Under the pieces are notes generated by a model. That model made no database searches and had not been told where the DNA came from. It was given only the letters and a program-made list of their open reading frames with translations. From Syntrophomonas sp. (lineage in GTDB: Bacteria; Bacillota; Syntrophomonadia; Syntrophomonadales; Syntrophomonadaceae): a stretch of DNA of 64,000 nucleotides. The DNA is taken from the NCBI GenBank assembly GCA_016841875.1, contig JAENYG010000002.1, positions 1-64,000 of the forward strand, given 5' to 3'. How positions within the stretch are numbered: position 1 is the stretch's first letter; each line of letters opens with the position of its first letter. This document shows, piece by piece, positions 1-64,000 of the stretch. A program made the position numbers and the translations under genes.

Positions 1-16
1 ATACATGGACTACCTC

Positions 17-337
17 CTAACTTATTAGAAGTCCAGGTTTTCGTCCGCACCCCCCAGCGGCCATTTTCCGCAAGGCATATACATTTTCCAGGGTGAACGG
101 GTTAGCATTCAAAAGAGTTCTAAAAATACCTCTTAGTGTACCCAAAATATACACTGCCGCGATGCCTGACAGTATTAACACCACCGTCATCTGCAGACGG
201 ACACTTTCGGCAATTAACGTGGATGGAATAAGCTTGTAAATCAATAACGGAACCAATGCGCAAACCAGAATACCACTATAAAACATGAAATCAATGAGCA
301 GCTTGGTAAAGTAGTGAAGGGTTTTTCTATTTTGCAT
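17..337 (-). CDS. DUF2975-like membrane protein, C-terminally truncated
   Basis: Two hydrophobic segments are visible (about residues 15-35 and 48-68), followed by a stretch reading NPFTLENVYALRKMA, which resembles the conserved centre of DUF2975 membrane proteins. That family normally runs to about 160 residues with four membrane spans; here the frame stops at 106 aa just after the motif, beyond a run of six G residues. The gene is therefore truncated or frameshifted, or the sequence has a homopolymer error. The start ATG has a good GGAGGT ribosome binding site. DUF2975 genes often sit beside a small XRE regulator, which would lie off the left edge. Function unknown. Confidence 0.6.
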   Translation of the reverse strand: MQNRKTLHYFTKLLIDFMFYSGILVCALVPLLIYKLIPSTLIAESVRLQMTVVLILSGIAAVYILGTLRGIFRTLLNANPFTLENVYALRKMAAGGCGRKPGLLIS

Positions 338-626
338 ATAAAAGACCTCCCGAGAACTTTGTTAATAGAATTGTAACAGAATTGAATGTGAAAAACAATA
401 AAAATATATCGAATAACAATAAATATAGATTGGTATTCAATAAATAGACTGGAGGGGGAAGCATTTGATGTGAATAGAAATTCCTGCAAATATATAAATG
501 ATTAAAGAAAAATATGTTTGATGGGCATTATATGGAGGCGATTCTTGACGACTTCACACATTGTGATGGTAATGTCAGTTGTGAGACATTGTATCATCCT
601 GGTGCCTGGCCATAGGAAGCCATCAA
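338..626. other. Intergenic, no gene recognised
   Basis: This AT-rich stretch separates two minus-strand genes. It holds the ribosome binding site of the DUF2975 gene (341-350) and probably its promoter. I see no convincing ORF or RNA gene. Confidence 0.4.
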
Positions 627-1502
627 CTATAGGGGATAGTATTTATTGTTTTCGCAGAAAACTTTATCGAGTCTCTCCAGGCGCTGCAGATGTTTCCAGT
701 CCATTACACATTCGTGCAGGAAATATATTTGCTGCCTGTTGTTCCTATACCAGCCTCTTAAAACCGGTCCTTCAACGGCAATTTCTCGAACGCTGTGTTT
801 GCCTGAGCGTACCAGCTTTAAGACTCGTTCTTCACGTATGTACATTTCATCCCTGTATTTTCTCAGCTTGCTGGATAATTGGCGGGTGCTGACAGCATTT
901 CCATGACCGGCCACCAGCATATCCGGCTGCATCTTTATGAGTGTTTCGATGGATTGAATAAAATCATCGATATTGCTATCTACCATGGCATAAAAGGGTT
1001 TCCACTCCACGTTGATATCAGCGGTAAAAATAAAACCTTCCCGGGGGAAAATAAAGCCGCAATGTCCACAGCTATGTCCGGGCAGATGCAGAACCTGGAA
1101 TTCAATATTGCCTGCAGTCAGTATCTGCCCATCGAGCAGTTCGCCATCGGCAGTTCTGGGATGGTAATGGGCGACATCCAGGTAAAAAGGCCGTATAGAC
1201 TCGTCCGGGAAATGATCAAAACCATAAGCCTTAAGATACTCTTCTCCATAGGCCACTCTCAGGTGTTCTGAAGGATGAAGAAGAATGCGGGCATTCGGGT
1301 AGGAGTAATTGCGCCAACAGTGATCGGCATGCCCGTGGCTGTTAACGATCAGGTCTATACGGGAATTGTCTATATGGACCATTTCTTGATCTGATGGACT
1401 GGAATCCACCAGGCAGTGTATGTCATCCTGGATATACAAGCAATTACAGTAGGGTAAATCTGAATTATTCAATAAATGAATCTGCCTGAATAGTTTTTTC
1501 AA
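627..1502 (-). CDS. Metallo-beta-lactamase-fold hydrolase
   Basis: A 291 aa MBL-fold metal-dependent hydrolase. The metal-binding set is complete: HGHADH at residues 56-61, PGH with H143, the TAD aspartate D162 and a late GHG histidine H200. The C-terminal ~80 residues are helical and basic, as in the glyoxalase II/MBL subgroup with a small C-terminal helical domain. The start is a TTG preceded by a GAGGAG ribosome binding site; no better ATG is near. It is monocistronic and unrelated in sequence to the second MBL protein at 1984. Substrate cannot be told; hydrolysis of a thioester or lactone is typical of the fold. Confidence 0.85.
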   Translation of the reverse strand: MKKLFRQIHLLNNSDLPYCNCLYIQDDIHCLVDSSPSDQEMVHIDNSRIDLIVNSHGHADHCWRNYSYPNARILLHPSEHLRVAYGEEYLKAYGFDHFPDESIRPFYLDVAHYHPRTADGELLDGQILTAGNIEFQVLHLPGHSCGHCGFIFPREGFIFTADINVEWKPFYAMVDSNIDDFIQSIETLIKMQPDMLVAGHGNAVSTRQLSSKLRKYRDEMYIREERVLKLVRSGKHSVREIAVEGPVLRGWYRNNRQQIYFLHECVMDWKHLQRLERLDKVFCENNKYYPL

Positions 1503-1983
1503 TGTTGCCAGCTCCTCACCATACGATTATACAATTACAGAATATTATCGTAAACCTATGGGGTGGTCAATCAGGGAGGGGTTTGCATCCTTCTTTTTCG
1601 TAGGACTAAGTCGGAGCGTGTACAGGAGGAACCGATTGATGTTCGTCTTTCTTGGGATAATTTATTAGGAATCCAAAATGAAAATTAAAAAATTATATCA
1701 CTGCAAGAAGTATACAGGTGCACTTAATACATAATATATGAGCAGGAATTTCCTTCCTAACAACGAAGCTAACAAGGGAGGGAGAGAGAAAAGTTTACCA
1801 TTGGCTTTGTTTATTGAAGATGGGATGCCCGGCATAGATGCTTGGGTTTAGAAATTAGATATTGAGGAAGGTGCTGAATATTCAATATAATATATTAAAA
1901 GCAATCCGATAACATAGGCGGCTACTGGCCGTGCACCAAAATGATTTAGTAGGTAATAGGCAGGTCATAAAGGGAGGCAGATT
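1503..1983. other. Intergenic region between divergent MBL genes
   Basis: About 480 bp between two divergently transcribed MBL-fold genes. It must hold both promoters. It is AT-rich towards the right. I find no ORF with a ribosome binding site, no RNA gene and no repeat shared with the rest of the window. Confidence 0.4.
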
Positions 1984-2964
1984 ATGATTGAACAAATACG
2001 GGAAAATTTATATCGAATTGAAATTCCGCTTCCACAGAATCCGCTTAAGGCTTTAAACTCTTATTTTCTTCGCGGTATTGATAGAAACCTGTTGATTGAT
2101 ACCGGATTCAATAGGGATGAATGTCGGGCAGCCATAGACCAGGCCATCCAAGAACTCGATTTTTCAATGGAAAATACAGATATTTTTATAACCCATATTC
2201 ATTCTGATCATTCCGGGTTAGCAGGATACTTAGCCCGGCCAGAAACACGAATCTATACTGGGGAATACACAAAAAAAGGGTTATGTGGTTCCAGCAGCAT
2301 GACTACCTATTTTGATGATTTGATCAAGCAAAGCGGCCTGATGGAGATGGGACTTACGACAGATGTTTCTATGCACCCGGGTTATCGATATCGCAGTGTA
2401 CCAGTTAGTAATCTGACTGTTGTCCAGGATGGTGATATAATTCAGGTGGGAGATTTCTCCCTGCAGTGCATCAATACCACCGGTCATGCTCCCGACCATA
2501 TGTGCCTGTATGATAAGAAACACAAGATATTGTTCAGCGGTGATCACATTCTGGGTGGGATCACTCCCAATAATACTATCTGGGGTGTACCCTGGACTAT
2601 TCAAGTTGATTACTTGGCCGAATACTTTAAAAGCCTGACAATAATAAATGAATTGGACATTGATCTGACTCTCCCAAGTCACAGGGGTACTTTGACTAAT
2701 TGTTATGAGAGAATTGAAGAATTGAAAAGGCATCATGATAATCGACTGAATAATATCCTGGACATTTTGGGTAACGAATCCATGACCGGGGCGGAGGTAG
2801 CCAGTAAAATGAAGTGGGATATAGATATTAAATCCTGGGAGCAATTTCCCTGGGCTCAGAAGCTGTTTGCCGCAGGAGAAGCCTTATCCCATCTAACGCA
2901 CTTGGAATTTAAAGGAGTCATAACTAAACGCTTGCAAGACGGAGTTGTGTATTACCATAAATGA
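1984..2964 (+). CDS. Metallo-beta-lactamase-fold hydrolase
   Basis: A 326 aa MBL-fold protein with all zinc ligands visible: HIHSDH at residues 71-76, TGH with H168, SGDH with D187, and PSH with H233. After the catalytic domain, about 80 residues look like the winged-helix-type C-terminal domain common in the MBL subgroup related to lactonase/thioesterase-like hydrolases. The ATG has an AGGGAGGC ribosome binding site. The TGA stop codon is formed by the first bases of the inverted repeat of the ~195 bp element at 2962-3158, so the element abuts or has trimmed the gene end. Substrate unknown; an acyl-thioester would fit the metabolic neighbourhood. Confidence 0.85.
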   Translation: MIEQIRENLYRIEIPLPQNPLKALNSYFLRGIDRNLLIDTGFNRDECRAAIDQAIQELDFSMENTDIFITHIHSDHSGLAGYLARPETRIYTGEYTKKGLCGSSSMTTYFDDLIKQSGLMEMGLTTDVSMHPGYRYRSVPVSNLTVVQDGDIIQVGDFSLQCINTTGHAPDHMCLYDKKHKILFSGDHILGGITPNNTIWGVPWTIQVDYLAEYFKSLTIINELDIDLTLPSHRGTLTNCYERIEELKRHHDNRLNNILDILGNESMTGAEVASKMKWDIDIKSWEQFPWAQKLFAAGEALSHLTHLEFKGVITKRLQDGVVYYHK

Positions 2965-3158
2965 CACAAGGGGACGTTTTTGGTGTGTCATTATTTCAAT
3001 AATGCAAAAAAATGCTACGCGGGTTCATACCTCGTATAGCTATTAGATAGCTACTCATATAGGTTACCCTGGATTGACCAGGAGTAGCCTTCTTTTCTTT
3101 TTTATTCCTTACGATTGGTATGCAGAAAATGCCACAACAAAAACGTCCCCTTGTGTCA
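2962..3158. repeat. ~195 bp MITE-like element, copy 1
   Basis: A 197 bp unit with terminal inverted repeats of about 30 bp beginning GACACAAGGGGACG, nearly identical to 6780-6970 and in the same orientation. The interior folds into short hairpins, one with stem CCTGG/CCAGG around the loop ATTGA. It encodes no protein. Its left end supplies the stop codon of the upstream MBL gene. The inverted ends share the GGGGAC core with the REP palindromes elsewhere in the window, so mobilisation in trans by a RAYT-type transposase is possible but unproven. Confidence 0.75.
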
Positions 3159-3171
3159 CTAGACAAGTTTT

Positions 3172-3218
3172 TTGTGGAGCTTATGGAAACAATGTGATAA
3201 ACTGAACGTACATTCAGT
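3172..3218 (+). promoter_or_regulatory. Promoter and palindromic operator of the TetR gene
   Basis: TTGTGG (3172-3177), 17 bp spacer and TGATAA (3195-3200) form a plausible sigma-A promoter. It is followed directly by ACTGAACGTACATTCAGT at 3201-3218, a palindrome with 16 of 18 positions symmetric, sitting at the expected transcription start. This position suits an autorepressor. Confidence 0.6.
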
Positions 3219-3232
3219 CAGGAGGGATGGAA

Positions 3233-3859
3233 TTGAACCAGGTACTCAGCTCTAAAATGGAGGAAAAAAGGCAGAGGCTTTTAGAATGTGCCCTGGCATT
3301 ATTCAGTGAAAAGGGTTATATAAATACTCCGGTAAGGGAGATCATTGATAGGTCGGGTTACGGTACCGGTACTTTTTACAAATATTTTAGTAATAAAGAA
3401 GATGTCCTGAAAACGCTGCTATCTAATTTCTTTGAAGAAATTGTTTACAGCGTTAATAACTATTACCAAAAGGAAAGTGATCATTACGTTCGGTTTATTG
3501 AAACCAAACGGGTCATTCTGGATGTATATGCACGGAATGAGCGGTTATCCGATATTTGCAGCAGAGCGGCAGGGATCAGCGATAGCATAGATCAATGTTT
3601 AAAAGAGTTTGATGATAATTTCCTGACTTTTACCAGTAAAAATATCCAATATGGTATTAAAAACGGGAGCTTTAAGGAACTGCCGGTGATGCCCATAGCC
3701 CATGCTACTCTGGCTATTATTAAATACGCAGTTTTCAGATGGGTGGTTACTAAAGAAATAAGCAAAGAAGAAATGTTTGATATGGTCATTTCTTTCCATC
3801 AATCGTTATCAATAGGTCTGGCCAAAGGAAAATGTTTAGAGAATCTGCTGCCTGAATAA
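3233..3859 (+). CDS. TetR/AcrR family transcriptional regulator
   Basis: A ~208 aa one-component repressor. The N-terminal helix-turn-helix spans roughly residues 12-58, with the family hallmark GTGTFYKYFSNKEDVL. The rest is an all-helical ligand-binding domain with no assignable ligand. An ATG at 3227 lies directly on the GGAGGG motif (3221-3226), so the TTG at 3233, with 6 bp spacing, is the more likely start. An 18 bp palindrome just upstream points to autoregulation. The next gene, on the same strand 170 bp away, encodes a molybdopterin oxidoreductase and is the obvious candidate target; the divergent side holds only the repeat element. Confidence 0.9.
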   Translation: MNQVLSSKMEEKRQRLLECALALFSEKGYINTPVREIIDRSGYGTGTFYKYFSNKEDVLKTLLSNFFEEIVYSVNNYYQKESDHYVRFIETKRVILDVYARNERLSDICSRAAGISDSIDQCLKEFDDNFLTFTSKNIQYGIKNGSFKELPVMPIAHATLAIIKYAVFRWVVTKEISKEEMFDMVISFHQSLSIGLAKGKCLENLLPE

Positions 3860-4032
3860 TATCCTGCTGCTTTAGAGGGATGCTAGTCTCACTGGTTAAG
3901 CTGCCTCATTTAATAAGCTGGGCTTTCCAAAAAAATTATCTGTCCGGGATTATTTTATTAATTTAATACAATACCGTAAGGTACGTTTATCAATAATAGT
4001 ATTTTTAGCAATTATGAGGAGGTTGGAATATT

Positions 4033-6117
4033 GTGGCAGAGGAGATACGCTGGGTTAAAACCCACTGTGCCAGGATGGATCATGGCGGCTGTTCGCTCCT
4101 GGTCGGCGTCAGGGATAATGAGATACTTCAAGTGAAAGGTGATCCCCAGGGATATTTGAATGCAGGATATACCTGCTATAAAGGCAGGGTTTCGCCAGAG
4201 CGGCTTACTCACCCCGATCGTCTTCGTTTTCCTCTAAAACGTATCGGGAAACGTGGGGAAGGGAAATGGGAGCGTATATCCTGGGATGAAGCACTAAATA
4301 TAACAGCTGAGAATCTGCTCCATATAAAGGGAAAATACGGACCTCGAGCAGTCGGATTTGGGGTTGGAATGCCCAAGGGGTTGGAGCATTTTGTTTTGAT
4401 CCGGCTTGCTAATGTTTTTGGTTCCCCCAATATCATTGCATCTCAAGATATTTGTCATGCTCCCCGGGAGGTTACGGGTCTGCATACCTGTGGGTTTTAT
4501 CCGGTTGCTGATCTCCATAACCCCACCAATCTTATTCTATCCTGGGGCAGCAATGTTCTTTCCACTAATGAAGAGGGTCAGATAGGCAATCTAATGCTGC
4601 AGCAGATGAAGAAAGGCGTCAGGCTGGTCGTAGTAGACCCCCGCCGGACAGATCTGGCCGAACGAGCCGAGGTATGGCTTCAGCTCAAGCCCGGAACGGA
4701 GCAGGCACTGGCAATGAGCTTTCTAAATGTCATCATCGAGGAAGCACTATATGATAAAGACTTTATTGAAAAATATACCTATGGATTTGAGGATTTGGCC
4801 CAGCACATAAAACAATATTCACCAGAAGTTGTGGCGCAGATTACCTGGGTTCCACCTGACTTGATACGTAAAGCTGCTCGCCTGTACGCTGCGGCTAAAC
4901 CAGCTGCGCTGCAGTGGGGCAATGCTATCGAACATAGTGTTAATGTTTTTGATTCCACCCGTGCACTGGTCTGCCTTATGGCGATTACTGGAAACCTTGA
5001 AGTGCCCGGTGGGAATATCAATGCCCATGATCCTAACATCATGGGCCTGGGCGAATTTGTGCGAGCTGATCTTATCCCCGATAAACACAGGGAGATGATC
5101 GGTGCCTATCACGGCACTATCCCCCGGCTTATGACTGTACCCCCGGCTTATTTCCGCCAAGCAGTACTTCAGGGAGAACCTTACCCGGTCCGGGGGTACT
5201 ATGGTATGTGTACTAATCCCCTGATGGCCTGGGCTGATAGCCAGCATACCTTTGAAGCATTTATGAATCTTGACTTTATTGCTATGGCCGAGATATTTAT
5301 GACGCCCACTGCATCTGTGGCAGATATCGTCTTCCCGGCTGCCCACCAATATGAGATGAATGATATTGGCCATTATGGCATCGGACACGGTATGATATTT
5401 GCTCGGCCAAAAGTTGTAGATCCCCCGGAAGAGTGCTGGCCGGATATTAAAATTATGAATGAACTGGGCAAGCGAGTGTCGCCCCCAGAATACTGGCATG
5501 ATGATTTTGAAGAGTTCCTGCAGGATTTGCTGAGACCTGCTGGTTTAAGCTACAGTGAATTTGCTGAAAAAGGTTATTTAAAAGGACCGGGTCTTTTCGG
5601 TTTATATAAGGAAAAGGGCTTCCGCACGCCCACAGGAAAAGTAGAGTTATATCTAAGCACTGCTGATAAGTACAAGCTTAAACCACTGCCAGAGTTCACC
5701 TCACTGCCTGAAGAGGAAGATACTGGTTATCCGTTGATATTGATCAGTGCCAAAAGCCGCTACTATCTTCTATCTTCTTATCGTTGGGTGGAGAAACTGC
5801 GGCAGAAACGACCGTATCCAACCGTTGAAATACACCCTGAAACGGCAGCTACCTATGGTATCAGCGATGGTGATAGTGTTACTATTGAAACGAAGTATGG
5901 TCAAATAGAACAGCTAGCCAGAGTTACTGATATCGTTCATCCCCGCGTGATCAGTGCAGCTCTGGGCTGGTGGTTTCCGGAAGGGGAGGCGGAAAAGCAG
6001 TTCGAATGGAGAAAATCAAATTTCAACATGCTGACCTCGGTTGGGAAGCTGGGCCAGGAGTTTGGAACCCCGAACCTGAAAAACCTTCCCTGCAGAATAC
6101 GGAGAAGGCATCACTAA
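4033..6117 (+). CDS. Molybdopterin-dependent oxidoreductase (DMSO reductase superfamily)
   Basis: A 694 aa protein with the Molybdop_Fe4S4, Molybdopterin and Molydop_binding domains in order; the C-terminal domain begins near residue 575. The overall layout resembles formate dehydrogenase- and acetylene hydratase-type enzymes. The likely Mo/W ligand is Cys141 in DICHAPR. The N-terminal cluster motif is unusual: C12-x3-D16-x3-C20-x27-C48, with Asp where type II spacing would place the second Cys. There is no Tat signal and no adjacent electron-transfer subunit, so it is cytoplasmic and its partner is unknown. The GTG start has a GAGGAGG ribosome binding site. Substrate cannot be assigned; it lies downstream of a TetR regulator inside the region bracketed by the ~195 bp elements. 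Confidence 0.9.
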   Translation: MAEEIRWVKTHCARMDHGGCSLLVGVRDNEILQVKGDPQGYLNAGYTCYKGRVSPERLTHPDRLRFPLKRIGKRGEGKWERISWDEALNITAENLLHIKGKYGPRAVGFGVGMPKGLEHFVLIRLANVFGSPNIIASQDICHAPREVTGLHTCGFYPVADLHNPTNLILSWGSNVLSTNEEGQIGNLMLQQMKKGVRLVVVDPRRTDLAERAEVWLQLKPGTEQALAMSFLNVIIEEALYDKDFIEKYTYGFEDLAQHIKQYSPEVVAQITWVPPDLIRKAARLYAAAKPAALQWGNAIEHSVNVFDSTRALVCLMAITGNLEVPGGNINAHDPNIMGLGEFVRADLIPDKHREMIGAYHGTIPRLMTVPPAYFRQAVLQGEPYPVRGYYGMCTNPLMAWADSQHTFEAFMNLDFIAMAEIFMTPTASVADIVFPAAHQYEMNDIGHYGIGHGMIFARPKVVDPPEECWPDIKIMNELGKRVSPPEYWHDDFEEFLQDLLRPAGLSYSEFAEKGYLKGPGLFGLYKEKGFRTPTGKVELYLSTADKYKLKPLPEFTSLPEEEDTGYPLILISAKSRYYLLSSYRWVEKLRQKRPYPTVEIHPETAATYGISDGDSVTIETKYGQIEQLARVTDIVHPRVISAALGWWFPEGEAEKQFEWRKSNFNMLTSVGKLGQEFGTPNLKNLPCRIRRRHH

Positions 6118-6188
6118 TTATGAACAGTTTATCTCCATTTTTCATAATCTATCATTAACATCTTAAATGGAAAGGATGATAGACTTTT

Positions 6189-6767
6189 ATGGAGATATGG
6201 GATGAAATCCCTGGTATGCGAGGGGTTTGTTATCGCCAGGGCCAAACCAGACCTGCCGGTCACAGAAAACTAAAGGGTGGAACAGGGGCCAAAAAAACCA
6301 AGAACACTACCAGAGCATCACTGACCGGGTTGATCCCCGAGGATGCTCTGAACTCACTGGAGATAACTGCATCAAGTTTAAGCGCATGGGGTTATGTATA
6401 TCAGATCGATACTCAAACTATAGCAGTAGGGGCCAACGTAACTTTTAATAATAATGGACCATTAAATGGCATAAATCATACACCCGGCACCGCTACCATT
6501 GAGGTGACTCTTGGAGGTACTTACAATATTGTGTTTTCGATATACACCACCCAAAACAACCCTCAGGGTTGGGCAGTGGTTGTCAATGGGATACCTCAAT
6601 CAGAATTTAGTTCTGCCGGGCAGACTATGATGGCTGCTACTACGTTGACGCTGGATGCTATGGATAGAGTAACTATTCGCAACGCCAATACTATACCAGA
6701 CCCTGCTACTCTCAGAACGGGGGATGTGATTACTGCTTATGTAATGATTTATAAAGTAGACAGCTGA
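6189..6767 (+). CDS. BclA C-terminal-like (C1q/TNF-fold) spore-surface protein
   Basis: Residues ~60-192 match the C-terminal trimerisation domain of exosporium glycoprotein BclA and its relatives: an opening AWGYVYQIDTQTIAVGANVTF, then a beta-rich sandwich with GTATIEVTLGGTYNIVFSI and a closing VITAYVMIYKV. BclA proteins normally carry Gly-X-Y collagen repeats before this domain; here there is only a short basic N-terminus (residues 1-50) and no collagen repeat or signal peptide. The ATG has an AAGGATG site at good spacing. It probably decorates the spore coat or exosporium, which would imply the organism sporulates. It ends 13 bp before the second ~195 bp element. Confidence 0.7.
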   Translation: MEIWDEIPGMRGVCYRQGQTRPAGHRKLKGGTGAKKTKNTTRASLTGLIPEDALNSLEITASSLSAWGYVYQIDTQTIAVGANVTFNNNGPLNGINHTPGTATIEVTLGGTYNIVFSIYTTQNNPQGWAVVVNGIPQSEFSSAGQTMMAATTLTLDAMDRVTIRNANTIPDPATLRTGDVITAYVMIYKVDS

Positions 6768-6779
6768 TAGACACAAGTA

Positions 6780-6970
6780 GACACAAGGGGACGTTTTTGG
6801 TGTGTCATTATTTCAATAATGCAAAAAAATGCTATGCGGGTTCATACGTCGTATAGCTATTAGATAGCTACTCATATAGGTTACCCTGATTGACAGGAGT
6901 AGCCTACTTTTTTTTGTTCCTTACTATTGGTATGCAGAAAATGACACAACAAAAACGTCCCCTTGGTGTC
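6780..6970. repeat. ~195 bp MITE-like element, copy 2
   Basis: Direct-orientation second copy of the element at 2962-3158. The 30 bp inverted ends differ at only one or two positions. A short GACACAAG-like duplication lies just to its left (6769-6779). The internal hairpin is CCTG/CAGG around ATTGA, one base pair shorter than in copy 1 on both arms, which is what selection for a structure, or shared hairpin-dependent copying, would leave. Confidence 0.75.
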
Positions 6971-7085
6971 CCCAAGGAATTCCTTTTAGGGCTTTATCAT
7001 TTTTGTATGGAAAGCTTACTTGACATGATTGGATTATTGGGTTAGCATCTTATGTAAAGCATACTTTCCATGGCGAGGTGATGAG

Positions 7086-7298
7086 TTGAAAAATAGACTT
7101 GAAGAACTACGGAAGGAAAGAGGTATCAAACAAGATGAACTTGCTGAAGCTTTGGAGGTATCCAGGCAGACTATCGGATCACTCGAAAACGGACGCTATA
7201 ATCCATCAATAATCCTTGCTTTTAAGATTGCGGAGTTTTTCAACATGAGTATAGAGGAAATCTTTATTTATAGGGAGAATGTCAATCATGAAAAATAG
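7086..7298 (+). CDS. Small XRE-family transcriptional regulator
   Basis: A 70 aa HTH protein starting KNRLEELRKERG, with helix-turn-helix QDELAEALEVSRQTIGSLEN at residues ~14-33 and the family ending FNMSIEEIFIY. It is the YozG/Cro-like type that is just a DNA-binding domain. An ATG at 7029 would add 19 residues unlike the family; the TTG at 7086 has a GAGGTGATG ribosome binding site and gives the standard length. It overlaps the following membrane-protein gene by 11 bp. Such pairs are common in Firmicutes, with the regulator controlling its own operon. Confidence 0.85.
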   Translation: MKNRLEELRKERGIKQDELAEALEVSRQTIGSLENGRYNPSIILAFKIAEFFNMSIEEIFIYRENVNHEK

Positions 7299-7707
7299 AT
7301 TCTTACTTTATGGGGCAGGAATAATAATAGGTATCCTATTGACTTGCATAGGTGGTTTTGCTTTTACGGAAGATAATGTTAAAGCAGTTTCCGGTGTATT
7401 GATAGGATGTGGTTCGGGGCTATTTGGCTTAAGCATTGCGAGTATTATCTCAACCTATATTACTGATAAAAATCCAGCTTATAAAAAGAGGATGGTAATA
7501 AACGAACAAGATGAGAGGCATATAACTATTAGAAATAGGGCAAAAGCAAAGGCATATGATGTTATGCTTCTTGTTATTGGCGTGCTGATACTGATTTATG
7601 CATTGCTAAACACCAAGTTGCTGGTTATTTTGCTTCTGGTTGCAGCATACCTGTCTATTAGTGCTGTACACATTTACTATTTATCGAAATATGCAAAAGA
7701 AATGTAG
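7288..7707 (+). CDS. DUF2178-like four-span membrane protein
   Basis: About 139 aa with four hydrophobic segments (roughly residues 5-25, 32-52, 90-108 and 111-130) and a central polar stretch with NEQDERHITIRNRAKAKAYD, a motif of the DUF2178-type proteins encoded beside small XRE regulators. The ATG at 7279 lies directly on the ribosome binding site, so the ATG at 7288 is preferred. It overlaps the regulator gene and is surely co-transcribed. Function unknown; no catalytic residues are visible. Confidence 0.75.
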   Translation: MKNRFLLYGAGIIIGILLTCIGGFAFTEDNVKAVSGVLIGCGSGLFGLSIASIISTYITDKNPAYKKRMVINEQDERHITIRNRAKAKAYDVMLLVIGVLILIYALLNTKLLVILLLVAAYLSISAVHIYYLSKYAKEM

Positions 7708-7955
7708 GATTGTGCTTACAGTCTCAACCTACTATTACAAGTATTGGGACCGCCGGATCATGAAGCCAGTATCTGCAGCAGGACATCATGGGATATCATG
7801 CAGGGTATAAATCTAGGTTGCGCTTGATTTTCTCCCACTCAGATTCTGGGCACCCTGACTTCATACTGGATCACGTTTCCGTACTATATCCACCTGGCAC
7901 TGTAATATGATGGCAGATGATCCAGGTTATGAATGGCATATAAGAAAGGTCAAAC

Positions 7956-8972
7956 ATGGGATATATTTTTAAAAAGAAGTTCTATGATCGGGCAGCAGTG
8001 ATGGGGGATAGGGAAGAAATAACTGAAGTATTCAACAGTTACTGGGAACCGCAGTTAGGTATGCCCAAGTTTACTCCTAACGACATTCATAATGGGCTTA
8101 CGGCACCAGGATTTGATATGGAATCTTCCACCCGGGTCATCCTGAGCCGCCGCGGTAATCGTATGGTTGGCTGTATCCTGGTTATAGACCATATTTACCC
8201 ACCGGTACATCCTGTTGTTCAGGGATGTGTTCGCCCTGATTATGAAAGACAGGGTATCGGGGAATATCTTCTAAGATGGGCTGAGAAGCGGGCACTTCAA
8301 GCTGTTGGTAAGGTTCCGGCAGGAATTCGGGTATCGATGAATCTCACTGCATTAAACACCCATGAACCGACCCGTCGTTTGTTTCAAAAAATGAAATTTA
8401 AACCGGTACGCCATTCTTTTATAATGGTGGCTAAATTAGATGACAGCCACAGAGATTCAAATCCGTCCGAGGGCATTAAGATTAGTACTTATCAAGACCA
8501 TCCTGATTTAGCCTCGATATACAGAGCGGCCGATGAAGCATTTCAAGATCACTGGGGATATACATCAGGAGATGAAGAAGAGGGGATAAAACAGTGGCAG
8601 CATCGAAATGAGAACGATCCCGATTTTGATCCATCACTATGGTTTTTAGCCATGGATGGGAATGAAATCGCAGCTATAGCACTCTGTACTCCCACCACTG
8701 GTACTGATCGGGAGATGGGATATGTGACCCTTCTGGGAGTGCGGCGTCCCTGGCGGCGAAGAGGCCTGGCCCTGGCCCTGCTGCATCATGTTTTTAATGA
8801 GTTTCATGGCCGGGGTTTAAAATGGGCTGGACTTAATGTCGATGCAGAAAGCTTGACTGGAGCAAATAGAGTCTATGAACAGGCAGGTATGAAAATAATC
8901 CGGGATATTGTGACCTATGATAAAGAACTGCGTCCAGGAAGAGAAATGGGAGTACAAAGTTCTGGATACTAA
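7956..8972 (+). CDS. Tandem GNAT-domain acetyltransferase
   Basis: A 338 aa protein with two GNAT folds. The first (residues ~15-160) carries the acetyl-CoA loop in VRPDYERQGIGEYLL (Q99-x-x-G102); the second (~175-330) has GVRRPWRRRGLALALL (R269-G270). Both loops are intact, so both halves could bind acetyl-CoA; the C-terminal half, with its NVDAESLTGANRVYEQAG tail, is the more typical catalytic one. Such double-GNAT proteins resemble mycothiol synthase in architecture, but mycothiol is not expected in a Firmicute and the substrate stays unknown. Monocistronic. Confidence 0.85.
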   Translation: MGYIFKKKFYDRAAVMGDREEITEVFNSYWEPQLGMPKFTPNDIHNGLTAPGFDMESSTRVILSRRGNRMVGCILVIDHIYPPVHPVVQGCVRPDYERQGIGEYLLRWAEKRALQAVGKVPAGIRVSMNLTALNTHEPTRRLFQKMKFKPVRHSFIMVAKLDDSHRDSNPSEGIKISTYQDHPDLASIYRAADEAFQDHWGYTSGDEEEGIKQWQHRNENDPDFDPSLWFLAMDGNEIAAIALCTPTTGTDREMGYVTLLGVRRPWRRRGLALALLHHVFNEFHGRGLKWAGLNVDAESLTGANRVYEQAGMKIIRDIVTYDKELRPGREMGVQSSGY

Positions 8973-9209
8973 ATATCCACTGTTTTCTAATTAGCTTTGA
9001 TAGAGCGGGAGGTATCATGAAACCTTAACTTTGCATTCTAATAATTGAAAAGAGAAGGGCCTTCGATCAAAATCTGAACTTCTTCTAATATTCAATTAGG
9101 GTGAGCCCTGCTTTAGTTTAGACCAGAGTGAAATTACTGTTTGGTCAAAAACCATGGAAGCCATTTTGCGCTTTTTTAATCCGGCTTTTTAAGGTAATAT
9201 TACAATGTT

Positions 9210-9257
9210 GATGTGCAATGCAAATTCAGGTTAGTCTGAATAGGTGTATTGCACATC
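9210..9257 (+). promoter_or_regulatory. Nested inverted repeat in the leader of the radical SAM gene
   Basis: Outer arms GATGTGCAAT (9210-9219) and ATTGCACATC (9248-9257) pair perfectly and enclose a second perfect inverted repeat, ATTCAG (9224-9229) and CTGAAT (9236-9241). No T-run follows, so it is not an intrinsic terminator. It lies 37 bp before the radical SAM start codon and may be an operator or an RNA control element. Confidence 0.5.
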
Positions 9258-9293
9258 ATTGCTTTCAACCTGCTTGCAAGGGAGGGAATATAG

Positions 9294-10172
9294 ATGAGAT
9301 ATGAAGGTCAGATTTTCAGACCATTTAGTGAAGCTAATAGTTATCTACTGCAGGTGACTATCGGTTGTTCTCACAATCGCTGCACCTTTTGTGCTATGTA
9401 TAAAGATAAGAAGTACCGGGTTAGAAGCTTGAAGGAAATCCATGAAGATATAAAGATGGCTAAAGATGTCTATGGTGACCTGGAAAAAGTATTTCTCTGT
9501 GATGGTGATGCCATTGCTATGGAAACAGATGAATTGTTGGCGGTACTTAATACCCTTTACAACACCTTTCCATCACTCCGGCATGTCGGATGTTATGTAG
9601 GCCCTGATAGTACGCTGCGTAAAAGCAGTTCTGAATTAGCTGCCTTAAGGGCAGCCGGCCTGGTAAAAGTATATCTGGGAGTTGAAACAGGTGATGATAG
9701 ACTCTTGAAGGAAGTGAATAAAGGAGTTAGCTCCGATGAGATGCTGCAGGCGGGGCAAAACCTGGTAAACAGCGGCTTTAATCTTACCGCCATGGTTCTG
9801 CTGGGATTGGCAGGGAAAGGCCCTCGTTCACAAGAGCATGCTCTGGCAACAGCTGACATAATTAATGGCATCAGTCCCAGGTATTTAGCAGCCATGACAG
9901 TCACACCAGTTCCCAATACCGGGTTATATCGTCAGGTTCAAAATGGAGAGTTCCAGGTACTCGATCCATTTGAGACCCTGGAAGAAATGAAAACAATATT
10001 TGAAAACATTAGTGTTGACAACTTGAAATTTGTGGGAGCCCATGCATCAAATTATCTTCCTATACAGGGTACTCTGCAGAGAGACAAACAGAGCATGGTG
10101 AAAACTGTAGATCGAGTCTTGAAAACCCGCGATCACAGGTATTTAAGAAATGAGAGCATGCGAGGCTTATAG
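9294..10172 (+). CDS. Radical SAM protein
   Basis: A 292 aa protein of the radical SAM superfamily. The cluster motif is GCSHNRCTFC, i.e. C25-x4-C30-x2-C33, one residue longer than the usual C-x3-C-x2-C, followed by the aromatic-rich AMYKDKKYR. Later glycine-rich and GVETGDD elements (~residue 135) match the SAM-binding barrel. No extra SPASM, B12 or TRAM domain is present. The ATG has a strong GGGAGGG site. Homologues with this spacing are found in anaerobes, but I know no established reaction. It may be co-transcribed with the SDR gene 45 bp downstream. Confidence 0.85.
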   Translation: MRYEGQIFRPFSEANSYLLQVTIGCSHNRCTFCAMYKDKKYRVRSLKEIHEDIKMAKDVYGDLEKVFLCDGDAIAMETDELLAVLNTLYNTFPSLRHVGCYVGPDSTLRKSSSELAALRAAGLVKVYLGVETGDDRLLKEVNKGVSSDEMLQAGQNLVNSGFNLTAMVLLGLAGKGPRSQEHALATADIINGISPRYLAAMTVTPVPNTGLYRQVQNGEFQVLDPFETLEEMKTIFENISVDNLKFVGAHASNYLPIQGTLQRDKQSMVKTVDRVLKTRDHRYLRNESMRGL

Positions 10173-10217
10173 CTTATAATCATATTGATAAAATCTTCAG
10201 AAGGTCAGGGGAAGGTA

Positions 10218-10916
10218 ATGATAAATTCATTAATAAACAAGAAGATATTAATAGTGGGTGGCAGCTCAGGAATTGGACTTGCTGTAGCTAGACAGGCTCA
10301 TATACTTGGTGCCAACGTGATCATCGCTTCGAGAAGTGCTTCTGAAAGACATCATGAATTAGTGAGCCTCATTGGTGATGAGATAGAAACATTGTCTTAC
10401 AATATCGCATCCGAGAGCGAAACTCGATGTATCGTGGAACAAGTTGGAAAGATAGACCATCTGGTTCTTACAGTCAGACCGGATTTAAAACCTGATCGTT
10501 TTCAGGAAACGGACATTAGTGCAGCGAAAGAAGCGTTTGAAACAAAATTCTGGGGTCAATACCGACTTATTCAACAAGTATGGAGAAAAATCAACCAAAA
10601 CGGGAGCATTACTATGACAGCAGGCATTGCAGGTGAGCATATTTACCAGGGATTTTCAACCATGAGTATGATCAATAGTGCTGCCGAGACACTGTGCCGG
10701 GCTTTGGCTGTAGAGTTGTCCCCCATAAGAGTAAATATAGTAAGTCCCGGTTTTGTAGAACCCAAGGCCAAGGAAATAGAGAAACAAGCGGAACAGTTTC
10801 CGTTAGGAAGACTGGCTTCACCGGAGGATATAGCCCATACTTATATCTATTTGATGACCAATTCGTATACTACAGGAACGGCTATAGTAACTGATGGTGG
10901 TGCAAGATTGATTTAA
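10218..10916 (+). CDS. SDR-family protein lacking the YxxxK motif
   Basis: A 232 aa Rossmann-fold short-chain dehydrogenase-like protein. The NAD(P)-binding GGSSGIGLAVA motif (residues ~10-20) is intact, and the C-terminal VNIVSPGFVEPK and GTAIVTDGG stretches fit the family. The active-site region reads GFSTMSMINSAAETL where YxxxK is expected, so both the catalytic Tyr and Lys are missing; the catalytic Ser is replaced by Thr/Ala (TMTAGIAG). It may bind a nucleotide without acting as a dehydrogenase. The ATG at 10218 follows an AGGGGAAGG site and is preferred over a TTG at 10185. Confidence 0.8.
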   Translation: MINSLINKKILIVGGSSGIGLAVARQAHILGANVIIASRSASERHHELVSLIGDEIETLSYNIASESETRCIVEQVGKIDHLVLTVRPDLKPDRFQETDISAAKEAFETKFWGQYRLIQQVWRKINQNGSITMTAGIAGEHIYQGFSTMSMINSAAETLCRALAVELSPIRVNIVSPGFVEPKAKEIEKQAEQFPLGRLASPEDIAHTYIYLMTNSYTTGTAIVTDGGARLI

Positions 10917-11072
10917 TATGTTATAGGCTCCTTTTGCTTTACGGAATACTATGGGTTTTCCTGTATTTTTCATAAGAAGTTAACGACAAATTACTGCAAG
11001 ATAATACAAGTATTTGGATAAGTGATAAAATAATGAAGTAGCAGAATACACACTTTATTGGAGGGAATTGAT

Positions 11073-11861
11073 ATGAGCAGCAACAAGATTATCTGTGAAA
11101 CTCGAGGTCATATTTTGTTGATCGGATTGAATCGCCCGGAGAAACGCAACGCCCTGGTGCCCGACATGTATTTCGATCTGGCCCGTGCCTACGGGGAACT
11201 GGATCGCAACAAGAACCTGCGCTGCGGTCTGTTATACGCAGTGGGAGATCATTTCACAGCTGGATTGGATCTTCCCCAATGGACAGAAATATTTAAATCC
11301 GGCGATCCTGAGAATATAGGGGATGATATGATTGATCCCTATGGCATAAACGAGGATAGACGCTGTACAAAGCCGGTGGTTATGGCTTGCCAGGGTATAT
11401 GCTACACTGCTGGAGTTGAAATGCTTCTGGCCTCCGATATCAGGATAGCTGCTAAAGATTTACGGCTGGCCCAGCTGGAGGTCAAACGGGGGATCTTTTC
11501 CATAGGAGGGGCAACCGTGCGCCTGTTTCAAGAGATCGGTTGGGGCAATGCTATGCGCTTCCTGTTGACCGGTGATGAGATGAGCGGGCCGGAGGCTTAC
11601 CGGTTGGGCTTGGTCCAGGAGTTGGTAGAACCTGGGCAGCAATTCGAGCGAGCCTTAGAAATAGCCGAAAGCATATGCAGGGCTGCCCCGCTGGGAGTCC
11701 AGGCTACCCTGGCTTCCGCTCGCAAAGCTCGTATTTATGGTGACAAAGCGGCCATGAGCACCTTGTTTCAGGAAATTAGGCCGTTAATGGCCAGCAAGGA
11801 TTCCCAGGAAGGGCTGCAGGCCTTCATAGAAAGACGGGAACCCAATTTTTCGGGGGAATAA
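11073..11861 (+). CDS. Enoyl-CoA hydratase/isomerase family protein (crotonase)
   Basis: A 262 aa crotonase-fold protein. The first oxyanion-hole region reads AVGDHFTAGLDL and the second CQGICYTAGVEMLLASDIRIA. The usual catalytic glutamates are not clearly in place (LEVKRGIFSIGGATVRL), so hydratase activity is uncertain; crotonases also serve as isomerases, hydrolases or decarboxylases. The ATG at 11073 has a GGAGGG site 7 bp upstream; a TTG at 11058 overlaps that site and is rejected. A weak hairpin with a T-run follows (11886-11916). It belongs with the other acyl-CoA genes of the window, but its substrate is unknown. Confidence 0.85.
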   Translation: MSSNKIICETRGHILLIGLNRPEKRNALVPDMYFDLARAYGELDRNKNLRCGLLYAVGDHFTAGLDLPQWTEIFKSGDPENIGDDMIDPYGINEDRRCTKPVVMACQGICYTAGVEMLLASDIRIAAKDLRLAQLEVKRGIFSIGGATVRLFQEIGWGNAMRFLLTGDEMSGPEAYRLGLVQELVEPGQQFERALEIAESICRAAPLGVQATLASARKARIYGDKAAMSTLFQEIRPLMASKDSQEGLQAFIERREPNFSGE

Positions 11862-11885
11862 AGAGAAAACATAATACTTGCCAAC

Positions 11886-11916
11886 GGCATCTTTATTTGC
11901 AGGTGCCCTATTTTTG
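11886..11916 (+). terminator. Probable intrinsic terminator after the crotonase gene
   Basis: GGCATC and GGTGCC can pair over 6 bp around a 10 nt loop, followed by CTATTTTTG. The stem is short, so this is tentative. Confidence 0.4.
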
Positions 11917-12031
11917 TTATTTATAACAGACAATAAAAAAGCTTGTATAATATAACTGATTCATGCTCATATTTGCTATGGATTATGTTTGATTATATTT
12001 GAAAGACTATTATTTATAAGGAGTGATTAAT

Positions 12032-12361
12032 GTGGAAATTATCAAAGCTTCATCATCAACCATCGAGGATTTAAAGCAGGTTATGAAGGAACAAAAAATT
12101 GACGGTGCTGACCTGCGTATTACAGCCAAAATCGGCTGAGGGGGTATGACATTTAATCTGGTTCTGGATGGACCAGCAGAAGGCGACCGGGTAGAAGAAC
12201 ATGATGGCATCAAATTTGCTGTCGAGAGTGAGTTAATTGACCGCTTTGGGCCTTTCGTTCTCGCATCAAGCAGAAGCGGGGCACAAGTGTTCCTTCGTCT
12301 CACGGCAGAAAAACAGCCCGTTGTTAGTGGAGGCTGTGACTCCTGTTCATCATGTGAATAG
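12032..12361 (+). CDS. HesB/IscA-like protein with in-frame UGA: candidate selenoprotein
   Basis: Read through one TGA (12137-12139), this is a 109 aa HesB/IscA-fold protein. The segment DLRITAKIG-U-GGMTFNLVLDGP aligns with IscA [20 protein letters not shown], so the UGA falls exactly on the conserved first cysteine. The C-terminus GGCDSCSSCE supplies the other thiols. Both halves lie in one frame with no sign of decay. A 5 bp stem with a 9 nt loop (12158-12176) begins 18 nt after the UGA, where a bacterial SECIS is expected. The GTG start has an AAGGAG site, and a terminator follows at 12413. HesB-like selenoproteins are an established family; selenium use by this organism is inferred. Role: Fe-S or redox handling. 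Confidence 0.8.
12158..12176 (+). promoter_or_regulatory. Candidate SECIS hairpin
   Basis: CTGGT (12158-12162) pairs with ACCAG (12172-12176) around the loop TCTGGATGG. The stem starts 18 nt after the in-frame UGA, which matches the distance and size of bacterial SECIS elements, and the loop holds the G and U residues such loops usually carry. Confidence 0.5.
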
Positions 12362-12412
12362 TGCTGCCTGCTTCATAGACGATCATGTAATTGAAAAAAA
12401 AGAGGCTTGGAA

Positions 12413-12457
12413 ACAGCATCCAAACCAGAAGGAGTGGTGTGGATGCTGTATTTTTTT
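12413..12457 (+). terminator. Intrinsic terminator of the HesB-like gene
   Basis: ACAGCATCCA (12413-12422) and TGGATGCTGT (12440-12449) form a perfect 10 bp stem, extended inside by ACCA/TGGT, and are followed by a run of seven T. The HesB-like gene is therefore probably monocistronic. Confidence 0.85.
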
Positions 12458-12571
12458 CCGACCATATTGCACAGTGTTTGGGCAGCAGATATATTTTGAA
12501 CAAAAGCTTATGAAGGCCAACATTTGATTAGAAGCAGGAAGAGGTCGAAAAAGAACCGGGGTGAAAAACAT

Positions 12572-13375
12572 TTGAAGAATCTAGTGATTACTGGTAGTTC
12601 AAGAGGCCTGGGTTTTGAAATGGCTCGAAAATTTCTTGAGCTAGGCTGCAATGTTACTATTTCCGGAAGCAGCTTGAGTAATCTGGATAAAGCTTGGCTG
12701 AGTTTAAAGGATTATCAGGACAGAATATTGGCAGTTCAATGTGATGTTCGCAAGCGGGATCAGCTTTTTAATCTCTGGCAAAAATCCCAGGACAGATGGG
12801 GGAAAATAGATATTTGGATCAATAATGCCGGTATAAGTCAGCAGAATAACACTCTGTGGGGTTTGTCTGCGGATGATACCGACAATGTTGTTCAAACCAA
12901 TCTTATGGGTACCATCTATGGTTCACAGGTTGCTATGCAGGGAATGCTTAAACAAGAAGAAGGCCGGATTTACAACATGGAAGGATTCGGCAGCAATGAC
13001 ATGATGAGAAGAGGCCTTAACCTGTATGGGACTAGCAAACGAGCATTAACCTATTTTACCCGAGCACTGGCGCAGGAAGCGGAAGGTAACAATATAAAAG
13101 TCGGGGCTTTGAGCCCGGGTATGATGGTAACCGAATTTATTACCGGCCCTACTGTCGGAAAAAAGAAAGAAATAAATGAAGAAACCAGAAGGATCTTTAA
13201 TATATTGGGAGACAGACCAGAAACGGTTGCCCGTTTCCTGGTAGATGAGATGATGAAGGATAAAAACAATGGTTCTCATATTGTGTGGCTGACTCGCAGA
13301 AAAGTAATGTTTCGTTTTTTCAAAGCGATTTTTATTAAAAGAAATCTTTTCGACCAGATAACATACGACGACTAA
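12572..13375 (+). CDS. Short-chain dehydrogenase/reductase
   Basis: A 267 aa classical SDR. It has the dinucleotide motif TGSSRGLGFEMA (residues ~7-18), the NNAG motif (~80) and the active-site YGTSK, so it should be catalytically competent. The sequence around the cofactor motif recalls the chlorophyll b reductase-like SDR branch, but substrate cannot be inferred from that. The likely start is TTG at 12572 with a GGGGTGA site; the frame is open further upstream but would add 16 mostly basic residues. The C-terminal RRKVMFRFFKAIFIKRN is basic and aromatic and may associate with the membrane. Confidence 0.85.
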   Translation: MKNLVITGSSRGLGFEMARKFLELGCNVTISGSSLSNLDKAWLSLKDYQDRILAVQCDVRKRDQLFNLWQKSQDRWGKIDIWINNAGISQQNNTLWGLSADDTDNVVQTNLMGTIYGSQVAMQGMLKQEEGRIYNMEGFGSNDMMRRGLNLYGTSKRALTYFTRALAQEAEGNNIKVGALSPGMMVTEFITGPTVGKKKEINEETRRIFNILGDRPETVARFLVDEMMKDKNNGSHIVWLTRRKVMFRFFKAIFIKRNLFDQITYDD

Positions 13376-13395
13376 CCATTATCGTTTATGGTGAT

Positions 13396-13764
13396 TTATC
13401 TTGTAGTGCCAAAGATAATGCCTGTGATCATAGGAATGAGCCAGATACACCATACGATCAAACTGAATCTATGGAAATTTGCGATCTTGTTTTCGTCTCT
13501 TTGAATTAGAACCAGGGTCGCCCAGCTCGAATGAAATAGCATAAGTGATATGGCAGATAAACCGGTTATCCCATGGAAGTTGAATTGCAATAAACTTCCT
13601 GCCAGCTTGCTCATGGCCGTCGTCCCTATGGTGTCGCAAACCAGCCCGGACCAGAATACACCTAAATGCCACTACTTAAGCCTGCCTTGAATTTTCTCCG
13701 CCCAGACACCAATGGAATATAGTATCGCAGCCAGGTTTATGAAAAGAATTGCGTAAATTAACAT
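13396..13764 (-). pseudogene. HsmA/TIGR03987-family membrane protein, interrupted by an amber codon
   Basis: Reading from ATG at 13764 gives MLIYAILFINLAAILYSIG and so on for 30 codons, then TAG (13674-13672), then in the same frame WHLGVFWSGLVCDTIGTTAMSKLAG through to FGTTR. Without the stop this is a ~121 aa four-span protein matching the HsmA/TIGR03987 family along its whole length. Family members usually have Lys-Lys-Trp here, so one A-to-T change (AAG to TAG) explains the break. A good AGGAG site precedes the ATG. Everything else is intact, so the lesion is recent, a sequencing error, or suppressed. A shorter restart at ATG 13614 would lose the first spans. Confidence 0.7.
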
Positions 13765-13888
13765 AATACTTCTCCTGGTAAAATTATATTATATTATTTA
13801 CAGAATTACCTATTACATATCATTCCATGCTGCTAAAAGATGAATTGAAAACTTTGGCAATATGGTAAAATGTGGAAAGGCAAAAGGA

Positions 13889-14014
13889 TGGTTGAAACAC
13901 CCCCTATGCTTCCAACCACGTAAAAGCTAATAGGGCGATTCTGCGCCTAGAACCAATTATGACGCCGTGTTTTGCTAAACATAGACATGAAGACTCCGTA
14001 AGGAGTCTTTTTTT
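13889..14014 (+). ncRNA. Candidate structured RNA: H-type pseudoknot followed by a terminator
   Basis: TGGTTG (13889-13894) pairs with CAACCA (13913-13918). Inside its 18 nt loop, CCCTAT (13902-13907) is complementary to ATAGGG (13930-13935), giving an H-type pseudoknot. A GC-rich hairpin follows (13933-13948) and then a terminator (13990-14014). A possible promoter, TTGAAA-15-TAAAAT, lies at 13845-13871. There is no ORF. It may be a free small RNA or a leader acting on the PadR operon 220 bp on. I do not recognise the class; no known riboswitch consensus fits. Confidence 0.4.
13990..14014 (+). terminator. Intrinsic terminator
   Basis: AAGACTCC, loop GTAA, GGAGTCTT, then a run of seven T. 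A very similar hairpin with similar flanking sequence ends the crotonase operon at 15654. Confidence 0.85.
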
Positions 14015-14173
14015 GTTAAGATCAAATTCCGGGAGACAAGAATTTTATCTTGCTCTGGCCGAGGTCATAAACATACATAGTAATCAAAGCCTTTATAAGG
14101 GTTGGACGCAAATACGTTGATAATATCGGTGACATTATTATGGTTGTTTATAATTATATATACTATAATAATT

Positions 14174-14199
14174 ATAGTATTATAATAATATAATACTAT
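14174..14199. promoter_or_regulatory. Long palindromic operator upstream of padR
   Basis: ATAGTATTATA (14174-14184), spacer ATAA, TATAATACTAT (14189-14199): a perfect inverted repeat with 11 bp arms, preceded by another partial palindrome (14163-14177). The AT-rich, ATAC/GTAT-bearing form is typical of PadR sites, and its position 32 bp before the start suits autorepression. Confidence 0.7.
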
Positions 14200-14230
14200 A
14201 AAGCCAAACTATTATCGAAAGGAGGATTAA

Positions 14231-14770
14231 ATGTCACTTCATCACATGATTCTTGGTTGTTTAATGGATGCACCTTCCTATGGATATGAAATAAGGAAAC
14301 GTGTGAAGGATCTTTTTCAGCGCAGTCACAGTGTAAACGAGGGACAATTGTATGCGGCATTAAAGAAGATGGAACAAGACGGCTTGGTAAGAAAAGAAAT
14401 TAGTTACCAGGATAAAACTCCACCTCGCAAGGTATTCTACTTAACTGACCAGGGGAAGGAAGAACTTTTCTCCTGGATTTCCGGAGCAAATGAGCCTGAT
14501 GCCACATATAAATTCGACTTCTATCAGGCCTTCCCATTCCTCGAAAGATTTAACTACTTTAAACATATAAGTGATGATACATCAATACAATTATTAAATC
14601 AGCAGATCATAATAGAGCAGGTCAAACTGGAAGAATTTCAGAAGGTTAAGGAAAATATGCAGATGCTTGATCTGCATCCCTACAGGATCCGCATTGTAGA
14701 ATTTGGCCTGGCTTGGCAGGAAACCAAGCTGGAATGGCTGGAGAGCACGAAAAACAGTATTGCGGGCTAA
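14231..14770 (+). CDS. PadR-family transcriptional regulator
   Basis: A 179 aa repressor. Residues 1-~85 form the PadR winged helix (MSLHHMILGCLMDAPSYGYEI, then the wing with RKVFYLTDQGKEEL); the C-terminal ~90 residues are the helical dimerisation domain of the longer PadR subfamily. A GAAAGGAGG site precedes the ATG. It is followed after 53 bp by a crotonase gene on the same strand and has a long palindrome upstream, so it most likely represses its own operon including that gene. The inducer is unknown; an acyl- or aryl-CoA-related compound is a guess from context. Confidence 0.9.
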   Translation: MSLHHMILGCLMDAPSYGYEIRKRVKDLFQRSHSVNEGQLYAALKKMEQDGLVRKEISYQDKTPPRKVFYLTDQGKEELFSWISGANEPDATYKFDFYQAFPFLERFNYFKHISDDTSIQLLNQQIIIEQVKLEEFQKVKENMQMLDLHPYRIRIVEFGLAWQETKLEWLESTKNSIAG

Positions 14771-14823
14771 TTTGTGATTGAGTATTTTAAACACCTGAAT
14801 AATAAAAGGGGAGGGAAATAATT

Positions 14824-15603
14824 ATGGAAGATAGGCCAGTATTATGGAGTAAAGAGGATGGTATCTGTACCATAACCATGAATATACCCAAGACCCTGAA
14901 TGCTCTCAGCACTGAAATGCTGCAGGGGTTGGAGGAGGCTTTTGAGGATTGCTTTGATGAAAATATTCGAGCTGTAGTACTTACTGGAGCCGGGAAAGCC
15001 TTCTGTTCGGGAGGAGATATTGCCGGGGCTGTAAAAGCAGGTGCTCAGCAGTGGTTGTTCCAGAGTCCCAAGAAATTAGCGGTAGTGATAAGCGCCATGC
15101 GTGAACTGCCCAAGCCGGTAATAGCTTCTATAAACGGTGCAGCGTTCGGAGTTGGAATGAGCTTTGCCATGGCCTGTGACTTAAGAATAGCATCGGAGAA
15201 AGCTACACTGGCCCAGGCTTATACCTCAGTAGGGCTGTCCCCGGATGGAGCATGGACCATGACTGTACCGCAAATCGTAGGTATGGCCAAGGCCCTGGAA
15301 ATGGTGCTGCTGGATAAACCTATTAAAGCTGAAGAGGCATTGGCCCTGGGACTGGTCACCATGGTGGTGCCCGCAGATCAACTGGAAGAAGAAACTGTGA
15401 AATTAGCTAAACGGCTTGCTGCTGGCCCGACAAAAGCCTATGCCAGTGCTAAGGCGTTGATCAATAATTCCATGCTTCAGTCCCTGGAAGGCCAGATGGA
15501 GAAGGAACGTTGGGGGATATCGGGTTGTGGAGGTACCGAGGATTTTGTAGAAGGATACCAGGCGGTATTCAATAAGAGTAAACCTAATTTTAAAGGCAGA
15601 TAA
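14824..15603 (+). CDS. Enoyl-CoA hydratase/isomerase (PaaG-like crotonase)
   Basis: A 259 aa crotonase. Oxyanion-hole segments are GKAFCSGGDIAGA (~58-70) and INGAAFGVGMSFAMACDLRIA (~100-120). The region after the second reads QAYTSVGLSPDGAWT, with Asp where PaaG-type isomerases carry their single acidic residue, and no hydratase-type Glu pair. That suggests a double-bond isomerase or related activity. It is co-directional with padR upstream and ends at a good terminator (15654-15682), forming a two-gene operon. A GGGGAGGG site precedes the ATG. Confidence 0.85.
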   Translation: MEDRPVLWSKEDGICTITMNIPKTLNALSTEMLQGLEEAFEDCFDENIRAVVLTGAGKAFCSGGDIAGAVKAGAQQWLFQSPKKLAVVISAMRELPKPVIASINGAAFGVGMSFAMACDLRIASEKATLAQAYTSVGLSPDGAWTMTVPQIVGMAKALEMVLLDKPIKAEEALALGLVTMVVPADQLEEETVKLAKRLAAGPTKAYASAKALINNSMLQSLEGQMEKERWGISGCGGTEDFVEGYQAVFNKSKPNFKGR

Positions 15604-15653
15604 AGGGTGAAGGCGGCTTGCGGATATATTCTGCCCTGTTTTACTTAACATGG

Positions 15654-15682
15654 AGACTCCGTAAGGAGTCTTTCTGTTTTTA
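15654..15682 (+). terminator. Intrinsic terminator of the padR-crotonase operon
   Basis: AGACTCC, loop GTAA, GGAGTCT, then TTCTGTTTTT. It shares stem, loop and upstream flank (TTTTACTTAACATG-like) with the terminator at 13990, so the two are probably copies of one sequence. Confidence 0.8.
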
Positions 15683-15870
15683 GAAAAATGCTGGTGCGCT
15701 ATTCCTCGGCTCCCAAATGGGCCAGTTGTGATTAAATGATTTACAGCGGCGGATTTATCAGGGCGGGTGCTCCGGATTGCTAGGGGAATGTATTATTCTC
15801 CCCCATGAGAGACTGGTAATTAAAGATAAATCATACTATAGTAAAAATAAAAATAAGAAAGGAACTGAAG

Positions 15871-16299
15871 ATGAATGACTTTTTTATTCGCTTTAATAGC
15901 TTTGCCATAGTAGGATTATCTCATAATCCTGGTTCTTTTAGCCGCAAGGCTTATGATTTTCTTGCCTCTCAGGGTGCGGAACTCTATGCAGTTAACCCCC
16001 AGGCAGACAATATTGATGGACAAAAACCGTATAATTCCATAGCAGCACTGCCTGAGGTACAGGGCTTAATATTTTTCACTCCACCACGAGTAACCAAGAG
16101 ACTGCTTTCTGAGTGCCAGGAAAAAGGGTTCAGGTACGTCTGGTTTCAGCAGGGTTCAGCAGATCGAGCAGTCTTCGAACGAGCCGATGAATTGGGAATC
16201 AAGTATGAGAATTCCTGCGTGTTTCTGCACCATCCCCAATCTGGATTCCCGCACAATCTACACCGTTTTATAGTCAACTTACTGGGGAAGGGCAAGTAA
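15871..16299 (+). CDS. CoA-binding domain protein (YccU-like)
   Basis: A 142 aa stand-alone CoA_binding_2 Rossmann protein: FAIVGLSHNPGSFSRKAYDFL at the N-terminus matches the nucleotide-binding loop, and VNPQADNIDGQKPYNSIAALP the second strand region. The C-terminus ends in HHPQSGFPHNLHRF. These proteins resemble the N-terminal part of succinyl-CoA synthetase alpha or ADP-forming acyl-CoA synthetases but lack any catalytic domain; their role is probably binding CoA or acyl-CoA. The ATG has an AAGAAAGGA site. Separated from the next gene by 52 bp, so the two may be co-transcribed. Confidence 0.8.
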   Translation: MNDFFIRFNSFAIVGLSHNPGSFSRKAYDFLASQGAELYAVNPQADNIDGQKPYNSIAALPEVQGLIFFTPPRVTKRLLSECQEKGFRYVWFQQGSADRAVFERADELGIKYENSCVFLHHPQSGFPHNLHRFIVNLLGKGK

Positions 16300-16351
16300 A
16301 GCTATTGATCAGGGGGACGGTTCTCTTGATATACGGTAAAGGGGTGTAACG

Positions 16352-17200
16352 TTGATGAAATATGTCTTGTGGATTCTTTTGCTTCTAATTATCATAGTGC
16401 TGACTACAATCGTTACCTTCCAGTCTTTAATGAATAGACAGGTTGAGGCCGAAGTACAGCAGCTATACAAGAATATCGATATTCAGCATAACGAAGTGAT
16501 AACAGAAGAGGACTTGGCAATTTTACCTGCTCCGGTACAGGAGTGGTTAAAATCTTCCGGGGTTGTCGGTAAAGAGAAGATACAGGCAGTCTGGCTGAAA
16601 CAAAAAGGTCAGATGAGAACTGAACCCCAGGCAGCCTGGATGCCATTCACAGCTGAGCAATACTTTAATTTTGCCGAGCCAGGTTTCATATGGTATGTAA
16701 AAGTTCAGGCCGCCCCACTCATCCATATGGCCGGAAGAGATAAGTATGATGAGGGTAGGGGGAACATGTTAATCAAACTAATGTCCGTGTTTAAGATAGC
16801 TGATGCAGCAGGGGGTGAAATAGACCAGGGAGCGGTGGTCAGATACCTGGCTGAAATTATGTGGCAGCCGATGGCGGCTCTAAGGGATTATATTCAATGG
16901 GAAGAGGTCAATGAGCAGTCGGCAAGAGCAACAATGAATTACCAGGGGGTAACTGTATCAGGAGTTTTTGAGTTTGACCAATGGGGTAATGTGGTTAGTT
17001 TCTCGGCCCCCAGGTACCGGGAACAGGGGGGGCAATACTTCATGGACAACTGGCATGTTGAGGTTTACGAACATAAAGATTTTGATGGAATTCGAATCCC
17101 CTCTAAAGGTGAAGCTATCTGGAAGCTGTCTGACGGTGATTTTAAATGGTTTCAATATGAAATAACTGAAATTGAATTTAACCCGTCTGAGTTTTACTAG
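16352..17200 (+). CDS. DUF6544/DUF6920-like membrane-anchored protein
   Basis: A 282 aa protein with one N-terminal membrane anchor (residues ~3-25) and a predicted extracytoplasmic domain. The body has the family signatures LPAPVQEWLKSSGVVGKEKI, WMPFTAEQYFNF and GFIWYVKV, and a beta-rich C-terminal half. It resembles the DUF6544/DUF6920 family, whose function is unknown; the fold hints at lipid or hydrophobic ligand binding. A GGGGTG ribosome binding site lies before the start, and an alternative ATG one codon later is possible. Confidence 0.7.
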   Translation: MMKYVLWILLLLIIIVLTTIVTFQSLMNRQVEAEVQQLYKNIDIQHNEVITEEDLAILPAPVQEWLKSSGVVGKEKIQAVWLKQKGQMRTEPQAAWMPFTAEQYFNFAEPGFIWYVKVQAAPLIHMAGRDKYDEGRGNMLIKLMSVFKIADAAGGEIDQGAVVRYLAEIMWQPMAALRDYIQWEEVNEQSARATMNYQGVTVSGVFEFDQWGNVVSFSAPRYREQGGQYFMDNWHVEVYEHKDFDGIRIPSKGEAIWKLSDGDFKWFQYEITEIEFNPSEFY

Positions 17201-17227
17201 TATGTGCAAAAAGAAGGTTAAAGGTTA

Positions 17228-17398
17228 GTGGGGGTTAGAATTATTACTGATACATCTTGTGATTTACCACGGGAAGAACTAGTACCATATAGAGATGATA
17301 CTAAAAATACTTTTGAAGACGGTAAAAAAATAGGCATACTTAAATGTGTTAATATAATATTAAATGGGGCCATCTCTGCCGGGATGGCCCCAAATTAG
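17228..17398 (+). pseudogene. DegV-family remnant
   Basis: From GTG 17228 the frame reads MGVRIITDTSCDLPREEL, the N-terminus of DegV fatty-acid-binding proteins. It then jumps to DDTKNTFEDGKKIG, which resembles the later DegV stretch around the ...F-DG motif, and runs into the carB terminator hairpin. DegV is ~280 aa, so nearly all of it is lost. A GGTTAGTG sequence is too weak to be a good ribosome binding site. Confidence 0.5.
17366..17391. terminator. Bidirectional terminator downstream of carB
   Basis: GGGGCCATC (17366-17374) and GATGGCCCC (17383-17391) form a perfect 9 bp GC-rich stem with an 8 nt loop and AT-rich flanks on both sides. It ends carB on the minus strand. Confidence 0.8.
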
Positions 17399-17407
17399 TA
17401 TTATTTT

Positions 17408-20400
17408 TTAATTGGACTTGGTAATATCCGCATGATATTCCTGCAAAGATTTTAATCTGGTTTCCCCTGAATCATTTTTATAAGCTGCTATACCCCTGGC
17501 ACTGGCCAGGGCTGCGGCCATAGTCGTGATATACGGGACTTTATATTTAATGGCGGTCTTACGGATATAAGAATCATCATATTGGCTGCGTTTACCGGAC
17601 GGTGTATTGATGACCAGGTTTAGTTCCTTGTTGGTAATGCCATCAACTATGTTGGGCCGGCCTTCATACAACTTCTTGATCTCTTCTGACTTGATCCCAT
17701 TTTCCTGCAGGAATTTATGGGTTCCGCCGGTTGCTTTAATATTGAAGCCAACTTTGACAAATTCCCGGGCTGTTTCCAGGGCAGCCGGTTTATCCTGATC
17801 ATTTACACTGATCAAGACCGTTCCCGATAAGGGCAGGGAAGATTGGGTGGCCTCCTGCGCTTTGTAGTAAGCCAGTCCAAATGAATCAGCAATTCCTAAT
17901 ACTTCCCCGGTGGAACGCATTTCCGGTCCCAATATGGGGTCAACTTCCTGGAACATATTAAACGGGAATACCGCTTCTTTAACTCCAAAATGAGGGATTT
18001 TTCTGGATATCAGGCTGCTGACCGAGTATTTTGTGCCAGCCTGGGCGGCCATCATTATTTCCGTAGCAATCCGGGCCATGGAGATATTACAGACCTTTGA
18101 TACCAGGGGAACGGTTCTGGAAGCTCTCGGATTAGCTTCCAAAACATAAACCCGGTCATCAGAAATGGCGTACTGCATATTCATTAGACCGATTACGTTT
18201 AGTTCTTTAGCAATCTTCCTGGTGTATTCCTCAATGGTGGCAATATGCCGGGCTGGAATACTAATAGGGGGAATCACGCAGGCCGAGTCACCGGAATGGA
18301 TACCAGCCAATTCGATGTGCTCCATAACGGTCGGTACAAAAGCGTCATTTCCATCAGCTATGGCATCTGCTTCAGCTTCGATAGCGTTGCTGAGGAACCG
18401 GTCAATAAGAATCGGCCTTTCAGGGGTAACTCCCACTGCGGCCTCCAGGTACTGGCGGAGCATTTCCTCGTCATGAACAACTTCCATCCCGCGTCCACCC
18501 AGAACATAGGAAGGCCGAACCATCAAAGGATAGCCAATTCGTTCCGCAATAGCCAGTGCTTCTTCCAGGTTCACCGCCATACCCGATTCTGGCATGGGAA
18601 TATCCAGCTTCTCCATGATTTGACGGAAACGATCGCGGTCTTCGGCCAGGTCGATAGTATCGGGAGTAGTACCCAGTATTTTTACTCCCGCTTTCTCCAG
18701 TTCTCCGGCAATATTCAAGGGAGTCTGACCACCAAACTGAACGATCACCCCCAGCGGTTTTTCTTTCTCATATATACTCAACACGTCTTCCACGGTCAGT
18801 GGTTCAAAATACAGCTTATCCGAAGTATCATAATCAGTAGAAACAGTTTCCGGGTTACAGTTGACAATGACTGTTTCATAACCTAAATCCCGCAAGGCAA
18901 AGGCGGTATGCACGCAGCAGTAGTCAAATTCAATTCCCTGGCCGATGCGGTTGGGACCTCCTCCCAGGATCATTACTTTAGGCTGGTCACTGGTGGTAGT
19001 TTGATCCGGTTGATTATAGGTCGAGAAATAGTAGGAGGCATTTTCAACCCCGCTTACTGGAACAGCTTCCCATCCTTCAACTATACCTAGAGCCGTTCTG
19101 CGTCGGCGAATTTCTTCTTCGGATAGATTTAGGAGCATAGCTAAATAACGATCGGCAAACCCATCCTTTTTAGCCTGGATCAGCAGATCGTCCGGCAATT
19201 GTCCCTGCTTATACTTCAATATCTCTTCTTCCAGCATGACCATTTCCTTCATCTGCTCAATAAAATATGGTTTGATATGAGTCAGATGGTAAAGTTCTTG
19301 GATATCTGCACCTTTACGTAATGCTTCGTACATTATAAACTGGCGTTCGCTGGTGGGCTCTATCAATAAGGACAGCAGTTCCTCCAGGGAGTACTGGTTA
19401 AAGTCTTTTGCGAAACCTAATCCATAACGATTGATTTCCAGGGAACGAATCGATTTTTGAAAGGCTTCTTTATAGTTTTTTCCGATGCTCATGACTTCTC
19501 CCACAGCGCGCATCTGAGTCCCCAGCCGGTCATGAGAACCGGGGAACTTTTCAAAAGCCCAGCGGGCGAATTTGATGACCACATAGTCACCGGAAGGGGT
19601 GTATTTGTCCAGGGTACCGTCCCGCCAGTAGGGAATTTCATCCAGGGTCAACCCTGCTGCCAGCATGGTTGAAACCAGAGCGATGGGGAAGCCGGTGGCT
19701 TTAGAAGCTAAAGCCGAGGAACGAGAAGTGCGAGGATTAATTTCGATAATGACAACCCGTCCGGTTTTGGGATCGTGGGCAAACTGAATATTGGTTCCAC
19801 CAACTACTTCAATGGCTTCCACCACATCATAGGAGTATTTTTGTAATCGCTGCTGCAGCTCAGGGCTGATGGTCAGCATGGGGGCTGAGCAAAAGGAATC
19901 CCCGGTATGCACACCCATAGCATCGATATTTTCAATGAAACAGACGGTGATCATCTGATTTTTAGCGTCCCGGACCACTTCCAGCTCCAGTTCTTCCCAG
20001 CCCAGGACTGATTCCTCGACCAGGATCTGTCCCACTAGACTGGCGGCAATTCCCCGGTTAGCGATAGTTCTTAATTCTTCAACATTGTATACCAGACCGC
20101 CACCGGTACCTCCCATGGTATAGGCGGGTCGAATGACTACCGGATATCCCAGCTCCCCGGCTATAACTTCTGCCTCTTCAACACTATAGGCTGGTTGGCT
20201 GCGGGGCATTTCAATACCCAGTCGATTCATGGTTTCTTTGAAAGCGATACGGTCTTCACCGCGTTCGATAGCATCAATCTGTACACCGATCACCTTGACT
20301 CCGAATTTTTCTAAAACACCAGCTTTGTACAGTTCCGAACTTAAGTTTAGAGCAGACTGACCGCCTAGATTGGGCAGCAGTGCATCAGGACGTTCCTTGG

Positions 20401-20635
20401 CTATTATGTCCGTCAGACTCTTTAGATTTAGTGGTTCAATGTAGGTTACATCGGCGATGCCCGGGTCGGTCATAATGGTGGCGGGATTGGAATTGACCAA
20501 AACAATCTGGTAGCCCAAATTTCGGAGGGCTTTGCAGGCCTGGGTTCCTGAATAGTCAAATTCGCAAGCTTGGCCAATTACAATTGGGCCTGATCCAATA
20601 ATTAGAACTTTGTTGATATCATTTCTTTTCGGCAT
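17408..20635 (-). CDS. carB: Carbamoyl-phosphate synthase large subunit
   Basis: At 1075 aa this is a full-length CarB (family ~1070). It makes carbamoyl phosphate from bicarbonate, ammonia (tunnelled from the small subunit) and two ATP, for pyrimidine and arginine synthesis. Both ATP-grasp halves are present: the first with GSGPIVIGQACEFDYSGTQA and GGTGGGLVYN, the second with LGGGPNRIGQGIEFDYCCVH and LGGRGMEVVHDE. The C-terminal MGS-like allosteric domain (from ~935) is intact. A GGGGGTAG site precedes the ATG. The glutaminase partner carA and other pyr/arg genes are absent from this window, so the gene stands alone between its terminator and a REP palindrome. Confidence 0.97.
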   Translation of the reverse strand: MPKRNDINKVLIIGSGPIVIGQACEFDYSGTQACKALRNLGYQIVLVNSNPATIMTDPGIADVTYIEPLNLKSLTDIIAKERPDALLPNLGGQSALNLSSELYKAGVLEKFGVKVIGVQIDAIERGEDRIAFKETMNRLGIEMPRSQPAYSVEEAEVIAGELGYPVVIRPAYTMGGTGGGLVYNVEELRTIANRGIAASLVGQILVEESVLGWEELELEVVRDAKNQMITVCFIENIDAMGVHTGDSFCSAPMLTISPELQQRLQKYSYDVVEAIEVVGGTNIQFAHDPKTGRVVIIEINPRTSRSSALASKATGFPIALVSTMLAAGLTLDEIPYWRDGTLDKYTPSGDYVVIKFARWAFEKFPGSHDRLGTQMRAVGEVMSIGKNYKEAFQKSIRSLEINRYGLGFAKDFNQYSLEELLSLLIEPTSERQFIMYEALRKGADIQELYHLTHIKPYFIEQMKEMVMLEEEILKYKQGQLPDDLLIQAKKDGFADRYLAMLLNLSEEEIRRRRTALGIVEGWEAVPVSGVENASYYFSTYNQPDQTTTSDQPKVMILGGGPNRIGQGIEFDYCCVHTAFALRDLGYETVIVNCNPETVSTDYDTSDKLYFEPLTVEDVLSIYEKEKPLGVIVQFGGQTPLNIAGELEKAGVKILGTTPDTIDLAEDRDRFRQIMEKLDIPMPESGMAVNLEEALAIAERIGYPLMVRPSYVLGGRGMEVVHDEEMLRQYLEAAVGVTPERPILIDRFLSNAIEAEADAIADGNDAFVPTVMEHIELAGIHSGDSACVIPPISIPARHIATIEEYTRKIAKELNVIGLMNMQYAISDDRVYVLEANPRASRTVPLVSKVCNISMARIATEIMMAAQAGTKYSVSSLISRKIPHFGVKEAVFPFNMFQEVDPILGPEMRSTGEVLGIADSFGLAYYKAQEATQSSLPLSGTVLISVNDQDKPAALETAREFVKVGFNIKATGGTHKFLQENGIKSEEIKKLYEGRPNIVDGITNKELNLVINTPSGKRSQYDDSYIRKTAIKYKVPYITTMAAALASARGIAAYKNDSGETRLKSLQEYHADITKSN

Positions 20636-20757
20636 ATTCTACCCCCATTGGTATAATATTTCCCAAATCTACTTTTGCTATATTATGTTCTACCAAATTT
20701 AAATTTTATCATAGAAAGAGGGTAAGTGGAATTAAAGACTTTGTATACATTAGAAAA

Positions 20758-20816
20758 GGGACGCGGGGACAGGTACCTTGTCCCATTTAGGGACAAAGTA
20801 CCTGTCCCCGCGTCCC
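20758..20816. repeat. REP-like palindrome (full, two arms)
   Basis: Two 27 nt arms of the GGGACGCGGGGACAGG...TTGTCCC type in inverted orientation around a 5 nt loop (ATTTA), with one mismatch between arms. It belongs to the same family as 31864-31890, 32763-32833 and 48201-48272. It lies between carB and the lipoprotein gene and can form a very stable hairpin in either transcript. Confidence 0.8.
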
Positions 20817-20909
20817 TGTACCCGTGATTTAGCTTTCCAATACCCCCAGATTTTAGTATATAATTTAATAATAGACGTATGTCCAATATCAGTTGAGGAG
20901 GGGAACTTT

Positions 20910-21560
20910 ATGAATTGGGTTCACAGGTCAAATTGGACTGGGGTGTTGATTGTCGTACTGTTTACTCTGCTGATGTTTAGCCTGTCTGGATGCGGCAGCA
21001 GCGAAAAAACTGAAACCGCGGTGACAGAGAATCAAGCAACAGAGCAGGTCCAAGCAGACCCAAGCAGCAGTGATAAGACTGATCCAAGCGCAATAACAGA
21101 GACTGAAAATACCGATGTCAACAGTGGAGAAGCTGAACAAGAGATCGAAATAAAAAAAATGACCTTGAAAGAAGCATATCAGATATTGTGTGAAAATACA
21201 GGTGTGGATGACTTGAACTTGTACTCTTATACCGGGTTTTATGTGGATATAGAGGGAAAGTCAGACAATTTCAGTATAGTAGGTTATTCCAGCAGTAATC
21301 AATCAACTTATCAATTTGCCATCAGATCCGGCACAGTAAAGTTCAAGGAATATAATACGGTCGATCCAGTCGAAGATACGAACCTTCATGAAATTGATGC
21401 CTTTAAGGACTCGCCCCAGTTAGTACAGGAAGCAGTAGGGAAGTTGGGTAAATGGCCGGATGAAGGAGGATCGATCAGCTTACTGATAGAAAAACCAGAG
21501 GTTGAAGTAGGTGCATTGAAAACGGGTTACGGGTTGGTAAAATTAACGTATGTAAAATAG
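20910..21560 (+). CDS. Putative lipoprotein, unknown function
   Basis: A 216 aa protein with a lipoprotein signal: hydrophobic residues 10-25 and lipobox LSGC with Cys28. Residues ~29-75 are low-complexity, rich in Ser, Thr, Glu and Asp, a typical linker. The folded part (~78-216) is acidic and has no family I recognise. The frame is open up to 20778, through the REP palindrome, but the ATG at 20910 has a GAGGAGGGG ribosome binding site and gives the signal peptide, so it is the true start. It would be anchored on the outer face of the cell membrane. Confidence 0.8.
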   Translation: MNWVHRSNWTGVLIVVLFTLLMFSLSGCGSSEKTETAVTENQATEQVQADPSSSDKTDPSAITETENTDVNSGEAEQEIEIKKMTLKEAYQILCENTGVDDLNLYSYTGFYVDIEGKSDNFSIVGYSSSNQSTYQFAIRSGTVKFKEYNTVDPVEDTNLHEIDAFKDSPQLVQEAVGKLGKWPDEGGSISLLIEKPEVEVGALKTGYGLVKLTYVK

Positions 21561-21626
21561 TATATAGTCACAGTTTTATGTCTAGCAGTCATTCCCGAAC
21601 TGCGGACCGATGTCATTGGTGATATG

Positions 21627-21668
21627 AAAACAGCTCTTAGATTCGAGGAATCTAAGAGCTGTTTTAGA
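21627..21668. terminator. Bidirectional terminator
   Basis: A perfect 17 bp stem beginning AAAACAGCTCTTAG with a 5 nt loop (CGAGG), ending in TTTT on the plus strand and AAAA at its start, serving both the lipoprotein gene and the converging Gly-rich gene. Confidence 0.9.
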
Positions 21669-21678
21669 CTTATAAATA

Positions 21679-22230
21679 TTACTGATTGAGACAGGAACCA
21701 TCACGAAGTCCCATGCCGTTGCCGCCCTGACCGTGGCCTGCTCCAGTCCCTAAGCCTTGACCTGAGCCATTGCCTTGACCGGTTCCATTGCCAGCGCCTA
21801 AGCCTTGACCTGAGCCATTGCCTTGACCGGTTCCATTGCCAGCACCGAAGCATGCGCCCATGGCCTGGCCGAGTCGGGCTGAACCTGTGCCATCACAGGT
21901 TGTTTGATTTTCTTCCATGGCTGCGATGATTGCATCAGCTCGTTCCTGGGTCATTGTTCCGGCCTCAACTCTGGCGTTCAGCCGATCCTTTTTCATTTCT
22001 AGAATCTGTGCCTTGAATTCATCTAATACGCCAGCTTCATTGGCTATAGTTCCATACGTATTACCGGTTTCCACTCTTTCTGAAACAACACTCTCAACTG
22101 TTCGGCCGGTTAATCCTGCAACCGCTTCAGCCGGTGTGCTGTATGCCGATGCCGCAAAAGCTGATGCGGATACTGCACCGATGGTTAGAACCATGGTTAT
22201 TATAGCGATTGCCTTTTTTAAGTTTATCAT
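21679..22230 (-). CDS. Secreted DUF2680-like protein with Gly-rich repeats
   Basis: A 183 aa exported protein. Residues 1-~27 are a signal peptide ending in ASAFAA. Residues ~35-108 resemble the DUF2680 helical domain (GRTVESVVSERVETGNTYG, then EMKKDRLNARVEAGTMTQERADAI). The C-terminal ~55 residues are Gly/Asn/Gln-rich, with two tandem 16-residue units (GAGNGTGQGNGSGQGL) encoded by a 48 bp DNA repeat, and end in GSCLNQ. An AAAGGAG site precedes the ATG. Function unknown; similar proteins are abundant cell-surface or periplasmic-type proteins in clostridia. Confidence 0.8.
   Translation of the reverse strand: MINLKKAIAIITMVLTIGAVSASAFAASAYSTPAEAVAGLTGRTVESVVSERVETGNTYGTIANEAGVLDEFKAQILEMKKDRLNARVEAGTMTQERADAIIAAMEENQTTCDGTGSARLGQAMGACFGAGNGTGQGNGSGQGLGAGNGTGQGNGSGQGLGTGAGHGQGGNGMGLRDGSCLNQ
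21749..21844. repeat. Tandem 48 bp repeat, two copies
   Basis: Two almost identical 48 bp units (period set by TAAGCCTTGACC at 21751 and 21799) inside the Gly-rich gene. Because the unit is a multiple of three, copy-number change would only lengthen or shorten the Gly-rich tail by 16 residues. Confidence 0.85.
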
Positions 22231-22694
22231 TTAAGAAAACTCCTTTCGATTTTATATTCAGCAGCTGTTCTTTTCTGCTGTGCTTATATATTAACTTTCA
22301 ATTATGTCAAAAGTGTGTTTTGGATATTCTAATTTTGTGAACTTTATTTACACATAGATGAAACTAGGGGGTGCATTAGGGGTCCATTTCAGATACGGGC
22401 TAAGGAAGTGAACTGCTTATTCCTGCGAAGGTGTTTAAGTAGTGACCCTGATCCTGCGGGCCGCTTCTTGTTTAACACTTACATTATGATGGTTTCATAG
22501 CCAGTAATGCACGTATGGAATAAAAGCCAGGGCGTATAATAAGGGACAAGGAACCTGTTCCCTTGTTCCTTGCTTGATCTGGAAAGAGCTTTTTAAAGTA
22601 TAACTGTTAATAAAATATTGTGATCTCATTCAGGAAGAAAGGATCCTGGTTTATGCCTAACGTTTAAGTCTAAGTTGGCTGGAAATATTTAAAA
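22231..22694. other. Intergenic with a degenerate REP half
   Basis: Some 460 bp between two minus-strand genes. The right half of the promoter region for the Gly-rich gene lies here. A decayed REP half-palindrome (AGGGACAAGGAACCTGTTCC...) sits at 22543-22570. No ORF or RNA gene was recognised. Confidence 0.5.
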
Positions 22695-23828
22695 CTATAA
22701 GAGGGATGCAACAATCATTCTCTGGACATTATCTGTTCCGCCAACAATACTTCCTACTTTAGCATCACGATAATAGACGTTTATCAGGTTATCAGTAGTA
22801 TATCCTATAGCTCCCATGATATTGATAGCCATAGAGGTTACTTTATGCGAAACACTGCTGGCGTACAATCTCGCCATTGAGGTGGCTTTGGTAAAATCTC
22901 CACCTTGATCTACCAGCCAGCATGCTCTCCAGACCATAAACCGTGCTGCATCTATTATAGTTGCCATTTCCACTAAGGGAAATGAAACCCCCTGATTCGA
23001 AAATATCGGTTGTTCAAATTGATGGTGGTTTTGGGCAAAATCCAGAGTCATTTCATAAGCTGCTCTAGCTATGCCTACCTGAATGGCTGCAATCAAGGCC
23101 CTACCGCATTCTAGAGTTTGATTAAGCAGCAAATATCCCCCACCTTCAGCTCCGATTACATTAATGGCGGGTACATTTGATTTGTTGAAAACCAGTTGAG
23201 CAGTATTACAATATTTAATGCCCATCTTATTCCTGACTGTGGAAACTTCGATCTGATCCCTGGGGACTATAACAAACCTGAAGGATGAACGGCTTTGGTC
23301 AACGTCGGTACTAGCGCACACGGTCACAAACTCTGAAACAGCTCCATTAACAATGTAATCTTTGGTACCATTTATAATTACGTCATCTTCCTTATAATTT
23401 ACGGTAGTAGATAATTTTTTAACATCCGAACCTCCCTTGGGTTCGGTTAACCCGAATGCAGCCAGTACCGGATTGGCAGCTAAAACTGGGAGATGTAATT
23501 CTTTTTGTGATTCATTACCACCCAGGATTATTGGAATTGTTGCATGTATTTCTCCTACCATGCAAGCCGCCAGACCTGCACATCCACGGGAAATTTCTTC
23601 AATGAGAACAGCCATACTTAAGAAATCCAGTCCCCTTCCACCGTATTCACGAGGTATATTAGGAGCCAGCAGCTGATGATCAGACAATAGTTTTATAAAT
23701 CGCCAATCAAATGAATCATCACCTCTGGTATCCATTTCCAGGGCAACGGGCACCACATGTTTTTCTACTATTTCTCGGACACTCATTACCAGATCTGTCT
23801 GCTCAGCACTTAAAGAAAAGCCTACCAT
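22695..23828 (-). CDS. Acyl-CoA dehydrogenase, catalytic Glu not at the usual site
   Basis: A 377 aa FAD-dependent acyl-CoA dehydrogenase fold: N-terminal helices 1-~120, the beta domain with AAFGLTEPKGGSD (~123-135), and the C-terminal helical domain. Where most members have YEGT with the catalytic Glu, this one reads IVGGTDNVQRM, with Gly in that place, and no Glu stands directly before the Arg of LECGRALIAA, the alternative site used by isovaleryl-CoA and long-chain enzymes. It may use another base or not be a standard dehydrogenase. It follows its XRE regulator by 2 bp and is clearly co-transcribed with it. Confidence 0.9.
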   Translation of the reverse strand: MVGFSLSAEQTDLVMSVREIVEKHVVPVALEMDTRGDDSFDWRFIKLLSDHQLLAPNIPREYGGRGLDFLSMAVLIEEISRGCAGLAACMVGEIHATIPIILGGNESQKELHLPVLAANPVLAAFGLTEPKGGSDVKKLSTTVNYKEDDVIINGTKDYIVNGAVSEFVTVCASTDVDQSRSSFRFVIVPRDQIEVSTVRNKMGIKYCNTAQLVFNKSNVPAINVIGAEGGGYLLLNQTLECGRALIAAIQVGIARAAYEMTLDFAQNHHQFEQPIFSNQGVSFPLVEMATIIDAARFMVWRACWLVDQGGDFTKATSMARLYASSVSHKVTSMAINIMGAIGYTTDNLINVYYRDAKVGSIVGGTDNVQRMIVASLL

Positions 23829-23830
23829 AG

Positions 23831-24190
23831 TTAATTACCCTCCCCCTTGTTTTGTTTGAGCCATTTAACATAATCATAGACTGATTTCCTATCTTCTCTG
23901 GATAGATCAGCTAATTCAACCATAATACTGACAAAGTCGTGCATTTCCTCTTTACATTCATATGTTGGATTATTTATTACCTGTCCAATAGGTTGCAAAA
24001 AATATTCGGTAGACTTTCCTAGAGCTTCAGCTATTTTTTGTAAATCCGCCAGATATAAACGACGTTTTCCTTTTTCATAATTAGATAAGCTTGATTGAGA
24101 AATTCCTAATTTGTCAGCCAGTTCTTTTTGATTCAAACCATGCTCTTCACGTGCCATTTGAATACGGTATCCAATTTCTCTATAATTCAT
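23831..24190 (-). CDS. XRE-family regulator of the acyl-CoA dehydrogenase operon
   Basis: A 119 aa protein with an N-terminal helix-turn-helix (IQMAREEHGLNQKELADKLGISQSSLSNYEKG, residues ~9-40) and a ~50-residue helical tail that includes DYVKWLKQ. ATG at 24190 has GGGAGGG at good spacing; a TTG at 24205 lies upstream of that site and is rejected. The stop is 2 bp from the acyl-CoA dehydrogenase start, so the two form an operon. The divergent CoA-transferase operon begins 230 bp away across a region with AT-rich inverted repeats, so this regulator may control both directions. Confidence 0.88.
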   Translation of the reverse strand: MNYREIGYRIQMAREEHGLNQKELADKLGISQSSLSNYEKGKRRLYLADLQKIAEALGKSTEYFLQPIGQVINNPTYECKEEMHDFVSIMVELADLSREDRKSVYDYVKWLKQNKGEGN

Positions 24191-24302
24191 ATGCCCTCCC
24201 GACAATAGGTATTAAATATATATAGATTTTAATATATATCAGTGCATGTGTTCAATATCTGCATTAAAAGTGGCGATTATTAATAATTATTGTGTATATG
24301 TA

Positions 24303-24329
24303 ATATTTATTATAATATGTAATAAATAT
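24303..24329. promoter_or_regulatory. Inverted repeat in the divergent promoter region
   Basis: ATATTTATTA (24303-24312), 7 bp spacer, TAATAAATAT (24320-24329): perfect 10 bp arms. A second AT-rich inverted repeat lies at about 24218-24237. Both sit between the XRE-acyl-CoA dehydrogenase and CoA-transferase operons and are candidate regulator sites. Confidence 0.5.
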
Positions 24330-24419
24330 CAATAGCTATCGAACTTTGTGAAAGGAGGTAAAAAAAGATTTTGATTATTACCAAATGTTGACAAATATAT
24401 CTATAGAGAGGTGATATGT

Positions 24420-25715
24420 ATGGGTTGGATGGATTTATTCAAATCAAAGCTAAGAACGCCGGATGAGGCAGTTGCACTAATTGAGGACGGGGAAACCATC
24501 GTAGTCCCTATGGTTGTAGGGCAGCCGATTTCATTAATCAATGCACTGGCAAAAAGGGCCCAGGATTTGGATGCAACATATTTTAATGCATTAGATTTAT
24601 TACCCACAGATATGCTTAAAATTACCCGGGAGGATAAATTGGTTGTTGAGACTGCATATGCGGGTCCCGGAGCTAAATCAAAAGTCCAGAGTGAAGATTT
24701 TACTCATACTCCGCTTAAAATGTTTGACACTACTAAAGTATGGGATGAAATACGCAATACTGAAGTTGCTATGTTTGTAGCATCTTCAATGGATAAAAAC
24801 GGCTATTTAACTATGGGGCCGGGACTGGACTATGCTTATGAAGCTATGCGTCGGGCTAAGAAAATTATTATTGAAGTAAACGAAAATATGCCCAAAACTC
24901 ATGGAGTAGGATTTTTCCACATTTCTGAAGTAACAGCTTTAGTAGAAAACCATAAACCTCTTTTAGCTATGCCTGAAACCCCAGCTCCACCTGACCAGGC
25001 TTCTGATGTTATTGGACAATATATTGCAGATTTAATCGAAGATGGCAGCACCCTGCAATTTGGATTGGGTTCTATAGGTGATAGTGTTGCTATGGCCCTG
25101 CAGGATAAAAAGGACCTGGGAGTCCATACGGAACTAATGACTGATACTATAAGGATTTTGTGGGAGAAAGGTGCGATTACCAATCGCCGTAAGAACTTCA
25201 TGCCCTATGTATCGGTGGCCTGCTTTGCATTTGGCAGTCAAAAACTATATGATTGGATAGATAATAACCCTTCAATACAGTTCTATCCGGCAGGTTGGGT
25301 GAATGACCCGCGTATTATCGCCCAAAACGATAACCTGATTTCAGTAAATGGAGCTTTGGATGTAGATATTACCGGGCAGGTTAATTCAGAATCATTTGGC
25401 CCCAAACAATTCGCAGGCATTGGGGGACAGCTTGATTTTGTTCAGGGTGCATGGTGGTCTAAAGGTGGAAAATCATTTATAGCCCTGCCTTCTACAGCCA
25501 AAAATGATACGCTTTCGAAAATTGTGGTTACTCATCCAGCAGGTACAATTATTACTACGGGCAGAACAGAGGTGCATTATATCGTTACGGAATATGGGGT
25601 AGCTCAACTTAAAGGAATGAGTATAAGAGAACGTGCTAAAAGGATGATTAGTATTGCTCACCCAAATTTCAGAGATCAGCTCACTTTTGAAGCTAAGAAG
25701 TTAAATATTCTATAA
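24420..25715 (+). CDS. Acetyl-CoA hydrolase/CoA-transferase family protein
   Basis: A 431 aa family I CoA-transferase of the acetyl-CoA hydrolase/4-hydroxybutyrate CoA-transferase type. Visible features are the N-terminal domain with MGPGLDYAYEAMRRAKK, the mid-region LQFGLGSIGDSVAMAL, and the C-terminal NGALDVDITGQVNSES and GGQLDFVQGA, where this family has its CoA-binding and catalytic elements. The ATG at 24420 has AGAGAGGTG at correct spacing; GTG 24411 overlaps that site. It is followed after 22 bp by an AidB-like acyl-CoA dehydrogenase, so the pair probably activates an acid by CoA transfer and then oxidises it. Cytoplasmic. Confidence 0.9.
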   Translation: MGWMDLFKSKLRTPDEAVALIEDGETIVVPMVVGQPISLINALAKRAQDLDATYFNALDLLPTDMLKITREDKLVVETAYAGPGAKSKVQSEDFTHTPLKMFDTTKVWDEIRNTEVAMFVASSMDKNGYLTMGPGLDYAYEAMRRAKKIIIEVNENMPKTHGVGFFHISEVTALVENHKPLLAMPETPAPPDQASDVIGQYIADLIEDGSTLQFGLGSIGDSVAMALQDKKDLGVHTELMTDTIRILWEKGAITNRRKNFMPYVSVACFAFGSQKLYDWIDNNPSIQFYPAGWVNDPRIIAQNDNLISVNGALDVDITGQVNSESFGPKQFAGIGGQLDFVQGAWWSKGGKSFIALPSTAKNDTLSKIVVTHPAGTIITTGRTEVHYIVTEYGVAQLKGMSIRERAKRMISIAHPNFRDQLTFEAKKLNIL

Positions 25716-25737
25716 CGGTGAATAAGGAGGGTTTAAC

Positions 25738-27342
25738 ATGTCTTTACCTACCAGAAATAACGAGTATAGTTTTAAAGATTTTCTGGAGTGGAGGAAAAAT
25801 GTTGATTACTATGCTGATGACACTTTTATACAGAAGGTAGTTAAGTGTTTTACGGGTGATGAATGGCAAAAGATAGATGATGCCGCCCGGGAAATTTCGC
25901 CCCGGGTGTCTTTCCGCTGGAGCAGGATGTCCGAATCCATAGCCTGGCCGGAAAAAAGACCTTATATGATGCATTATGATGGCCATAATAATCGCATCGA
26001 TAGAATTGTCCGACCGCATGATACTGAACTCATGGAAAAAGAGATATTTGCTGAAGCCTTGTTTTCAGAAGAGACTTCACCATGGGAAAAGCTGATTAAG
26101 ATGTATTTGATATATCAGAATGGTGAAGCATGTACCGCATGTCCAGTCACCTGCACTGAAGGTGCGGTAGAGATTATTCAAAAATACGCTAATACCCCGG
26201 AAGTCAAGAATATACTACAGCACCTGAAGGAGGGCAAAGACGGTAGTTTTGCTATTGGGGCTCAGTACCTATCCGAGATACAAGGAGGTTCTGATGTGCC
26301 TGCCAATGTCCTTGAAGCTGTAAATGAGGATGGGGCTTGGAAATTATATGGCACCAAATTCTTCTGTTCTGCTACCCATGCCGATTATGCCATGGTAACT
26401 GCTAAACCGCAAGGATCTGAAAAAGTGGCACTATTTGTAGTACCTTCATGGCTGCCTGGCAATAAGGAAAAAGAGATAAGGAATGGATATACTATTGATC
26501 GAATTAAGTGGAAGATGGGAACCAGCGAATTAACTACTGCAGAACTCACATTTAATGGAGCTGTGGCCTACCCGGTTGGCCCCTTAGATAGAGGAGTTGC
26601 TAATGTTGTGGGAGTAGTACTCACTTTCTCTCGTCTAACGGTAGGATTATCAGCAGCAGCTTATATAACCAGAGCCGTCAGAGAAGCCCTGCGATATGCT
26701 AGTTTCAGAGAGGCCTTTGGTATGAAAATTAAGGAATTTCCATTGCTGGCTTATCAGCTGAGAGATATGGAGAAAGGTGCTCAAAGAACTACCGCCGGAG
26801 CTTTCAAGCTGTATCGGGATTTTCTTAATCTTCCTGGTGGTTTAAAGGGAGGCCTGATTGAAAATGAACCTGAGGAAATCAAGCGAAAACGATTTGCAAT
26901 TAGGGAATTAATAATGCTTCAAAAGATTACAGCTTCATGGGATTGTACAGATATTATCCGTACCGCATTGTCCGTATTTGGCGGACACGGAGTCATGGAA
27001 GATTTTTCGGTTCTCCCCAGACTTTACCGGGATGCGGCTGTAAATGAGCTCTGGGAAGGACCCCGGAATGTCCTGCTCACCCAGATGCACCGGGATTTCC
27101 AGAAGGCATCCAGGTGGTATAAGCCTGCAGAATTCGTTCAAGATGTTCTGCTAGGTGCAGATAATGAGAAGGTAGAGAAGTTTTCGAAGGAAATGATAGA
27201 ACTACTAGCCCACCCAAATCTTTTTGTACTTAATGAGCAAACCCTGGATGTATGTGAACGCTGGGATAAATTTTGCCATAATTTCTATCATGCGTATCAG
27301 GATATTGCTCTGGCTGAGGTTGAAAATTCCAGCCAAACTTGA
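25738..27342 (+). CDS. Large (AidB-like) acyl-CoA dehydrogenase
   Basis: A 534 aa acyl-CoA dehydrogenase, about 150 residues longer than the standard length, as in the AidB-like group, with extensions at both ends. The motif QYLSEIQGGSDVPANVLEA fits the flavin-binding loop and VNELWEGPRNVLLTQ contains the WEGP element with the expected catalytic Glu, so this enzyme should be active. Two Cys pairs appear in CTACPVTCTEG (~130). It follows the CoA-transferase in one operon. AidB itself is linked to alkylation damage, but metabolic members oxidise acyl-CoA; context favours the latter. A hairpin at 27393 ends the operon. Confidence 0.88.
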   Translation: MSLPTRNNEYSFKDFLEWRKNVDYYADDTFIQKVVKCFTGDEWQKIDDAAREISPRVSFRWSRMSESIAWPEKRPYMMHYDGHNNRIDRIVRPHDTELMEKEIFAEALFSEETSPWEKLIKMYLIYQNGEACTACPVTCTEGAVEIIQKYANTPEVKNILQHLKEGKDGSFAIGAQYLSEIQGGSDVPANVLEAVNEDGAWKLYGTKFFCSATHADYAMVTAKPQGSEKVALFVVPSWLPGNKEKEIRNGYTIDRIKWKMGTSELTTAELTFNGAVAYPVGPLDRGVANVVGVVLTFSRLTVGLSAAAYITRAVREALRYASFREAFGMKIKEFPLLAYQLRDMEKGAQRTTAGAFKLYRDFLNLPGGLKGGLIENEPEEIKRKRFAIRELIMLQKITASWDCTDIIRTALSVFGGHGVMEDFSVLPRLYRDAAVNELWEGPRNVLLTQMHRDFQKASRWYKPAEFVQDVLLGADNEKVEKFSKEMIELLAHPNLFVLNEQTLDVCERWDKFCHNFYHAYQDIALAEVENSSQT

Positions 27343-27392
27343 TTCCAGTAGGGTAGATATAAAGTAAAGAAATAAGTATAAAGTTTATGAGA

Positions 27393-27442
27393 TATAAAGG
27401 GTTGAAGGGTTTATTAAATAATCCCGTAATCAACCCTTTATA
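27393..27442 (+). terminator. Hairpin, probable terminator
   Basis: Perfect 13 bp arms, TATAAAGGGTTGA (27393-27405) and TCAACCCTTTATA (27430-27442), with an inner GGG/CCC pair. No clear T-run follows, so the terminator call is moderate. Confidence 0.55.
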
Positions 27443-27600
27443 ATTTATAAAGCTATAAAGAAAAATAAAAACAAGATGATTAGTACCCGAACAGCAGTTG
27501 TTGAGGCTAAATTCCCCTTTAACAAGCCTAATTATATCCCAGAGAAAACACAAAAATGCCACATAGATATTATATAATTTTAAAATGGAGGTAAAAATTT

Positions 27601-28290
27601 ATGCCTACAATATTAATAGCAGATGACAATCAACAGATTACCTCGATTTTAGGGGAATATGCTAAAAAAGAAGGTTATACTGCCATAATCGCCCTGGATG
27701 GCCTGGATGCTCTGGAACAGTTTAAACGAAAAAATCCGGATATAGTATTGCTTGATGTTATGATGCCTAAAATGGACGGCTTTGAGCTCTGCCGAGAAAT
27801 ACGGAAAACTTCCAATGTACCAATTATCATGGTTACTGCCCGGGGTGAGGATTTTGAAAAAATTATGGGACTGGATATTGGTGCTGATGATTATATCGTG
27901 AAACCTTTTTCACCGCCTGAAGTTATGGCCCGGGTGAGGGCCATACTGCGCAGAATAGAGAGGGAAGACCGGGCGGCCCAGCTATTCAGCTTTGATAACT
28001 TATCGATAAATCTTGAAGACTATACAGCTGCTATTGATGGGATCAATATATCACTGACCAAAAAAGAAATTGAGTTATTGTGGACTTTGGCCAGTCATAA
28101 AAACAAGGTTTTTTCCCGGGATAACCTTTTAGACAGCCTTTGGGGGCATGACTATTTTGGGGATAGCCGTACCGTAGACTCCCATATAAAAAGACTCCGA
28201 GCCAAACTAGATGCATGTGAGCACGATAATTGGGAGATAAAAACTATATGGGGGGTTGGCTACAAGTTTGAGGTAAAAACTGATGTTTAA
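27601..28290 (+). CDS. OmpR/PhoB-family response regulator
   Basis: A 229 aa two-component regulator. The receiver domain (1-~118) has the acidic pair D8-D9, phospho-acceptor D52 in LLDVMMP, T79 and K101 in VKPF. The C-terminal winged helix (~128-225) ends in KTIWGVGYKFE, typical of OmpR/PhoB proteins. A TGGAGG site precedes the ATG. The sensor kinase gene overlaps its end by 8 bp, so they are partners. No target is evident; the neighbours are acyl-CoA genes on either side. Confidence 0.95.
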   Translation: MPTILIADDNQQITSILGEYAKKEGYTAIIALDGLDALEQFKRKNPDIVLLDVMMPKMDGFELCREIRKTSNVPIIMVTARGEDFEKIMGLDIGADDYIVKPFSPPEVMARVRAILRRIEREDRAAQLFSFDNLSINLEDYTAAIDGINISLTKKEIELLWTLASHKNKVFSRDNLLDSLWGHDYFGDSRTVDSHIKRLRAKLDACEHDNWEIKTIWGVGYKFEVKTDV

Positions 28291-29743
28291 GAATAGAATC
28301 GCATTAAAACTGTCATCATATTTTGCATTAGCACTATTGGTATTTTCTTTGATAATAGGCAGCGTCTTTTTAATCCTTTTCAAAAACTATACTGTGGAAC
28401 TGCACCAGGCCGATCTGGAAAAGAGAGCAGCCGGTATAGCCCAGACCCTGTCGGAATTTACATCTGCCAATGGCAGGCAGGGTGGTTATGGTGCATATCT
28501 TCGATTTATAGATGATATTGCTATGACCGATGTTTGGATTGTTGACCAAAACCGGGATCTTATCACCAGGGGACCGGGTATGGGAGGGATGGGAAAAGAA
28601 TATGTATACTCGGATCTGCCTGCCGATGCAGACAGCGTGATATCAGACGTATTCACCGGTAAAACCGCATTTAGCGAAGATTTCAGCACTTTGCTTAATG
28701 CGCCCACCCTGACCGTGGGCACACCTATTATAGCCGCTAACGGGGAAATAACAGGGGTGGTATTGCTGCATTCACCGATCGAAGGTATAAACAAGGCCAT
28801 ATCGGATGGTTTTACCGCCCTGGCCCTAAGTATCCTGGCGGCCCTCTTGATTGCATTTTCACTATCAATTGGATTTTCTATAAGCTTTACCAGGCCTCTG
28901 AACCGGATGAAAAGCACTGCCTTGCTTCTGGCTGATGGCGATTATACCGCTCAGACCCAGATACAACAAAATGATGAAATCGGTGACTTGGCGGTTACCC
29001 TGGACATACTGAGCGACCGTCTCAAACAGGCCAGCCAGGATAGTGCCAGGCTGGAACAGCTGCGGCGGGACTTTGTAGCCAACATTTCACATGAGCTTAG
29101 AACACCTATAACAGTAATCCGAGGTTCATTGGAAGCTTTGTATGATGGAGTTGTAACTGACCCGGAACAGGTAAAAAGCTACCAGCAGCAGATCATGTTT
29201 GAAGCTTTATTTCTGCAAAGGCTGGTGGGCGATCTGCTTGATTTGTCCCGACTGCAGAATACTGATTTTGAAATAGAAAAACAGGAAATAAATATGGCTG
29301 AAGTAATAGATGATGTTACCCGCAGCATGACTTCTATTGCTGATGATAAAGGGATAAGGATGGAAACAACAAAAGATAACAGCCTGGAACATATCTGGGG
29401 TGACTACGGCCGGCTCAGGCAAATGCTGATGATCTTGCTGGATAATGCGGTAAAATTTTCGCCTGAAAATGGAGTTGTAAAGCTGAACCTGACCAATCGG
29501 GTATTATCTATAACCGACAATGGAGTAGGTATAGCAGAGGAAAACCTGCCCTATATCTTCGACCGCTTTCATACATCTCGTTCTGAGCATAACAAAAGCG
29601 GTACTGGTTTAGGGCTGGCTATTGCCAAACAGATTGCCGACCGACATGATATCGATATCATAGTAGAAAGCGAGCCGGATGTAAAAACCGAGTTCAGGTT
29701 ATACTTTACCGGAATAACGAATACAACCTCGGGGACAAAGTGA
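28283..29743 (+). CDS. Sensor histidine kinase
   Basis: A 486 aa membrane kinase: first span ~13-34, an extracytoplasmic sensor region ~35-175, second span ~178-202, HAMP to ~255, HisKA with the phosphorylated H270 in NISHELRTP, and an HATPase_c domain with N-box DNAVKFSPENG, SITDNGVGI and SGTGLGLAIAK. All catalytic motifs are intact. The sensor region has no domain I recognise. Translation is coupled to the response regulator by overlap. It autophosphorylates and passes phosphate to D52 of its partner. Confidence 0.93.
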   Translation: MFKNRIALKLSSYFALALLVFSLIIGSVFLILFKNYTVELHQADLEKRAAGIAQTLSEFTSANGRQGGYGAYLRFIDDIAMTDVWIVDQNRDLITRGPGMGGMGKEYVYSDLPADADSVISDVFTGKTAFSEDFSTLLNAPTLTVGTPIIAANGEITGVVLLHSPIEGINKAISDGFTALALSILAALLIAFSLSIGFSISFTRPLNRMKSTALLLADGDYTAQTQIQQNDEIGDLAVTLDILSDRLKQASQDSARLEQLRRDFVANISHELRTPITVIRGSLEALYDGVVTDPEQVKSYQQQIMFEALFLQRLVGDLLDLSRLQNTDFEIEKQEINMAEVIDDVTRSMTSIADDKGIRMETTKDNSLEHIWGDYGRLRQMLMILLDNAVKFSPENGVVKLNLTNRVLSITDNGVGIAEENLPYIFDRFHTSRSEHNKSGTGLGLAIAKQIADRHDIDIIVESEPDVKTEFRLYFTGITNTTSGTK

Positions 29744-30018
29744 GTGAATACGATGATTTTACCAGAGCTATGGGCGGCCCTATCGAAAACAACCTGGTGT
29801 GAATGACCATGATAGAAGGTGATCTGGTGGGTGAGAGCTTCTATGATGAAGAATAATATTAAATGATAGGCAGCTAACTGCTCAGGGAAATAATATAGTT
29901 ATTGATGGGGATGGGATCCAAGAATATCGAGTTTGCTCGCTTATACCTGTAATACCATCCCCAGATATAAAGGATCTGGTGGTTTTGGAAATCGGCTCTA
30001 CGCTAAAAATCGGACCTT
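29744..30018. other. Short region with possible decayed coding sequence
   Basis: From GTG 29742 a frame reads SEYDDFTRAMGGPIENNLV, then TGA, then MTMIEGDLVGESFYDEE and a stop. It looks like a scrap of a larger protein but I cannot name it. The rest holds the end of the converging CoA-transferase gene. Confidence 0.25.
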
Positions 30019-31362
30019 TTATGCCAACCTGTTGCTTCTAAGCCAAATTTTCATTTTACCGGCTTCCTTGATAAGTTCATCTCTGAAATCTGGATGAGCG
30101 ATGCTTATCAGTGCCTCAGCCCGTTCCCAGGTAGATTTGCCTTTGAGCTGGATCACACCGTATTCGGTTACTACATAGAAGTTAACCGCCCTGTGCAGCG
30201 TTACTATCGTTCCGGGACTCAGTGTAGGCCTGATCCTGGAGGCTATATTACCGTTGGCATCCTTGTAAGTGGAGGTCAGGCAGATGAACCCTTTCCCGCC
30301 TCTGGATCTAAATGAACCTGAGATGAAATCTAACTGTCCACCGGTTCCTGAAATGTGTCTGATACCGGAAGCCTCGGAAGCCACCTGGCCATAGAGATCA
30401 ACTTCCAGAGCATTGTTTATCGCCATCACGTTATCATTTTGTCCAATTATGTATGGGTCATTGGTATAGCCCACCGGGTAAATGGCACAAACCGGATTTT
30501 CATCCATAAAATCATATAGTTTATTGCTTCCCATAGCAAAAGTGTAAACCATCTTACCTTTGTCCAGTGTTTTATAGACTCCGGAAATACGTCCGGCTTC
30601 ATACATATCTACAAAGGAGTCAACCAACATTTCAGTGTGCACCCCTAAATCTTTCAAATCGGATTGAGCAATCATTGCTCCTATGGCATTGGGCATAGCT
30701 CCAATTCCCAATTGCAAACAGGCTCGGTTTGGGATTTCCTTCATCACCATCGCAGCAACCTTTTTATCTACCTCACTTATAGGAACTTCAGGCAGCTGAA
30801 TGAGCGGCAGGTTGTGTCCTTCGACGATGTAATCAATTTCGGATAAGTGGATCGATTCACTGTTTCCACCCAGACACTTGGGAACGGACGTATTTACCTC
30901 GGCGATAACAATCCTGGCAGCTTTGGAAAAGGTTCGAGTTACTGAATTGGAAGTTCCCAGGTTAAAATAACCATGCTTATCCATGGGGGTAACCATAATC
31001 ATGGCTATATCAACAGGAACATACCCTCTATCATAAATAGTAACTGCCTCATTATAGGTTACGGGGATGTAGTTGCATAAATCTTCCTCATGCAGTTTCC
31101 GGCTGGCTCCAGAGAAATGCCAATCGTTGTATATGAAGTGTTTTCTTTCCGGATCTGCCAACACTGCCTGAGGAGGAAAGGGACAGGCGGTTGTTCTGAT
31201 CAGTACATCATGAAGTTCCTCTTTCCTGCGGGCCAGGGCAGAATCCAGGTATATAGAGTTCATCATGAATTCTCCATAGTGAACAAGATCCCCTGATTTT
31301 ACTGCCTTCACTGCCTCATCGACTGGAACAAGTTTGCGCTGGTATTCTTCAATGTAATTCAT
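30019..31362 (-). CDS. Acetyl-CoA hydrolase/transferase, butyryl-CoA:acetate CoA-transferase type
   Basis: A 447 aa family I CoA-transferase. The N-terminal domain contains [18 protein letters not shown], the hinge [16 protein letters not shown] carries the GxGxxPxA motif, and the C-terminal part has [16 protein letters not shown] and [11 protein letters not shown]. These features fit butyryl-CoA:acetate or related 4-hydroxybutyrate CoA-transferases, which move CoA between acetyl-CoA and short fatty acids. In a syntrophic oxidiser this would activate butyrate. An AGGAAGG site precedes the ATG. It is about 35% diverged in look from the CoA-transferase at 24420, so the two likely have different acids. 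Single gene. Confidence 0.9.
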
Positions 31363-31748
31363 ATAAACACCTTCCTATTTTAAATATTATAAAGATTAAG
31401 CTGCTTGCACTTGAGTAATGGCTTATGTATTTCCTTAAGCCTTCATGCCTTCCTGCAATTATCGGGAATGGGAGGATAAGAGCCGCAGGAAAGTTCCGAC
31501 CTGCCAGGATAGGAACCTGCCCAATGCCCTGTAACACAAAATGTAAACGCACAACCGCCTGATGTTGTCGTACATTTACAAGCAAATATCGTGCCAAAAT
31601 ATATAAGGCAGCTCTGTTCAGGGGTTCTTGCTGATGACTGCAGGTCACCAATCTCAATTTTTAGGGATTTATGTTGATGACTAATCAAGATCGATATCAA
31701 TAGAGACTATCCCATCCTTCATACCGCTTAGTATGGATAAACAAAATG

Positions 31749-31806
31749 ACACATATTGTAACGAGTAGTGAGCTCGAATCACACCAAAGAACGGTGTAAT
31801 ATGTGT
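31749..31806. ncRNA. Inverted-repeat structure folding as a three-way junction
   Basis: Outer arms ACACATATT (31749-31757) and AATATGTGT (31798-31806) pair perfectly. Between them are two small perfect hairpins, CGAG/CTCG (31762-31776) and ACACC/GGTGT (31781-31797). The 58 nt unit can fold in either strand. It lacks the hammerhead core and any riboswitch consensus known to me. It may be a leader element of the minus-strand CoA-transferase or part of the RAYT element's left end. Confidence 0.35.
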
Positions 31807-31863
31807 GGCAGGCTAACCAATCACCTGCCCGAAACAATGTAATCTGCATATCATAGCTCCGCT

Positions 31864-31890
31864 GGGACACGGGGACAGGTCCCTTGTCCC
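31864..31890. repeat. REP-like palindrome, single arm
   Basis: One 27 nt arm of the GGGACACGGGGACAGG...TTGTCCC family, itself partly palindromic, about 200 bp left of the RAYT remnant. With the full palindrome at 32763-32833 it flanks that gene on both sides. Confidence 0.8.
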
Positions 31891-32087
31891 ACTTTTTTGG
31901 TCCCTGCTTGATGACATTTTTGCACACTATTTTCGAGAAATAAACTCCAATCATATACTAAAAAATGCATTAATTAACAGGAATTTACAATATTGACGCA
32001 GAAGAATTTATGATAGCGAAAAGCCATACCGAGGATTATATTGTATCTTTGTGCAGCTAATCAGTTTATTAGTGTTGAGGTGATAAC

Positions 32088-32760
32088 ATGTCAAGGCAGG
32101 CTCGCAGGAAAAGCAACAGTGGTATATATCATTTGATGCTACGGGGGGTAAATGGACAGAAGGTATTTGAGGATGAATATGATTGCAGAAGAATCATTGA
32201 GACTATTCATTATTATAAACCGATAAGCAAGTACCAGGTGTATGCTTACTGTCTTATGAGTAATCATATTCATTTATTGCTCAGGGAGACCGAGGAATCT
32301 ATATCCCAGGCCATCAAGAGAATAAGCAGCAGCTATGTATTCTGGTATAATAAAAAATATCACCGCAAACCCCGCGAAAGCAGGAATAACTAAGGATATA
32401 GAGAAATACCGATGGAGCAGTTACACAGAATATTTGGATACTCCTATAATGACTGATGTAGATTTCGCTCTAGATATGTTTTCAACGGATAGAAACAAAG
32501 CAGTAGATTTATTTAAATCGTATAATAATGAAAACAATGACGATCAATGTATGGAATATGCTGCAAAACTTAATTTATCTGATCAAGAGGTTATTGAATT
32601 TCTAAATGAGCTAGGTTTTGTTAATTTAAGTGAAATAACCAGGCTTGAAAAAGGCCAGCGAGATCAAGTTATAAAGAAGATTAAGAATATAAATGGTGTT
32701 AACATAAGGCAAATAGCAAGATTAACGGGAATTTCGAAAAGTGTAATTGATAGAATATGA
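32088..32760 (+). pseudogene. REP-associated tyrosine transposase (RAYT), internally deleted
   Basis: The 5' part encodes MSRQARRKSNSGIYHLMLRG and the HUH motif SNHIHLLL (residues ~62-69), hallmarks of RAYT/Y1 transposases. At about 32365-32385 the frame jumps: NKKYHR is followed, in another frame, by NPAKAGITKDIEKYRWSSYTEY and the C-terminal DnaA-like helix region. In intact RAYTs some 30-40 residues, including the catalytic Tyr of RYIHxNP, lie at this point, so a deletion plus frameshift has removed the active site. The second fragment runs to 32760. REP palindromes flank the gene, as expected for the source of the dispersed repeats. Not active. Confidence 0.88.
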
Positions 32761-32762
32761 GG

Positions 32763-32833
32763 TGGGACACGGGGACAGGTCCCTTGTCCCAATAAGTAAT
32801 GAAGCGGGACAAGGGACCTGTCCCCGTGTCCCA
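32763..32833. repeat. REP-like palindrome (full, two arms)
   Basis: Two perfectly complementary 28 nt arms of the TGGGACACGGGGACAGG type around a 15 nt spacer, starting 3 bp after the RAYT stop codon. It is the best preserved copy and probably the right end of the RAYT element. Confidence 0.88.
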
Positions 32834-32883
32834 CATAATAATGGAGTAGAATTAATATACAAGCATCGAAGGGAAGGACTATA

Positions 32884-33654
32884 ATGCTGGGTGCAATTAT
32901 TGGAGATATTATCGGGTCGGTTTATGAATGGAGCCCGACAAAAACTACAGCCTTTCCTCTTTTTTCTCCTGATTCAAGATTTACTGATGATACAGTACTT
33001 ACAGTGGCAGTTGCTGATGCTGTCTTGTACCAAAAAGACTATGCCCGCACCATCTGGGAATATGGCAGGAAGTATCCCAGGGCTGGCTATGGAAGGTCTT
33101 TTAAGGGGTGGCTGAAAGGTAGGGACCTTCTTCCCTATGGCAGTTATGGTAATGGTTCAGCCATGCGGGTCAGTCCAGTAGGTTTTGCATTTGACAGCAC
33201 AGATGAGGTATTGCTTGAAGCAGCCCGGACTGCCGAGGTAACCCATAACCATCCAGAAGGAATCAAGGGAGCACAGGCCGCAGCTCTGGCCATTTTGCTG
33301 GCCCGGCAGGGTAACAATAAGATGGAAATAAAGAAGCAGATCGAAAGCCGCTTCGCTTATGACCTGAGCAGAACCCTGGATGAGATCCGGCCGGATTATG
33401 GCTTTGATGTAAGCTGCCAGGGGTCAGTGCCAGAGGCCATCATTGCCTTTTTGGAGTCTCTTAACTACGAGGATGCCATTCGCCAGGCTATTTCATTAGG
33501 GGGCGATAGCGATACTATGGCCTGTATTGCAGGAGGGATTGCCCAGGCCTTCTATAAAGATATTCCCCGGCACATTGTGAGTCAGGCCCGATTACTGCTG
33601 GATCCTGATCTGCTTAGAATCATAGACCAGTTCTCGGAACGATATGGCCAATAG
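32884..33654 (+). CDS. ADP-ribosylglycohydrolase (DraG-like)
   Basis: A 256 aa protein of the ADP-ribosylglycohydrolase family (usual ~250-300 aa). It has the start GAIIGDIIGSVYE, the metal-binding FTDDTVLT (~38-45) and the closing GGDSDTMACIAGGIA (~206-220), so both Mg sites are complete. It would cleave ADP-ribose from a protein or another acceptor. In nitrogen fixers DraG acts on nitrogenase reductase, but no nif gene or ADP-ribosyltransferase is present here, so the target is unknown. An AAGGGAAGGA site precedes the ATG. Monocistronic, next to the RAYT remnant. Confidence 0.9.
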   Translation: MLGAIIGDIIGSVYEWSPTKTTAFPLFSPDSRFTDDTVLTVAVADAVLYQKDYARTIWEYGRKYPRAGYGRSFKGWLKGRDLLPYGSYGNGSAMRVSPVGFAFDSTDEVLLEAARTAEVTHNHPEGIKGAQAAALAILLARQGNNKMEIKKQIESRFAYDLSRTLDEIRPDYGFDVSCQGSVPEAIIAFLESLNYEDAIRQAISLGGDSDTMACIAGGIAQAFYKDIPRHIVSQARLLLDPDLLRIIDQFSERYGQ

Positions 33655-33800
33655 GAAACAGTCTGACGTTCTTTTTGTTTCCTGTAATTCGGGGTATCAA
33701 CCCTCATTAATACAAGAATAGACATTTATTATGTACTATTGTAGTATTAAGATAAGAAGATACAAAGTGTGCAGCAGACAAAGTGAGGTGGGCATCGGAA

Positions 33801-35687
33801 ATGACAATATTATCTCATGATAGATTGGAGACCTTGTGGGATGGAATGAAAAGCCATAGCTTAATTCCCGATGAGCTCAGGATTGAAACTGAAGAAAAGT
33901 TGATGAAAAATAAACTTGCAGTCAATGTTAATTTCTGTGATCGCCGGATAAAGGAAGATGACCTGAAAGACCGGCTGGCTGAGTTTTATAATACCATTTC
34001 GTTAGTAGATCCTCTAGTTAAAGATGCTTCACTGTACTTTAAAAAAGGTGTAAATATGATAGTTACGGACACTAATGGTGTAATTATTTCCTGCCCCTCA
34101 GAGGATATTGTTGGTTATTGCTGTCCGGCTGCAGACATAACAAATAAAAATGATAAACTAAAGCGTTTATTGGAACTTGGTAATATTTTGGAGGTAAATT
34201 ACGATAATGGTATACGTTCACAATTAGTGCCAATATTTAATGAACAAGATGAAATACAATTTTATATAGGTGTGAGTGACCGTGCGCCAATTAGCGTTGA
34301 AGCGTCAAACATACTTTACCTGGCGGCACAGTTAGTGCAGCAAAGATATAAATATTATCTAATGATAGATCAATATACCCGCTCTTTTATGAATGTTATA
34401 CCAGAATGCGTGGTCCTACTAGATGAAAATGCCAGAATAGTAAATGTTAATGATCAATGTTTGAATTTACTTAAAATCGATATTAAAAATTTGCTAAAAG
34501 GAATGCATATAAACCATTTAGTAACCTCCCGTAAGCCGATAGATAACCTGGGCAGTCTTTATAGTGCAGATCTGGATACTGAGTTTCACATACAAGTTGG
34601 GGGTAAAAATATACCGTGCAATATAATTGACAAACAGCTGATCAATACTCCGTATGGTAAACAAATGGTTATATTATTTAATAAAAATAAGGATAGTGTT
34701 CATACAGCTGAGCTATCTTCCGGTGTACTAAATAGTACATACTGTAGTTTTGATAAAATTATTGGAAATGACCCTGATATCATCCGAATTAAAACACTGG
34801 CCAGGCAGGCTGCAAAGTCTTCATCAACTATATTAATAGAAGGCGAAAGTGGAACCGGAAAAGAGTTATTTGCCGAGGCTATTCATCGTGAAAGCCAGAG
34901 GAAAGGAATGTTTATTAGTATAAATTGTGGAGGAATCCCATCGGAACTGATTCAGAGTGAATTATTTGGTTATGAAGAAGGAGCCTTTACTGGAGCTAAG
35001 AAAAGAGGAAGCCCAGGTAAATTTGAACTTGCTGATGGAGGTACGGTATTTTTGGACGAAATTGGCGAGATGCCGGTGGATATGCAGGTAAGTCTGCTGC
35101 GTTTTCTTCAGGACAAAAAGATTACCCGGGTTGGTGGACATATTCCCCAAAAAATCGATGTGAGGATAATAGCTGCTACTAATCGTAATTTAAAAAATGA
35201 AGTAGAAAAAGGGAATTTTAGAGAAGATTTGTACTATCGTTTAAATGTTATAAATATTCAAATACCTCCGCTGAGAAAGCGAAAAGGGGATATTCCTTTT
35301 ATAGCCAATTACCTGCTGGAAAAGCAGTGTGATCAAAATGGCATAGCGCCGCTGGAAATAAGCAAACAAATCATGACAGCTTTAATTGATTATGATTGGC
35401 CTGGAAATGCCAGGGAGTTGGAAAATACTGTCGAACGGGCCTTCATAATGCGTGAAGGTAAAGAGCTGATATTTGATAATCTGCCTGTCAATTCGACTGG
35501 AGAAGTAAGCAGCAGGATGGAAATAGAAAAAAATATAGATAAGGTTAAAAAGGAAGCCATAGAAAATTGTCTCAGGGTTTATCGAGGGAATATAACCCAG
35601 ACTGCCAAAGCTCTTGGCATGACCCGACAGACATTGTATAGAAAAATGAAAGCACTGAATATAGACCGATACGTGTTCGTATCATGA
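33801..35687 (+). CDS. Sigma-54-dependent transcriptional activator
   Basis: A 628 aa enhancer-binding protein. Residues ~30-185 form a GAF-like sensory region with Cys residues in SCPSEDIVGYCCPA; ~190-295 look like a PAS domain; the AAA+ domain starts near 320 with GESGTGKE (~348), GAFTGA (394-399), the sigma-54 contact loop, and LADGGTVFLDEIGE; a Fis-type HTH (GNITQTAKALGMTRQTLYRKM) ends the protein. The AcoR-like layout suits sensing of a small metabolite. ATG 33801 with GAGGTGGG is preferred to GTG 33783. The adjacent Etf/Fix operon has a -24/-12 promoter, making it the likely target. A terminator follows. Confidence 0.93.
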   Translation: MTILSHDRLETLWDGMKSHSLIPDELRIETEEKLMKNKLAVNVNFCDRRIKEDDLKDRLAEFYNTISLVDPLVKDASLYFKKGVNMIVTDTNGVIISCPSEDIVGYCCPAADITNKNDKLKRLLELGNILEVNYDNGIRSQLVPIFNEQDEIQFYIGVSDRAPISVEASNILYLAAQLVQQRYKYYLMIDQYTRSFMNVIPECVVLLDENARIVNVNDQCLNLLKIDIKNLLKGMHINHLVTSRKPIDNLGSLYSADLDTEFHIQVGGKNIPCNIIDKQLINTPYGKQMVILFNKNKDSVHTAELSSGVLNSTYCSFDKIIGNDPDIIRIKTLARQAAKSSSTILIEGESGTGKELFAEAIHRESQRKGMFISINCGGIPSELIQSELFGYEEGAFTGAKKRGSPGKFELADGGTVFLDEIGEMPVDMQVSLLRFLQDKKITRVGGHIPQKIDVRIIAATNRNLKNEVEKGNFREDLYYRLNVINIQIPPLRKRKGDIPFIANYLLEKQCDQNGIAPLEISKQIMTALIDYDWPGNARELENTVERAFIMREGKELIFDNLPVNSTGEVSSRMEIEKNIDKVKKEAIENCLRVYRGNITQTAKALGMTRQTLYRKMKALNIDRYVFVS

Positions 35688-35725
35688 GTATTTATCAGAA
35701 TTTAATCAGCTGATATTGTCTTATT

Positions 35726-35758
35726 AATGGGAGAATGATTCTCCCATTTTTTATTTTA
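35726..35758 (+). terminator. Intrinsic terminator of the activator gene
   Basis: AATGGGAGAA (35726-35735), loop TGA, TTCTCCCATT (35739-35748) and a T-rich tail. It separates the activator transcript from the Etf/Fix operon. Confidence 0.9.
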
Positions 35759-35975
35759 TAAAAACTAATCTTGCTTCCTCCTCATTATAAGTCTGACATC
35801 TCCTGCGAAAAGAATAAGCTCTCGGCCAGCACATGTCCAGGAGCCATATTTTCATAATAATTTTTGTAACAAAGGTTTTATGAACATCTTTCCTTAATTC
35901 TAATCTGTTCTCAGACATTAATAGCTGTACTTTCATATAACCATTGATCAACAGTGTAAAATGGTACCGGACTTT

Positions 35976-36045
35976 TGTATGATTTATGTTACACCTCTAT
36001 TATGCAATACAACTCTATTTACAGATATATGTATGATTTCTGTTA
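35976..36045 (+). promoter_or_regulatory. Candidate enhancer sites (direct repeat) for the sigma-54 activator
   Basis: TGTATGATTTATGTTA at 35976-35991 recurs as TGTATGATTTCTGTTA at 36030-36045, 15 of 16 identical. The copies are 54 bp apart, about five helical turns, and lie roughly 80 and 135 bp before the inferred start site, the classical place for activator binding. Confidence 0.6.
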
Positions 36046-36099
36046 TCCTGCGTTGAATACTATCTTCTTACCAAACCGCAAATTTGGGGACATCTTGGT

Positions 36100-36115
36100 T
36101 GGCATGATATTTGCT
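36100..36115 (+). promoter_or_regulatory. Sigma-54 (-24/-12) promoter of the etf-fix operon
   Basis: TGGCATGATATTTGCT matches the consensus TGGCAC-G-N4-TTGCW at all invariant positions, with GG at -24, GC at -12 and correct spacing; the only departure is T for C in the first half. It is on the coding strand 150 bp before etfB. Confidence 0.8.
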
Positions 36116-36264
36116 ATTTAGACTGGCAGTAAGCATTGGAAGGGAGGCCAACAAACGTTTGAAACACCAGTTGAGGCATTAATTAAAATGCAGATTCTGA
36201 GGTTTGGCGGCGTTTTATTACGGATATAACCTTTCCCCGGATGACAAAAAGGAGGTAAATTTAT

Positions 36265-37032
36265 ATGTCATATATTATTGCCTGCTACAAGTGGGTAGTA
36301 GATGAAGCAGATATCAGGATTAATCCAGATTTATCTATTGATACCAAAAAATCTAAAGGTAAAATAAGCGACTATGATAAGAACGCTATTGAAGCAGCAG
36401 TTCAGGCGGCAAATATCCTGGGCGGAAAATCTTTGGGATTAACCTTTGGTGGTCCTGAAACCAGACTGTCTCTAAAAGATGCCCTATCAAGAGGCCCGGC
36501 AGAAGGATGCTGGATAAGTACCGGGGAAGCAGCTAAGGCTGATGCTGCGGTAACTGCTAAAGCCCTGGCTGCAGCGATCCAAAAGATTAGTGATGTAAGC
36601 CTGGTATTTTGCGCCGAAGGTGCCAGTGATACCTATGCCCGACAAACGGCACCCCGGATTGGAGCAATCCTTGATTGGCCGGTTGTAACATCGGTTAGCA
36701 AACTGGATATTGAAGGCAGTACCTTAACTGCGGTAAGAAAGCTGGATGACTGCCTGCAGACGGTTAAAGTAGACCTGCCAGCTGTAGTATCAGTACTGCC
36801 GGAAATAAACGATGCGCCAATACCTGGATTGAAAGCTGTACTGGCAGCAGGGAAGAAACCGGTAACAGAAATAAAAGCAGAAGAACTGGGAATCGACTTC
36901 AGCCCCAAAACAGATGTCACCGAGATCAAGGGCTATCTAATGAACCGTAAGAACATCATTCTGAGTGAAGGAGAAGCAGCAGATAAAGTGAAAGAACTGG
37001 CTGCATATTTGAGAAAGGAAGGTGTTCTCTAA
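36265..37032 (+). CDS. etfB: Electron transfer flavoprotein beta subunit (FixA-like)
   Basis: A 255 aa EtfB/FixA. It has ACYKWVVDEADIRIN at the N-terminus, the signature VRKLDDCLQTVKVDLPAVVSV (~153-173) and a C-terminal arm of the kind that wraps the alpha subunit. With EtfA it takes electrons from acyl-CoA dehydrogenase FAD and passes them to FixC. Beside FixCX, FixAB can be electron-bifurcating, but I cannot decide that from sequence alone. A strong AAGGAGG site precedes the ATG. First gene of the operon under the putative sigma-54 promoter. Its stop overlaps the etfA start. Confidence 0.93.
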   Translation: MSYIIACYKWVVDEADIRINPDLSIDTKKSKGKISDYDKNAIEAAVQAANILGGKSLGLTFGGPETRLSLKDALSRGPAEGCWISTGEAAKADAAVTAKALAAAIQKISDVSLVFCAEGASDTYARQTAPRIGAILDWPVVTSVSKLDIEGSTLTAVRKLDDCLQTVKVDLPAVVSVLPEINDAPIPGLKAVLAAGKKPVTEIKAEELGIDFSPKTDVTEIKGYLMNRKNIILSEGEAADKVKELAAYLRKEGVL

Positions 37033-37946
37033 TGGCAGGTATTTATATATACAGTGACAAAAAGGACATAGTTGCTGAACTGATAAATTTCGCCAAAGAA
37101 AGCGAAAAAGAAGCCTGTGTTATAACCTTTAAACAGGAAGATGCTGAAGCAATTAAGGACTTTGGCGCAGAAAAGATTTATGTTCTTAAAGGCAGCAGTC
37201 AGGTACCGGAAAATTATGGTAAAGCTGTAGCTGAGTTACTCAAAAAGCAGGATGCAGACCTCTTTGCAGTAGGAGCAACAGCAAGGGGAAGAGATATTGC
37301 TGCCAGAACAGCAGGTTATTTAGACTGCGGCATGGTAAGTGATGTATCATCTTTAAGCTATAGAGAAGGGACAGTTATAAGCCAGAGAATGATGTACGGT
37401 GGCACAGTGATACAGAGTGAAGAACTCAAAGGTTTATGTGTTGTGACTGTACCGGCTGGTAAATTTGAAGCAGCTGTGGGAGGAGAAACTGTTGAGATAA
37501 TTACCATAGATGTTGAGGCGGATAGCAGAGTTAGACTGATAGAAACTGCCCCGGTGCTGAGAGAAGGAACCGATATTACTGCAGTAGATACAGTAATATG
37601 TGTAGGACAGGGACTTGATAAAAAAGAAGATCTGCAGCTGGCCCAGGGTCTGGCAGATGTACTGGGAGCAGAAATAGGCTGTACCAGAGGAATAGCAGAA
37701 GAACGTAAATGGCTGCCAGTAGAGCGGTATATTGGTATATCCGGTGCGGTGATAAAACCAAAGCTGTATATATCCATGGGAGTATCTGGTCAGGTGCAGC
37801 ATGTGGTAGGCATTAGAGACTCCAAAGTAATTGTTGCCGTTGACCTCAACGAGAAAGCCCCAATATTCAGGGCTGCAGATTACGGTATAGTAGGAAATAT
37901 GTATGAAATCATCCCACTCCTGACAGAGGCTTTGAAAAATGCCTGA
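37032..37946 (+). CDS. etfA: Electron transfer flavoprotein alpha subunit (FixB-like)
   Basis: A 304 aa EtfA/FixB. The N-terminal domain includes FAVGATARGRDIAARTAGYL; the C-terminal FAD-binding domain (from ~185) has SGAVIKPKLYISMGVSGQVQHVVG and IVAVDLNEKAPIFRAADYG, the standard FAD motif. It forms a heterodimer with the product of the overlapping etfB gene and mediates electron transfer from the acyl-CoA dehydrogenase to the FixC oxidoreductase. The 1 bp overlap (TAATG) means coupled translation. Confidence 0.95.
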   Translation: MAGIYIYSDKKDIVAELINFAKESEKEACVITFKQEDAEAIKDFGAEKIYVLKGSSQVPENYGKAVAELLKKQDADLFAVGATARGRDIAARTAGYLDCGMVSDVSSLSYREGTVISQRMMYGGTVIQSEELKGLCVVTVPAGKFEAAVGGETVEIITIDVEADSRVRLIETAPVLREGTDITAVDTVICVGQGLDKKEDLQLAQGLADVLGAEIGCTRGIAEERKWLPVERYIGISGAVIKPKLYISMGVSGQVQHVVGIRDSKVIVAVDLNEKAPIFRAADYGIVGNMYEIIPLLTEALKNA

Positions 37947-37982
37947 GGATGAACCCAAAAACTGCGAAGGAGTGATAATACC

Positions 37983-39275
37983 ATGAGTGAAGAAGAAAAA
38001 TTTGACGTGATAATTATTGGAGCGGGACCGGCTGGGAGTTCTTGTGCATATACCCTGGCCCGAGAGGGCAAGTCCGTGTTGATGATAGAACGGGGCGATA
38101 CCCCGGGCAGCAAAAATGTAACCGGGGGCAGGTTTTATACCTACGCCCTAGAGATGCTGGATTCCGGGCTCTATGAGGAAGCAGCCCTGGAGAGGAAAGT
38201 GACCCATGAGCAGATAATGCTGTTGAGTGGAGATAGATCAATAAGTATAGACTACCATGAGCCGGGCTTCAATACCGGGGGAGAAGCCCCAATGTCATAC
38301 ACTATACTGCGAGCTAATTTTGATGAATGGCTGGCGGAAAAAGCTGAAGAAATGGGGGCCATGCTGGCCTGCGGGATAAGAGTGGAAGAGCTTATCGAAC
38401 GGGATGGAAAAATAGTGGGAGTCAGGGCCGGGGAAGATGAGATGTATGCTGATGTAGTAGTGGCAGCCGACGGGGTAAACTCCTTCATGGCCCAGAAGGC
38501 TGGTTTGATTAAAGATATAGAGGCACATACAGTTGGAGTTGGTGTTAAAGAGGTAATAGAGCTTCCTGCCAGGACCATAGAAGAACGTTTTAACCTGAAA
38601 GAAGGAGAAGGAGCGGCCCGTATGATATTGGGATGTACAGAAGGGATACATGGGGGAGGCTTCTTATATACCAACCAGGACAGCATATCTTTAGGCTGTG
38701 TATTTATGCCGGCAAAGGCTGCTGAAAGAGGTAAAACCATCCATGAAATATTCCAGGATTTTAAAATGCATCCATCTATACATCCTTTGCTTCAAGGAGG
38801 ACTAACTGTAGAGTATGGTGCCCACCTGGTTAGTGAAGCAGGGTACCGTGGTATACCCCGAAAGATATATAGAGAAGGTTTTCTAATGGTAGGAGACGCA
38901 GCAGGATTTGTTATAAATACCGGGTATTCTATTCGGGGAATTGACCTGGCCATGTTATCGGGTATTGCAGCTGCCAGGGCGATAATAGATGCTGAAAACA
39001 CTGCTGAAGTAGGACCGCAATATTTAAAAGAACTCGATGAGATTAAAATTATCCCCGCCATGAAAGCAGCTGATGGCTTTTTCGATGTCCTGGAGACACC
39101 AGGGCTTTATGACAAGATGCCCAATCTGGCTAATGATGTATTCAATAACTTATTTACAGTAGATGGAGGAGTACCTGGGAGTATTAAAAAAGATGTGATG
39201 AGACTTATCAAGGAAAACGGACTGTCTATGTGGCAGTTAATAAAATTCGGCTTAAAGGGGGTTAAATCACTATGA
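37983..39275 (+). CDS. fixC: FixC-like ETF:quinone oxidoreductase flavoprotein
   Basis: A 430 aa FAD protein of the geranylgeranyl reductase/ETF-QO family. The dinucleotide motif IIGAGPAGSSCAYTLA (G13, G15, G18) and a second FAD motif FLMVGDAAGFVINTGYSIRGIDLAM (~300-325) are present. It lacks the C-terminal Fe-S domain of full ETF-QO; that part is supplied by FixX, encoded by the overlapping next gene. The complex would carry ETF electrons to menaquinone or, if bifurcating, to ferredoxin as well. It has no membrane span, but amphipathic contacts with the membrane are usual. Confidence 0.93.
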   Translation: MSEEEKFDVIIIGAGPAGSSCAYTLAREGKSVLMIERGDTPGSKNVTGGRFYTYALEMLDSGLYEEAALERKVTHEQIMLLSGDRSISIDYHEPGFNTGGEAPMSYTILRANFDEWLAEKAEEMGAMLACGIRVEELIERDGKIVGVRAGEDEMYADVVVAADGVNSFMAQKAGLIKDIEAHTVGVGVKEVIELPARTIEERFNLKEGEGAARMILGCTEGIHGGGFLYTNQDSISLGCVFMPAKAAERGKTIHEIFQDFKMHPSIHPLLQGGLTVEYGAHLVSEAGYRGIPRKIYREGFLMVGDAAGFVINTGYSIRGIDLAMLSGIAAARAIIDAENTAEVGPQYLKELDEIKIIPAMKAADGFFDVLETPGLYDKMPNLANDVFNNLFTVDGGVPGSIKKDVMRLIKENGLSMWQLIKFGLKGVKSL

Positions 39276-39565
39276 GCATAGAAAGAATGGAAGCGCCTCA
39301 ACTTCTAAGCCGGAACCGATTTAATGTGGATGAAGAAGAACCCCATATAGTCCTGGATAGAGAAATCTGTAAAAAGTGCATAGAAAAGCCCTGCCTGTAT
39401 GTATGTCCGGCTGTACTATATAAGCTGGATCAGAACGGAGAAATAAGCTTTGATTATGCTGGATGCCTGGAATGTGGTACCTGTCGGGTCATGTGTAAAA
39501 CCCAGGGCATAGTCAGGTGGGAATATCCCCGGGGTAGCTTTGGGGTTAGTTTCAGGTATGGCTAG
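39272..39565 (+). CDS. fixX: FixX ferredoxin-like protein
   Basis: A 97 aa ferredoxin-like subunit. Eight cysteines lie in C33-x2-C36-x4-C41-x3-C45P and C65-x2-C68-x2-C71-x3-C75, enough for two 4Fe-4S clusters. The N-terminal ~25 residues are the FixX-specific extension. It overlaps fixC by 4 bp and is the Fe-S partner of FixC. After its stop there is a 110 bp gap before the acyl-CoA dehydrogenase, with a new GAGGAGG site, but no terminator, so the operon continues. Confidence 0.93.
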   Translation: MSIERMEAPQLLSRNRFNVDEEEPHIVLDREICKKCIEKPCLYVCPAVLYKLDQNGEISFDYAGCLECGTCRVMCKTQGIVRWEYPRGSFGVSFRYG

Positions 39566-39676
39566 ATAAGATGTTGATTCAATACAGCGATCAGCCTGGT
39601 ACAGGAGGAGGGATGTTCTGGAACTGAAAAATCACCGTAAGAACACCTGGATAAAAATTTAGAGGAGGTTTTAATT

Positions 39677-40834
39677 ATGTGGTACATCAATGAAGATAGA
39701 CAGCTCATGCTCAATGTAGCCCGGGATTTTGTAGAAAAAGAGGTAAAACCTGCAGCAATGGAGATAGATAAGACCAGTAGATTCCCGATGGAACTGTTTA
39801 AGAGAGCAGGTGAATTGGGTTTTCTAGGTATTACGATATCTGAAGAATTTGGCGGACTGGGTGGAGATCATACTACGCTGGCTTTAATACTGGAAGAAAT
39901 TGCCAAGAGCCTGCCAGTACTTACAGTAGCTATGGGAGCTCACAGCCTACTGGCAGGAGGCCTGCTAAATATGCTGGGTACTCCCGAGCAAAAGAAAAAA
40001 TACCTGGTACCCGCTGTGAGTGGTGACATTATTATGGCCTGTGGGAACACTGAAGCGTCAGGCGGGGCAAATTATCCTGAACACACTACCCGTGCAGTAC
40101 TCGAAGGCGAGGAATGGGTAATAAACGGTGGTAAGGTCTTAATAAGCAACATCGGGGTTGCCGATGTTTATATAGTTCTTGCGCTTACCTCGGAACAGTT
40201 GACCCCTGCTGACAGGGCAGGTATGAGTGCCTTTATAATAGAGGCAGGTACACCCGGGTTTGATGTAGGAATACCAGAACATAAGCTGGGCTGGCATGGT
40301 TCCGCAACTGGCAGTATATCTTTTAAAAATTGTCGTATTCCCAAAGAAAACCTGCTGGGACCATTGGGCGGATGTTTGCAGGCGATGTTCGTAAGTGCTA
40401 CAGATGAGTTTTTAAGTTGTGGACCGGTTGGATTGGGTATTGCAGAAGGAGCCTACGAAATGGCTTTTAAGTACAGCCTGGATAGAGTTCAATGTGGTCA
40501 ATCCATGTTTGACAGGTTCCAGGTTACCAGGCACAAGCTGGTTAAAATGTATACAGAGATTGAATCTCTCAGGGCCCTGGTCTACAGCACTTATGCCATG
40601 AAAGATCAGGGGGACCTTTGCCTGGCATCCGGACGTATGCTTAAATGTAAAGGTGCTGAAGTATCTGAATATGTTGGCAGAGAAGCCATACAGCTGTTTG
40701 GCGGAGTAGGTACTATAGTTGATACTGGAGTGGAGAGGTTCTGGCGTGATGCCAAGGTTTTGGCTATAGGAGGAGCATCGGTTGAATCTCTTACTGATAA
40801 TATCGCGACTCTAATTAAGAACAACATGATTTAA
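39677..40834 (+). CDS. Acyl-CoA dehydrogenase of the Etf/Fix operon
   Basis: A 385 aa acyl-CoA dehydrogenase fold with an N-terminal helical domain, beta domain with ACGNTEASGGANYPEHTTRA (~120-140; Asn/Ala-rich variant of the flavin loop) and C-terminal helices. At the catalytic position the sequence is AIGGASVESLTD, so the usual Glu of YEGT is Gly, and no Glu aligns with the alternative helix-G site. Within an etfBA-fixCX operon, it may work as an acyl-CoA dehydrogenase with a shifted base or as an enoyl-CoA reductase, as CaiA and caffeyl-CoA reductase do beside ETFs. Substrate unknown. Confidence 0.9.
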   Translation: MWYINEDRQLMLNVARDFVEKEVKPAAMEIDKTSRFPMELFKRAGELGFLGITISEEFGGLGGDHTTLALILEEIAKSLPVLTVAMGAHSLLAGGLLNMLGTPEQKKKYLVPAVSGDIIMACGNTEASGGANYPEHTTRAVLEGEEWVINGGKVLISNIGVADVYIVLALTSEQLTPADRAGMSAFIIEAGTPGFDVGIPEHKLGWHGSATGSISFKNCRIPKENLLGPLGGCLQAMFVSATDEFLSCGPVGLGIAEGAYEMAFKYSLDRVQCGQSMFDRFQVTRHKLVKMYTEIESLRALVYSTYAMKDQGDLCLASGRMLKCKGAEVSEYVGREAIQLFGGVGTIVDTGVERFWRDAKVLAIGGASVESLTDNIATLIKNNMI

Positions 40835-40883
40835 TGTAAAAACAAACTAGCTGCACGTGAGTCTGGAAGAAGGGGCACATAAT

Positions 40884-40949
40884 AAGAAAGACTATAAGGG
40901 AAAAGCAGCAGTTATCACAGGTGCTGCTGAAGGAGAAGACCTGTTCTGA
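40884..40949 (+). pseudogene. SDR remnant between acyl-CoA dehydrogenase and crotonase genes
   Basis: The frame reads KKDYKGKAAVITGAAEGEDLF and stops. It is the N-terminal cofactor-binding segment of a short-chain dehydrogenase (…GKxAVITGAAxGIG), cut off just inside the glycine motif. An intact SDR lies 950 bp further on in the same operon, so this is probably the stub of a deleted relative. Confidence 0.5.
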
Positions 40950-41022
40950 TTATAAGGCAGATCTGCATATGAACCCTCTGGCGTTCACAGATCAGTATAA
41001 GGTAAAAAAGGAGTGATCATCA

Positions 41023-41829
41023 ATGTACCCATATGAAAAAAAATATGACCATGTTGTAAAAGTTGAGAAAGACAAACAGATAGCTATTATAACCCTGGAT
41101 TGTCCGGAGAATATCAACAGACTTAACGAACAGTTGATAGACGAATTGGGAACAGCGCTGGATGATGCTCAATGGGATAATGACATACGCGTTATAATCC
41201 TCAGAGGCAGCGGAGATGTATCCTTTGGCCCGGGGGACATAGAGATAATAAAAAGCAAACTTGCCAGCAATCTACGGGATGGCCGGCAGGTTATGAATGA
41301 AATTGCAAAACTTATAAAGAAAATGTACACCATGTCCAAACCCATCATAGGTCTGGCCGAAGGTGGATGTATAGGCGGCGGCTGCAATATGTTGCTCTCC
41401 AGTGATATTGTTATCGCCTCAGAAAAAGCTTACTTCCATCAGGTTTTTGTTGATTTTGCTTTGAGCCCTGATACTGGTGGCTTATGGGCATTGCAGAGGC
41501 TGGTTGGACCCATGAAGGCCAAAGCAATTGCTATGTGCGGGGAACCAGTAGGTGCCCAGGAGGCATTGGAGATGGGGATGGTCTATAAGACTGCTGCTGC
41601 TGATAAAGCCTATGATGAAGCATATGCACTTGCCAGCAAAATTGCATCCAAATCCCCGGTTGGAGTCAACCACATCAAGCAGATTTCAAATCGTCTGCAC
41701 GATTATACTATGGATACTTATTTCCAAATCGAAGGAGATTACCTCTGTCTGGGTGCTCTGAGTGAAGACTTCAAAGAGACCAACATGGCCATGATGCAGA
41801 AGCGAACTCCACAGTATAAAGGATACTAG
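41023..41829 (+). CDS. Enoyl-CoA hydratase/isomerase family protein (crotonase)
   Basis: A 268 aa crotonase. The first oxyanion segment is unusual, SGDVSFGPGDIEIIKS, and the second is GLAEGGCIGGGCNMLLSSDIVIA. The region after it reads HQVFVDFALSPDTGG, with Asp in the place of the second catalytic acid and no clear first Glu, like isomerase-type members. It probably hydrates or isomerises the enoyl-CoA handled by the operon's dehydrogenase. An AAGGAG site precedes the ATG. It is part of the run etfBA-fixCX-acd-ech-sdr. Confidence 0.88.
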   Translation: MYPYEKKYDHVVKVEKDKQIAIITLDCPENINRLNEQLIDELGTALDDAQWDNDIRVIILRGSGDVSFGPGDIEIIKSKLASNLRDGRQVMNEIAKLIKKMYTMSKPIIGLAEGGCIGGGCNMLLSSDIVIASEKAYFHQVFVDFALSPDTGGLWALQRLVGPMKAKAIAMCGEPVGAQEALEMGMVYKTAAADKAYDEAYALASKIASKSPVGVNHIKQISNRLHDYTMDTYFQIEGDYLCLGALSEDFKETNMAMMQKRTPQYKGY

Positions 41830-41898
41830 CAGTATTTTATCGCCATTATGAATAGAGTGTAAGCTCTATGAAAAGCGATCAAAAAAGGAGGGAAAATA

Positions 41899-42654
41899 AT
41901 GAGATTATCTGAGCGAGTTGCAATAATTACCGGCGCAGGCAGTGGGATTGGACGTGCGATTGCTCGTGAATATGCTCGAGAAGGTGCCCGGGTAGTTGTT
42001 TCAGATTTTGTCCAGGAAAGCGGAGAAGAAACCGTTGAATTGATTAAAAATGAAGGTAACGAGGCTGTCTTTATAAGGGCTGATGTATCCAAGGAGAATG
42101 ACATAGATCAGCTGGTAAGTCAAAGCTTATCGAATTTCGGAAAGATTGACATTTTAGTTAACAATGCTGGTGTTGGAGGAGGTCTTGCCGCCATAACTGA
42201 GATAAGTACCGAAGAATGGCAGCAGGTTATGGATATCAATCTTACCGGGCCATTCCTGGTAAGCAGAACAGTGATACCAGCAATGCTTAAAACTGGTAAA
42301 GGCAATATAATAAACATCGCTTCTATGGCTTCGCTGGCTGCGGGTAGAGGTGGGTTGATCTATACAACTGCCAAACATGGCCTGCTGGGTTTTACCAGGC
42401 AGTTATCATTTATGTATGGGGCTTATGGTATCAGGGTAAATGCAATTTTGCCCGGGCCCATAGAGACTCCGATGATTGAACGAGTTCTGACCATGCCCGA
42501 TCATCCAGTAAGTATGAAGTTAAGGGCCTGCCCGGCAGGCAAAGCCGGAAAGCCAGAAGATGTAGCCCGGTTGGCACTATTCCTGGCTTCCGATGATTCT
42601 GAATTTATTCACGGAGCAGCCTACCAGATCGATGGCGGCTACACTATATTCTAA
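41899..42654 (+). CDS. Short-chain dehydrogenase (possible 3-hydroxyacyl-CoA dehydrogenase)
   Basis: A 251 aa classical SDR: TGAGSGIGRAIA (residues ~11-22), NNAG (~89-92), Ser in NIASMAS, YTTAK active site (~155-159) and the PG motif after the catalytic helix. D37 in VVSDF after the second strand favours NAD over NADP. As the last gene of the Etf/Fix operon, after a dehydrogenase and a crotonase, it fits the third beta-oxidation step, oxidation of the 3-hydroxyacyl-CoA, though the SDR fold allows other alcohols. AAGGAGGG precedes the ATG and a long-loop hairpin follows. Confidence 0.9.
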   Translation: MRLSERVAIITGAGSGIGRAIAREYAREGARVVVSDFVQESGEETVELIKNEGNEAVFIRADVSKENDIDQLVSQSLSNFGKIDILVNNAGVGGGLAAITEISTEEWQQVMDINLTGPFLVSRTVIPAMLKTGKGNIINIASMASLAAGRGGLIYTTAKHGLLGFTRQLSFMYGAYGIRVNAILPGPIETPMIERVLTMPDHPVSMKLRACPAGKAGKPEDVARLALFLASDDSEFIHGAAYQIDGGYTIF

Positions 42655-42730
42655 ACATTTTCATGGAGCAGCCGGGGCGTGATCAGCGTCTAATAGATAT
42701 TCTTTATACCGATATTATATGAAGAAATAG

Positions 42731-42799
42731 ATACCCTCATTTAGCAGAGTTGACGTGTAAGACACAATATAACTTAAATGAGGGTATACTTTTATATTT
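42731..42799 (+). terminator. Terminator-like hairpin ending the Etf/Fix operon
   Basis: ATACCCTCATTTA (42731-42743) and TAAATGAGGGTAT (42775-42787) pair perfectly over 13 bp around a 31 nt loop, followed by ACTTTTATATTT. Confidence 0.7.
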
Positions 42800-42844
42800 G
42801 CAGTTTAATGGTCAGTTGCCTTGCTGAATACTCTGTTAAAACAG

Positions 42845-43273
42845 TTAGAGCTGCAGGGTATCTGGTGCAGGCAGTATAGTTTTGGTTATCCGGCCTGCCG
42901 CCAGCATATTGTTATCCGCATCGAAAATTTTACACTCGACGAAACCTATTCTTTTTCCTGCTTTGATAACATTGGCGCGGGCAATCAGCTCACCAGAAAA
43001 GGCCGGCCTTAAAACTGAAACATTAATATCGTGGGTAGCATAAAAGGTATTTTCATCTACCACAGTGCTAAAAGCAAAAGTTGCAGCTACATCACACAGT
43101 ATATAATAAATACCCCCGTGTACAGCTCCTGCAGCATTTATCAAGTTTTCCTTGATAGGAACACGCAATTCCCCATATCCTTCATTATGCTCGCCTAACT
43201 CAATACCCAGGAAGGTATGTAAGGGCACATCTTTTGATAACTGGATAAAATGGCTCGTATTATCTGCTCCCAT
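42845..43273 (-). CDS. PaaI-family thioesterase
   Basis: A 142 aa hot-dog fold thioesterase. The signature NAAGAVHGGIYYILCDVAATFA (~46-67) carries the HGG motif and the acidic residue on the central helix. It would hydrolyse an acyl- or aryl-CoA to the free acid and CoA, a release valve for CoA in beta-oxidation. GAGAGGAGAG precedes the ATG. It is convergent with the Etf/Fix operon and divergent from a second hot-dog protein at 43590, with which it shares little beyond the fold. Confidence 0.9.
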   Translation of the reverse strand: MGADNTSHFIQLSKDVPLHTFLGIELGEHNEGYGELRVPIKENLINAAGAVHGGIYYILCDVAATFAFSTVVDENTFYATHDINVSVLRPAFSGELIARANVIKAGKRIGFVECKIFDADNNMLAAGRITKTILPAPDTLQL

Positions 43274-43486
43274 TATAAGCTCTCCTCTCTATGTAGTATA
43301 GATGTTCAAATTCAACTACAATGTTATCATTATACTTCCCATACGGATCATATAGCAATTAGTCACTGGATGGTTATAGTTCCCGGCGAGCTTTGCATCA
43401 GGGTTTAGGTACTTACTTCTTGAACCTTCACAATAATGACAATATCTTATATAGTCAGAGATGTTAATGGCTTGAGAGCGAAACCC

Positions 43487-43556
43487 TTGACTTAGGACAG
43501 TGATTTCGAACAATATTAGTTAGAAGTTTTATAGTAAGATTTGTAACTAATATTGT
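43487..43556 (+). promoter_or_regulatory. Promoter overlapped by a long inverted repeat
   Basis: TTGACT (43487-43492), 18 bp spacer, CAATAT (43511-43516) is a fair promoter. The -10 lies within ACAATATTAGTTA (43510-43522), which is repeated as its exact reverse complement at 43544-43556 after 21 bp. The arrangement suits a repressor bound at both arms, controlling the hot-dog protein gene 33 bp downstream. Confidence 0.55.
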
Positions 43557-43589
43557 CTGAAGGAAGTAGTGAATTGAAGGAGATATATA

Positions 43590-44093
43590 ATGGAATATAA
43601 GGTTAGAAAAAAGCAGCAGAATAGTAAAACATGTCTGGTCTGCGGATTGAAAAATGAATTCGGACTTAAAGCTTCTTTTTATGAATTAGAAAACGATGAA
43701 CTTGTTGCGGTGTTCAACCCACTGGAGGAACATCAAAGTTATCCGGGCAGACTGCATGGAGGAATAGCAGCAGCAATATTAGATGAGACAATCGGACGAG
43801 CGATTATGATCAAGGATGAAAATATGTTTGGGGTAACTGTAGATTTGGACCTTAAATATAGACAGCCGGTTCCACTGGACCAGGAGTTGAGAGTTGTAGC
43901 CCGGATAACCAGAGATACCAGCAGATTATTTGAAGGTACAGGAGAAATACTGCTGGCAAATGGAAAGATTGCAGTATCAGGACATGGTAAGTATATGAAA
44001 ATATTAATAGATAAAATGACTGAATTTGATCCGGAAGAAGAGGAATGGAAGGTAACATCAAGTGATTGTGATCCTATTACTATAGATATATAA
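43590..44093 (+). CDS. Hot-dog fold thioesterase-like protein
   Basis: A 167 aa protein with N-terminal CLVCGLKNEFGLKASF, typical of the PaaI-like subgroup that begins CxxCGxxNPxGL, and the active segment SYPGRLHGGIAAAILDETIGRA with HGG and the acidic residue. The last ~30 residues are acidic and may be disordered. A GAAGGAGA site precedes the ATG. An acyl-CoA thioesterase role is likely but the substrate is open. Upstream lies a promoter within a long inverted repeat. Confidence 0.85.
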   Translation: MEYKVRKKQQNSKTCLVCGLKNEFGLKASFYELENDELVAVFNPLEEHQSYPGRLHGGIAAAILDETIGRAIMIKDENMFGVTVDLDLKYRQPVPLDQELRVVARITRDTSRLFEGTGEILLANGKIAVSGHGKYMKILIDKMTEFDPEEEEWKVTSSDCDPITIDI

Positions 44094-44156
44094 TTTGGTT
44101 GATAATCGAAGCCAGTAATTAAGAAAATTGCATCAGGAGGAAATTACATAGAAAAT

Positions 44157-44576
44157 GTGAAAAAAACGATAGATGACAGAGTACATAAGTATTACTGGGA
44201 TAATGATTATAATTGCGCAACCACAATGATTAAGATATTAGGTGAGATACATAACGTGGAATTACACCAACAAGCATTAGATGCAGCACTTGCAATGCAT
44301 GGTGCAGGGCAGTACGGTGCGCAATGTGGGCTGGTTGAAGGAACACTTATGTTTTTGGGGATATATGGGAGACTAAACAACATCAAGTACCAGGAAATTA
44401 TAAAAAAATGTTATGTGTTTGCAGATGAATTTAATAAAAAATTTAATAGCTTGAGCTGCAGTGCGCTAAGACCAGTGGGCTTTAAACCTGAGAATCCGCC
44501 TCATCTCTGTGAAGATCTAACCAAAAGAGCAGTAAAATTTGCAGTTCAATATATAGATAAAATGAACGTAAAATAA
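44157..44576 (+). CDS. C_GCAxxG_C_C family (putative redox) protein
   Basis: A 139 aa protein of the C_GCAxxG_C_C family. The spaced cysteines are visible: NC in DYNCATTM (~20), QCGLVEGTLMFLG (~57), SC in LSCSALRP (~102) and C in PHLCEDLT (~117). The central GAGQYGAQCGLVEG corresponds to the family's GCAxxG core with some change. Such proteins are thought to bind a metal or cluster; function is not established. The GTG start is 16 bp from the AGGAGG motif, which is long, so an earlier non-standard start is possible. Confidence 0.75.
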   Translation: MKKTIDDRVHKYYWDNDYNCATTMIKILGEIHNVELHQQALDAALAMHGAGQYGAQCGLVEGTLMFLGIYGRLNNIKYQEIIKKCYVFADEFNKKFNSLSCSALRPVGFKPENPPHLCEDLTKRAVKFAVQYIDKMNVK

Positions 44577-44705
44577 TGCTATCCTTCATCTGCGACAGGG
44601 GGCCAGGTTCCTTATCTAATTGAAGTAGGAGTGGATTAGGAATAAAGAAGGAGTATAATATAGCTTATATTTGTAATGCGAAATTATATACGAGGCGGGA
44701 TTATA

Positions 44706-47700
44706 GTGAGAAATTTCAAGAAAGTACTAATTGCCAATCGAGGCGAAATTGCCATAAGGATAATCAGAGCATGTCAAGAATTGGGAATTCGGACCGTTAC
44801 CATTTATTCCAAAGAAGATAAATTGGCCTTATTCAGAACCAAGTCCGACGAGTCATACTTGATCGGCAATAATAAAGGTCCTGTTGAAGCCTACTTGAAT
44901 ATAGAAGAGATAATCAACCTGGCCATTAAAAAGGGTGTCGACGCTATTCATCCGGGCTATGGATTCCTGGCCGAGAATGCTGAGTTTGCCGAGAAGTGTA
45001 TAGAGTTCGGAATCGAATTTATTGGTCCCACTCCGGAGATGATGGATCAACTGGGTGATAAGATCAAATCAAAATTAGTGGCCCAGGGAGTCGGCGTCCC
45101 CACTATCCCGGGTATTGAGAAACCTATTAAATCAGATAAAGAGGCTATTAAGTACGCCAAGCAATGCGGTTACCCTATTATGCTCAAGGCTTCAGCAGGA
45201 GGCGGGGGGCGCGGCATGAGAATTGTAAGGCGTGAAGCTGAATTGCTGCAGGAATTTCACAGCGCCAGGAATGAAGCCAGCAAAGCCTTCGGGATCGATG
45301 ATATTTTTATTGAAAAATACCTGGAAAATCCCAAACACATTGAGGTACAAATTCTGGGGGATAATTACGGCAATATTGTTCATTTATACGAAAGAGATTG
45401 CTCTATTCAAAGACGCCATCAAAAAGTAATCGAATTTACCCCAGCTCTATCTCTTTCAGAAGAAAAAAGACAGGCCATTTGCTCGGATGCCGTTAAAATT
45501 GCCAGATCGGTTAACTATAGAAGTGCCGGTACAGTTGAATTTCTGCTAGATCGGGAGGGGAACCATTACTTCATAGAAATGAATCCCAGGATTCAGGTTG
45601 AACATACGGTGACCGAAATGGTGACTGGTATCGATATTGTTCAAAGCCAAATCCTGATTGCCCAGGGTCATAAATTAAGATCGAAAGAAATAGGTATACC
45701 TGGTCAAAGATCCATTAAAGCCAGAGGCTATGCCGTGCAGTGTAGAGTAACAACGGAAGACCCCACCAATAACTTCGCCCCGGATACCGGGAAAATCGAT
45801 GTATATAGGACCGGGTCTGGTTTCGGTATCAGACTGGATGGAGGCAACGGATATACAGGATCGATAATCAGCCCCTACTACGACAGTCTGCTGGTTAAAA
45901 TCATAGCCTGGTCCAGGACTTTTGAAGATGCCATCAATAAGTGCAAGCGTTCAATCAGGGAAACTACAATTAACGGTGTTCAGACTAATGAAGCCTTTTT
46001 GCTCAATGTTCTTTCTCATCCTACATTTATCAAGGGTGATTGTGACACGGGATTTATTGATTCCACCCCTAAACTTTTTGATATAACCCCACGAGAAGAT
46101 CATGAAGCCGCAATTCTGAAATTTATTGGGGAAAAAGTGGTAAATGAAAGCAAGGGCGTTAAGCATGATTATGATGTGCCCAGGGTTCCCCGGATTGCAG
46201 GTAATGCCAGGCTGTCCGGAAGCAAACAGATTTTGGATAAGAAAGGTCCCCAGGGGGTAGTGGATTGGATCAAAGCTCAAAACCGGCTCCTGTTGACGGA
46301 TACAACTATGCGTGATGCTCACCAGTCATTGATGGCCACCCGGGTTAGAACGGTGGATATGTTAAGGATTGCTGAGGCAACCGCATATTTAGGGAAGGAC
46401 TTATTTTCCCTGGAGATGTGGGGTGGTGCCACCTTTGATGTGGCTTACCGTTTTTTAAAAGAATGCCCCTGGCAAAGACTGGTTGAACTCCGCGAAAAAA
46501 TCCCTAATGTAATGTTCCAGATGCTTATCCGGGGTGCCAATGCGGTTGGTTATACTAATTACCCTGATAATGTAGTAAGAGAATTCATCAGAGAATCGGC
46601 GCAGGCAGGCATTGATATATTCCGTATTTTTGACTCCCTGAACTGGTTGAAAGGGATGGAAACAGCCATTGATGAAACACTGAAAACCGGTAAAATTGCT
46701 GAGGCCTGTATCTGCTATACCGGCGATATCCTGGATGAGAGTAAAGACAAATACTCATTGAAATATTATGTTGAAACCGCTAAGGAAATTGAGAAAACGG
46801 GTGCCCATATCCTGGGCATCAAAGACATGTCAGGACTGTTGAAACCCTATGCCGCAGATAAATTGATAAGAGCATTAAAAAACGAGGTGTCCATCCCCAT
46901 TCATCTGCATACCCATGATACCAGCGGTAATGGAGTTGCAACCCTGCTTATGGCGGCAGAGGCCGGAGTAGATATCGTAGATACCGCCTTTAACAGTATG
47001 TCCGGCCTGACCAGTCAGCCGGCGCTTAACTCGGTAGTTGCAGCCCTGGAAAACACTACGCGTGATACCAAGATCAACCTGGATGATATTCAGGAGATAT
47101 CTGATTATTGGAACGACATCAGGCCTATATACAGCCAGTTTGAATCCGGCCTTAAATCAGGAACGGCTGAAGTTTATAAATATGAAATCCCCGGCGGGCA
47201 GTATTCTAATTTAAAACCACAGGTGGGAAGCTTTGGATTGGGACACAAATTCAAAGAAGTCAAGGAGATGTATAAAACTGTCAATGAGATGCTGGGAGAC
47301 ATCGTAAAAGTCACTCCTTCATCAAAACTGGTGGGGGACCTGGCCATATTCATGGTCCGGAATGATTTGACTCCGGAAAACATAGTAGAAAAAGGGAAAG
47401 ACTTAGCTTTTCCTGATTCTGCCGTGTCCTATTTTGAAGGAATGATGGGGCAGCCGGTGGGGGGATTCCCGGTAGAACTACAAAATGTAATATTGAAGGA
47501 TAAAAAGCCTATCACCAGCCGTCCCGGAGAATTATTGGAACCGGTGGACTTTGAAGCGATTCATAAGCTCCTGGAGGAAAAATACAACCTGGAAGCATCT
47601 GGGAGGGAAATTCTAAGTTATGCCCTGTATCCCAAGGTTTTTGGAGAATATTTAAGCTATAAAAAAACCTATGGTGATTTAAGCAAAATGAACAGCTCGG

Positions 47701-48134
47701 TCTTTTTCGATGGCATCGGGGAGGGTGAAGTCTGTGAAGTTGAAGTTGAGGAAGGAAAAATATTTATCGTCAAACTCATAGAAATCGGAAAAGTGAGTAA
47801 AGAAGGGGTGCGGAAAGTAGACTTTGAGGTCAATGGCAACCCCCGAGAAATTATTATAATGGACCAGCAGTACAAAAGCGGGGAAATTATTAAATCAACG
47901 CTAATGGCTGATCCTGATAACAAAAATGAGATTGGTGCCAGCATTCCAGGAACGGTCAGCAAAATACTGGTTAAAAGTGGGGAACAAGTAAAAAGCGGGC
48001 AGAGTCTTATGATCATTGAAGCAATGAAAATGGAGACGCATATCGCGGCTCAGCAGAACGGAAAAATAGCTACTATTATTGTAGAAGAAGGCCAGCAGGT
48101 TAAGAATGGTGAATTATTGATGATGATAGAATAA
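44706..48134 (+). CDS. pyc: Pyruvate carboxylase
   Basis: A ~1142 aa single-chain biotin enzyme that makes oxaloacetate from pyruvate, bicarbonate and ATP. Domains in order: biotin carboxylase (1-~450, IANRGEIAIRI, ASAGGGGRGMR, EMNPRIQVEHTVTE), carboxyltransferase (~530-800, LLTDTTMRDAHQSLMATRVR and the MWGGATFDVAYRFL motif), the PYC/OADA tetramerisation part, and the biotinyl domain with AMKMET, Lys near residue 1108. The GTG at 44706 has a GAGGCGGG site and matches the family N-terminus; ATG 44676 lies before that site. Length equals the family norm. It feeds anaplerosis and gluconeogenesis from acetate-derived pyruvate. Confidence 0.96.
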   Translation: MRNFKKVLIANRGEIAIRIIRACQELGIRTVTIYSKEDKLALFRTKSDESYLIGNNKGPVEAYLNIEEIINLAIKKGVDAIHPGYGFLAENAEFAEKCIEFGIEFIGPTPEMMDQLGDKIKSKLVAQGVGVPTIPGIEKPIKSDKEAIKYAKQCGYPIMLKASAGGGGRGMRIVRREAELLQEFHSARNEASKAFGIDDIFIEKYLENPKHIEVQILGDNYGNIVHLYERDCSIQRRHQKVIEFTPALSLSEEKRQAICSDAVKIARSVNYRSAGTVEFLLDREGNHYFIEMNPRIQVEHTVTEMVTGIDIVQSQILIAQGHKLRSKEIGIPGQRSIKARGYAVQCRVTTEDPTNNFAPDTGKIDVYRTGSGFGIRLDGGNGYTGSIISPYYDSLLVKIIAWSRTFEDAINKCKRSIRETTINGVQTNEAFLLNVLSHPTFIKGDCDTGFIDSTPKLFDITPREDHEAAILKFIGEKVVNESKGVKHDYDVPRVPRIAGNARLSGSKQILDKKGPQGVVDWIKAQNRLLLTDTTMRDAHQSLMATRVRTVDMLRIAEATAYLGKDLFSLEMWGGATFDVAYRFLKECPWQRLVELREKIPNVMFQMLIRGANAVGYTNYPDNVVREFIRESAQAGIDIFRIFDSLNWLKGMETAIDETLKTGKIAEACICYTGDILDESKDKYSLKYYVETAKEIEKTGAHILGIKDMSGLLKPYAADKLIRALKNEVSIPIHLHTHDTSGNGVATLLMAAEAGVDIVDTAFNSMSGLTSQPALNSVVAALENTTRDTKINLDDIQEISDYWNDIRPIYSQFESGLKSGTAEVYKYEIPGGQYSNLKPQVGSFGLGHKFKEVKEMYKTVNEMLGDIVKVTPSSKLVGDLAIFMVRNDLTPENIVEKGKDLAFPDSAVSYFEGMMGQPVGGFPVELQNVILKDKKPITSRPGELLEPVDFEAIHKLLEEKYNLEASGREILSYALYPKVFGEYLSYKKTYGDLSKMNSSVFFDGIGEGEVCEVEVEEGKIFIVKLIEIGKVSKEGVRKVDFEVNGNPREIIIMDQQYKSGEIIKSTLMADPDNKNEIGASIPGTVSKILVKSGEQVKSGQSLMIIEAMKMETHIAAQQNGKIATIIVEEGQQVKNGELLMMIE

Positions 48135-48158
48135 GTGGGACAACTGCTTTTTCTCTTT

Positions 48159-48184
48159 AAAAGACTCCCGCGGGAGTCTTTTTG
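48159..48184 (+). terminator. Intrinsic terminator of pyruvate carboxylase
   Basis: AAAGACTCCCG and CGGGAGTCTTT form a perfect 11 bp palindrome ending in a T-run. Confidence 0.9.
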
Positions 48185-48200
48185 TTGTAGACGAAAAACA

Positions 48201-48272
48201 TGGGACACGGGGACAGGTTCCTTGTCCCACCCTATATTCTTAAGTGGGACAAGGAACCTGTCCCCGTGTCCC
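48201..48272. repeat. REP-like palindrome inside the 3' end of an HD-domain gene
   Basis: Two ~29 nt arms of the GGGACACGGGGACAGGTTCC type around a 13-14 nt spacer. The right arm is translated on the minus strand as the last residues of the HD-domain protein (DTGTGSLSH) and the spacer supplies its stop codon. Confidence 0.85.
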
Positions 48273-48897
48273 TTTGGTGCCGCTGACATTTTTGGAGGAA
48301 GTATTTCGTATTTTCCAATTCGGTCAACCTGGTATTTTCAGTCATATCACCTCTGCCCAGCCGATCACATAAGGACAGCAGGGCGATTTCGTTAGGGGAT
48401 ACTTCTTGGACCATATTATCAATATCAGCGAAAGGCAGCTGTTTGACTACGAAAAGAATCTGCATATGCCATCTGACCATCTGAGATACTTTTCTTGTGA
48501 ATTCATCATCATCTGTAAATTCCTTTAAAAAAGCTGCAGCTAGAACAGCACCATGTTTGTCATGGTCATAAGCGGTAATTTTACCTCGGCGAATTCTGGT
48601 CGTATGGGCTTTACCCAGATCATGTAAGAGAGCTGACCACATGAAAATGCGGGGGTTTTCACTAAGCTGTCTCCCTTCTGCGGCCAAATCGACTACCAGC
48701 AGGGTATGCTTCCATACGCTGCCTTCAGGATGGTGAACAGGGGATTGCTCGATTTTCCTTAAGTCTCCCAGCAGAGTAAATGGATAAGTTTCCAAAAACC
48801 ATCTATTGCCAGCCAGGTGCCTCAAATATTGGGAGGGTTTTTCATCATTTAGCAGGTGTTGTTCCATTTCTATGAATATTTCATACTTCTTTGCCAA
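48232..48897 (-). CDS. HD-domain protein (tRNA nucleotidyltransferase-like), REP-altered C-terminus
   Basis: A 221 aa HD phosphohydrolase domain like the one in the C-terminal part of bacterial CCA-adding enzymes. Metal ligands are visible: H64 in SVWKHTLLVVDLAA, H92-D93 in ALLHDLGKA, and later HDKHG and RWHMQ. It lacks the nucleotidyltransferase domain, so it is a stand-alone phosphohydrolase; substrate unknown. The last ~12 residues, DTGTGSLSHLRI, are encoded by a REP palindrome, so the natural end has been replaced or extended. Start codon ATG at 48897 with a moderate AGGGGGCG site. Confidence 0.8.
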   Translation of the reverse strand: MAKKYEIFIEMEQHLLNDEKPSQYLRHLAGNRWFLETYPFTLLGDLRKIEQSPVHHPEGSVWKHTLLVVDLAAEGRQLSENPRIFMWSALLHDLGKAHTTRIRRGKITAYDHDKHGAVLAAAFLKEFTDDDEFTRKVSQMVRWHMQILFVVKQLPFADIDNMVQEVSPNEIALLSLCDRLGRGDMTENTRLTELENTKYFLQKCQRHQRDTGTGSLSHLRI

Positions 48898-48977
48898 ACG
48901 GTTCGCCCCCTAATCGGGAATATTCATAAGAGTAGCTTTCCCGGAGCAGTTGCCGATTAACCGGAAGAGAAACTAGT

Positions 48978-49012
48978 GTGCAGACACGGGGACGGTTTGA
49001 AGTGACCCCCTA
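48978..49012. repeat. Degenerate REP-type fragment
   Basis: GACACGGGGACGG followed by GTGACCCCC: a decayed relative of the REP arm just left of the IS110 remnant. Confidence 0.4.
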
Positions 49013-49053
49013 AGAGCATACAATTTAGGTACGGTTAATATTTTAGGTTTTTT

Positions 49054-50008
49054 ATGGATATAAACTTTCCAGTTGTCGGCATTGATGTAGCTAAAGAATC
49101 TTCATTTTATGCGGTTCTCGCACCCGACGGAACACCTTACGGTAGGCCTTTTCAGGCTGCCAATGATGCCAGGGGCTTAACCTTCGTCTTGAATAAACTC
49201 AGAAAAGCAGAAGAGACGTTTGGAAAGCCCAAGCTCGTGATCGAGTCTACCGGGTATTTTTCCTCACGCCTCATCCACTTCTTTACCAGGAAATGAACTG
49301 CACGCTGCGTTGGAACAGGCCTGGCCAGGTTTCCCAAAGATATTCTCAAATGTTGGTTCTAAGACCAGCCTGAATTTGCTAAGGCAGTATCCTTATCCAG
49401 CTGATTTAACGGCAGCCAAAAAGGAATACATCCTGGAGCTGATCACGTCTAGTTCTCGAAGAGGCCTCAGCTACGCAGAGAGCAAGTACCAACTGCTACG
49501 ACAAGCCGCAGAGCAAGCCCGGTCCAGTGCTATGCAGTTATCGGCATTTTCAATTTCCATCAGTATCTTTGCCAGTAATTTGATACATATTGACAGCGAA
49601 ATTGCTCGATTAAATATGGAGATTGATAAGCTATCTGCCACAATACCTGCTGTTGGCCTGTTAAAAACGATTCCAGGTATCGGAGAAAACCTGGCCCCTA
49701 TAATCGCAGCTGAAATAGGTGACATTAAGCGATTTAAAAATGCCAAACAGCTTAAGGCTTACTGCGGTATTGATCCATCAGTCAGACAATCCGGTAACTT
49801 CACCGGAACAAAAAACAGATTAACCAAACGGGGGTCACCTTACATTCGCAGGGCACTTTACATAGCAGCCACCGTAGCCATCAGGAAAAATCCTAACGGC
49901 AGTTGTATTAATTCAGTACTTCATGACTATTACCAGGGAAAAATTACTTCAAAACCAAAAAAGCAGGCATTAGGCGCAATAATGAATAAATTGTTTTTGC
50001 AATATTAA
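49054..50008 (+). pseudogene. IS110-family transposase, internally deleted
   Basis: The 5' frame (to 49296) gives the DEDD-type N-terminus: VVGIDVAKESSFYAVLAP with D11, and KLVIESTGYFSSRLIHFF with the Glu. At ~49295 the reading jumps frame into NELHAALEQAWPGFPKIF and continues to 50008 with the Transposase_20 part: LLKTIPGIGENLAPIIAAEIGD, KAYCGIDP, and RLTKRGSPYIRRAL. Some 80-100 residues between, carrying the remaining catalytic Asp residues, are missing. The copy is dead. Its ends could not be placed; the region right of it holds a hairpin. IS110 elements carry a bridge RNA in a flanking non-coding end, which might survive here. Confidence 0.85.
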
Positions 50009-50017
50009 AAAGACAGA

Positions 50018-50056
50018 GGCCCTTTGTTCTGATAACACCAGAAGAACAAAAGACCC
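50018..50056. terminator. Hairpin right of the IS110 remnant
   Basis: GGCCCTTTGTTCT and AGAACAAAAGACCC pair with small mismatches around ~10 nt, then CTATTTG. It may be a terminator or part of the IS right end. Confidence 0.5.
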
Positions 50057-50209
50057 TATTTGCTCAAAGACTATATCGGGTTGCTTAGATTGATACTTAA
50101 TAGCATATGTTAGTTACTCGAAGATCGAGGTGCTGCTTTGCGTCCATTTTAAGATACTAACCTATTTATTAAAACTGCTTGACTTCAGTTAGCTGGTCTG
50201 TGTCTGGGA

Positions 50210-51817
50210 CTATGCTTTTGAGACCACAAAATCATCCCGCTGCTGCAGATATTCATCATAGGTTATCAGTCTGTCTATTAATCCGTCCGGGGTGATTTCC
50301 ATGATTCTGTTGGCAATAGTCTGTACCAACTGATGGTCATGAGAGGTGAACAAAACCGTGCCATTGAATTTTATCAAACCATTGTTCAGCGCAGTAATAG
50401 ATTCTAGATCAAGATGATTAGTAGGTTCATCCAATATTAAAACATTTGCTCCGCTCAGCATCATCTTGGACAGCATACAGCGAACCCTTTCGCCCCCCGA
50501 GAGCACCCGGGCTTCTTTGAGGGCTTCATCTCCGGAGAAGAGCATTCTTCCCAAAAAGCCTCTGATAAAACTCTCAGCTTTTTCTTCTGAGAATTGCCTC
50601 AGCCAGTCAACCAGATTCAATTTTAAATCATTAAAGAATTCCGAGTTATCATTGGGGAAATAAGCCTGAGAGGTGGTAACACCCCACTTGAAGGTGCCGT
50701 TGTCTGCTTCCATTTCGCCCATTAATATCTTAAACAGGGTTGTTTTAGCCAGGCCATCCGATCCTACCAACGCGATCTTATCACCTTTGTTAACCATGAA
50801 ACTGATATTATCCAACACCTTCTGACCATCGATTGTTTTTGATAATCCATCAACCATTAACAAGTCATTGCCCGCTTCTCTATTGGGAGTGAAGCCAACA
50901 TAGGGATATCTGCGGGAAGACGGTCTTATATCATCCAGAGTTAATTTCTCCAGCTGCTTTTTACGGGAAGTAGCTTGTTTAGCTTTCGATGCATTGGAGC
51001 TGAAGCGGGCTATAAATGCCTGTAATTCCTTTATTTTATCTTCTTTTTTCTTGTTTTGATCTTTAGCCATCTGCAGGGCCAACTGGCTGGATTCGTACCA
51101 GAAATCGTAATTGCCAACATATAATTGAGCCTTGGCAAAATCAATATCTACCATATGGGTACATACTTTATTAAGAAAATGCCTGTCATGTGATACTACG
51201 ATCACAGTGTTTTCAAAATTAAGCAGGAATTCTTCCAACCATTTTATTGATTTGATATCCAGATCATTGGTAGGTTCATCCAATAACAGGATATCCGGTT
51301 TTCCAAATAAGGCCTGGGCCAGTAAAACCCTTACTTTTTCCGGACCGCTTAGATCTTTCATCAAAATATTATGGGACTCCTTAGCAATGCCCAATCCAGT
51401 TAGTATGGTGGCAGCATCTGAATCTGCTTCCCAGCCATTAAGTTCAGCATATTCGGCCTCCAGGTTGGCGGCATTTATGCCATCTTCCTCCGAAAAATCA
51501 GCTTTGGCGTATAATAAATCTTTTTCTTTCATAATGGCATACAATCTGGTATGTCCCATAATTACTGTTTCTAAAACTTCAAATTCATCAAAGTGAAAAT
51601 GATCCTGTTTCAAGACAGCCAGCCGCTCTCCGGGTGTGACATGAACCTCCCCCGAACTGGGTTCTAATTCTCCGGATAAAATCTTTAAAAATGTTGATTT
51701 GCCGGCACCATTGGCACCTATGATTCCGTAGCAGTTCCCGGGTGTAAATTTTATATTTACATTATCAAATAATTTACGGTCACTGAATAATAGACTAATA
51801 TTATCGGTACTTATCAT
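50210..51817 (-). CDS. ABC-F family ATPase with altered signature and Walker A motifs
   Basis: A 535 aa soluble ABC-F protein (YbiT-like), two nucleotide-binding domains joined by a basic linker (~240-300), acting on the ribosome. Domain 1 has Walker A GANGAGKST and Walker B ILLLDEPTNDLD, but the signature reads LSGPEKVRV rather than LSGGE. Domain 2 has a normal signature LSGGERVRC and Walker B, but its Walker A reads GSDGLAKTT, with Ala for the third Gly. In ABC dimers the domain 1 signature closes over the domain 2 Walker A, so both changes fall in the same ATP site, which may be non-hydrolysing. No membrane domain. Confidence 0.9.
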   Translation of the reverse strand: MISTDNISLLFSDRKLFDNVNIKFTPGNCYGIIGANGAGKSTFLKILSGELEPSSGEVHVTPGERLAVLKQDHFHFDEFEVLETVIMGHTRLYAIMKEKDLLYAKADFSEEDGINAANLEAEYAELNGWEADSDAATILTGLGIAKESHNILMKDLSGPEKVRVLLAQALFGKPDILLLDEPTNDLDIKSIKWLEEFLLNFENTVIVVSHDRHFLNKVCTHMVDIDFAKAQLYVGNYDFWYESSQLALQMAKDQNKKKEDKIKELQAFIARFSSNASKAKQATSRKKQLEKLTLDDIRPSSRRYPYVGFTPNREAGNDLLMVDGLSKTIDGQKVLDNISFMVNKGDKIALVGSDGLAKTTLFKILMGEMEADNGTFKWGVTTSQAYFPNDNSEFFNDLKLNLVDWLRQFSEEKAESFIRGFLGRMLFSGDEALKEARVLSGGERVRCMLSKMMLSGANVLILDEPTNHLDLESITALNNGLIKFNGTVLFTSHDHQLVQTIANRIMEITPDGLIDRLITYDEYLQQRDDFVVSKA

Positions 51818-52156
51818 AATTTCTGGTATTCCTCCATTAATTGTACTTTATCACAACTTTCATATTTTATCACAGTCAGCACGCTAAAAGGTAATTGATT
51901 TATAAAAAAGCTTTTAGTTGGAGTATTGGATTATTGTATGTCTATACGGTCGGCTGTGGGAACTGGGTACAGATGATACATTATTGTAATTAATTAGGGA
52001 TAAGGCAAATACCAAATCATACTGAGTTCTCGGAATTGTCAATTGTGGTTTCAAATTAATTTAAATTGAAATCAGCAAGATATGATTGGTGATATCATAG
52101 CGTGTCCCAAAAGATGCAAAATATGGTAACATAGACAATAAGGAGGTTGAACGATT
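51818..52156. other. Intergenic, AT-rich
   Basis: Divergent promoter region between the ABC-F gene and the copper-amine-oxidase-domain gene. Short AT-rich palindromes occur (for example TATGAT/ATCATA near 52080), without a clear role. No gene recognised. Confidence 0.4.
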
Positions 52157-52945
52157 ATGAAAAAATTAGTTTCTATTTTTCTTGCAGTTATGCTCTGTAT
52201 GGCATTCAGTGCTTCAGCCCTTGCTGCTCCAACAGTGATACTTGATGGACAGGAACTGACCTTTGACGTACCACCCATCATAGAAGATGGACGTACGCTG
52301 GTTCCCCTCCGGGCGGTATTCGAAGCAATGGGAGCTGAAGTTAGCTGGGATCAGGAGACTCGAACTGCTATCGGAGTCAGAGGGGATACGACGGTGTGTT
52401 TGCCGATTGGCTCTACTGAACCTACGATAAACGGAGTTGTATATGAACTGGATGTGCCCGGTAAGATAGTTGATGGAAGAACCCTGGCCCCCCTGCGTTT
52501 TGTTGGGGAAGCTTTCGGGGGAGAAGTAGGCTGGAATGGTGCAACCCAGACCATCACTATGTGTTCCAATGCGGCACCATTATCTATAACCGCCACTGTT
52601 GAGCAATTCTTGAGTGCTGCTGAGACAGATTACTTTTCATCACTTGCTTACTGTTATTATGAAGATGAAGCAGCTCCCAATCAGGAAGATATGCTGCCTG
52701 AAATGGCTGAATCTATTAACGATGCAATCGGAGATATCAGCTGGGAAATAGTTAGCTCTGTTATGCTGAATTGTGAAGAGGCTAATGTAACTGTAGTGAT
52801 AACGGCAAACAACGCTGTAGAGACACAGATCACAATGACATTGAGTAAAATCGATGGAATATGGCTGATCGAAGGTAACGCAGAAGTTACTGACGCAATA
52901 TTCGGTATCGCCCCGGGCGGTAATTTCCAGGATGCTTTTCAATAA
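52157..52945 (+). CDS. Secreted protein with copper amine oxidase N-terminal-like (stalk) domains
   Basis: A 262 aa exported protein. Signal peptide 1-~23 (AFSASALAA). Residues ~28-130 hold two half-repeats of the copper amine oxidase N-terminal-like domain: VPPIIEDGRTLVPLRAVFEAMGAEVSWD and VPGKIVDGRTLAPLRFVGEAFGGEVGW, a common cell-surface beta-domain of Firmicutes that has nothing to do with copper catalysis. The C-terminal ~120 residues resemble an NTF2-like helper domain (VEQFLSAAE, IDGIWLIEG). AAGGAGG precedes the ATG. A strong terminator follows. Extracellular, function unknown. Confidence 0.85.
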   Translation: MKKLVSIFLAVMLCMAFSASALAAPTVILDGQELTFDVPPIIEDGRTLVPLRAVFEAMGAEVSWDQETRTAIGVRGDTTVCLPIGSTEPTINGVVYELDVPGKIVDGRTLAPLRFVGEAFGGEVGWNGATQTITMCSNAAPLSITATVEQFLSAAETDYFSSLAYCYYEDEAAPNQEDMLPEMAESINDAIGDISWEIVSSVMLNCEEANVTVVITANNAVETQITMTLSKIDGIWLIEGNAEVTDAIFGIAPGGNFQDAFQ

Positions 52946-52961
52946 ACATTGATAATGAGTA

Positions 52962-53001
52962 GATGACAATGGGGGACGGTTTCCCCATTGTCATCTTTTT
53001 T
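52962..53001 (+). terminator. Strong intrinsic terminator
   Basis: GATGACAATGGGG (52962-52974) and CCCCATTGTCATC (52983-52995) form a perfect 13 bp stem, then TTTTTT. The loop GACGGTTT resembles the ACGGTT segment seen in decayed repeats at 16316 and 48990. Confidence 0.9.
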
Positions 53002-53178
53002 CATGTAAGCCGTTTTTGTACTATTTTTGAGGGTTTTGGAACCGTCCCCACGGGGGTCTTTTTCCAAAGTATTAAGCACGGTTATGATGTTCCCGGTTTT
53101 GGCGCCCGGGATGGAGGTACCCTGCCAAAGCGGCATACCCGAGCCGTGCAGGGAAGCCTTAGAATAGATCGGAATAAT

Positions 53179-54399
53179 CTACTTTGCTTTAAAATTATAA
53201 ACCGGTTTTATCATTTCAATAATATTTACCGTGTCACTGATATTATTTAATATCTCTTCTAGGGGCTTGTATGCCATAGGTGCTTCATCAATGGTAGACG
53301 GACATACTGAACTAGTGTAAATACCCTGCATGGATTGTTCGAATTCTTCTAAATTTAATATTTGCCTGGCTCTGCTTCTGCTCATCAATCTACCGGCACC
53401 ATGAGGAGCAGAATAATTCCAATCAGAGCTGCCTTTGCCCACAGCAAGAATAGATCCATCTCTCATATTGATCGGTATTATCAATTCTTCATCTTGATAT
53501 GCAGATACACTACCTTTGCGGATAATGTTGTCTCTGAAATTTATATAATTGTGAATGGTCTCAAAGTGTTCAAAATCATCTAACTTTTTGTTAAGCAGTT
53601 TGCTCAAAATTATATTGGCTATAGTTTCTCTATTAAAAGCGGCATATTCCTGGCAGATTTTCATGTCGTGCAGATACTTATCTCTATATTTACCGGTCAG
53701 GTAACATAGATGTTTGGGGATTTCGGGCTGCAGGCCTTCATAATTTCGTTTTAAATCAAGTAGAGTTCTTTGAAGGGCTTTCTTTTTTCCCTGCTTTTTA
53801 TACTCCTTAATCAAGGTATCTCTTTTTTCATAATAATCAGCTTTTCCGCTGCATAGCTCTACTGCCAGATTTTGATAGTGATCTGCCACCTGTTTGCCAA
53901 GATTACGGCTGCCAGAATGAATAACCAGGTATTTGTTATCTATTTTATCAATATTTAATTCGATGAAATGGTTTCCTCCGCCGAGAGTACCGATACTCCT
54001 GATTATTCTCCTGGTATCTTTTAATTCACGGTAACAATATAATTCCTGTAATTCTGGAAAGTTCACCTGTTTTCCTGGATGAATATTAAATCCTGCAGGT
54101 ATACAGCGATTGATTATATTATCTAATTCGCTTAGATCAATATCTATGTCGTACAGTTTGACACATAACATTCCGCAGCCGATATCCACACCAACAATGT
54201 TGGGTATTATCTTATCACCCAGGTCAGCAGTAAATCCTATCACACAACCTTTGCCGGCGTGAACATCGGGCATGATTCTAACGCTGCAGTCTTTAACAAA
54301 CTCTTGATCACATAATTCGATAATCTGTGAAATTGCTTCTGATTCTATATTATCTGTAAATACTTGTGCAGTACTATATTTCCCTTTCAATTCCAGCAT
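53179..54399 (-). CDS. rtcB: RNA-splicing ligase RtcB
   Basis: A 406 aa RtcB-type RNA ligase, which joins 2',3'-cyclic phosphate (via 3'-phosphate) to 5'-OH RNA ends using GTP and Mn. Motifs: MPDVHAGKGCVIGFTADL, VGVDIGCGMLCV with the metal Cys, GTLGGGNHFIEL, VIHSGSRNLG, and SAPHGAGRLMSRSRA, where the His accepts GMP. The ATG at 54399 follows an ACGGAG site; the frame is open to 54426 but those codons precede the site. No archease or rtcA is nearby, so it probably serves RNA repair as a single gene. Confidence 0.94.
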   Translation of the reverse strand: MLELKGKYSTAQVFTDNIESEAISQIIELCDQEFVKDCSVRIMPDVHAGKGCVIGFTADLGDKIIPNIVGVDIGCGMLCVKLYDIDIDLSELDNIINRCIPAGFNIHPGKQVNFPELQELYCYRELKDTRRIIRSIGTLGGGNHFIELNIDKIDNKYLVIHSGSRNLGKQVADHYQNLAVELCSGKADYYEKRDTLIKEYKKQGKKKALQRTLLDLKRNYEGLQPEIPKHLCYLTGKYRDKYLHDMKICQEYAAFNRETIANIILSKLLNKKLDDFEHFETIHNYINFRDNIIRKGSVSAYQDEELIIPINMRDGSILAVGKGSSDWNYSAPHGAGRLMSRSRARQILNLEEFEQSMQGIYTSSVCPSTIDEAPMAYKPLEEILNNISDTVNIIEMIKPVYNFKAK

Positions 54400-54682
54400 T
54401 TCCAAATCTCCGTTCCTGATAGTCAAAAAGAGTCAGGTTTAACTAATTGTTACCATAATATCGCTTAACAACCGGAATGAAAATAACTATCTAATTACCA
54501 GGGATAATTTTCTTTAGAATTCACCAACTTAACAACTTGTTCATCGCCATTCATGGCCATAATGCAATATGATACATATCGATTATGAGAGTTAAGGCAT
54601 TGAACTTACACGCTGAGTTTTTGCATATCACGCTATTAATTGAGAGATAATAATTGGAAAGAGTTGAGGAGGCAAATGGCAT

Positions 54683-55489
54683 TTGAGCGAGAATACTCAG
54701 TCCATAAGAAACCTGCGCCGTCCCAAGGGGTATCTCTCTCCAGTGACCACCAATTCGCTCCATCCAAGGAATCCCTGGGTGGTTGCCTGGTGGTCAGCAG
54801 CTTTGCCCGGGTTTGGACATCTAATGTTAGGAAGACTATTAAAAGGATATTCACTTATACTGCTTGAGGTGATTCTTAACATGGGCGGAAGAATAAACTT
54901 GGGGATTATGTATTCCTTCACCGGCCGTTTCAGTCTCGCCAAACAAGTTCTGGATCCCGGGTTTGCTCTTCTTTATCTGGGAGTATTCACCTATGCTATT
55001 TGGGATAGTTACCGCACAACGGTTGATCAAAATAAGTTCAACATTTTGGCCGAACGGGAGAATAGCCCGATTATGCCCTTTAAAATGGATTCCTTAACAA
55101 TGAACTACCTTGATAAAAGGAATCCCTGGGTTGCCATCGTAACCTCTGCATTTTTACCGGGAGCAGGATATTTATATATTCAGAGACTAACAACTGGATT
55201 CGCTGTACTAATCTTCTGGGCGATTGCTACTTACCATTCAAAAGTATACATTGCCATCATATATATAGCGGCAGGTTCTTTGACCCGGTCAACCGGTATT
55301 ACTGATCCCCAATGGTTACTCTTCCTGCCATCTATATTCGGCTTTGCTGTTTATGATTCTTATGTTCATACGGTTGAATACAACCGGTTGTTCGAAATAG
55401 ACCAGTCCAAATTCTTAAAAGACAATTATCAGGGGCCTAATTTTAGGCTAAGAAGAGATGAGGTGGTCCAGGATTTATTTGGCAGCTAG
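54683..55489 (+). CDS. Multi-span membrane protein, unknown function
   Basis: A 268 aa integral membrane protein with two related halves: each starts with a RNPWV-A...A-LPG-G-L/G stretch (residues ~28-45 and ~150-168), followed by two hydrophobic segments and a Y-DSY motif (IWDSYRTTVDQ, AVYDSYVHTVEY). The internal duplication is clear from the sequence. The start is TTG with GAGGAGG 10 bp upstream. The next gene overlaps its end by 32 bp. Function unknown; repeats of this type occur in sporulating Firmicutes. Confidence 0.7.
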   Translation: MSENTQSIRNLRRPKGYLSPVTTNSLHPRNPWVVAWWSAALPGFGHLMLGRLLKGYSLILLEVILNMGGRINLGIMYSFTGRFSLAKQVLDPGFALLYLGVFTYAIWDSYRTTVDQNKFNILAERENSPIMPFKMDSLTMNYLDKRNPWVAIVTSAFLPGAGYLYIQRLTTGFAVLIFWAIATYHSKVYIAIIYIAAGSLTRSTGITDPQWLLFLPSIFGFAVYDSYVHTVEYNRLFEIDQSKFLKDNYQGPNFRLRRDEVVQDLFGS

Positions 55490-55943
55490 CTTTGAATATT
55501 CCCTACATTTAGAACTGGCTATTTCCGAGCTGGAGCAGAAGGGCGTTGCAAGAGACAGTATCTTTGCTTTCCCACTGAAATTGCGGGTCAAAGAGAAGAA
55601 AATATTTGACAGCATAAACCGGGCCGATGGAATCAGTCTCTTTGATGGAATGGCTGCATGCGGCACGTTTTTCTTGATCATGGGTGCCATTTTCGGCTAT
55701 TTATGGTACTGGGGGCCCATCATCTGGGGCTTGATAGGTTTAGTGTTTGGTTCAGGCCTGGGCTATACCTTGGATCGCTTTGCTAGCCGGATCATTCGTT
55801 ACAAGAATAGCCCTGCAAGCAGTATTACCGATAAAAAAGGTGACAGAATATCCGAGGTAGTACTTATCATTGACTGCCATCAAGACCAGGCAAAAATGGT
55901 TGAAGGTATTTTATGGGAAAATTCAGCTATAGGGGTCAGCTAA
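55458..55943 (+). CDS. Hypothetical membrane protein overlapping the previous gene
   Basis: A 161 aa protein with a cytoplasmic N-terminal domain (LAASFEYSLHLELAISELEQKGV, like a small ferredoxin-fold regulator domain), two hydrophobic segments (~63-83 and ~86-105, Gly-rich) and a C-terminal ~45 residues with VVLIIDCHQDQAKMVEGIL. The two flanking soluble stretches look like two halves of one split domain. Its 5' end overlaps the upstream membrane gene, so they are translationally coupled and probably act together. Unknown function. Confidence 0.65.
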   Translation: MRWSRIYLAASFEYSLHLELAISELEQKGVARDSIFAFPLKLRVKEKKIFDSINRADGISLFDGMAACGTFFLIMGAIFGYLWYWGPIIWGLIGLVFGSGLGYTLDRFASRIIRYKNSPASSITDKKGDRISEVVLIIDCHQDQAKMVEGILWENSAIGVS

Positions 55944-56010
55944 AAGTTATTTCTTGTTCCCCGGAGTTGCTCATTTATATTCCCAAAAGCATTGAGAATG
56001 GAGGCTGACT

Positions 56011-56559
56011 ATGGATTCTCAATATATACAACAAATGGAAGCGGCTTACAGCTTAATACAACAAGCGGACCAAATTATGACTGCGCTCTGGTTGAAGGAC
56101 GTACTTTATGGTTGGAGATGGTGGCTGGAAGTAGCTTTTACATTCATACCCTGGATCCTATGGTTCAAATTTCATAAAAAGGGTAGTAAAGATCGTCTGC
56201 TCTATGCAGGTCTTTTTGTTATACTAATAACTTCGTGGCTCGATGTGTTAGGTATTCTGTTTGGCTTATGGTCCTATTATTATCCAGTTGTTCCGTTTTC
56301 TCCAGCATTCATTCCCTGGGATTTCTCTCTATTACCTGTTATCACCATGGCTTTTTTACAGTATAAGCCCGAAATCAACCATTACTTAAAGGCCATAATA
56401 TTTTCGGTCATAGGATCGTTTATTGTCCAACCAATTTTTGTATGGATGGTTTATTACAATTCAAAACAGTGGGAGCACTACTATTCATTCCCGATTTTCC
56501 TGGTTATATATTTAATAGCCTATAGATTTTCGAAAGCTACCAGATTCGAAAAGATTTAA
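56011..56559 (+). CDS. CBO0543-like membrane protein
   Basis: A 182 aa integral membrane protein with about five hydrophobic segments. The pattern WRWWLEVAFTFIPWILWFKF, then LLYAGLFVILITSWLDVLGILFGLW, matches the CBO0543 family widespread in spore formers, of unknown function. GGAGGC precedes the ATG. Co-directional with the two membrane genes upstream (gap 67 bp). Confidence 0.75.
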   Translation: MDSQYIQQMEAAYSLIQQADQIMTALWLKDVLYGWRWWLEVAFTFIPWILWFKFHKKGSKDRLLYAGLFVILITSWLDVLGILFGLWSYYYPVVPFSPAFIPWDFSLLPVITMAFLQYKPEINHYLKAIIFSVIGSFIVQPIFVWMVYYNSKQWEHYYSFPIFLVIYLIAYRFSKATRFEKI

Positions 56560-56623
56560 AGCATTCTGTTTCTTGAGGTTCACTTCAAAGTGCCCCCAGC
56601 GGCCAGTTAACTTCTTGATAGCA

Positions 56624-57064
56624 TTACATACCTGTGACCACACGTTGAACAAATGCCAGTACCGCCATTACCAGAAACAATATGATCGTTATCATGCTCC
56701 AGCCTCGACCAGCATTAGCAGCTACACCAAGCATTCCACCTGTGCCGGCAAAGAATAATGTAATATAGACAATTACTATCCATCTTACCTGACGAAAATT
56801 CACCTTATAAAAATAGTCCAAGAACGCTTCCGCAATTAACCATGATAACATCAGGCCTATCTGAATGTAGTATAGGGCAGGTCGATTAAGTTCTGGGGCC
56901 TTGAAAAGCAAATATAGCATAGGGATGGCCATCAAAAATTCTATCGAACCGAACCAGTGACCGATTTCAGACTTGCCTATTAGTCTCACCACAAAAACAA
57001 GAATTGCGGAAACATATAATATAATTGTTACAACAGCACCAAGCAGATTTGTATAGTATAACAT
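56624..57064 (-). CDS. Hypothetical membrane protein
   Basis: About 146 aa with five hydrophobic segments and short loops; a Gly-rich stretch GTGGMLGVAANAGRGW lies before the last span. I recognise no family. Two starts are possible: GTG at 57079 and ATG at 57064; the latter has AAGGTGAG about 10 bp upstream and is preferred. Converges with the CBO0543-like gene. Confidence 0.65.
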   Translation of the reverse strand: MLYYTNLLGAVVTIILYVSAILVFVVRLIGKSEIGHWFGSIEFLMAIPMLYLLFKAPELNRPALYYIQIGLMLSWLIAEAFLDYFYKVNFRQVRWIVIVYITLFFAGTGGMLGVAANAGRGWSMITIILFLVMAVLAFVQRVVTGM

Positions 57065-57079
57065 GTGCAACCATCTCAC

Positions 57080-57606
57080 CTTCTATTAAGATAAACCGTA
57101 TATTTAAAAGGACAATTATTAAACGATTATTGGATTGTTAACAGATCCTGTGAATACAGTTTATTACATTACGCAACGTTATTAGCAATAGATTTCTAGA
57201 AAGATGTTTATAAGCTGCAAAATAATTACTAAAATAAGCCTTAAATAATTGATAATAGAGAATATCTCTTATAATATATTGCTGCTTTTACCTGAGTTGT
57301 AAACCGAGGTTTTAGCTATGAGTTTAGATATGATAATTGAGGAGCGGAGCAAAGAAGGAGATGGTTCTCTTGTTTGCACAAAAACGGGATGATACAATGA
57401 AAAGAAAATAAAAGATAGCCAAAAAATGCCAGTAGAAGTGATCCGAAAGAGTAAAAACGCTGTCTAATATGTCATTATAAGATCATAAGTGAACTGCCAG
57501 GTTCCCAAAATAAGAACGGGATGAGATGCTTTATTAAGTGAAACAGATGGAAGTAAGCAGCAGACTAGAGTAGGGCCCATTTTTTTAGTTGGGAGGAGAA
57601 CAAAAA
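57080..57606. other. Intergenic, nothing recognised
   Basis: About 525 bp, AT-rich, before htpX. Short scraps such as GATGGTTCTCTTGT (57361) and GCCAGGTTCCC (57496) resemble decayed repeats in the window. No ORF with a ribosome binding site, no RNA gene seen. Confidence 0.4.
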
Positions 57607-58485
57607 ATGAAAAGAATAGGTGTATTTTTGCTGGTTAACCTGCTGGTATTAACCACTATTGGTATTGTGTCTACGGTTTTAGGGGTCAACAGCTATCTTA
57701 CTGCCAACGGCATCGACTATTACAGCTTGTTTATTTTTGCGGCCATTATTGGATTCAGTGGTTCATTCATCTCCCTGGCTATGTCCAAATGGATAGCCAA
57801 ACAAATGATGAATGTAAAGGTGATAAATCCTGGCGGCAGCCTTAGCTCCCAGGAACGACAGCTTATTAATATGGTTGGCAATCTAGCCCAAAAGGCCGGC
57901 CTGCAAAAAACTCCTGAAGTAGGTATATATCCTTCGGCGGAAGTCAATGCCTTTGCTACTGGCCCCTCTAGAAACAATTCGCTGGTGGCTGTTTCCAGCG
58001 GACTGCTGGATCGCATGAATAGTGATGCGGTAGAAGGCGTTCTGGCTCACGAAGTAGCTCACATTGCCAATGGGGATATGGTAACCATGACTCTATTACA
58101 GGGAGTGGTCAATACTTTTGTGGTATTTCTGGCTCGTATTATTGCATATTTTGTATCGACTTTTGTACGGGAAGAAGCGCGCGGTATCGTGCATTTTCTC
58201 AGTATACTGGTATTTCAGATATTACTGTCCATTTTAGCCAGCATAGCGGTCATGGCCTATTCGCGGCATCGGGAATTTGCAGCTGACAGCGGCGGAGCAG
58301 CATTAGTAGGAAAGTCCAAGATGATTAATGCACTCCGTTCACTTAAGGGCTCCATTAATTTGGTGGACAACCGGCAGGAAGCTATAGCAACTTTTAAAAT
58401 CAGCGGCGAGAAAAAAATCGGCTTGCGGCAGCTGCTGGCAACTCATCCGGATATAGATGAGCGCATCCAACGACTGGAACATTGA
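57607..58485 (+). CDS. htpX: HtpX-type membrane metalloprotease (M48)
   Basis: A 292 aa zinc endopeptidase of family M48B. Two N-terminal spans (~4-25, ~38-60), the active-site helix [12 protein letters not shown] with H148-E149-H152, two more spans (~160-185, ~195-215) and the third ligand in [10 protein letters not shown]. It degrades misfolded membrane proteins on the cytoplasmic side. Length is normal. The ATG at 57607 has GGGAGGAG at good spacing; an earlier TTG overlaps that site. A hairpin with a T-run follows. Monocistronic. Confidence 0.93.
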
Positions 58486-58514
58486 TATTCGTATAATAAT
58501 GATCGTGAATGCAG

Positions 58515-58564
58515 AAGCAGGGGCAGTCTTATCAGGTAGATAAAGAAGCTGGCCCTTGTTTTGA
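58515..58564. terminator. Probable terminator after htpX
   Basis: AGGGGCAG and CTGGCCCT pair with one mismatch, extended by CTT/AAG, followed by TGTTTTG. It may also serve the converging pseudouridine synthase gene. Confidence 0.5.
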
Positions 58565-58597
58565 TAATATCGACAAAATGATATTCCCAACCATAGC

Positions 58598-59503
58598 TTA
58601 TCCAGCCGCACTGTTCAGGTATTCCAATAACCTAACCATATCTGGCGGCAGCGGGGTTTCGAAATGCAGCCGGGCTCCAGTACGCGGCTGCTTAAGAGCC
58701 AGTTGGCCGGCATGCAGAGCCTGGCGGCTGATGAGAGGAGAGGGGCTTCCATACAGAACATCGCCGCAAATAGGATACCCGGCTTGACTAAGGTGTACCC
58801 TTATCTGATGAGTGCGGCCGGTACCTAAAGTCAGTGAGAGCAGGGTGAATCCTTCATATCTATTTAAAACCAGATAATTGGTTATGGCCTGCTTGCCAGA
58901 TAGATCGATGGTTCTGGCACAGAAGCGGGGATCCAGATGGGCAATAGGCAGATTGATACAGCCACTGTCTTCCTGGATCATGCCTTCCACCAGTGCTTGA
59001 TATTTCCGGCTGACCGTCCCTTGCTTCTGCTGGCGAAAGATGGCCTGGTGAGCATATTGACTCTTGCCGATGAGGATAAGACCGGAAGTATCCTTGTCCA
59101 GGCGATTAATGGGCCGGAACAGCATGGATCTACCCTGCTGGCCCCAGTAGTAGGTAACAGCGTTAGCCAGGGTTCCTCCAAATATACCTTTGACCGGATG
59201 AACTGCCAGGCCCGGCGGCTTATTGATCACCAGCAAATCGATGTCTTCATAGACAATATCCAGTGGGATGTCTTCAGGTTCAATGGTGTTCTCTTCCTCC
59301 AGGTCTATATCTACCGTAACCTGATCGTCTGCCTGCAGCCGGTAATTGGTTAAGGTGACCTGACCGTTGACCCGGATCTTATTCTGCAGCTTCAGCTTGG
59401 TCAGCAGGGAATGGGATATTTGCATATGAGATTTTAACACGTCCCGCAGGTAAATATAATGGTCCTGTGGATCAACTACATAACTAAGTGTATTATCATT
59501 CAA
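58598..59503 (-). CDS. RluA-family pseudouridine synthase
   Basis: A 301 aa RNA pseudouridine synthase. N-terminal S4-like domain (~15-75, SLLTKLKLQNKIRVNGQ), then the catalytic domain with NKPPGLAVHPVKG (~94-106) and PINRLDKDTSGLIL, catalytic D136; later GRTHQIRVHLSQAGYPICGD. All RluA motifs are present. It isomerises uridine in 23S rRNA or tRNA; which site cannot be told (RluD-like in length). The gene order with the small wHTH gene upstream on the same strand (63 bp gap) suggests a shared transcript. Confidence 0.93.
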   Translation of the reverse strand: MNDNTLSYVVDPQDHYIYLRDVLKSHMQISHSLLTKLKLQNKIRVNGQVTLTNYRLQADDQVTVDIDLEEENTIEPEDIPLDIVYEDIDLLVINKPPGLAVHPVKGIFGGTLANAVTYYWGQQGRSMLFRPINRLDKDTSGLILIGKSQYAHQAIFRQQKQGTVSRKYQALVEGMIQEDSGCINLPIAHLDPRFCARTIDLSGKQAITNYLVLNRYEGFTLLSLTLGTGRTHQIRVHLSQAGYPICGDVLYGSPSPLISRQALHAGQLALKQPRTGARLHFETPLPPDMVRLLEYLNSAAG

Positions 59504-59566
59504 TTCCGGCTACCTCTTGCTCCATTACCAATGTTCTTTCCAGCCAGTCAATTCCCCCGGTATACA

Positions 59567-59749
59567 TCATTTGACCTGGTAATAACATCTCTGGGGAGAT
59601 TCCAGCTGCCCGCTATCCTTGAGTTTCTTAATTGCCTTATCTACTTCCTTCTTTTCCAGTCCAGATAGTTCGGATGCTTCTTTAGCACTCAAAGGTCTGC
59701 CCGATCTAACAAAGGTATCCAGCACTTTTTTCTCAGTATCCATCCTCAT
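59567..59749 (-). CDS. Small winged-helix protein
   Basis: A 60 aa protein, TEKKVLDTFVRSGRPLSAKEASELSGLEKKEVDKAIKKLKDSGQLESP, that reads as a complete MarR/ArsR-like winged helix: helix-turn-helix at ~20-45, then a short wing. It lacks any other domain. A GAGG sequence lies close to the first ATG; a second ATG two codons on is possible. It may be a tiny DNA-binding protein. Function unknown. Confidence 0.7.
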   Translation of the reverse strand: MRMDTEKKVLDTFVRSGRPLSAKEASELSGLEKKEVDKAIKKLKDSGQLESPQRCYYQVK

Positions 59750-59870
59750 AGGCCTCGTTTCATGCAGTTTTTACATACTATAGGTGAATGAATTGATCAT
59801 GTCAACCCGAGAAACTGCGAAGAACGGTTTATTATTTGCCAGGACAAATATAAAAACGAAGTCTAGGTTG

Positions 59871-61385
59871 TTATTGAGGTGTTTCATCCAGGTGTGAAGA
59901 TTCATTGATATAATTTTCAGCCAGAGAATCTTCATTGATCACCACCTGCTGCTTTCTTAAGTCAGAGTGCAGCAGTTTGCGCTCGATATAAAAACGATCG
60001 GAAAAAGGCTCATATTTAACGGTGTCTACCGCCGCCGCCAGGCCTTCGTCAGTAAGGTAAAGAACCATAGCCGAATAAGGTACCGCCTGGTCGGAATACA
60101 GGCCTCTGAGCCCAGAAGCACCTGAAGTGCCTGGATTTAAAAGAATGGTTTCGTTATTAATAATTATAGACTGCTGGTGGGTATGACCATATACTATGAG
60201 AGGAAAGTATTCGGTAAGTTTTTGTGCTGCCTGCGGGTTATGAACCACTACTATATCAGGTTTTGTTTCCTCCTCAGCTGCTTTATTTATCAATGCTTCA
60301 GCCTGTTCTTGCATCAGAGTTTCCCAGGCCAGGGAATCCTGCAGATCAACTTCAGAACTGCTGGCCATGGGATCAGCAGATCCCAAAATTTTAACCCCCG
60401 CTGCGTTTATGGTATAACCGTCTAAAACTATACCATTATCAAGATCGTTTACAAAATCAATAATCTCTGGAGTGTCATGATTTCCCGGGCAGAAAACGTA
60501 GGGTATTTTAATATTGCTGATTTTGGCGGCATATTCTGCCTCCATGGAGGTGCCTAAATCAGTAAGATCGCCGGCATCCAGTATAAGATCCACCTTGAAG
60601 GCGGCCGCAATTTCATCTACGAATTCAGCTCCCAGAGGATTACTGTGCAGGTCGCTGATCAGCAGGACTTTTTTTAAGGTTCCATCTTCTGTGGGACTAG
60701 CTAAAAGAGACAGCCCGTCAGAACTGCTCATCAAAAGGCTGATGTTCCCGATTACCTTGCGTGTATCAGCCTGTAATTCTTCCAGTCTATCCTTAAACTC
60801 GCCTGGTTCCAGGATCAGCTGGGGAGCCAGGGCAATAACACCGCAGTATACGGGTTCTTTAAACGCTTCGCCATCATAGCTGTGAGCGAGGTTAAATAGG
60901 AGCAGGGCCATTACTGCCGCGCAGGACAATCCTGATAAGAAGGCGGTTCTTAACCTGCAGCGCCATAATATCAGCACGGCTAAACCGGCCCCGCAGAATA
61001 TAACAATTATCTGCCGGGTTATAAATGGCTTAACAATATTCATAAGGCCTTCATAAATATTATTCCAGCCTTCGGCAGAAGTCACCGCTTCTTCTGCCAC
61101 CGCACTATCTGCTCCGGTTCCTATATAAGTCAGCTGTATTTTTATTAGAAGCGGTGTGGTGTGGGTTGAAGCGGACACACTTCCTAAGGGAGATAAATCG
61201 ATAGTAGTACTCCCGGACCGGGCAGGCAGGGCAGACACGGAGAAGGTCAAGCCCTCGATAGTATAATCACCTGTTCCTACCATATAAAGGGCCAGTAGGG
61301 CACCTAAGACAGCGGTTATAATAATTCCGACCGGCCTCATTTTTTTTATACAATTAACAGCCCCGGTCCAGGCGGTTTTATACAT
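59871..61385 (-). CDS. Membrane-anchored metallophosphoesterase
   Basis: A ~504 aa protein. One N-terminal span (~20-40), a ~75-residue outside domain rich in Ser/Thr (~45-115), two close spans (~125-145, ~150-170), then a calcineurin-like phosphoesterase domain (~238-460): LLISDLHSNP (D245, H247), DAGDLTD (D273), GNHD (N302, H303), VVHNP, and YGHTHQQ. All metal ligands are present. The spans would place the catalytic domain outside the cell if the orientation is as drawn. ATG 61385 has AGAGGGG; upstream ATG 61424 lacks a site. Substrate unknown. Confidence 0.88.
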   Translation of the reverse strand: MYKTAWTGAVNCIKKMRPVGIIITAVLGALLALYMVGTGDYTIEGLTFSVSALPARSGSTTIDLSPLGSVSASTHTTPLLIKIQLTYIGTGADSAVAEEAVTSAEGWNNIYEGLMNIVKPFITRQIIVIFCGAGLAVLILWRCRLRTAFLSGLSCAAVMALLLFNLAHSYDGEAFKEPVYCGVIALAPQLILEPGEFKDRLEELQADTRKVIGNISLLMSSSDGLSLLASPTEDGTLKKVLLISDLHSNPLGAEFVDEIAAAFKVDLILDAGDLTDLGTSMEAEYAAKISNIKIPYVFCPGNHDTPEIIDFVNDLDNGIVLDGYTINAAGVKILGSADPMASSSEVDLQDSLAWETLMQEQAEALINKAAEEETKPDIVVVHNPQAAQKLTEYFPLIVYGHTHQQSIIINNETILLNPGTSGASGLRGLYSDQAVPYSAMVLYLTDEGLAAAVDTVKYEPFSDRFYIERKLLHSDLRKQQVVINEDSLAENYINESSHLDETPQ

Positions 61386-61786
61386 AAAAATACCCCTCTG
61401 CCAGCCCATCGCTAACCCAACCATACTAATCCTATTCTAGCATCTAGACTTATCGGAGAGCTCTGGTGGATTAAGGTAAGCGGGTAATATACAGGGAGAA
61501 ATGAGTGCAATTACTGGAGATTGGCCAAGGGGAGCAGGGGTATAAATATCATGGCAGTATGATGGGGTCAACTGTTTAATCTGGCCAAGCGTTTTTAAAG
61601 TCGGCTTATAATTTGCTTATACATAAATGAGCAAGCTGGAATAACGGGCGGATACCCTGGGGTTTTATTAATAAATTATTGCATATGGAAATAATTTACA
61701 ATATCATAAAACAAATAGTAAATCTCTGGCTGAAAAAATACTATATTTTCTATGCGGCTTATACGATGACATTATATAGGAAGTGG
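61386..61786. other. Intergenic between divergent genes
   Basis: About 400 bp between the phosphoesterase and the transglutaminase-like gene. The right part is an open frame that may extend the latter. No other gene or repeat is recognised. Confidence 0.4.
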
Positions 61787-62656
61787 GTGAGGATTATCAA
61801 AAGCAGACCTGTTTTTATTTTATTTGTCATATTACTGATTTTAGCCTGCTGTACTACTTCAGCCCAGGCTGAATACGATATAAGTTACAGAAACTCTTGC
61901 ATACGTATCAGCACCCCAGTCGGGAATACCCAGAATGGAGCAGCAGAAGTAACGGGTAAAGCGGCCATATCGGAAGTCTGGTTCTGTGTGCGAGGCCCTA
62001 ATGATGAGCTGACTAAATACAAAGCTGATGTTGTCAATGGCATTTTCAAGGCCAAGCTATATCTTCGTTTTGGACCTGGAGAATACACGGTCTGGGCGGG
62101 AGATAATAGTTATAGGTTTGATGGGAGTATCCGATTTGAAATACATAATTACGGTTCAAGTGACAATCGCTATATAGCCCCTTCTATGTATGCCGATAGT
62201 GAACATCAGCAGATTATTGAACAAGCTCAGGAACTGGAATTAACAGGATTATCCGATAGAGAAAAAATCGAAATGATTCATAATTGGATGGCCCTTAATA
62301 TTGCCTATGATTGGAATTGCGTTAATAGGCCCTGGTTACCGGCCAGCCAGATAATCAATGAAAAAAAGGGTGTATGCAAGGATTACGCAGTTCTATTTGC
62401 AGCTCTGGCCCGGGCCAGTGGACTTCCATGCCGGATAGTGATTGGTGAAGTAAATATTAGCGATAGAATTATTGGTATGCATGCCTGGAATGAAGTCCTG
62501 ATGGAAGGAGAATGGGTACCTGTTGATGTATGTCTGGATGCAGGTTATATCAATACGCAATGCCAGTTTGTATTTGAGTATTCAAGTGAATATCTGCTGC
62601 CTGCTCCGGTCCACTTTGCCCTGACCCACCAAGCTACATCCATCAGCCCCTATTAA
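61787..62656 (+). CDS. Secreted transglutaminase-like protein
   Basis: About 289 aa. An N-terminal signal sequence (RIIKSRPVFILFVILLILACC, ending near AQA) leads to a beta domain (~30-130) and a transglutaminase-like core with the triad C197 in GVCKDYA, H232 in MHAWNEV and D247 in VPVDV. Such bacterial proteins act as cysteine proteases or cross-linkers at the cell surface; the substrate is unknown. Three starts are possible: GTG 61787 (AGGA 5 bp upstream) is taken because it puts the signal peptide first; ATG 61766 and ATG 61679 are alternatives. A strong terminator follows. Confidence 0.85.
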   Translation: MRIIKSRPVFILFVILLILACCTTSAQAEYDISYRNSCIRISTPVGNTQNGAAEVTGKAAISEVWFCVRGPNDELTKYKADVVNGIFKAKLYLRFGPGEYTVWAGDNSYRFDGSIRFEIHNYGSSDNRYIAPSMYADSEHQQIIEQAQELELTGLSDREKIEMIHNWMALNIAYDWNCVNRPWLPASQIINEKKGVCKDYAVLFAALARASGLPCRIVIGEVNISDRIIGMHAWNEVLMEGEWVPVDVCLDAGYINTQCQFVFEYSSEYLLPAPVHFALTHQATSISPY

Positions 62657-62713
62657 AAGCCTGACTATTTAACACTCAGTCAGTAGTTTTTCCAAATATC
62701 AGGATATGTAATG

Positions 62714-62750
62714 AGACCTCACAACCATATGTTGTGAGGTCTATATTTTT
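62714..62750 (+). terminator. Intrinsic terminator
   Basis: AGACCTCACAAC, loop CATAT, GTTGTGAGGTCT (12 bp perfect stem), then ATATTTTTC. Confidence 0.9.
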
Positions 62751-62817
62751 CTGAGCAATATCTTGATATTTACCACAGCTTCGCTTCGACATAGGATAAA
62801 TATTGTTTAAGCTGCCT

Positions 62818-62949
62818 CTACAGTCTTTGCAGCCGCCGCCGGGTAGCAAATTTTACTTCTTCCTCAAAACTTGAATTTTTAGATTTTCTAAGGATCAGCC
62901 CGGCTCCTACCAGGACCAGACCTAATCCATTTACTGCCAGTATAGTCAT
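62818..62949 (-). CDS. Small (43 aa) single-span membrane protein
   Basis: From ATG 62949 the frame reads MTILAVNGLGLVLVGAGLIL, a single hydrophobic span, then a polar, basic tail RKSKNSSFEEEVKFATRRR ending in LQRL. A GAGAGG ribosome binding site lies 9 bp upstream. The positive-outside tail pattern fits a span with cytoplasmic C-terminus. No family is recognised. The site, hydrophobic pattern and clean stop support a real gene. Confidence 0.55.
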   Translation of the reverse strand: MTILAVNGLGLVLVGAGLILRKSKNSSFEEEVKFATRRRLQRL

Positions 62950-63186
62950 CTGAAATTACCTCTCTTTCTGATTTTCGTTGGGTTGAACTTCATTTCAATT
63001 GCTTCTTAAAAATGAAGCATTAATCATCAAAATGGTTTCTGTTTTTTGTAGTATACAGGAGGATAATTACAAATGAGTTACAAGGAGAAGACATCTTATA
63101 AAAAAACCAGGTTATTTTCTGGTTATTTACATAACCTTGTTACAATAAAATTAACCTGGATAAGCTGAATATTGGAGGAAGATAGC

Positions 63187-64000
63187 ATGATAAAAAATCA
63201 GAAGAAATTGAAACTAGGTCTGGATATGATCATGATTTCAACTTTACTGGCATTAATGGTACCAACCATATTGAGTCAGGAAATACATGAATGGACTGGT
63301 TTGATTATTGGGGCAGCAATAATTTTGCACCTGGCTATGAACTGGCGATGGATAAAGAACGTGAGTAAAAATCTAATCAAAATATCTGGCCGTGCTAAAG
63401 TTATGTATATGCTGAATATCCTATTGCTGCTTGGTTTTACCTTTATTATTCTGAGTGGGATATATATGTCCGAGACCATCAATTTTTCCTGGTTGGGTCT
63501 GGGTTATAACCATAATAATGTATCCTGGAAGATAATACACACCACAATGGCTTATCTTACCTTGATAGTCGCGGGTATACATCTGGGCCTGAACTTCAGT
63601 TGGGTAATCAATAGTCTTAGAAACCAGCCCCGGTCAGCGGGGAAAACACAACTGGGTACTATAAAGCCGCTGATCAACACAGTGGTGCTGATCCTGATTC
63701 TGGCAGGAGGCATATATTCATTTTCCTATCTGGATTATGCTTCTAAAGCTAATCCGGCAGCACTAATTACTGCGTTAGAGCAGTGGGGTGAACCAGATGG
63801 TTTAGGAAGGGGAGGAGGCGGCAGCGAAGACCGTGTGAACAATGGTGAAGGATTTCGCGGCGGCAGAGCAAGCAGCCCAGGTGATAGCAGTACTTTACCA
63901 GTAGGATTTCCTGACCGAGGGCAACGGGGAGCAGGTGATGGGCTCCATGGGCAGTCTGGAGAAACCATCTATCTGCTGCTGGCCTTTGCCGGAGTTTATG
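63187..64000 (+). CDS. DUF4405-like cytochrome/membrane protein (partial, runs off the edge)
   Basis: Open from ATG 63187 (GGAGGAAGA site) to the window end, at least 271 aa. Four hydrophobic segments carry paired histidines: EIHEWTG, IILHLAMNWRWIK, KIIHTTMAYLTL and GIHLGLNFSW, the layout of DUF4405 proteins, taken to be b-type-heme-binding membrane proteins linked to flavin-based electron transfer. After ~residue 190 a Gly/Arg/Ser-rich low-complexity loop (~195-255) leads to another span at the edge. It likely acts in membrane electron transfer; the C-terminus is not seen. Confidence 0.75.
   Translation, partial: MIKNQKKLKLGLDMIMISTLLALMVPTILSQEIHEWTGLIIGAAIILHLAMNWRWIKNVSKNLIKISGRAKVMYMLNILLLLGFTFIILSGIYMSETINFSWLGLGYNHNNVSWKIIHTTMAYLTLIVAGIHLGLNFSWVINSLRNQPRSAGKTQLGTIKPLINTVVLILILAGGIYSFSYLDYASKANPAALITALEQWGEPDGLGRGGGGSEDRVNNGEGFRGGRASSPGDSSTLPVGFPDRGQRGAGDGLHGQSGETIYLLLAFAGVY

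Follow-up and report, generated by a model that had tools for sequence, protein, structure and literature searches.

Structure of the locus

The window, i.e. the whole 64,000-nt stretch of a Syntrophomonas sp. contig that was analysed here, contains the remnant of a gene for a Y1/HUH REP-associated tyrosine transposase (32088-32760). The remnant carries one frameshifting deletion and is bracketed by GGGACACGGGGACAGGTYCCTTGTCCC hairpins. The following features are relevant:

20758..20816: dispersed REPIN with stem GGGACG in both arms, located at the end of synteny with congener G015
22543..22569, minus strand: possible degenerate single hairpin of the GGGACA family, 3 mismatches
28283..29743, plus strand: histidine kinase, upstream synteny anchor common to congener G016
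31863..31891, plus strand: single upstream REP/TIR hairpin TGGGACACGGGGACAGGTCCCTTGTCCCA, inverted partner absent (motif scan, fold)
32088..32393, plus strand: N-terminal part of the broken Y1 transposase, HUH motif NHIH kept (Pfam Y1_Tnp)
32335..32760, plus strand: C-terminal part of the Y1 transposase, shifted to another frame, with weak HTH matches at its end
32366..32367, plus strand: deletion junction, about 85 nt of the ortholog gone and frame shifted (comparison with the intact ortholog)
32763..32791, plus strand: downstream REP hairpin, left arm of an inverted pair (REPIN) (motif scan, fold)
32805..32833, minus strand: downstream REP hairpin, right arm of the inverted pair (motif scan, fold)
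32884..33654, plus strand: ADP-ribosylglycohydrolase, downstream synteny anchor
48202..48272: dispersed REPIN of the GGGACA family, about 70 nt past the pyruvate carboxylase stop codon

A CoA hydrolase/transferase-type gene (30019-31362, minus strand) lies between the kinase and the transposase; it is not found at this place in G016.

The open reading frame 32088-32393 matches Pfam Y1_Tnp (E 1.4e-11, profile positions 5-86 of 121). Apart from the deletion, the remnant is open without a further stop or frameshift. An intact ortholog with a full 255-aa frame is encoded in G016 (Syntrophomonas sp. BL5_bin.17, JAENZE010000007), where it has the same neighbours, histidine kinase and ADP-ribosylglycohydrolase. 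It is 82% identical to the window gene over the 93-aa N part, comprises the motifs NHIH and YIHQNP and is flanked on both sides by palindromes whose core is unchanged and whose stem differs in a compensatory manner (GGGCCA..TGGCCC). The segment lost at 32366/32367 corresponds to ortholog residues about 97-125 and comprises strand 106-110 as well as helix 113-124, in which Tyr122 is located. Since the Tyr of YIHQNP falls into this segment, the catalytic Tyr is absent from the window gene. Thus, three statements of the initial annotation hold: that the window contains a Y1 transposase fragment with an HIH motif, that a deletion took the stretch with the catalytic Tyr and that the palindromes flanking the fragment recur through the window (see below).

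The AlphaFold2 model of the ortholog (pLDDT 87.6) has extra helices at 144-254. Its best match among solved structures is 4ER8, E. coli TnpAREP with REP (E 1.3e-8, TM 0.76 by target). In a profile sequence alignment with the residue counted by hand, the lost Tyr aligns with Y115 of E. coli TnpAREP; Y115F is named as a catalytic mutant in the available part of PMC8266576. The C-terminal HTH of the ortholog is weak, with HTH_7 and HTH_23 at E about 0.003 and under the cut-off. On the curated model REP_Tyr_transpos (NF047646, cut-off 80 bits), the window fragment scores 36.3 bits, the ortholog 76.9 and two intact relatives from the window genome 78.4 (L032) and 92.4 (L033).

The remnant carries the signature of purifying selection: dN/dS is 0.10 (NG86) or 0.21 (YN00) for the N part (92 codons) and 0.29 (NG86) or 0.23 (YN00) for the C part (130 codons). 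In the second congener, G015, which by these loci is nearer to the window genome than G016 (87-92% vs 79-84%), the pyruvate carboxylase gene directly follows the kinase gene and the transposase is absent.

The hairpins form a dispersed REPIN family

The hairpin unit is an imperfect palindrome of 27-29 nt. In the window, the 16-mer GGGACACGGGGACAGG is exact at 31864, 32764, 32817 (minus strand) and 48202/48257 and has one mismatch at 20758/20801. Nine matches with up to three mismatches contrast with 0.18 expected (100 shuffles, maximum 2), which rules out a chance origin of the motif. One of them, at 44592, is probably due to chance, and another, at 22554, is possibly the degenerate single hairpin listed above. 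The units 32763-32833, 20758-20816 and 48202-48272 are inverted pairs, each of which forms a single extended hairpin when folded (DNA z -11 to -14). No REPIN was seen after the pyruvate carboxylase gene of G015, the counterpart of 48202..48272. Around the first dispersed REPIN, G015 lacks about 850 bp (20751-21596) at the corresponding position, which is also where homology with G014 and G016 ends.

In the whole genome (3.97 Mb), 55 matches to GGGACACGGGGACAGG with up to two mismatches were found vs 5 with a reversed control. Copies were counted with a pattern in which only the loop core GGGGACAGGTNCC was fixed and the 27-mer extracted. This yielded 47 copies in the window genome, 33 in G016, 7 in G015, 2 in G014 and 0 in G013; the reversed control gave 0 in every genome counted except for 1 in G015. 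The examined loci of the window genome comprise 6 unpaired units and 23 inverted pairs, whose arms are 5-24 nt apart. A REPIN typically combines a pair of REPs in inverted orientation, a short variable spacer and many intergenic copies, and the GGGACA family displays these hallmarks. All 23 paired copies are intergenic, 11 of them between tandem genes (++), 7 between convergent, 3 between divergent genes and 2 in the -- arrangement.

These hairpins could be ordinary intergenic elements under selection, such as bidirectional terminators or mRNA-end hairpins, with the transposase as a bystander. The exclusively intergenic location, the 18 of 23 pairs in tandem ++ or convergent +- settings, several of them only 2-7 nt past a stop codon, and the presence of several sites in different species agree with this. 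However, the same hairpins lie on both sides of the transposase gene, and from one species to another, gene and hairpins vary jointly. Some sites are vacant or missing altogether in relatives, and different transposase genes of one genome bear different stems. We consider a mere bystander role of the transposase rather unlikely.

Flanking palindromes among relatives and relation to known families

To place the gene among its relatives, 117 loci were examined; an ORF of 200 aa or more is present in 113, and the set was restricted to 104 distinct proteins. In these 104 genes, GGGGAC occurs in inverted-repeat orientation in 66 of 94 upstream and 66 of 103 downstream flanks. The opposite orientation was found 11 times upstream and 13 times downstream, and flanks at 400-1000 nt gave 2-8 occurrences. 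A stem score of at least 6 is reached at 70 of 179 GGGGAC sites vs a mean of 18.6 and a maximum of 27 when the 3' sides were dealt among loci. As only 43 of 83 loci with GGGGAC attain this score, the hairpin is common without being universal. Upstream, the core has the consensus CA(A/C)GGGGAC(G/A)G(T/G)TTCT..TG, and the outer stem is variable. GGGACA/GGGGACAGG palindromes also lie on both sides of L042 and L070, two intact relatives that are more distant. Because intact relatives bear palindromes with the same core on both sides, the palindromes are assigned to the transposase lineage, in agreement with the initial annotation.

The same annotation had termed the gene a RAYT. The REP-type Y1 transposase stands, but the gene does not belong to the classical RAYTs; TnpAY1 subclass 2.1 / TIRYT (also RAYT group 1) is the better fit, based on the protein length, Y-x-x-x-NP, the weak C-terminal HTH, GGGGWSAS inverted repeats and the lack of GTAG. 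The Y1 HUH core NH[VIYF]H plus Y-x-x-x-NP is complete in the ortholog, and the window gene keeps NHIH and lost the Y segment. GGGGWSAS is represented by GGGGACAG on both sides of the window gene and of the G016 ortholog. A classical GTAG-type RAYT (groups 2/3) was rejected, as the window hairpin lacks a 5' GTAG/GGAG foot and GTAG is not enriched in the flanks of relatives (39/94 near vs 48/92 far). A trait of those groups, dispersed cognate palindromes as inverted pairs, is present, with the 47 copies and 23 pairs mentioned above.

As far as the available parts of the respective papers allow a comparison, each known system shares some properties with the window system. TIRYTs/TIRtrons (Di Nocera et al., 2013; PMC3733652) likewise consist of a RAYT-like gene between inverted repeats that share GGGGWSAS, and of moderately abundant dispersed families with many dimers, some of them self-complementary. 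Unlike them, the window genome has several gene-family pairs with a common core and different stems. The words Clostridi- and Firmicutes are absent from the text of that paper. Subclass 2.1 (Quentin et al., 2018; PMC6006769) is characterized by NH[VIYF]H, Y-x-x-x-NP, a C-terminal HTH-like domain and a median length of 238 aa, compared to 255 aa in the ortholog. According to the part of that report at hand, neither automatic nor manual searches revealed REP-like sequences near subclass 2.1 genes, whereas here conserved-core palindromes flank most relatives. GTAG-tagged RAYT/REPIN systems from E. coli and Pseudomonas (PMC3116915, PMC8266576, both as far as available) resemble the window system in the HUH/Tyr fold (4ER8), inverted hairpin pairs, single distinct genes and vertical inheritance. 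In contrast to them, the window system is without a GTAG/GGAG foot and has a conserved core in the loop and a C-terminal extension. IS200/IS605 (TnpA subclass 1.1) shares the Y1 HUH fold and terminal hairpins, but carries Y-x-x-x-Q and an adjacent tnpB, in contrast to Y-x-x-x-NP (YIHQNP) and no neighbouring tnpB here. The neighbours of the window transposase are the CoA-transferase-type gene and the ADP-ribosylglycohydrolase gene; moreover, its dispersed hairpins outnumber the genes, and the copies are non-identical. Literature searches on RAYT/REPIN/TIRYT, Clostridia/Firmicutes, REP loss or concerted evolution and Syntrophomonas palindromes returned nothing closer than the papers cited here. 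Among the matches listed for the core GGGACGGTTC in published papers, none was, by title, on the present subject.

Other Y1 transposase genes of the same genome

The window genome contains 8 PF01797 genes, 7 of which are intact. All seven intact relatives have their own flanking palindromes, five of them with a GGGGAC core. The sister-core pattern GGGGACGGTTC has 85 copies in the genome and 0 in the reversed control; the dispersal count covers this core, and L035, L036 and L037 have other cores. The copies fall into the following stem families:

TGCGACA: 18 copies, flanks L033
TTGTCAA: 33 copies, flanks L034
AACC: 7 copies, flanks L032
GTGTCA: 6 copies, flanks L031
TGCAAG: 7 copies, and ATGACAG: 3 copies, no transposase gene seen in the genome
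other GGGGACGGTTC-core stems: 11 copies

The TGCAAG and ATGACAG families are possibly older orphans. Lone sites of the sister core are present in the window at 16303-16337 and 53025-53059, outside all counted families. The Y1 genes L035 and L036 have very different flanking palindromes (GGTGCCAGGCAC, GGTACCTGGTACC).

The initial annotation had concluded that the copies must depend on another RAYT or are fossils, and had suggested searching the genome for an intact gene with the same palindrome and counting the copies. The count is the 47 given above. The search was negative: no GGGACA/TGTCCC hairpin was detected within 1.5 kb of any of the seven intact genes at up to five substitutions, which rules out a partner with the same palindromes within this distance and leaves no visible replacement enzyme. 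Mobilisation in trans by one of the seven, with the family still active, would be aided by the fact that all are PF01797 members, five of them with a GGGGAC-core flanking palindrome, and by one GGGACA REPIN (C22:168567) located about 1.6 kb from the intact relative L034. However, since the dispersed families of four intact genes share the GGGGAC core and differ in the stem, none of these genes obviously serves the GGGACA family. An active family driven in trans is therefore unlikely, and the assertion that the copies must depend on another RAYT lacks support. An assembly or sequencing artefact that mimics a deletion in an intact gene would be compatible with a single lesion, a remainder that looks selected and a 90-contig assembly, but is very unlikely, as the lesion is a deletion of about 85 nt inside a 224-kb contig and not a single-base indel.

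Age and turnover of the repeats

Two master sequences account for 21 of the 47 copies in the window genome, and the mean pairwise difference is 1.53 of 27 positions. In G016, it amounts to 6.02 for all 33 copies and to 4.53 for the 25 CC-type copies. A more uniform family around a dead gene is expected if this gene was active until recently. Because of the purifying selection, the lack of another lesion and repeats more uniform than those of the congener, the death of the transposase looks recent relative to the split from G016. The same data (dN/dS 0.10-0.29, nearly uniform repeats) exclude the second option of the initial annotation, old fossils. In G016, where the gene is intact, the repeats are fewer and more degenerate, opposite to a simple rule that a family thrives when its gene is present.

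Several sites indicate turnover. An empty site was found in G016 for C30:166966 and a nearly empty one in G015 for C30:170527. At locus L160, an about 11-base near-direct repeat CAAAACCTYCT (2440-2470 and 2535-2560), which is possibly a target duplication, surrounds a REPIN that has only an empty site as its counterpart in G016. In G015 (L174, about 800-1501, C12), an array of about 700 bp of another palindrome family (GGGACATTCCT...GGTGTGTCCC) occupies the place of a single REPIN in the window genome and of nothing in G016. G016 has concentric or tandem hairpins with a REP inside a REPIN (L189, 2324-2437, and L072, downstream of the transposase), as if new copies were inserting into old ones. 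In the window genome, two differently-stemmed REPINs enclose about 2.4 kb (L159, 2621-4962; C27:135120-137461) that are missing at that place in G015 and partly present elsewhere in G015.

Stem changes at shared sites

A hairpin is present in both the window genome and G016 at seven positions. Five of them are anchored on both sides (S1, S2, S5, S6 and the downstream flank of the transposase) and two on one side (S4, locus L025, and the upstream flank of the transposase). Not included were L204/L194 and L165/L202, which align on one side, and Site B, which has a different palindrome pair in G016. In all seven, the stem differs: it is AC in the window genome and either CC (S2, S4, S6 and both transposase flanks) or AA (S1 and S5) in G016. 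The arms of each unit agree in stem. Between the window genome and G015, all four arms changed at S3, with flanks and spacer still alignable. Otherwise, the stems of G015 are mixed: S5 is kept, S1 and S6 are AT, S4 is AA and S7 is degenerate. Just past the transposase stop codon of G016, GGGACACG is followed by GGGCCA-type hairpins, which suggests that GGGACA is the older stem state and GGGACACG an old scar.

Within a unit, the arms differ at 0.26 of 27 positions in the window genome compared to 1.62 in shuffled pairs, and at 1.1 of 27 in G016 compared to 4.79 with right arms dealt among units (in both cases 0 of 10,000 shuffles as low). Quasi-palindrome correction by template switching is an alternative source of coordinated arm changes. 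It can explain part of the pattern: it would account for identical arms within a unit, but not for the same change at several positions. The shared sites with another stem suggest overwriting, though the sample is small, with seven sites from a single species pair. Hence, we propose only tentatively that the stem might be a lineage address that is rewritten in place genome-wide, with REPINs at old shared positions overwritten by the hairpin of the changed transposase. This could proceed via REP-targeted insertion or via arm-to-arm copying and spread, so that dispersed copies would evolve in concert with the gene.

In the available part of their paper, Nunvar et al. (2013; PMC3686654) describe different REP classes at orthologous genes and expect old copies to stay and decay. 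The REP orthogroups and the orthoswitch reported there resemble our case in that syntenic orthologs of related strains have palindromes of different classes at their flanks. The RAYT pseudogenisation discussed in the same source is similar, too, as gene loss is predicted to stop a repeat family. In contrast to the model of old repeats that stay and decay, the shared-site copies themselves carry another stem here.

Proposed mechanism

Taken together, the locus very probably represents a chromosomal, vertically kept TIRYT-type HUH/Y1 transposase with its own non-autonomous REPIN family that was orphaned by a recent deletion. This reading is built on the association between gene and palindromes, hairpin covariation, dispersed copies, synteny, the deletion and a selection signature that precedes it. 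By analogy with E. coli TnpAREP, the intact enzyme would bind one folded single strand of the hairpin and might read the conserved loop (GGGGACAGGTYCC) together with the lineage-specific stem. The Tyr of Y-x-x-x-NP would cut, and the hairpin pair could be moved or copied into intergenic sites; catalysis and strand choice are modelled on that same enzyme. The dispersed copies were presumably made by the window gene. REPIN movement may be reflected in copy patterns and in absent or empty sites in relatives. One frameshifting deletion, apparently recent, has removed the Tyr-bearing helix and thereby very probably just orphaned the roughly 47 hairpins, which form a young and uniform family.

Conclusions and perspectives

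The general kind of system is already known, and the clostridial member is new. Its clostridial setting, several stem-coded pairs in one genome and possible rewriting at shared sites make it worth following. Group-1/TIRYT transposases, which were described as being without REPs, are here accompanied by REPs in Clostridia. Several gene-repeat pairs in one genome with a common loop core and different stems constitute a natural panel for what the enzyme reads. With a freshly broken gene, a uniform family and an intact syntenic ortholog, repeat decay after the loss of a transposase becomes directly testable.
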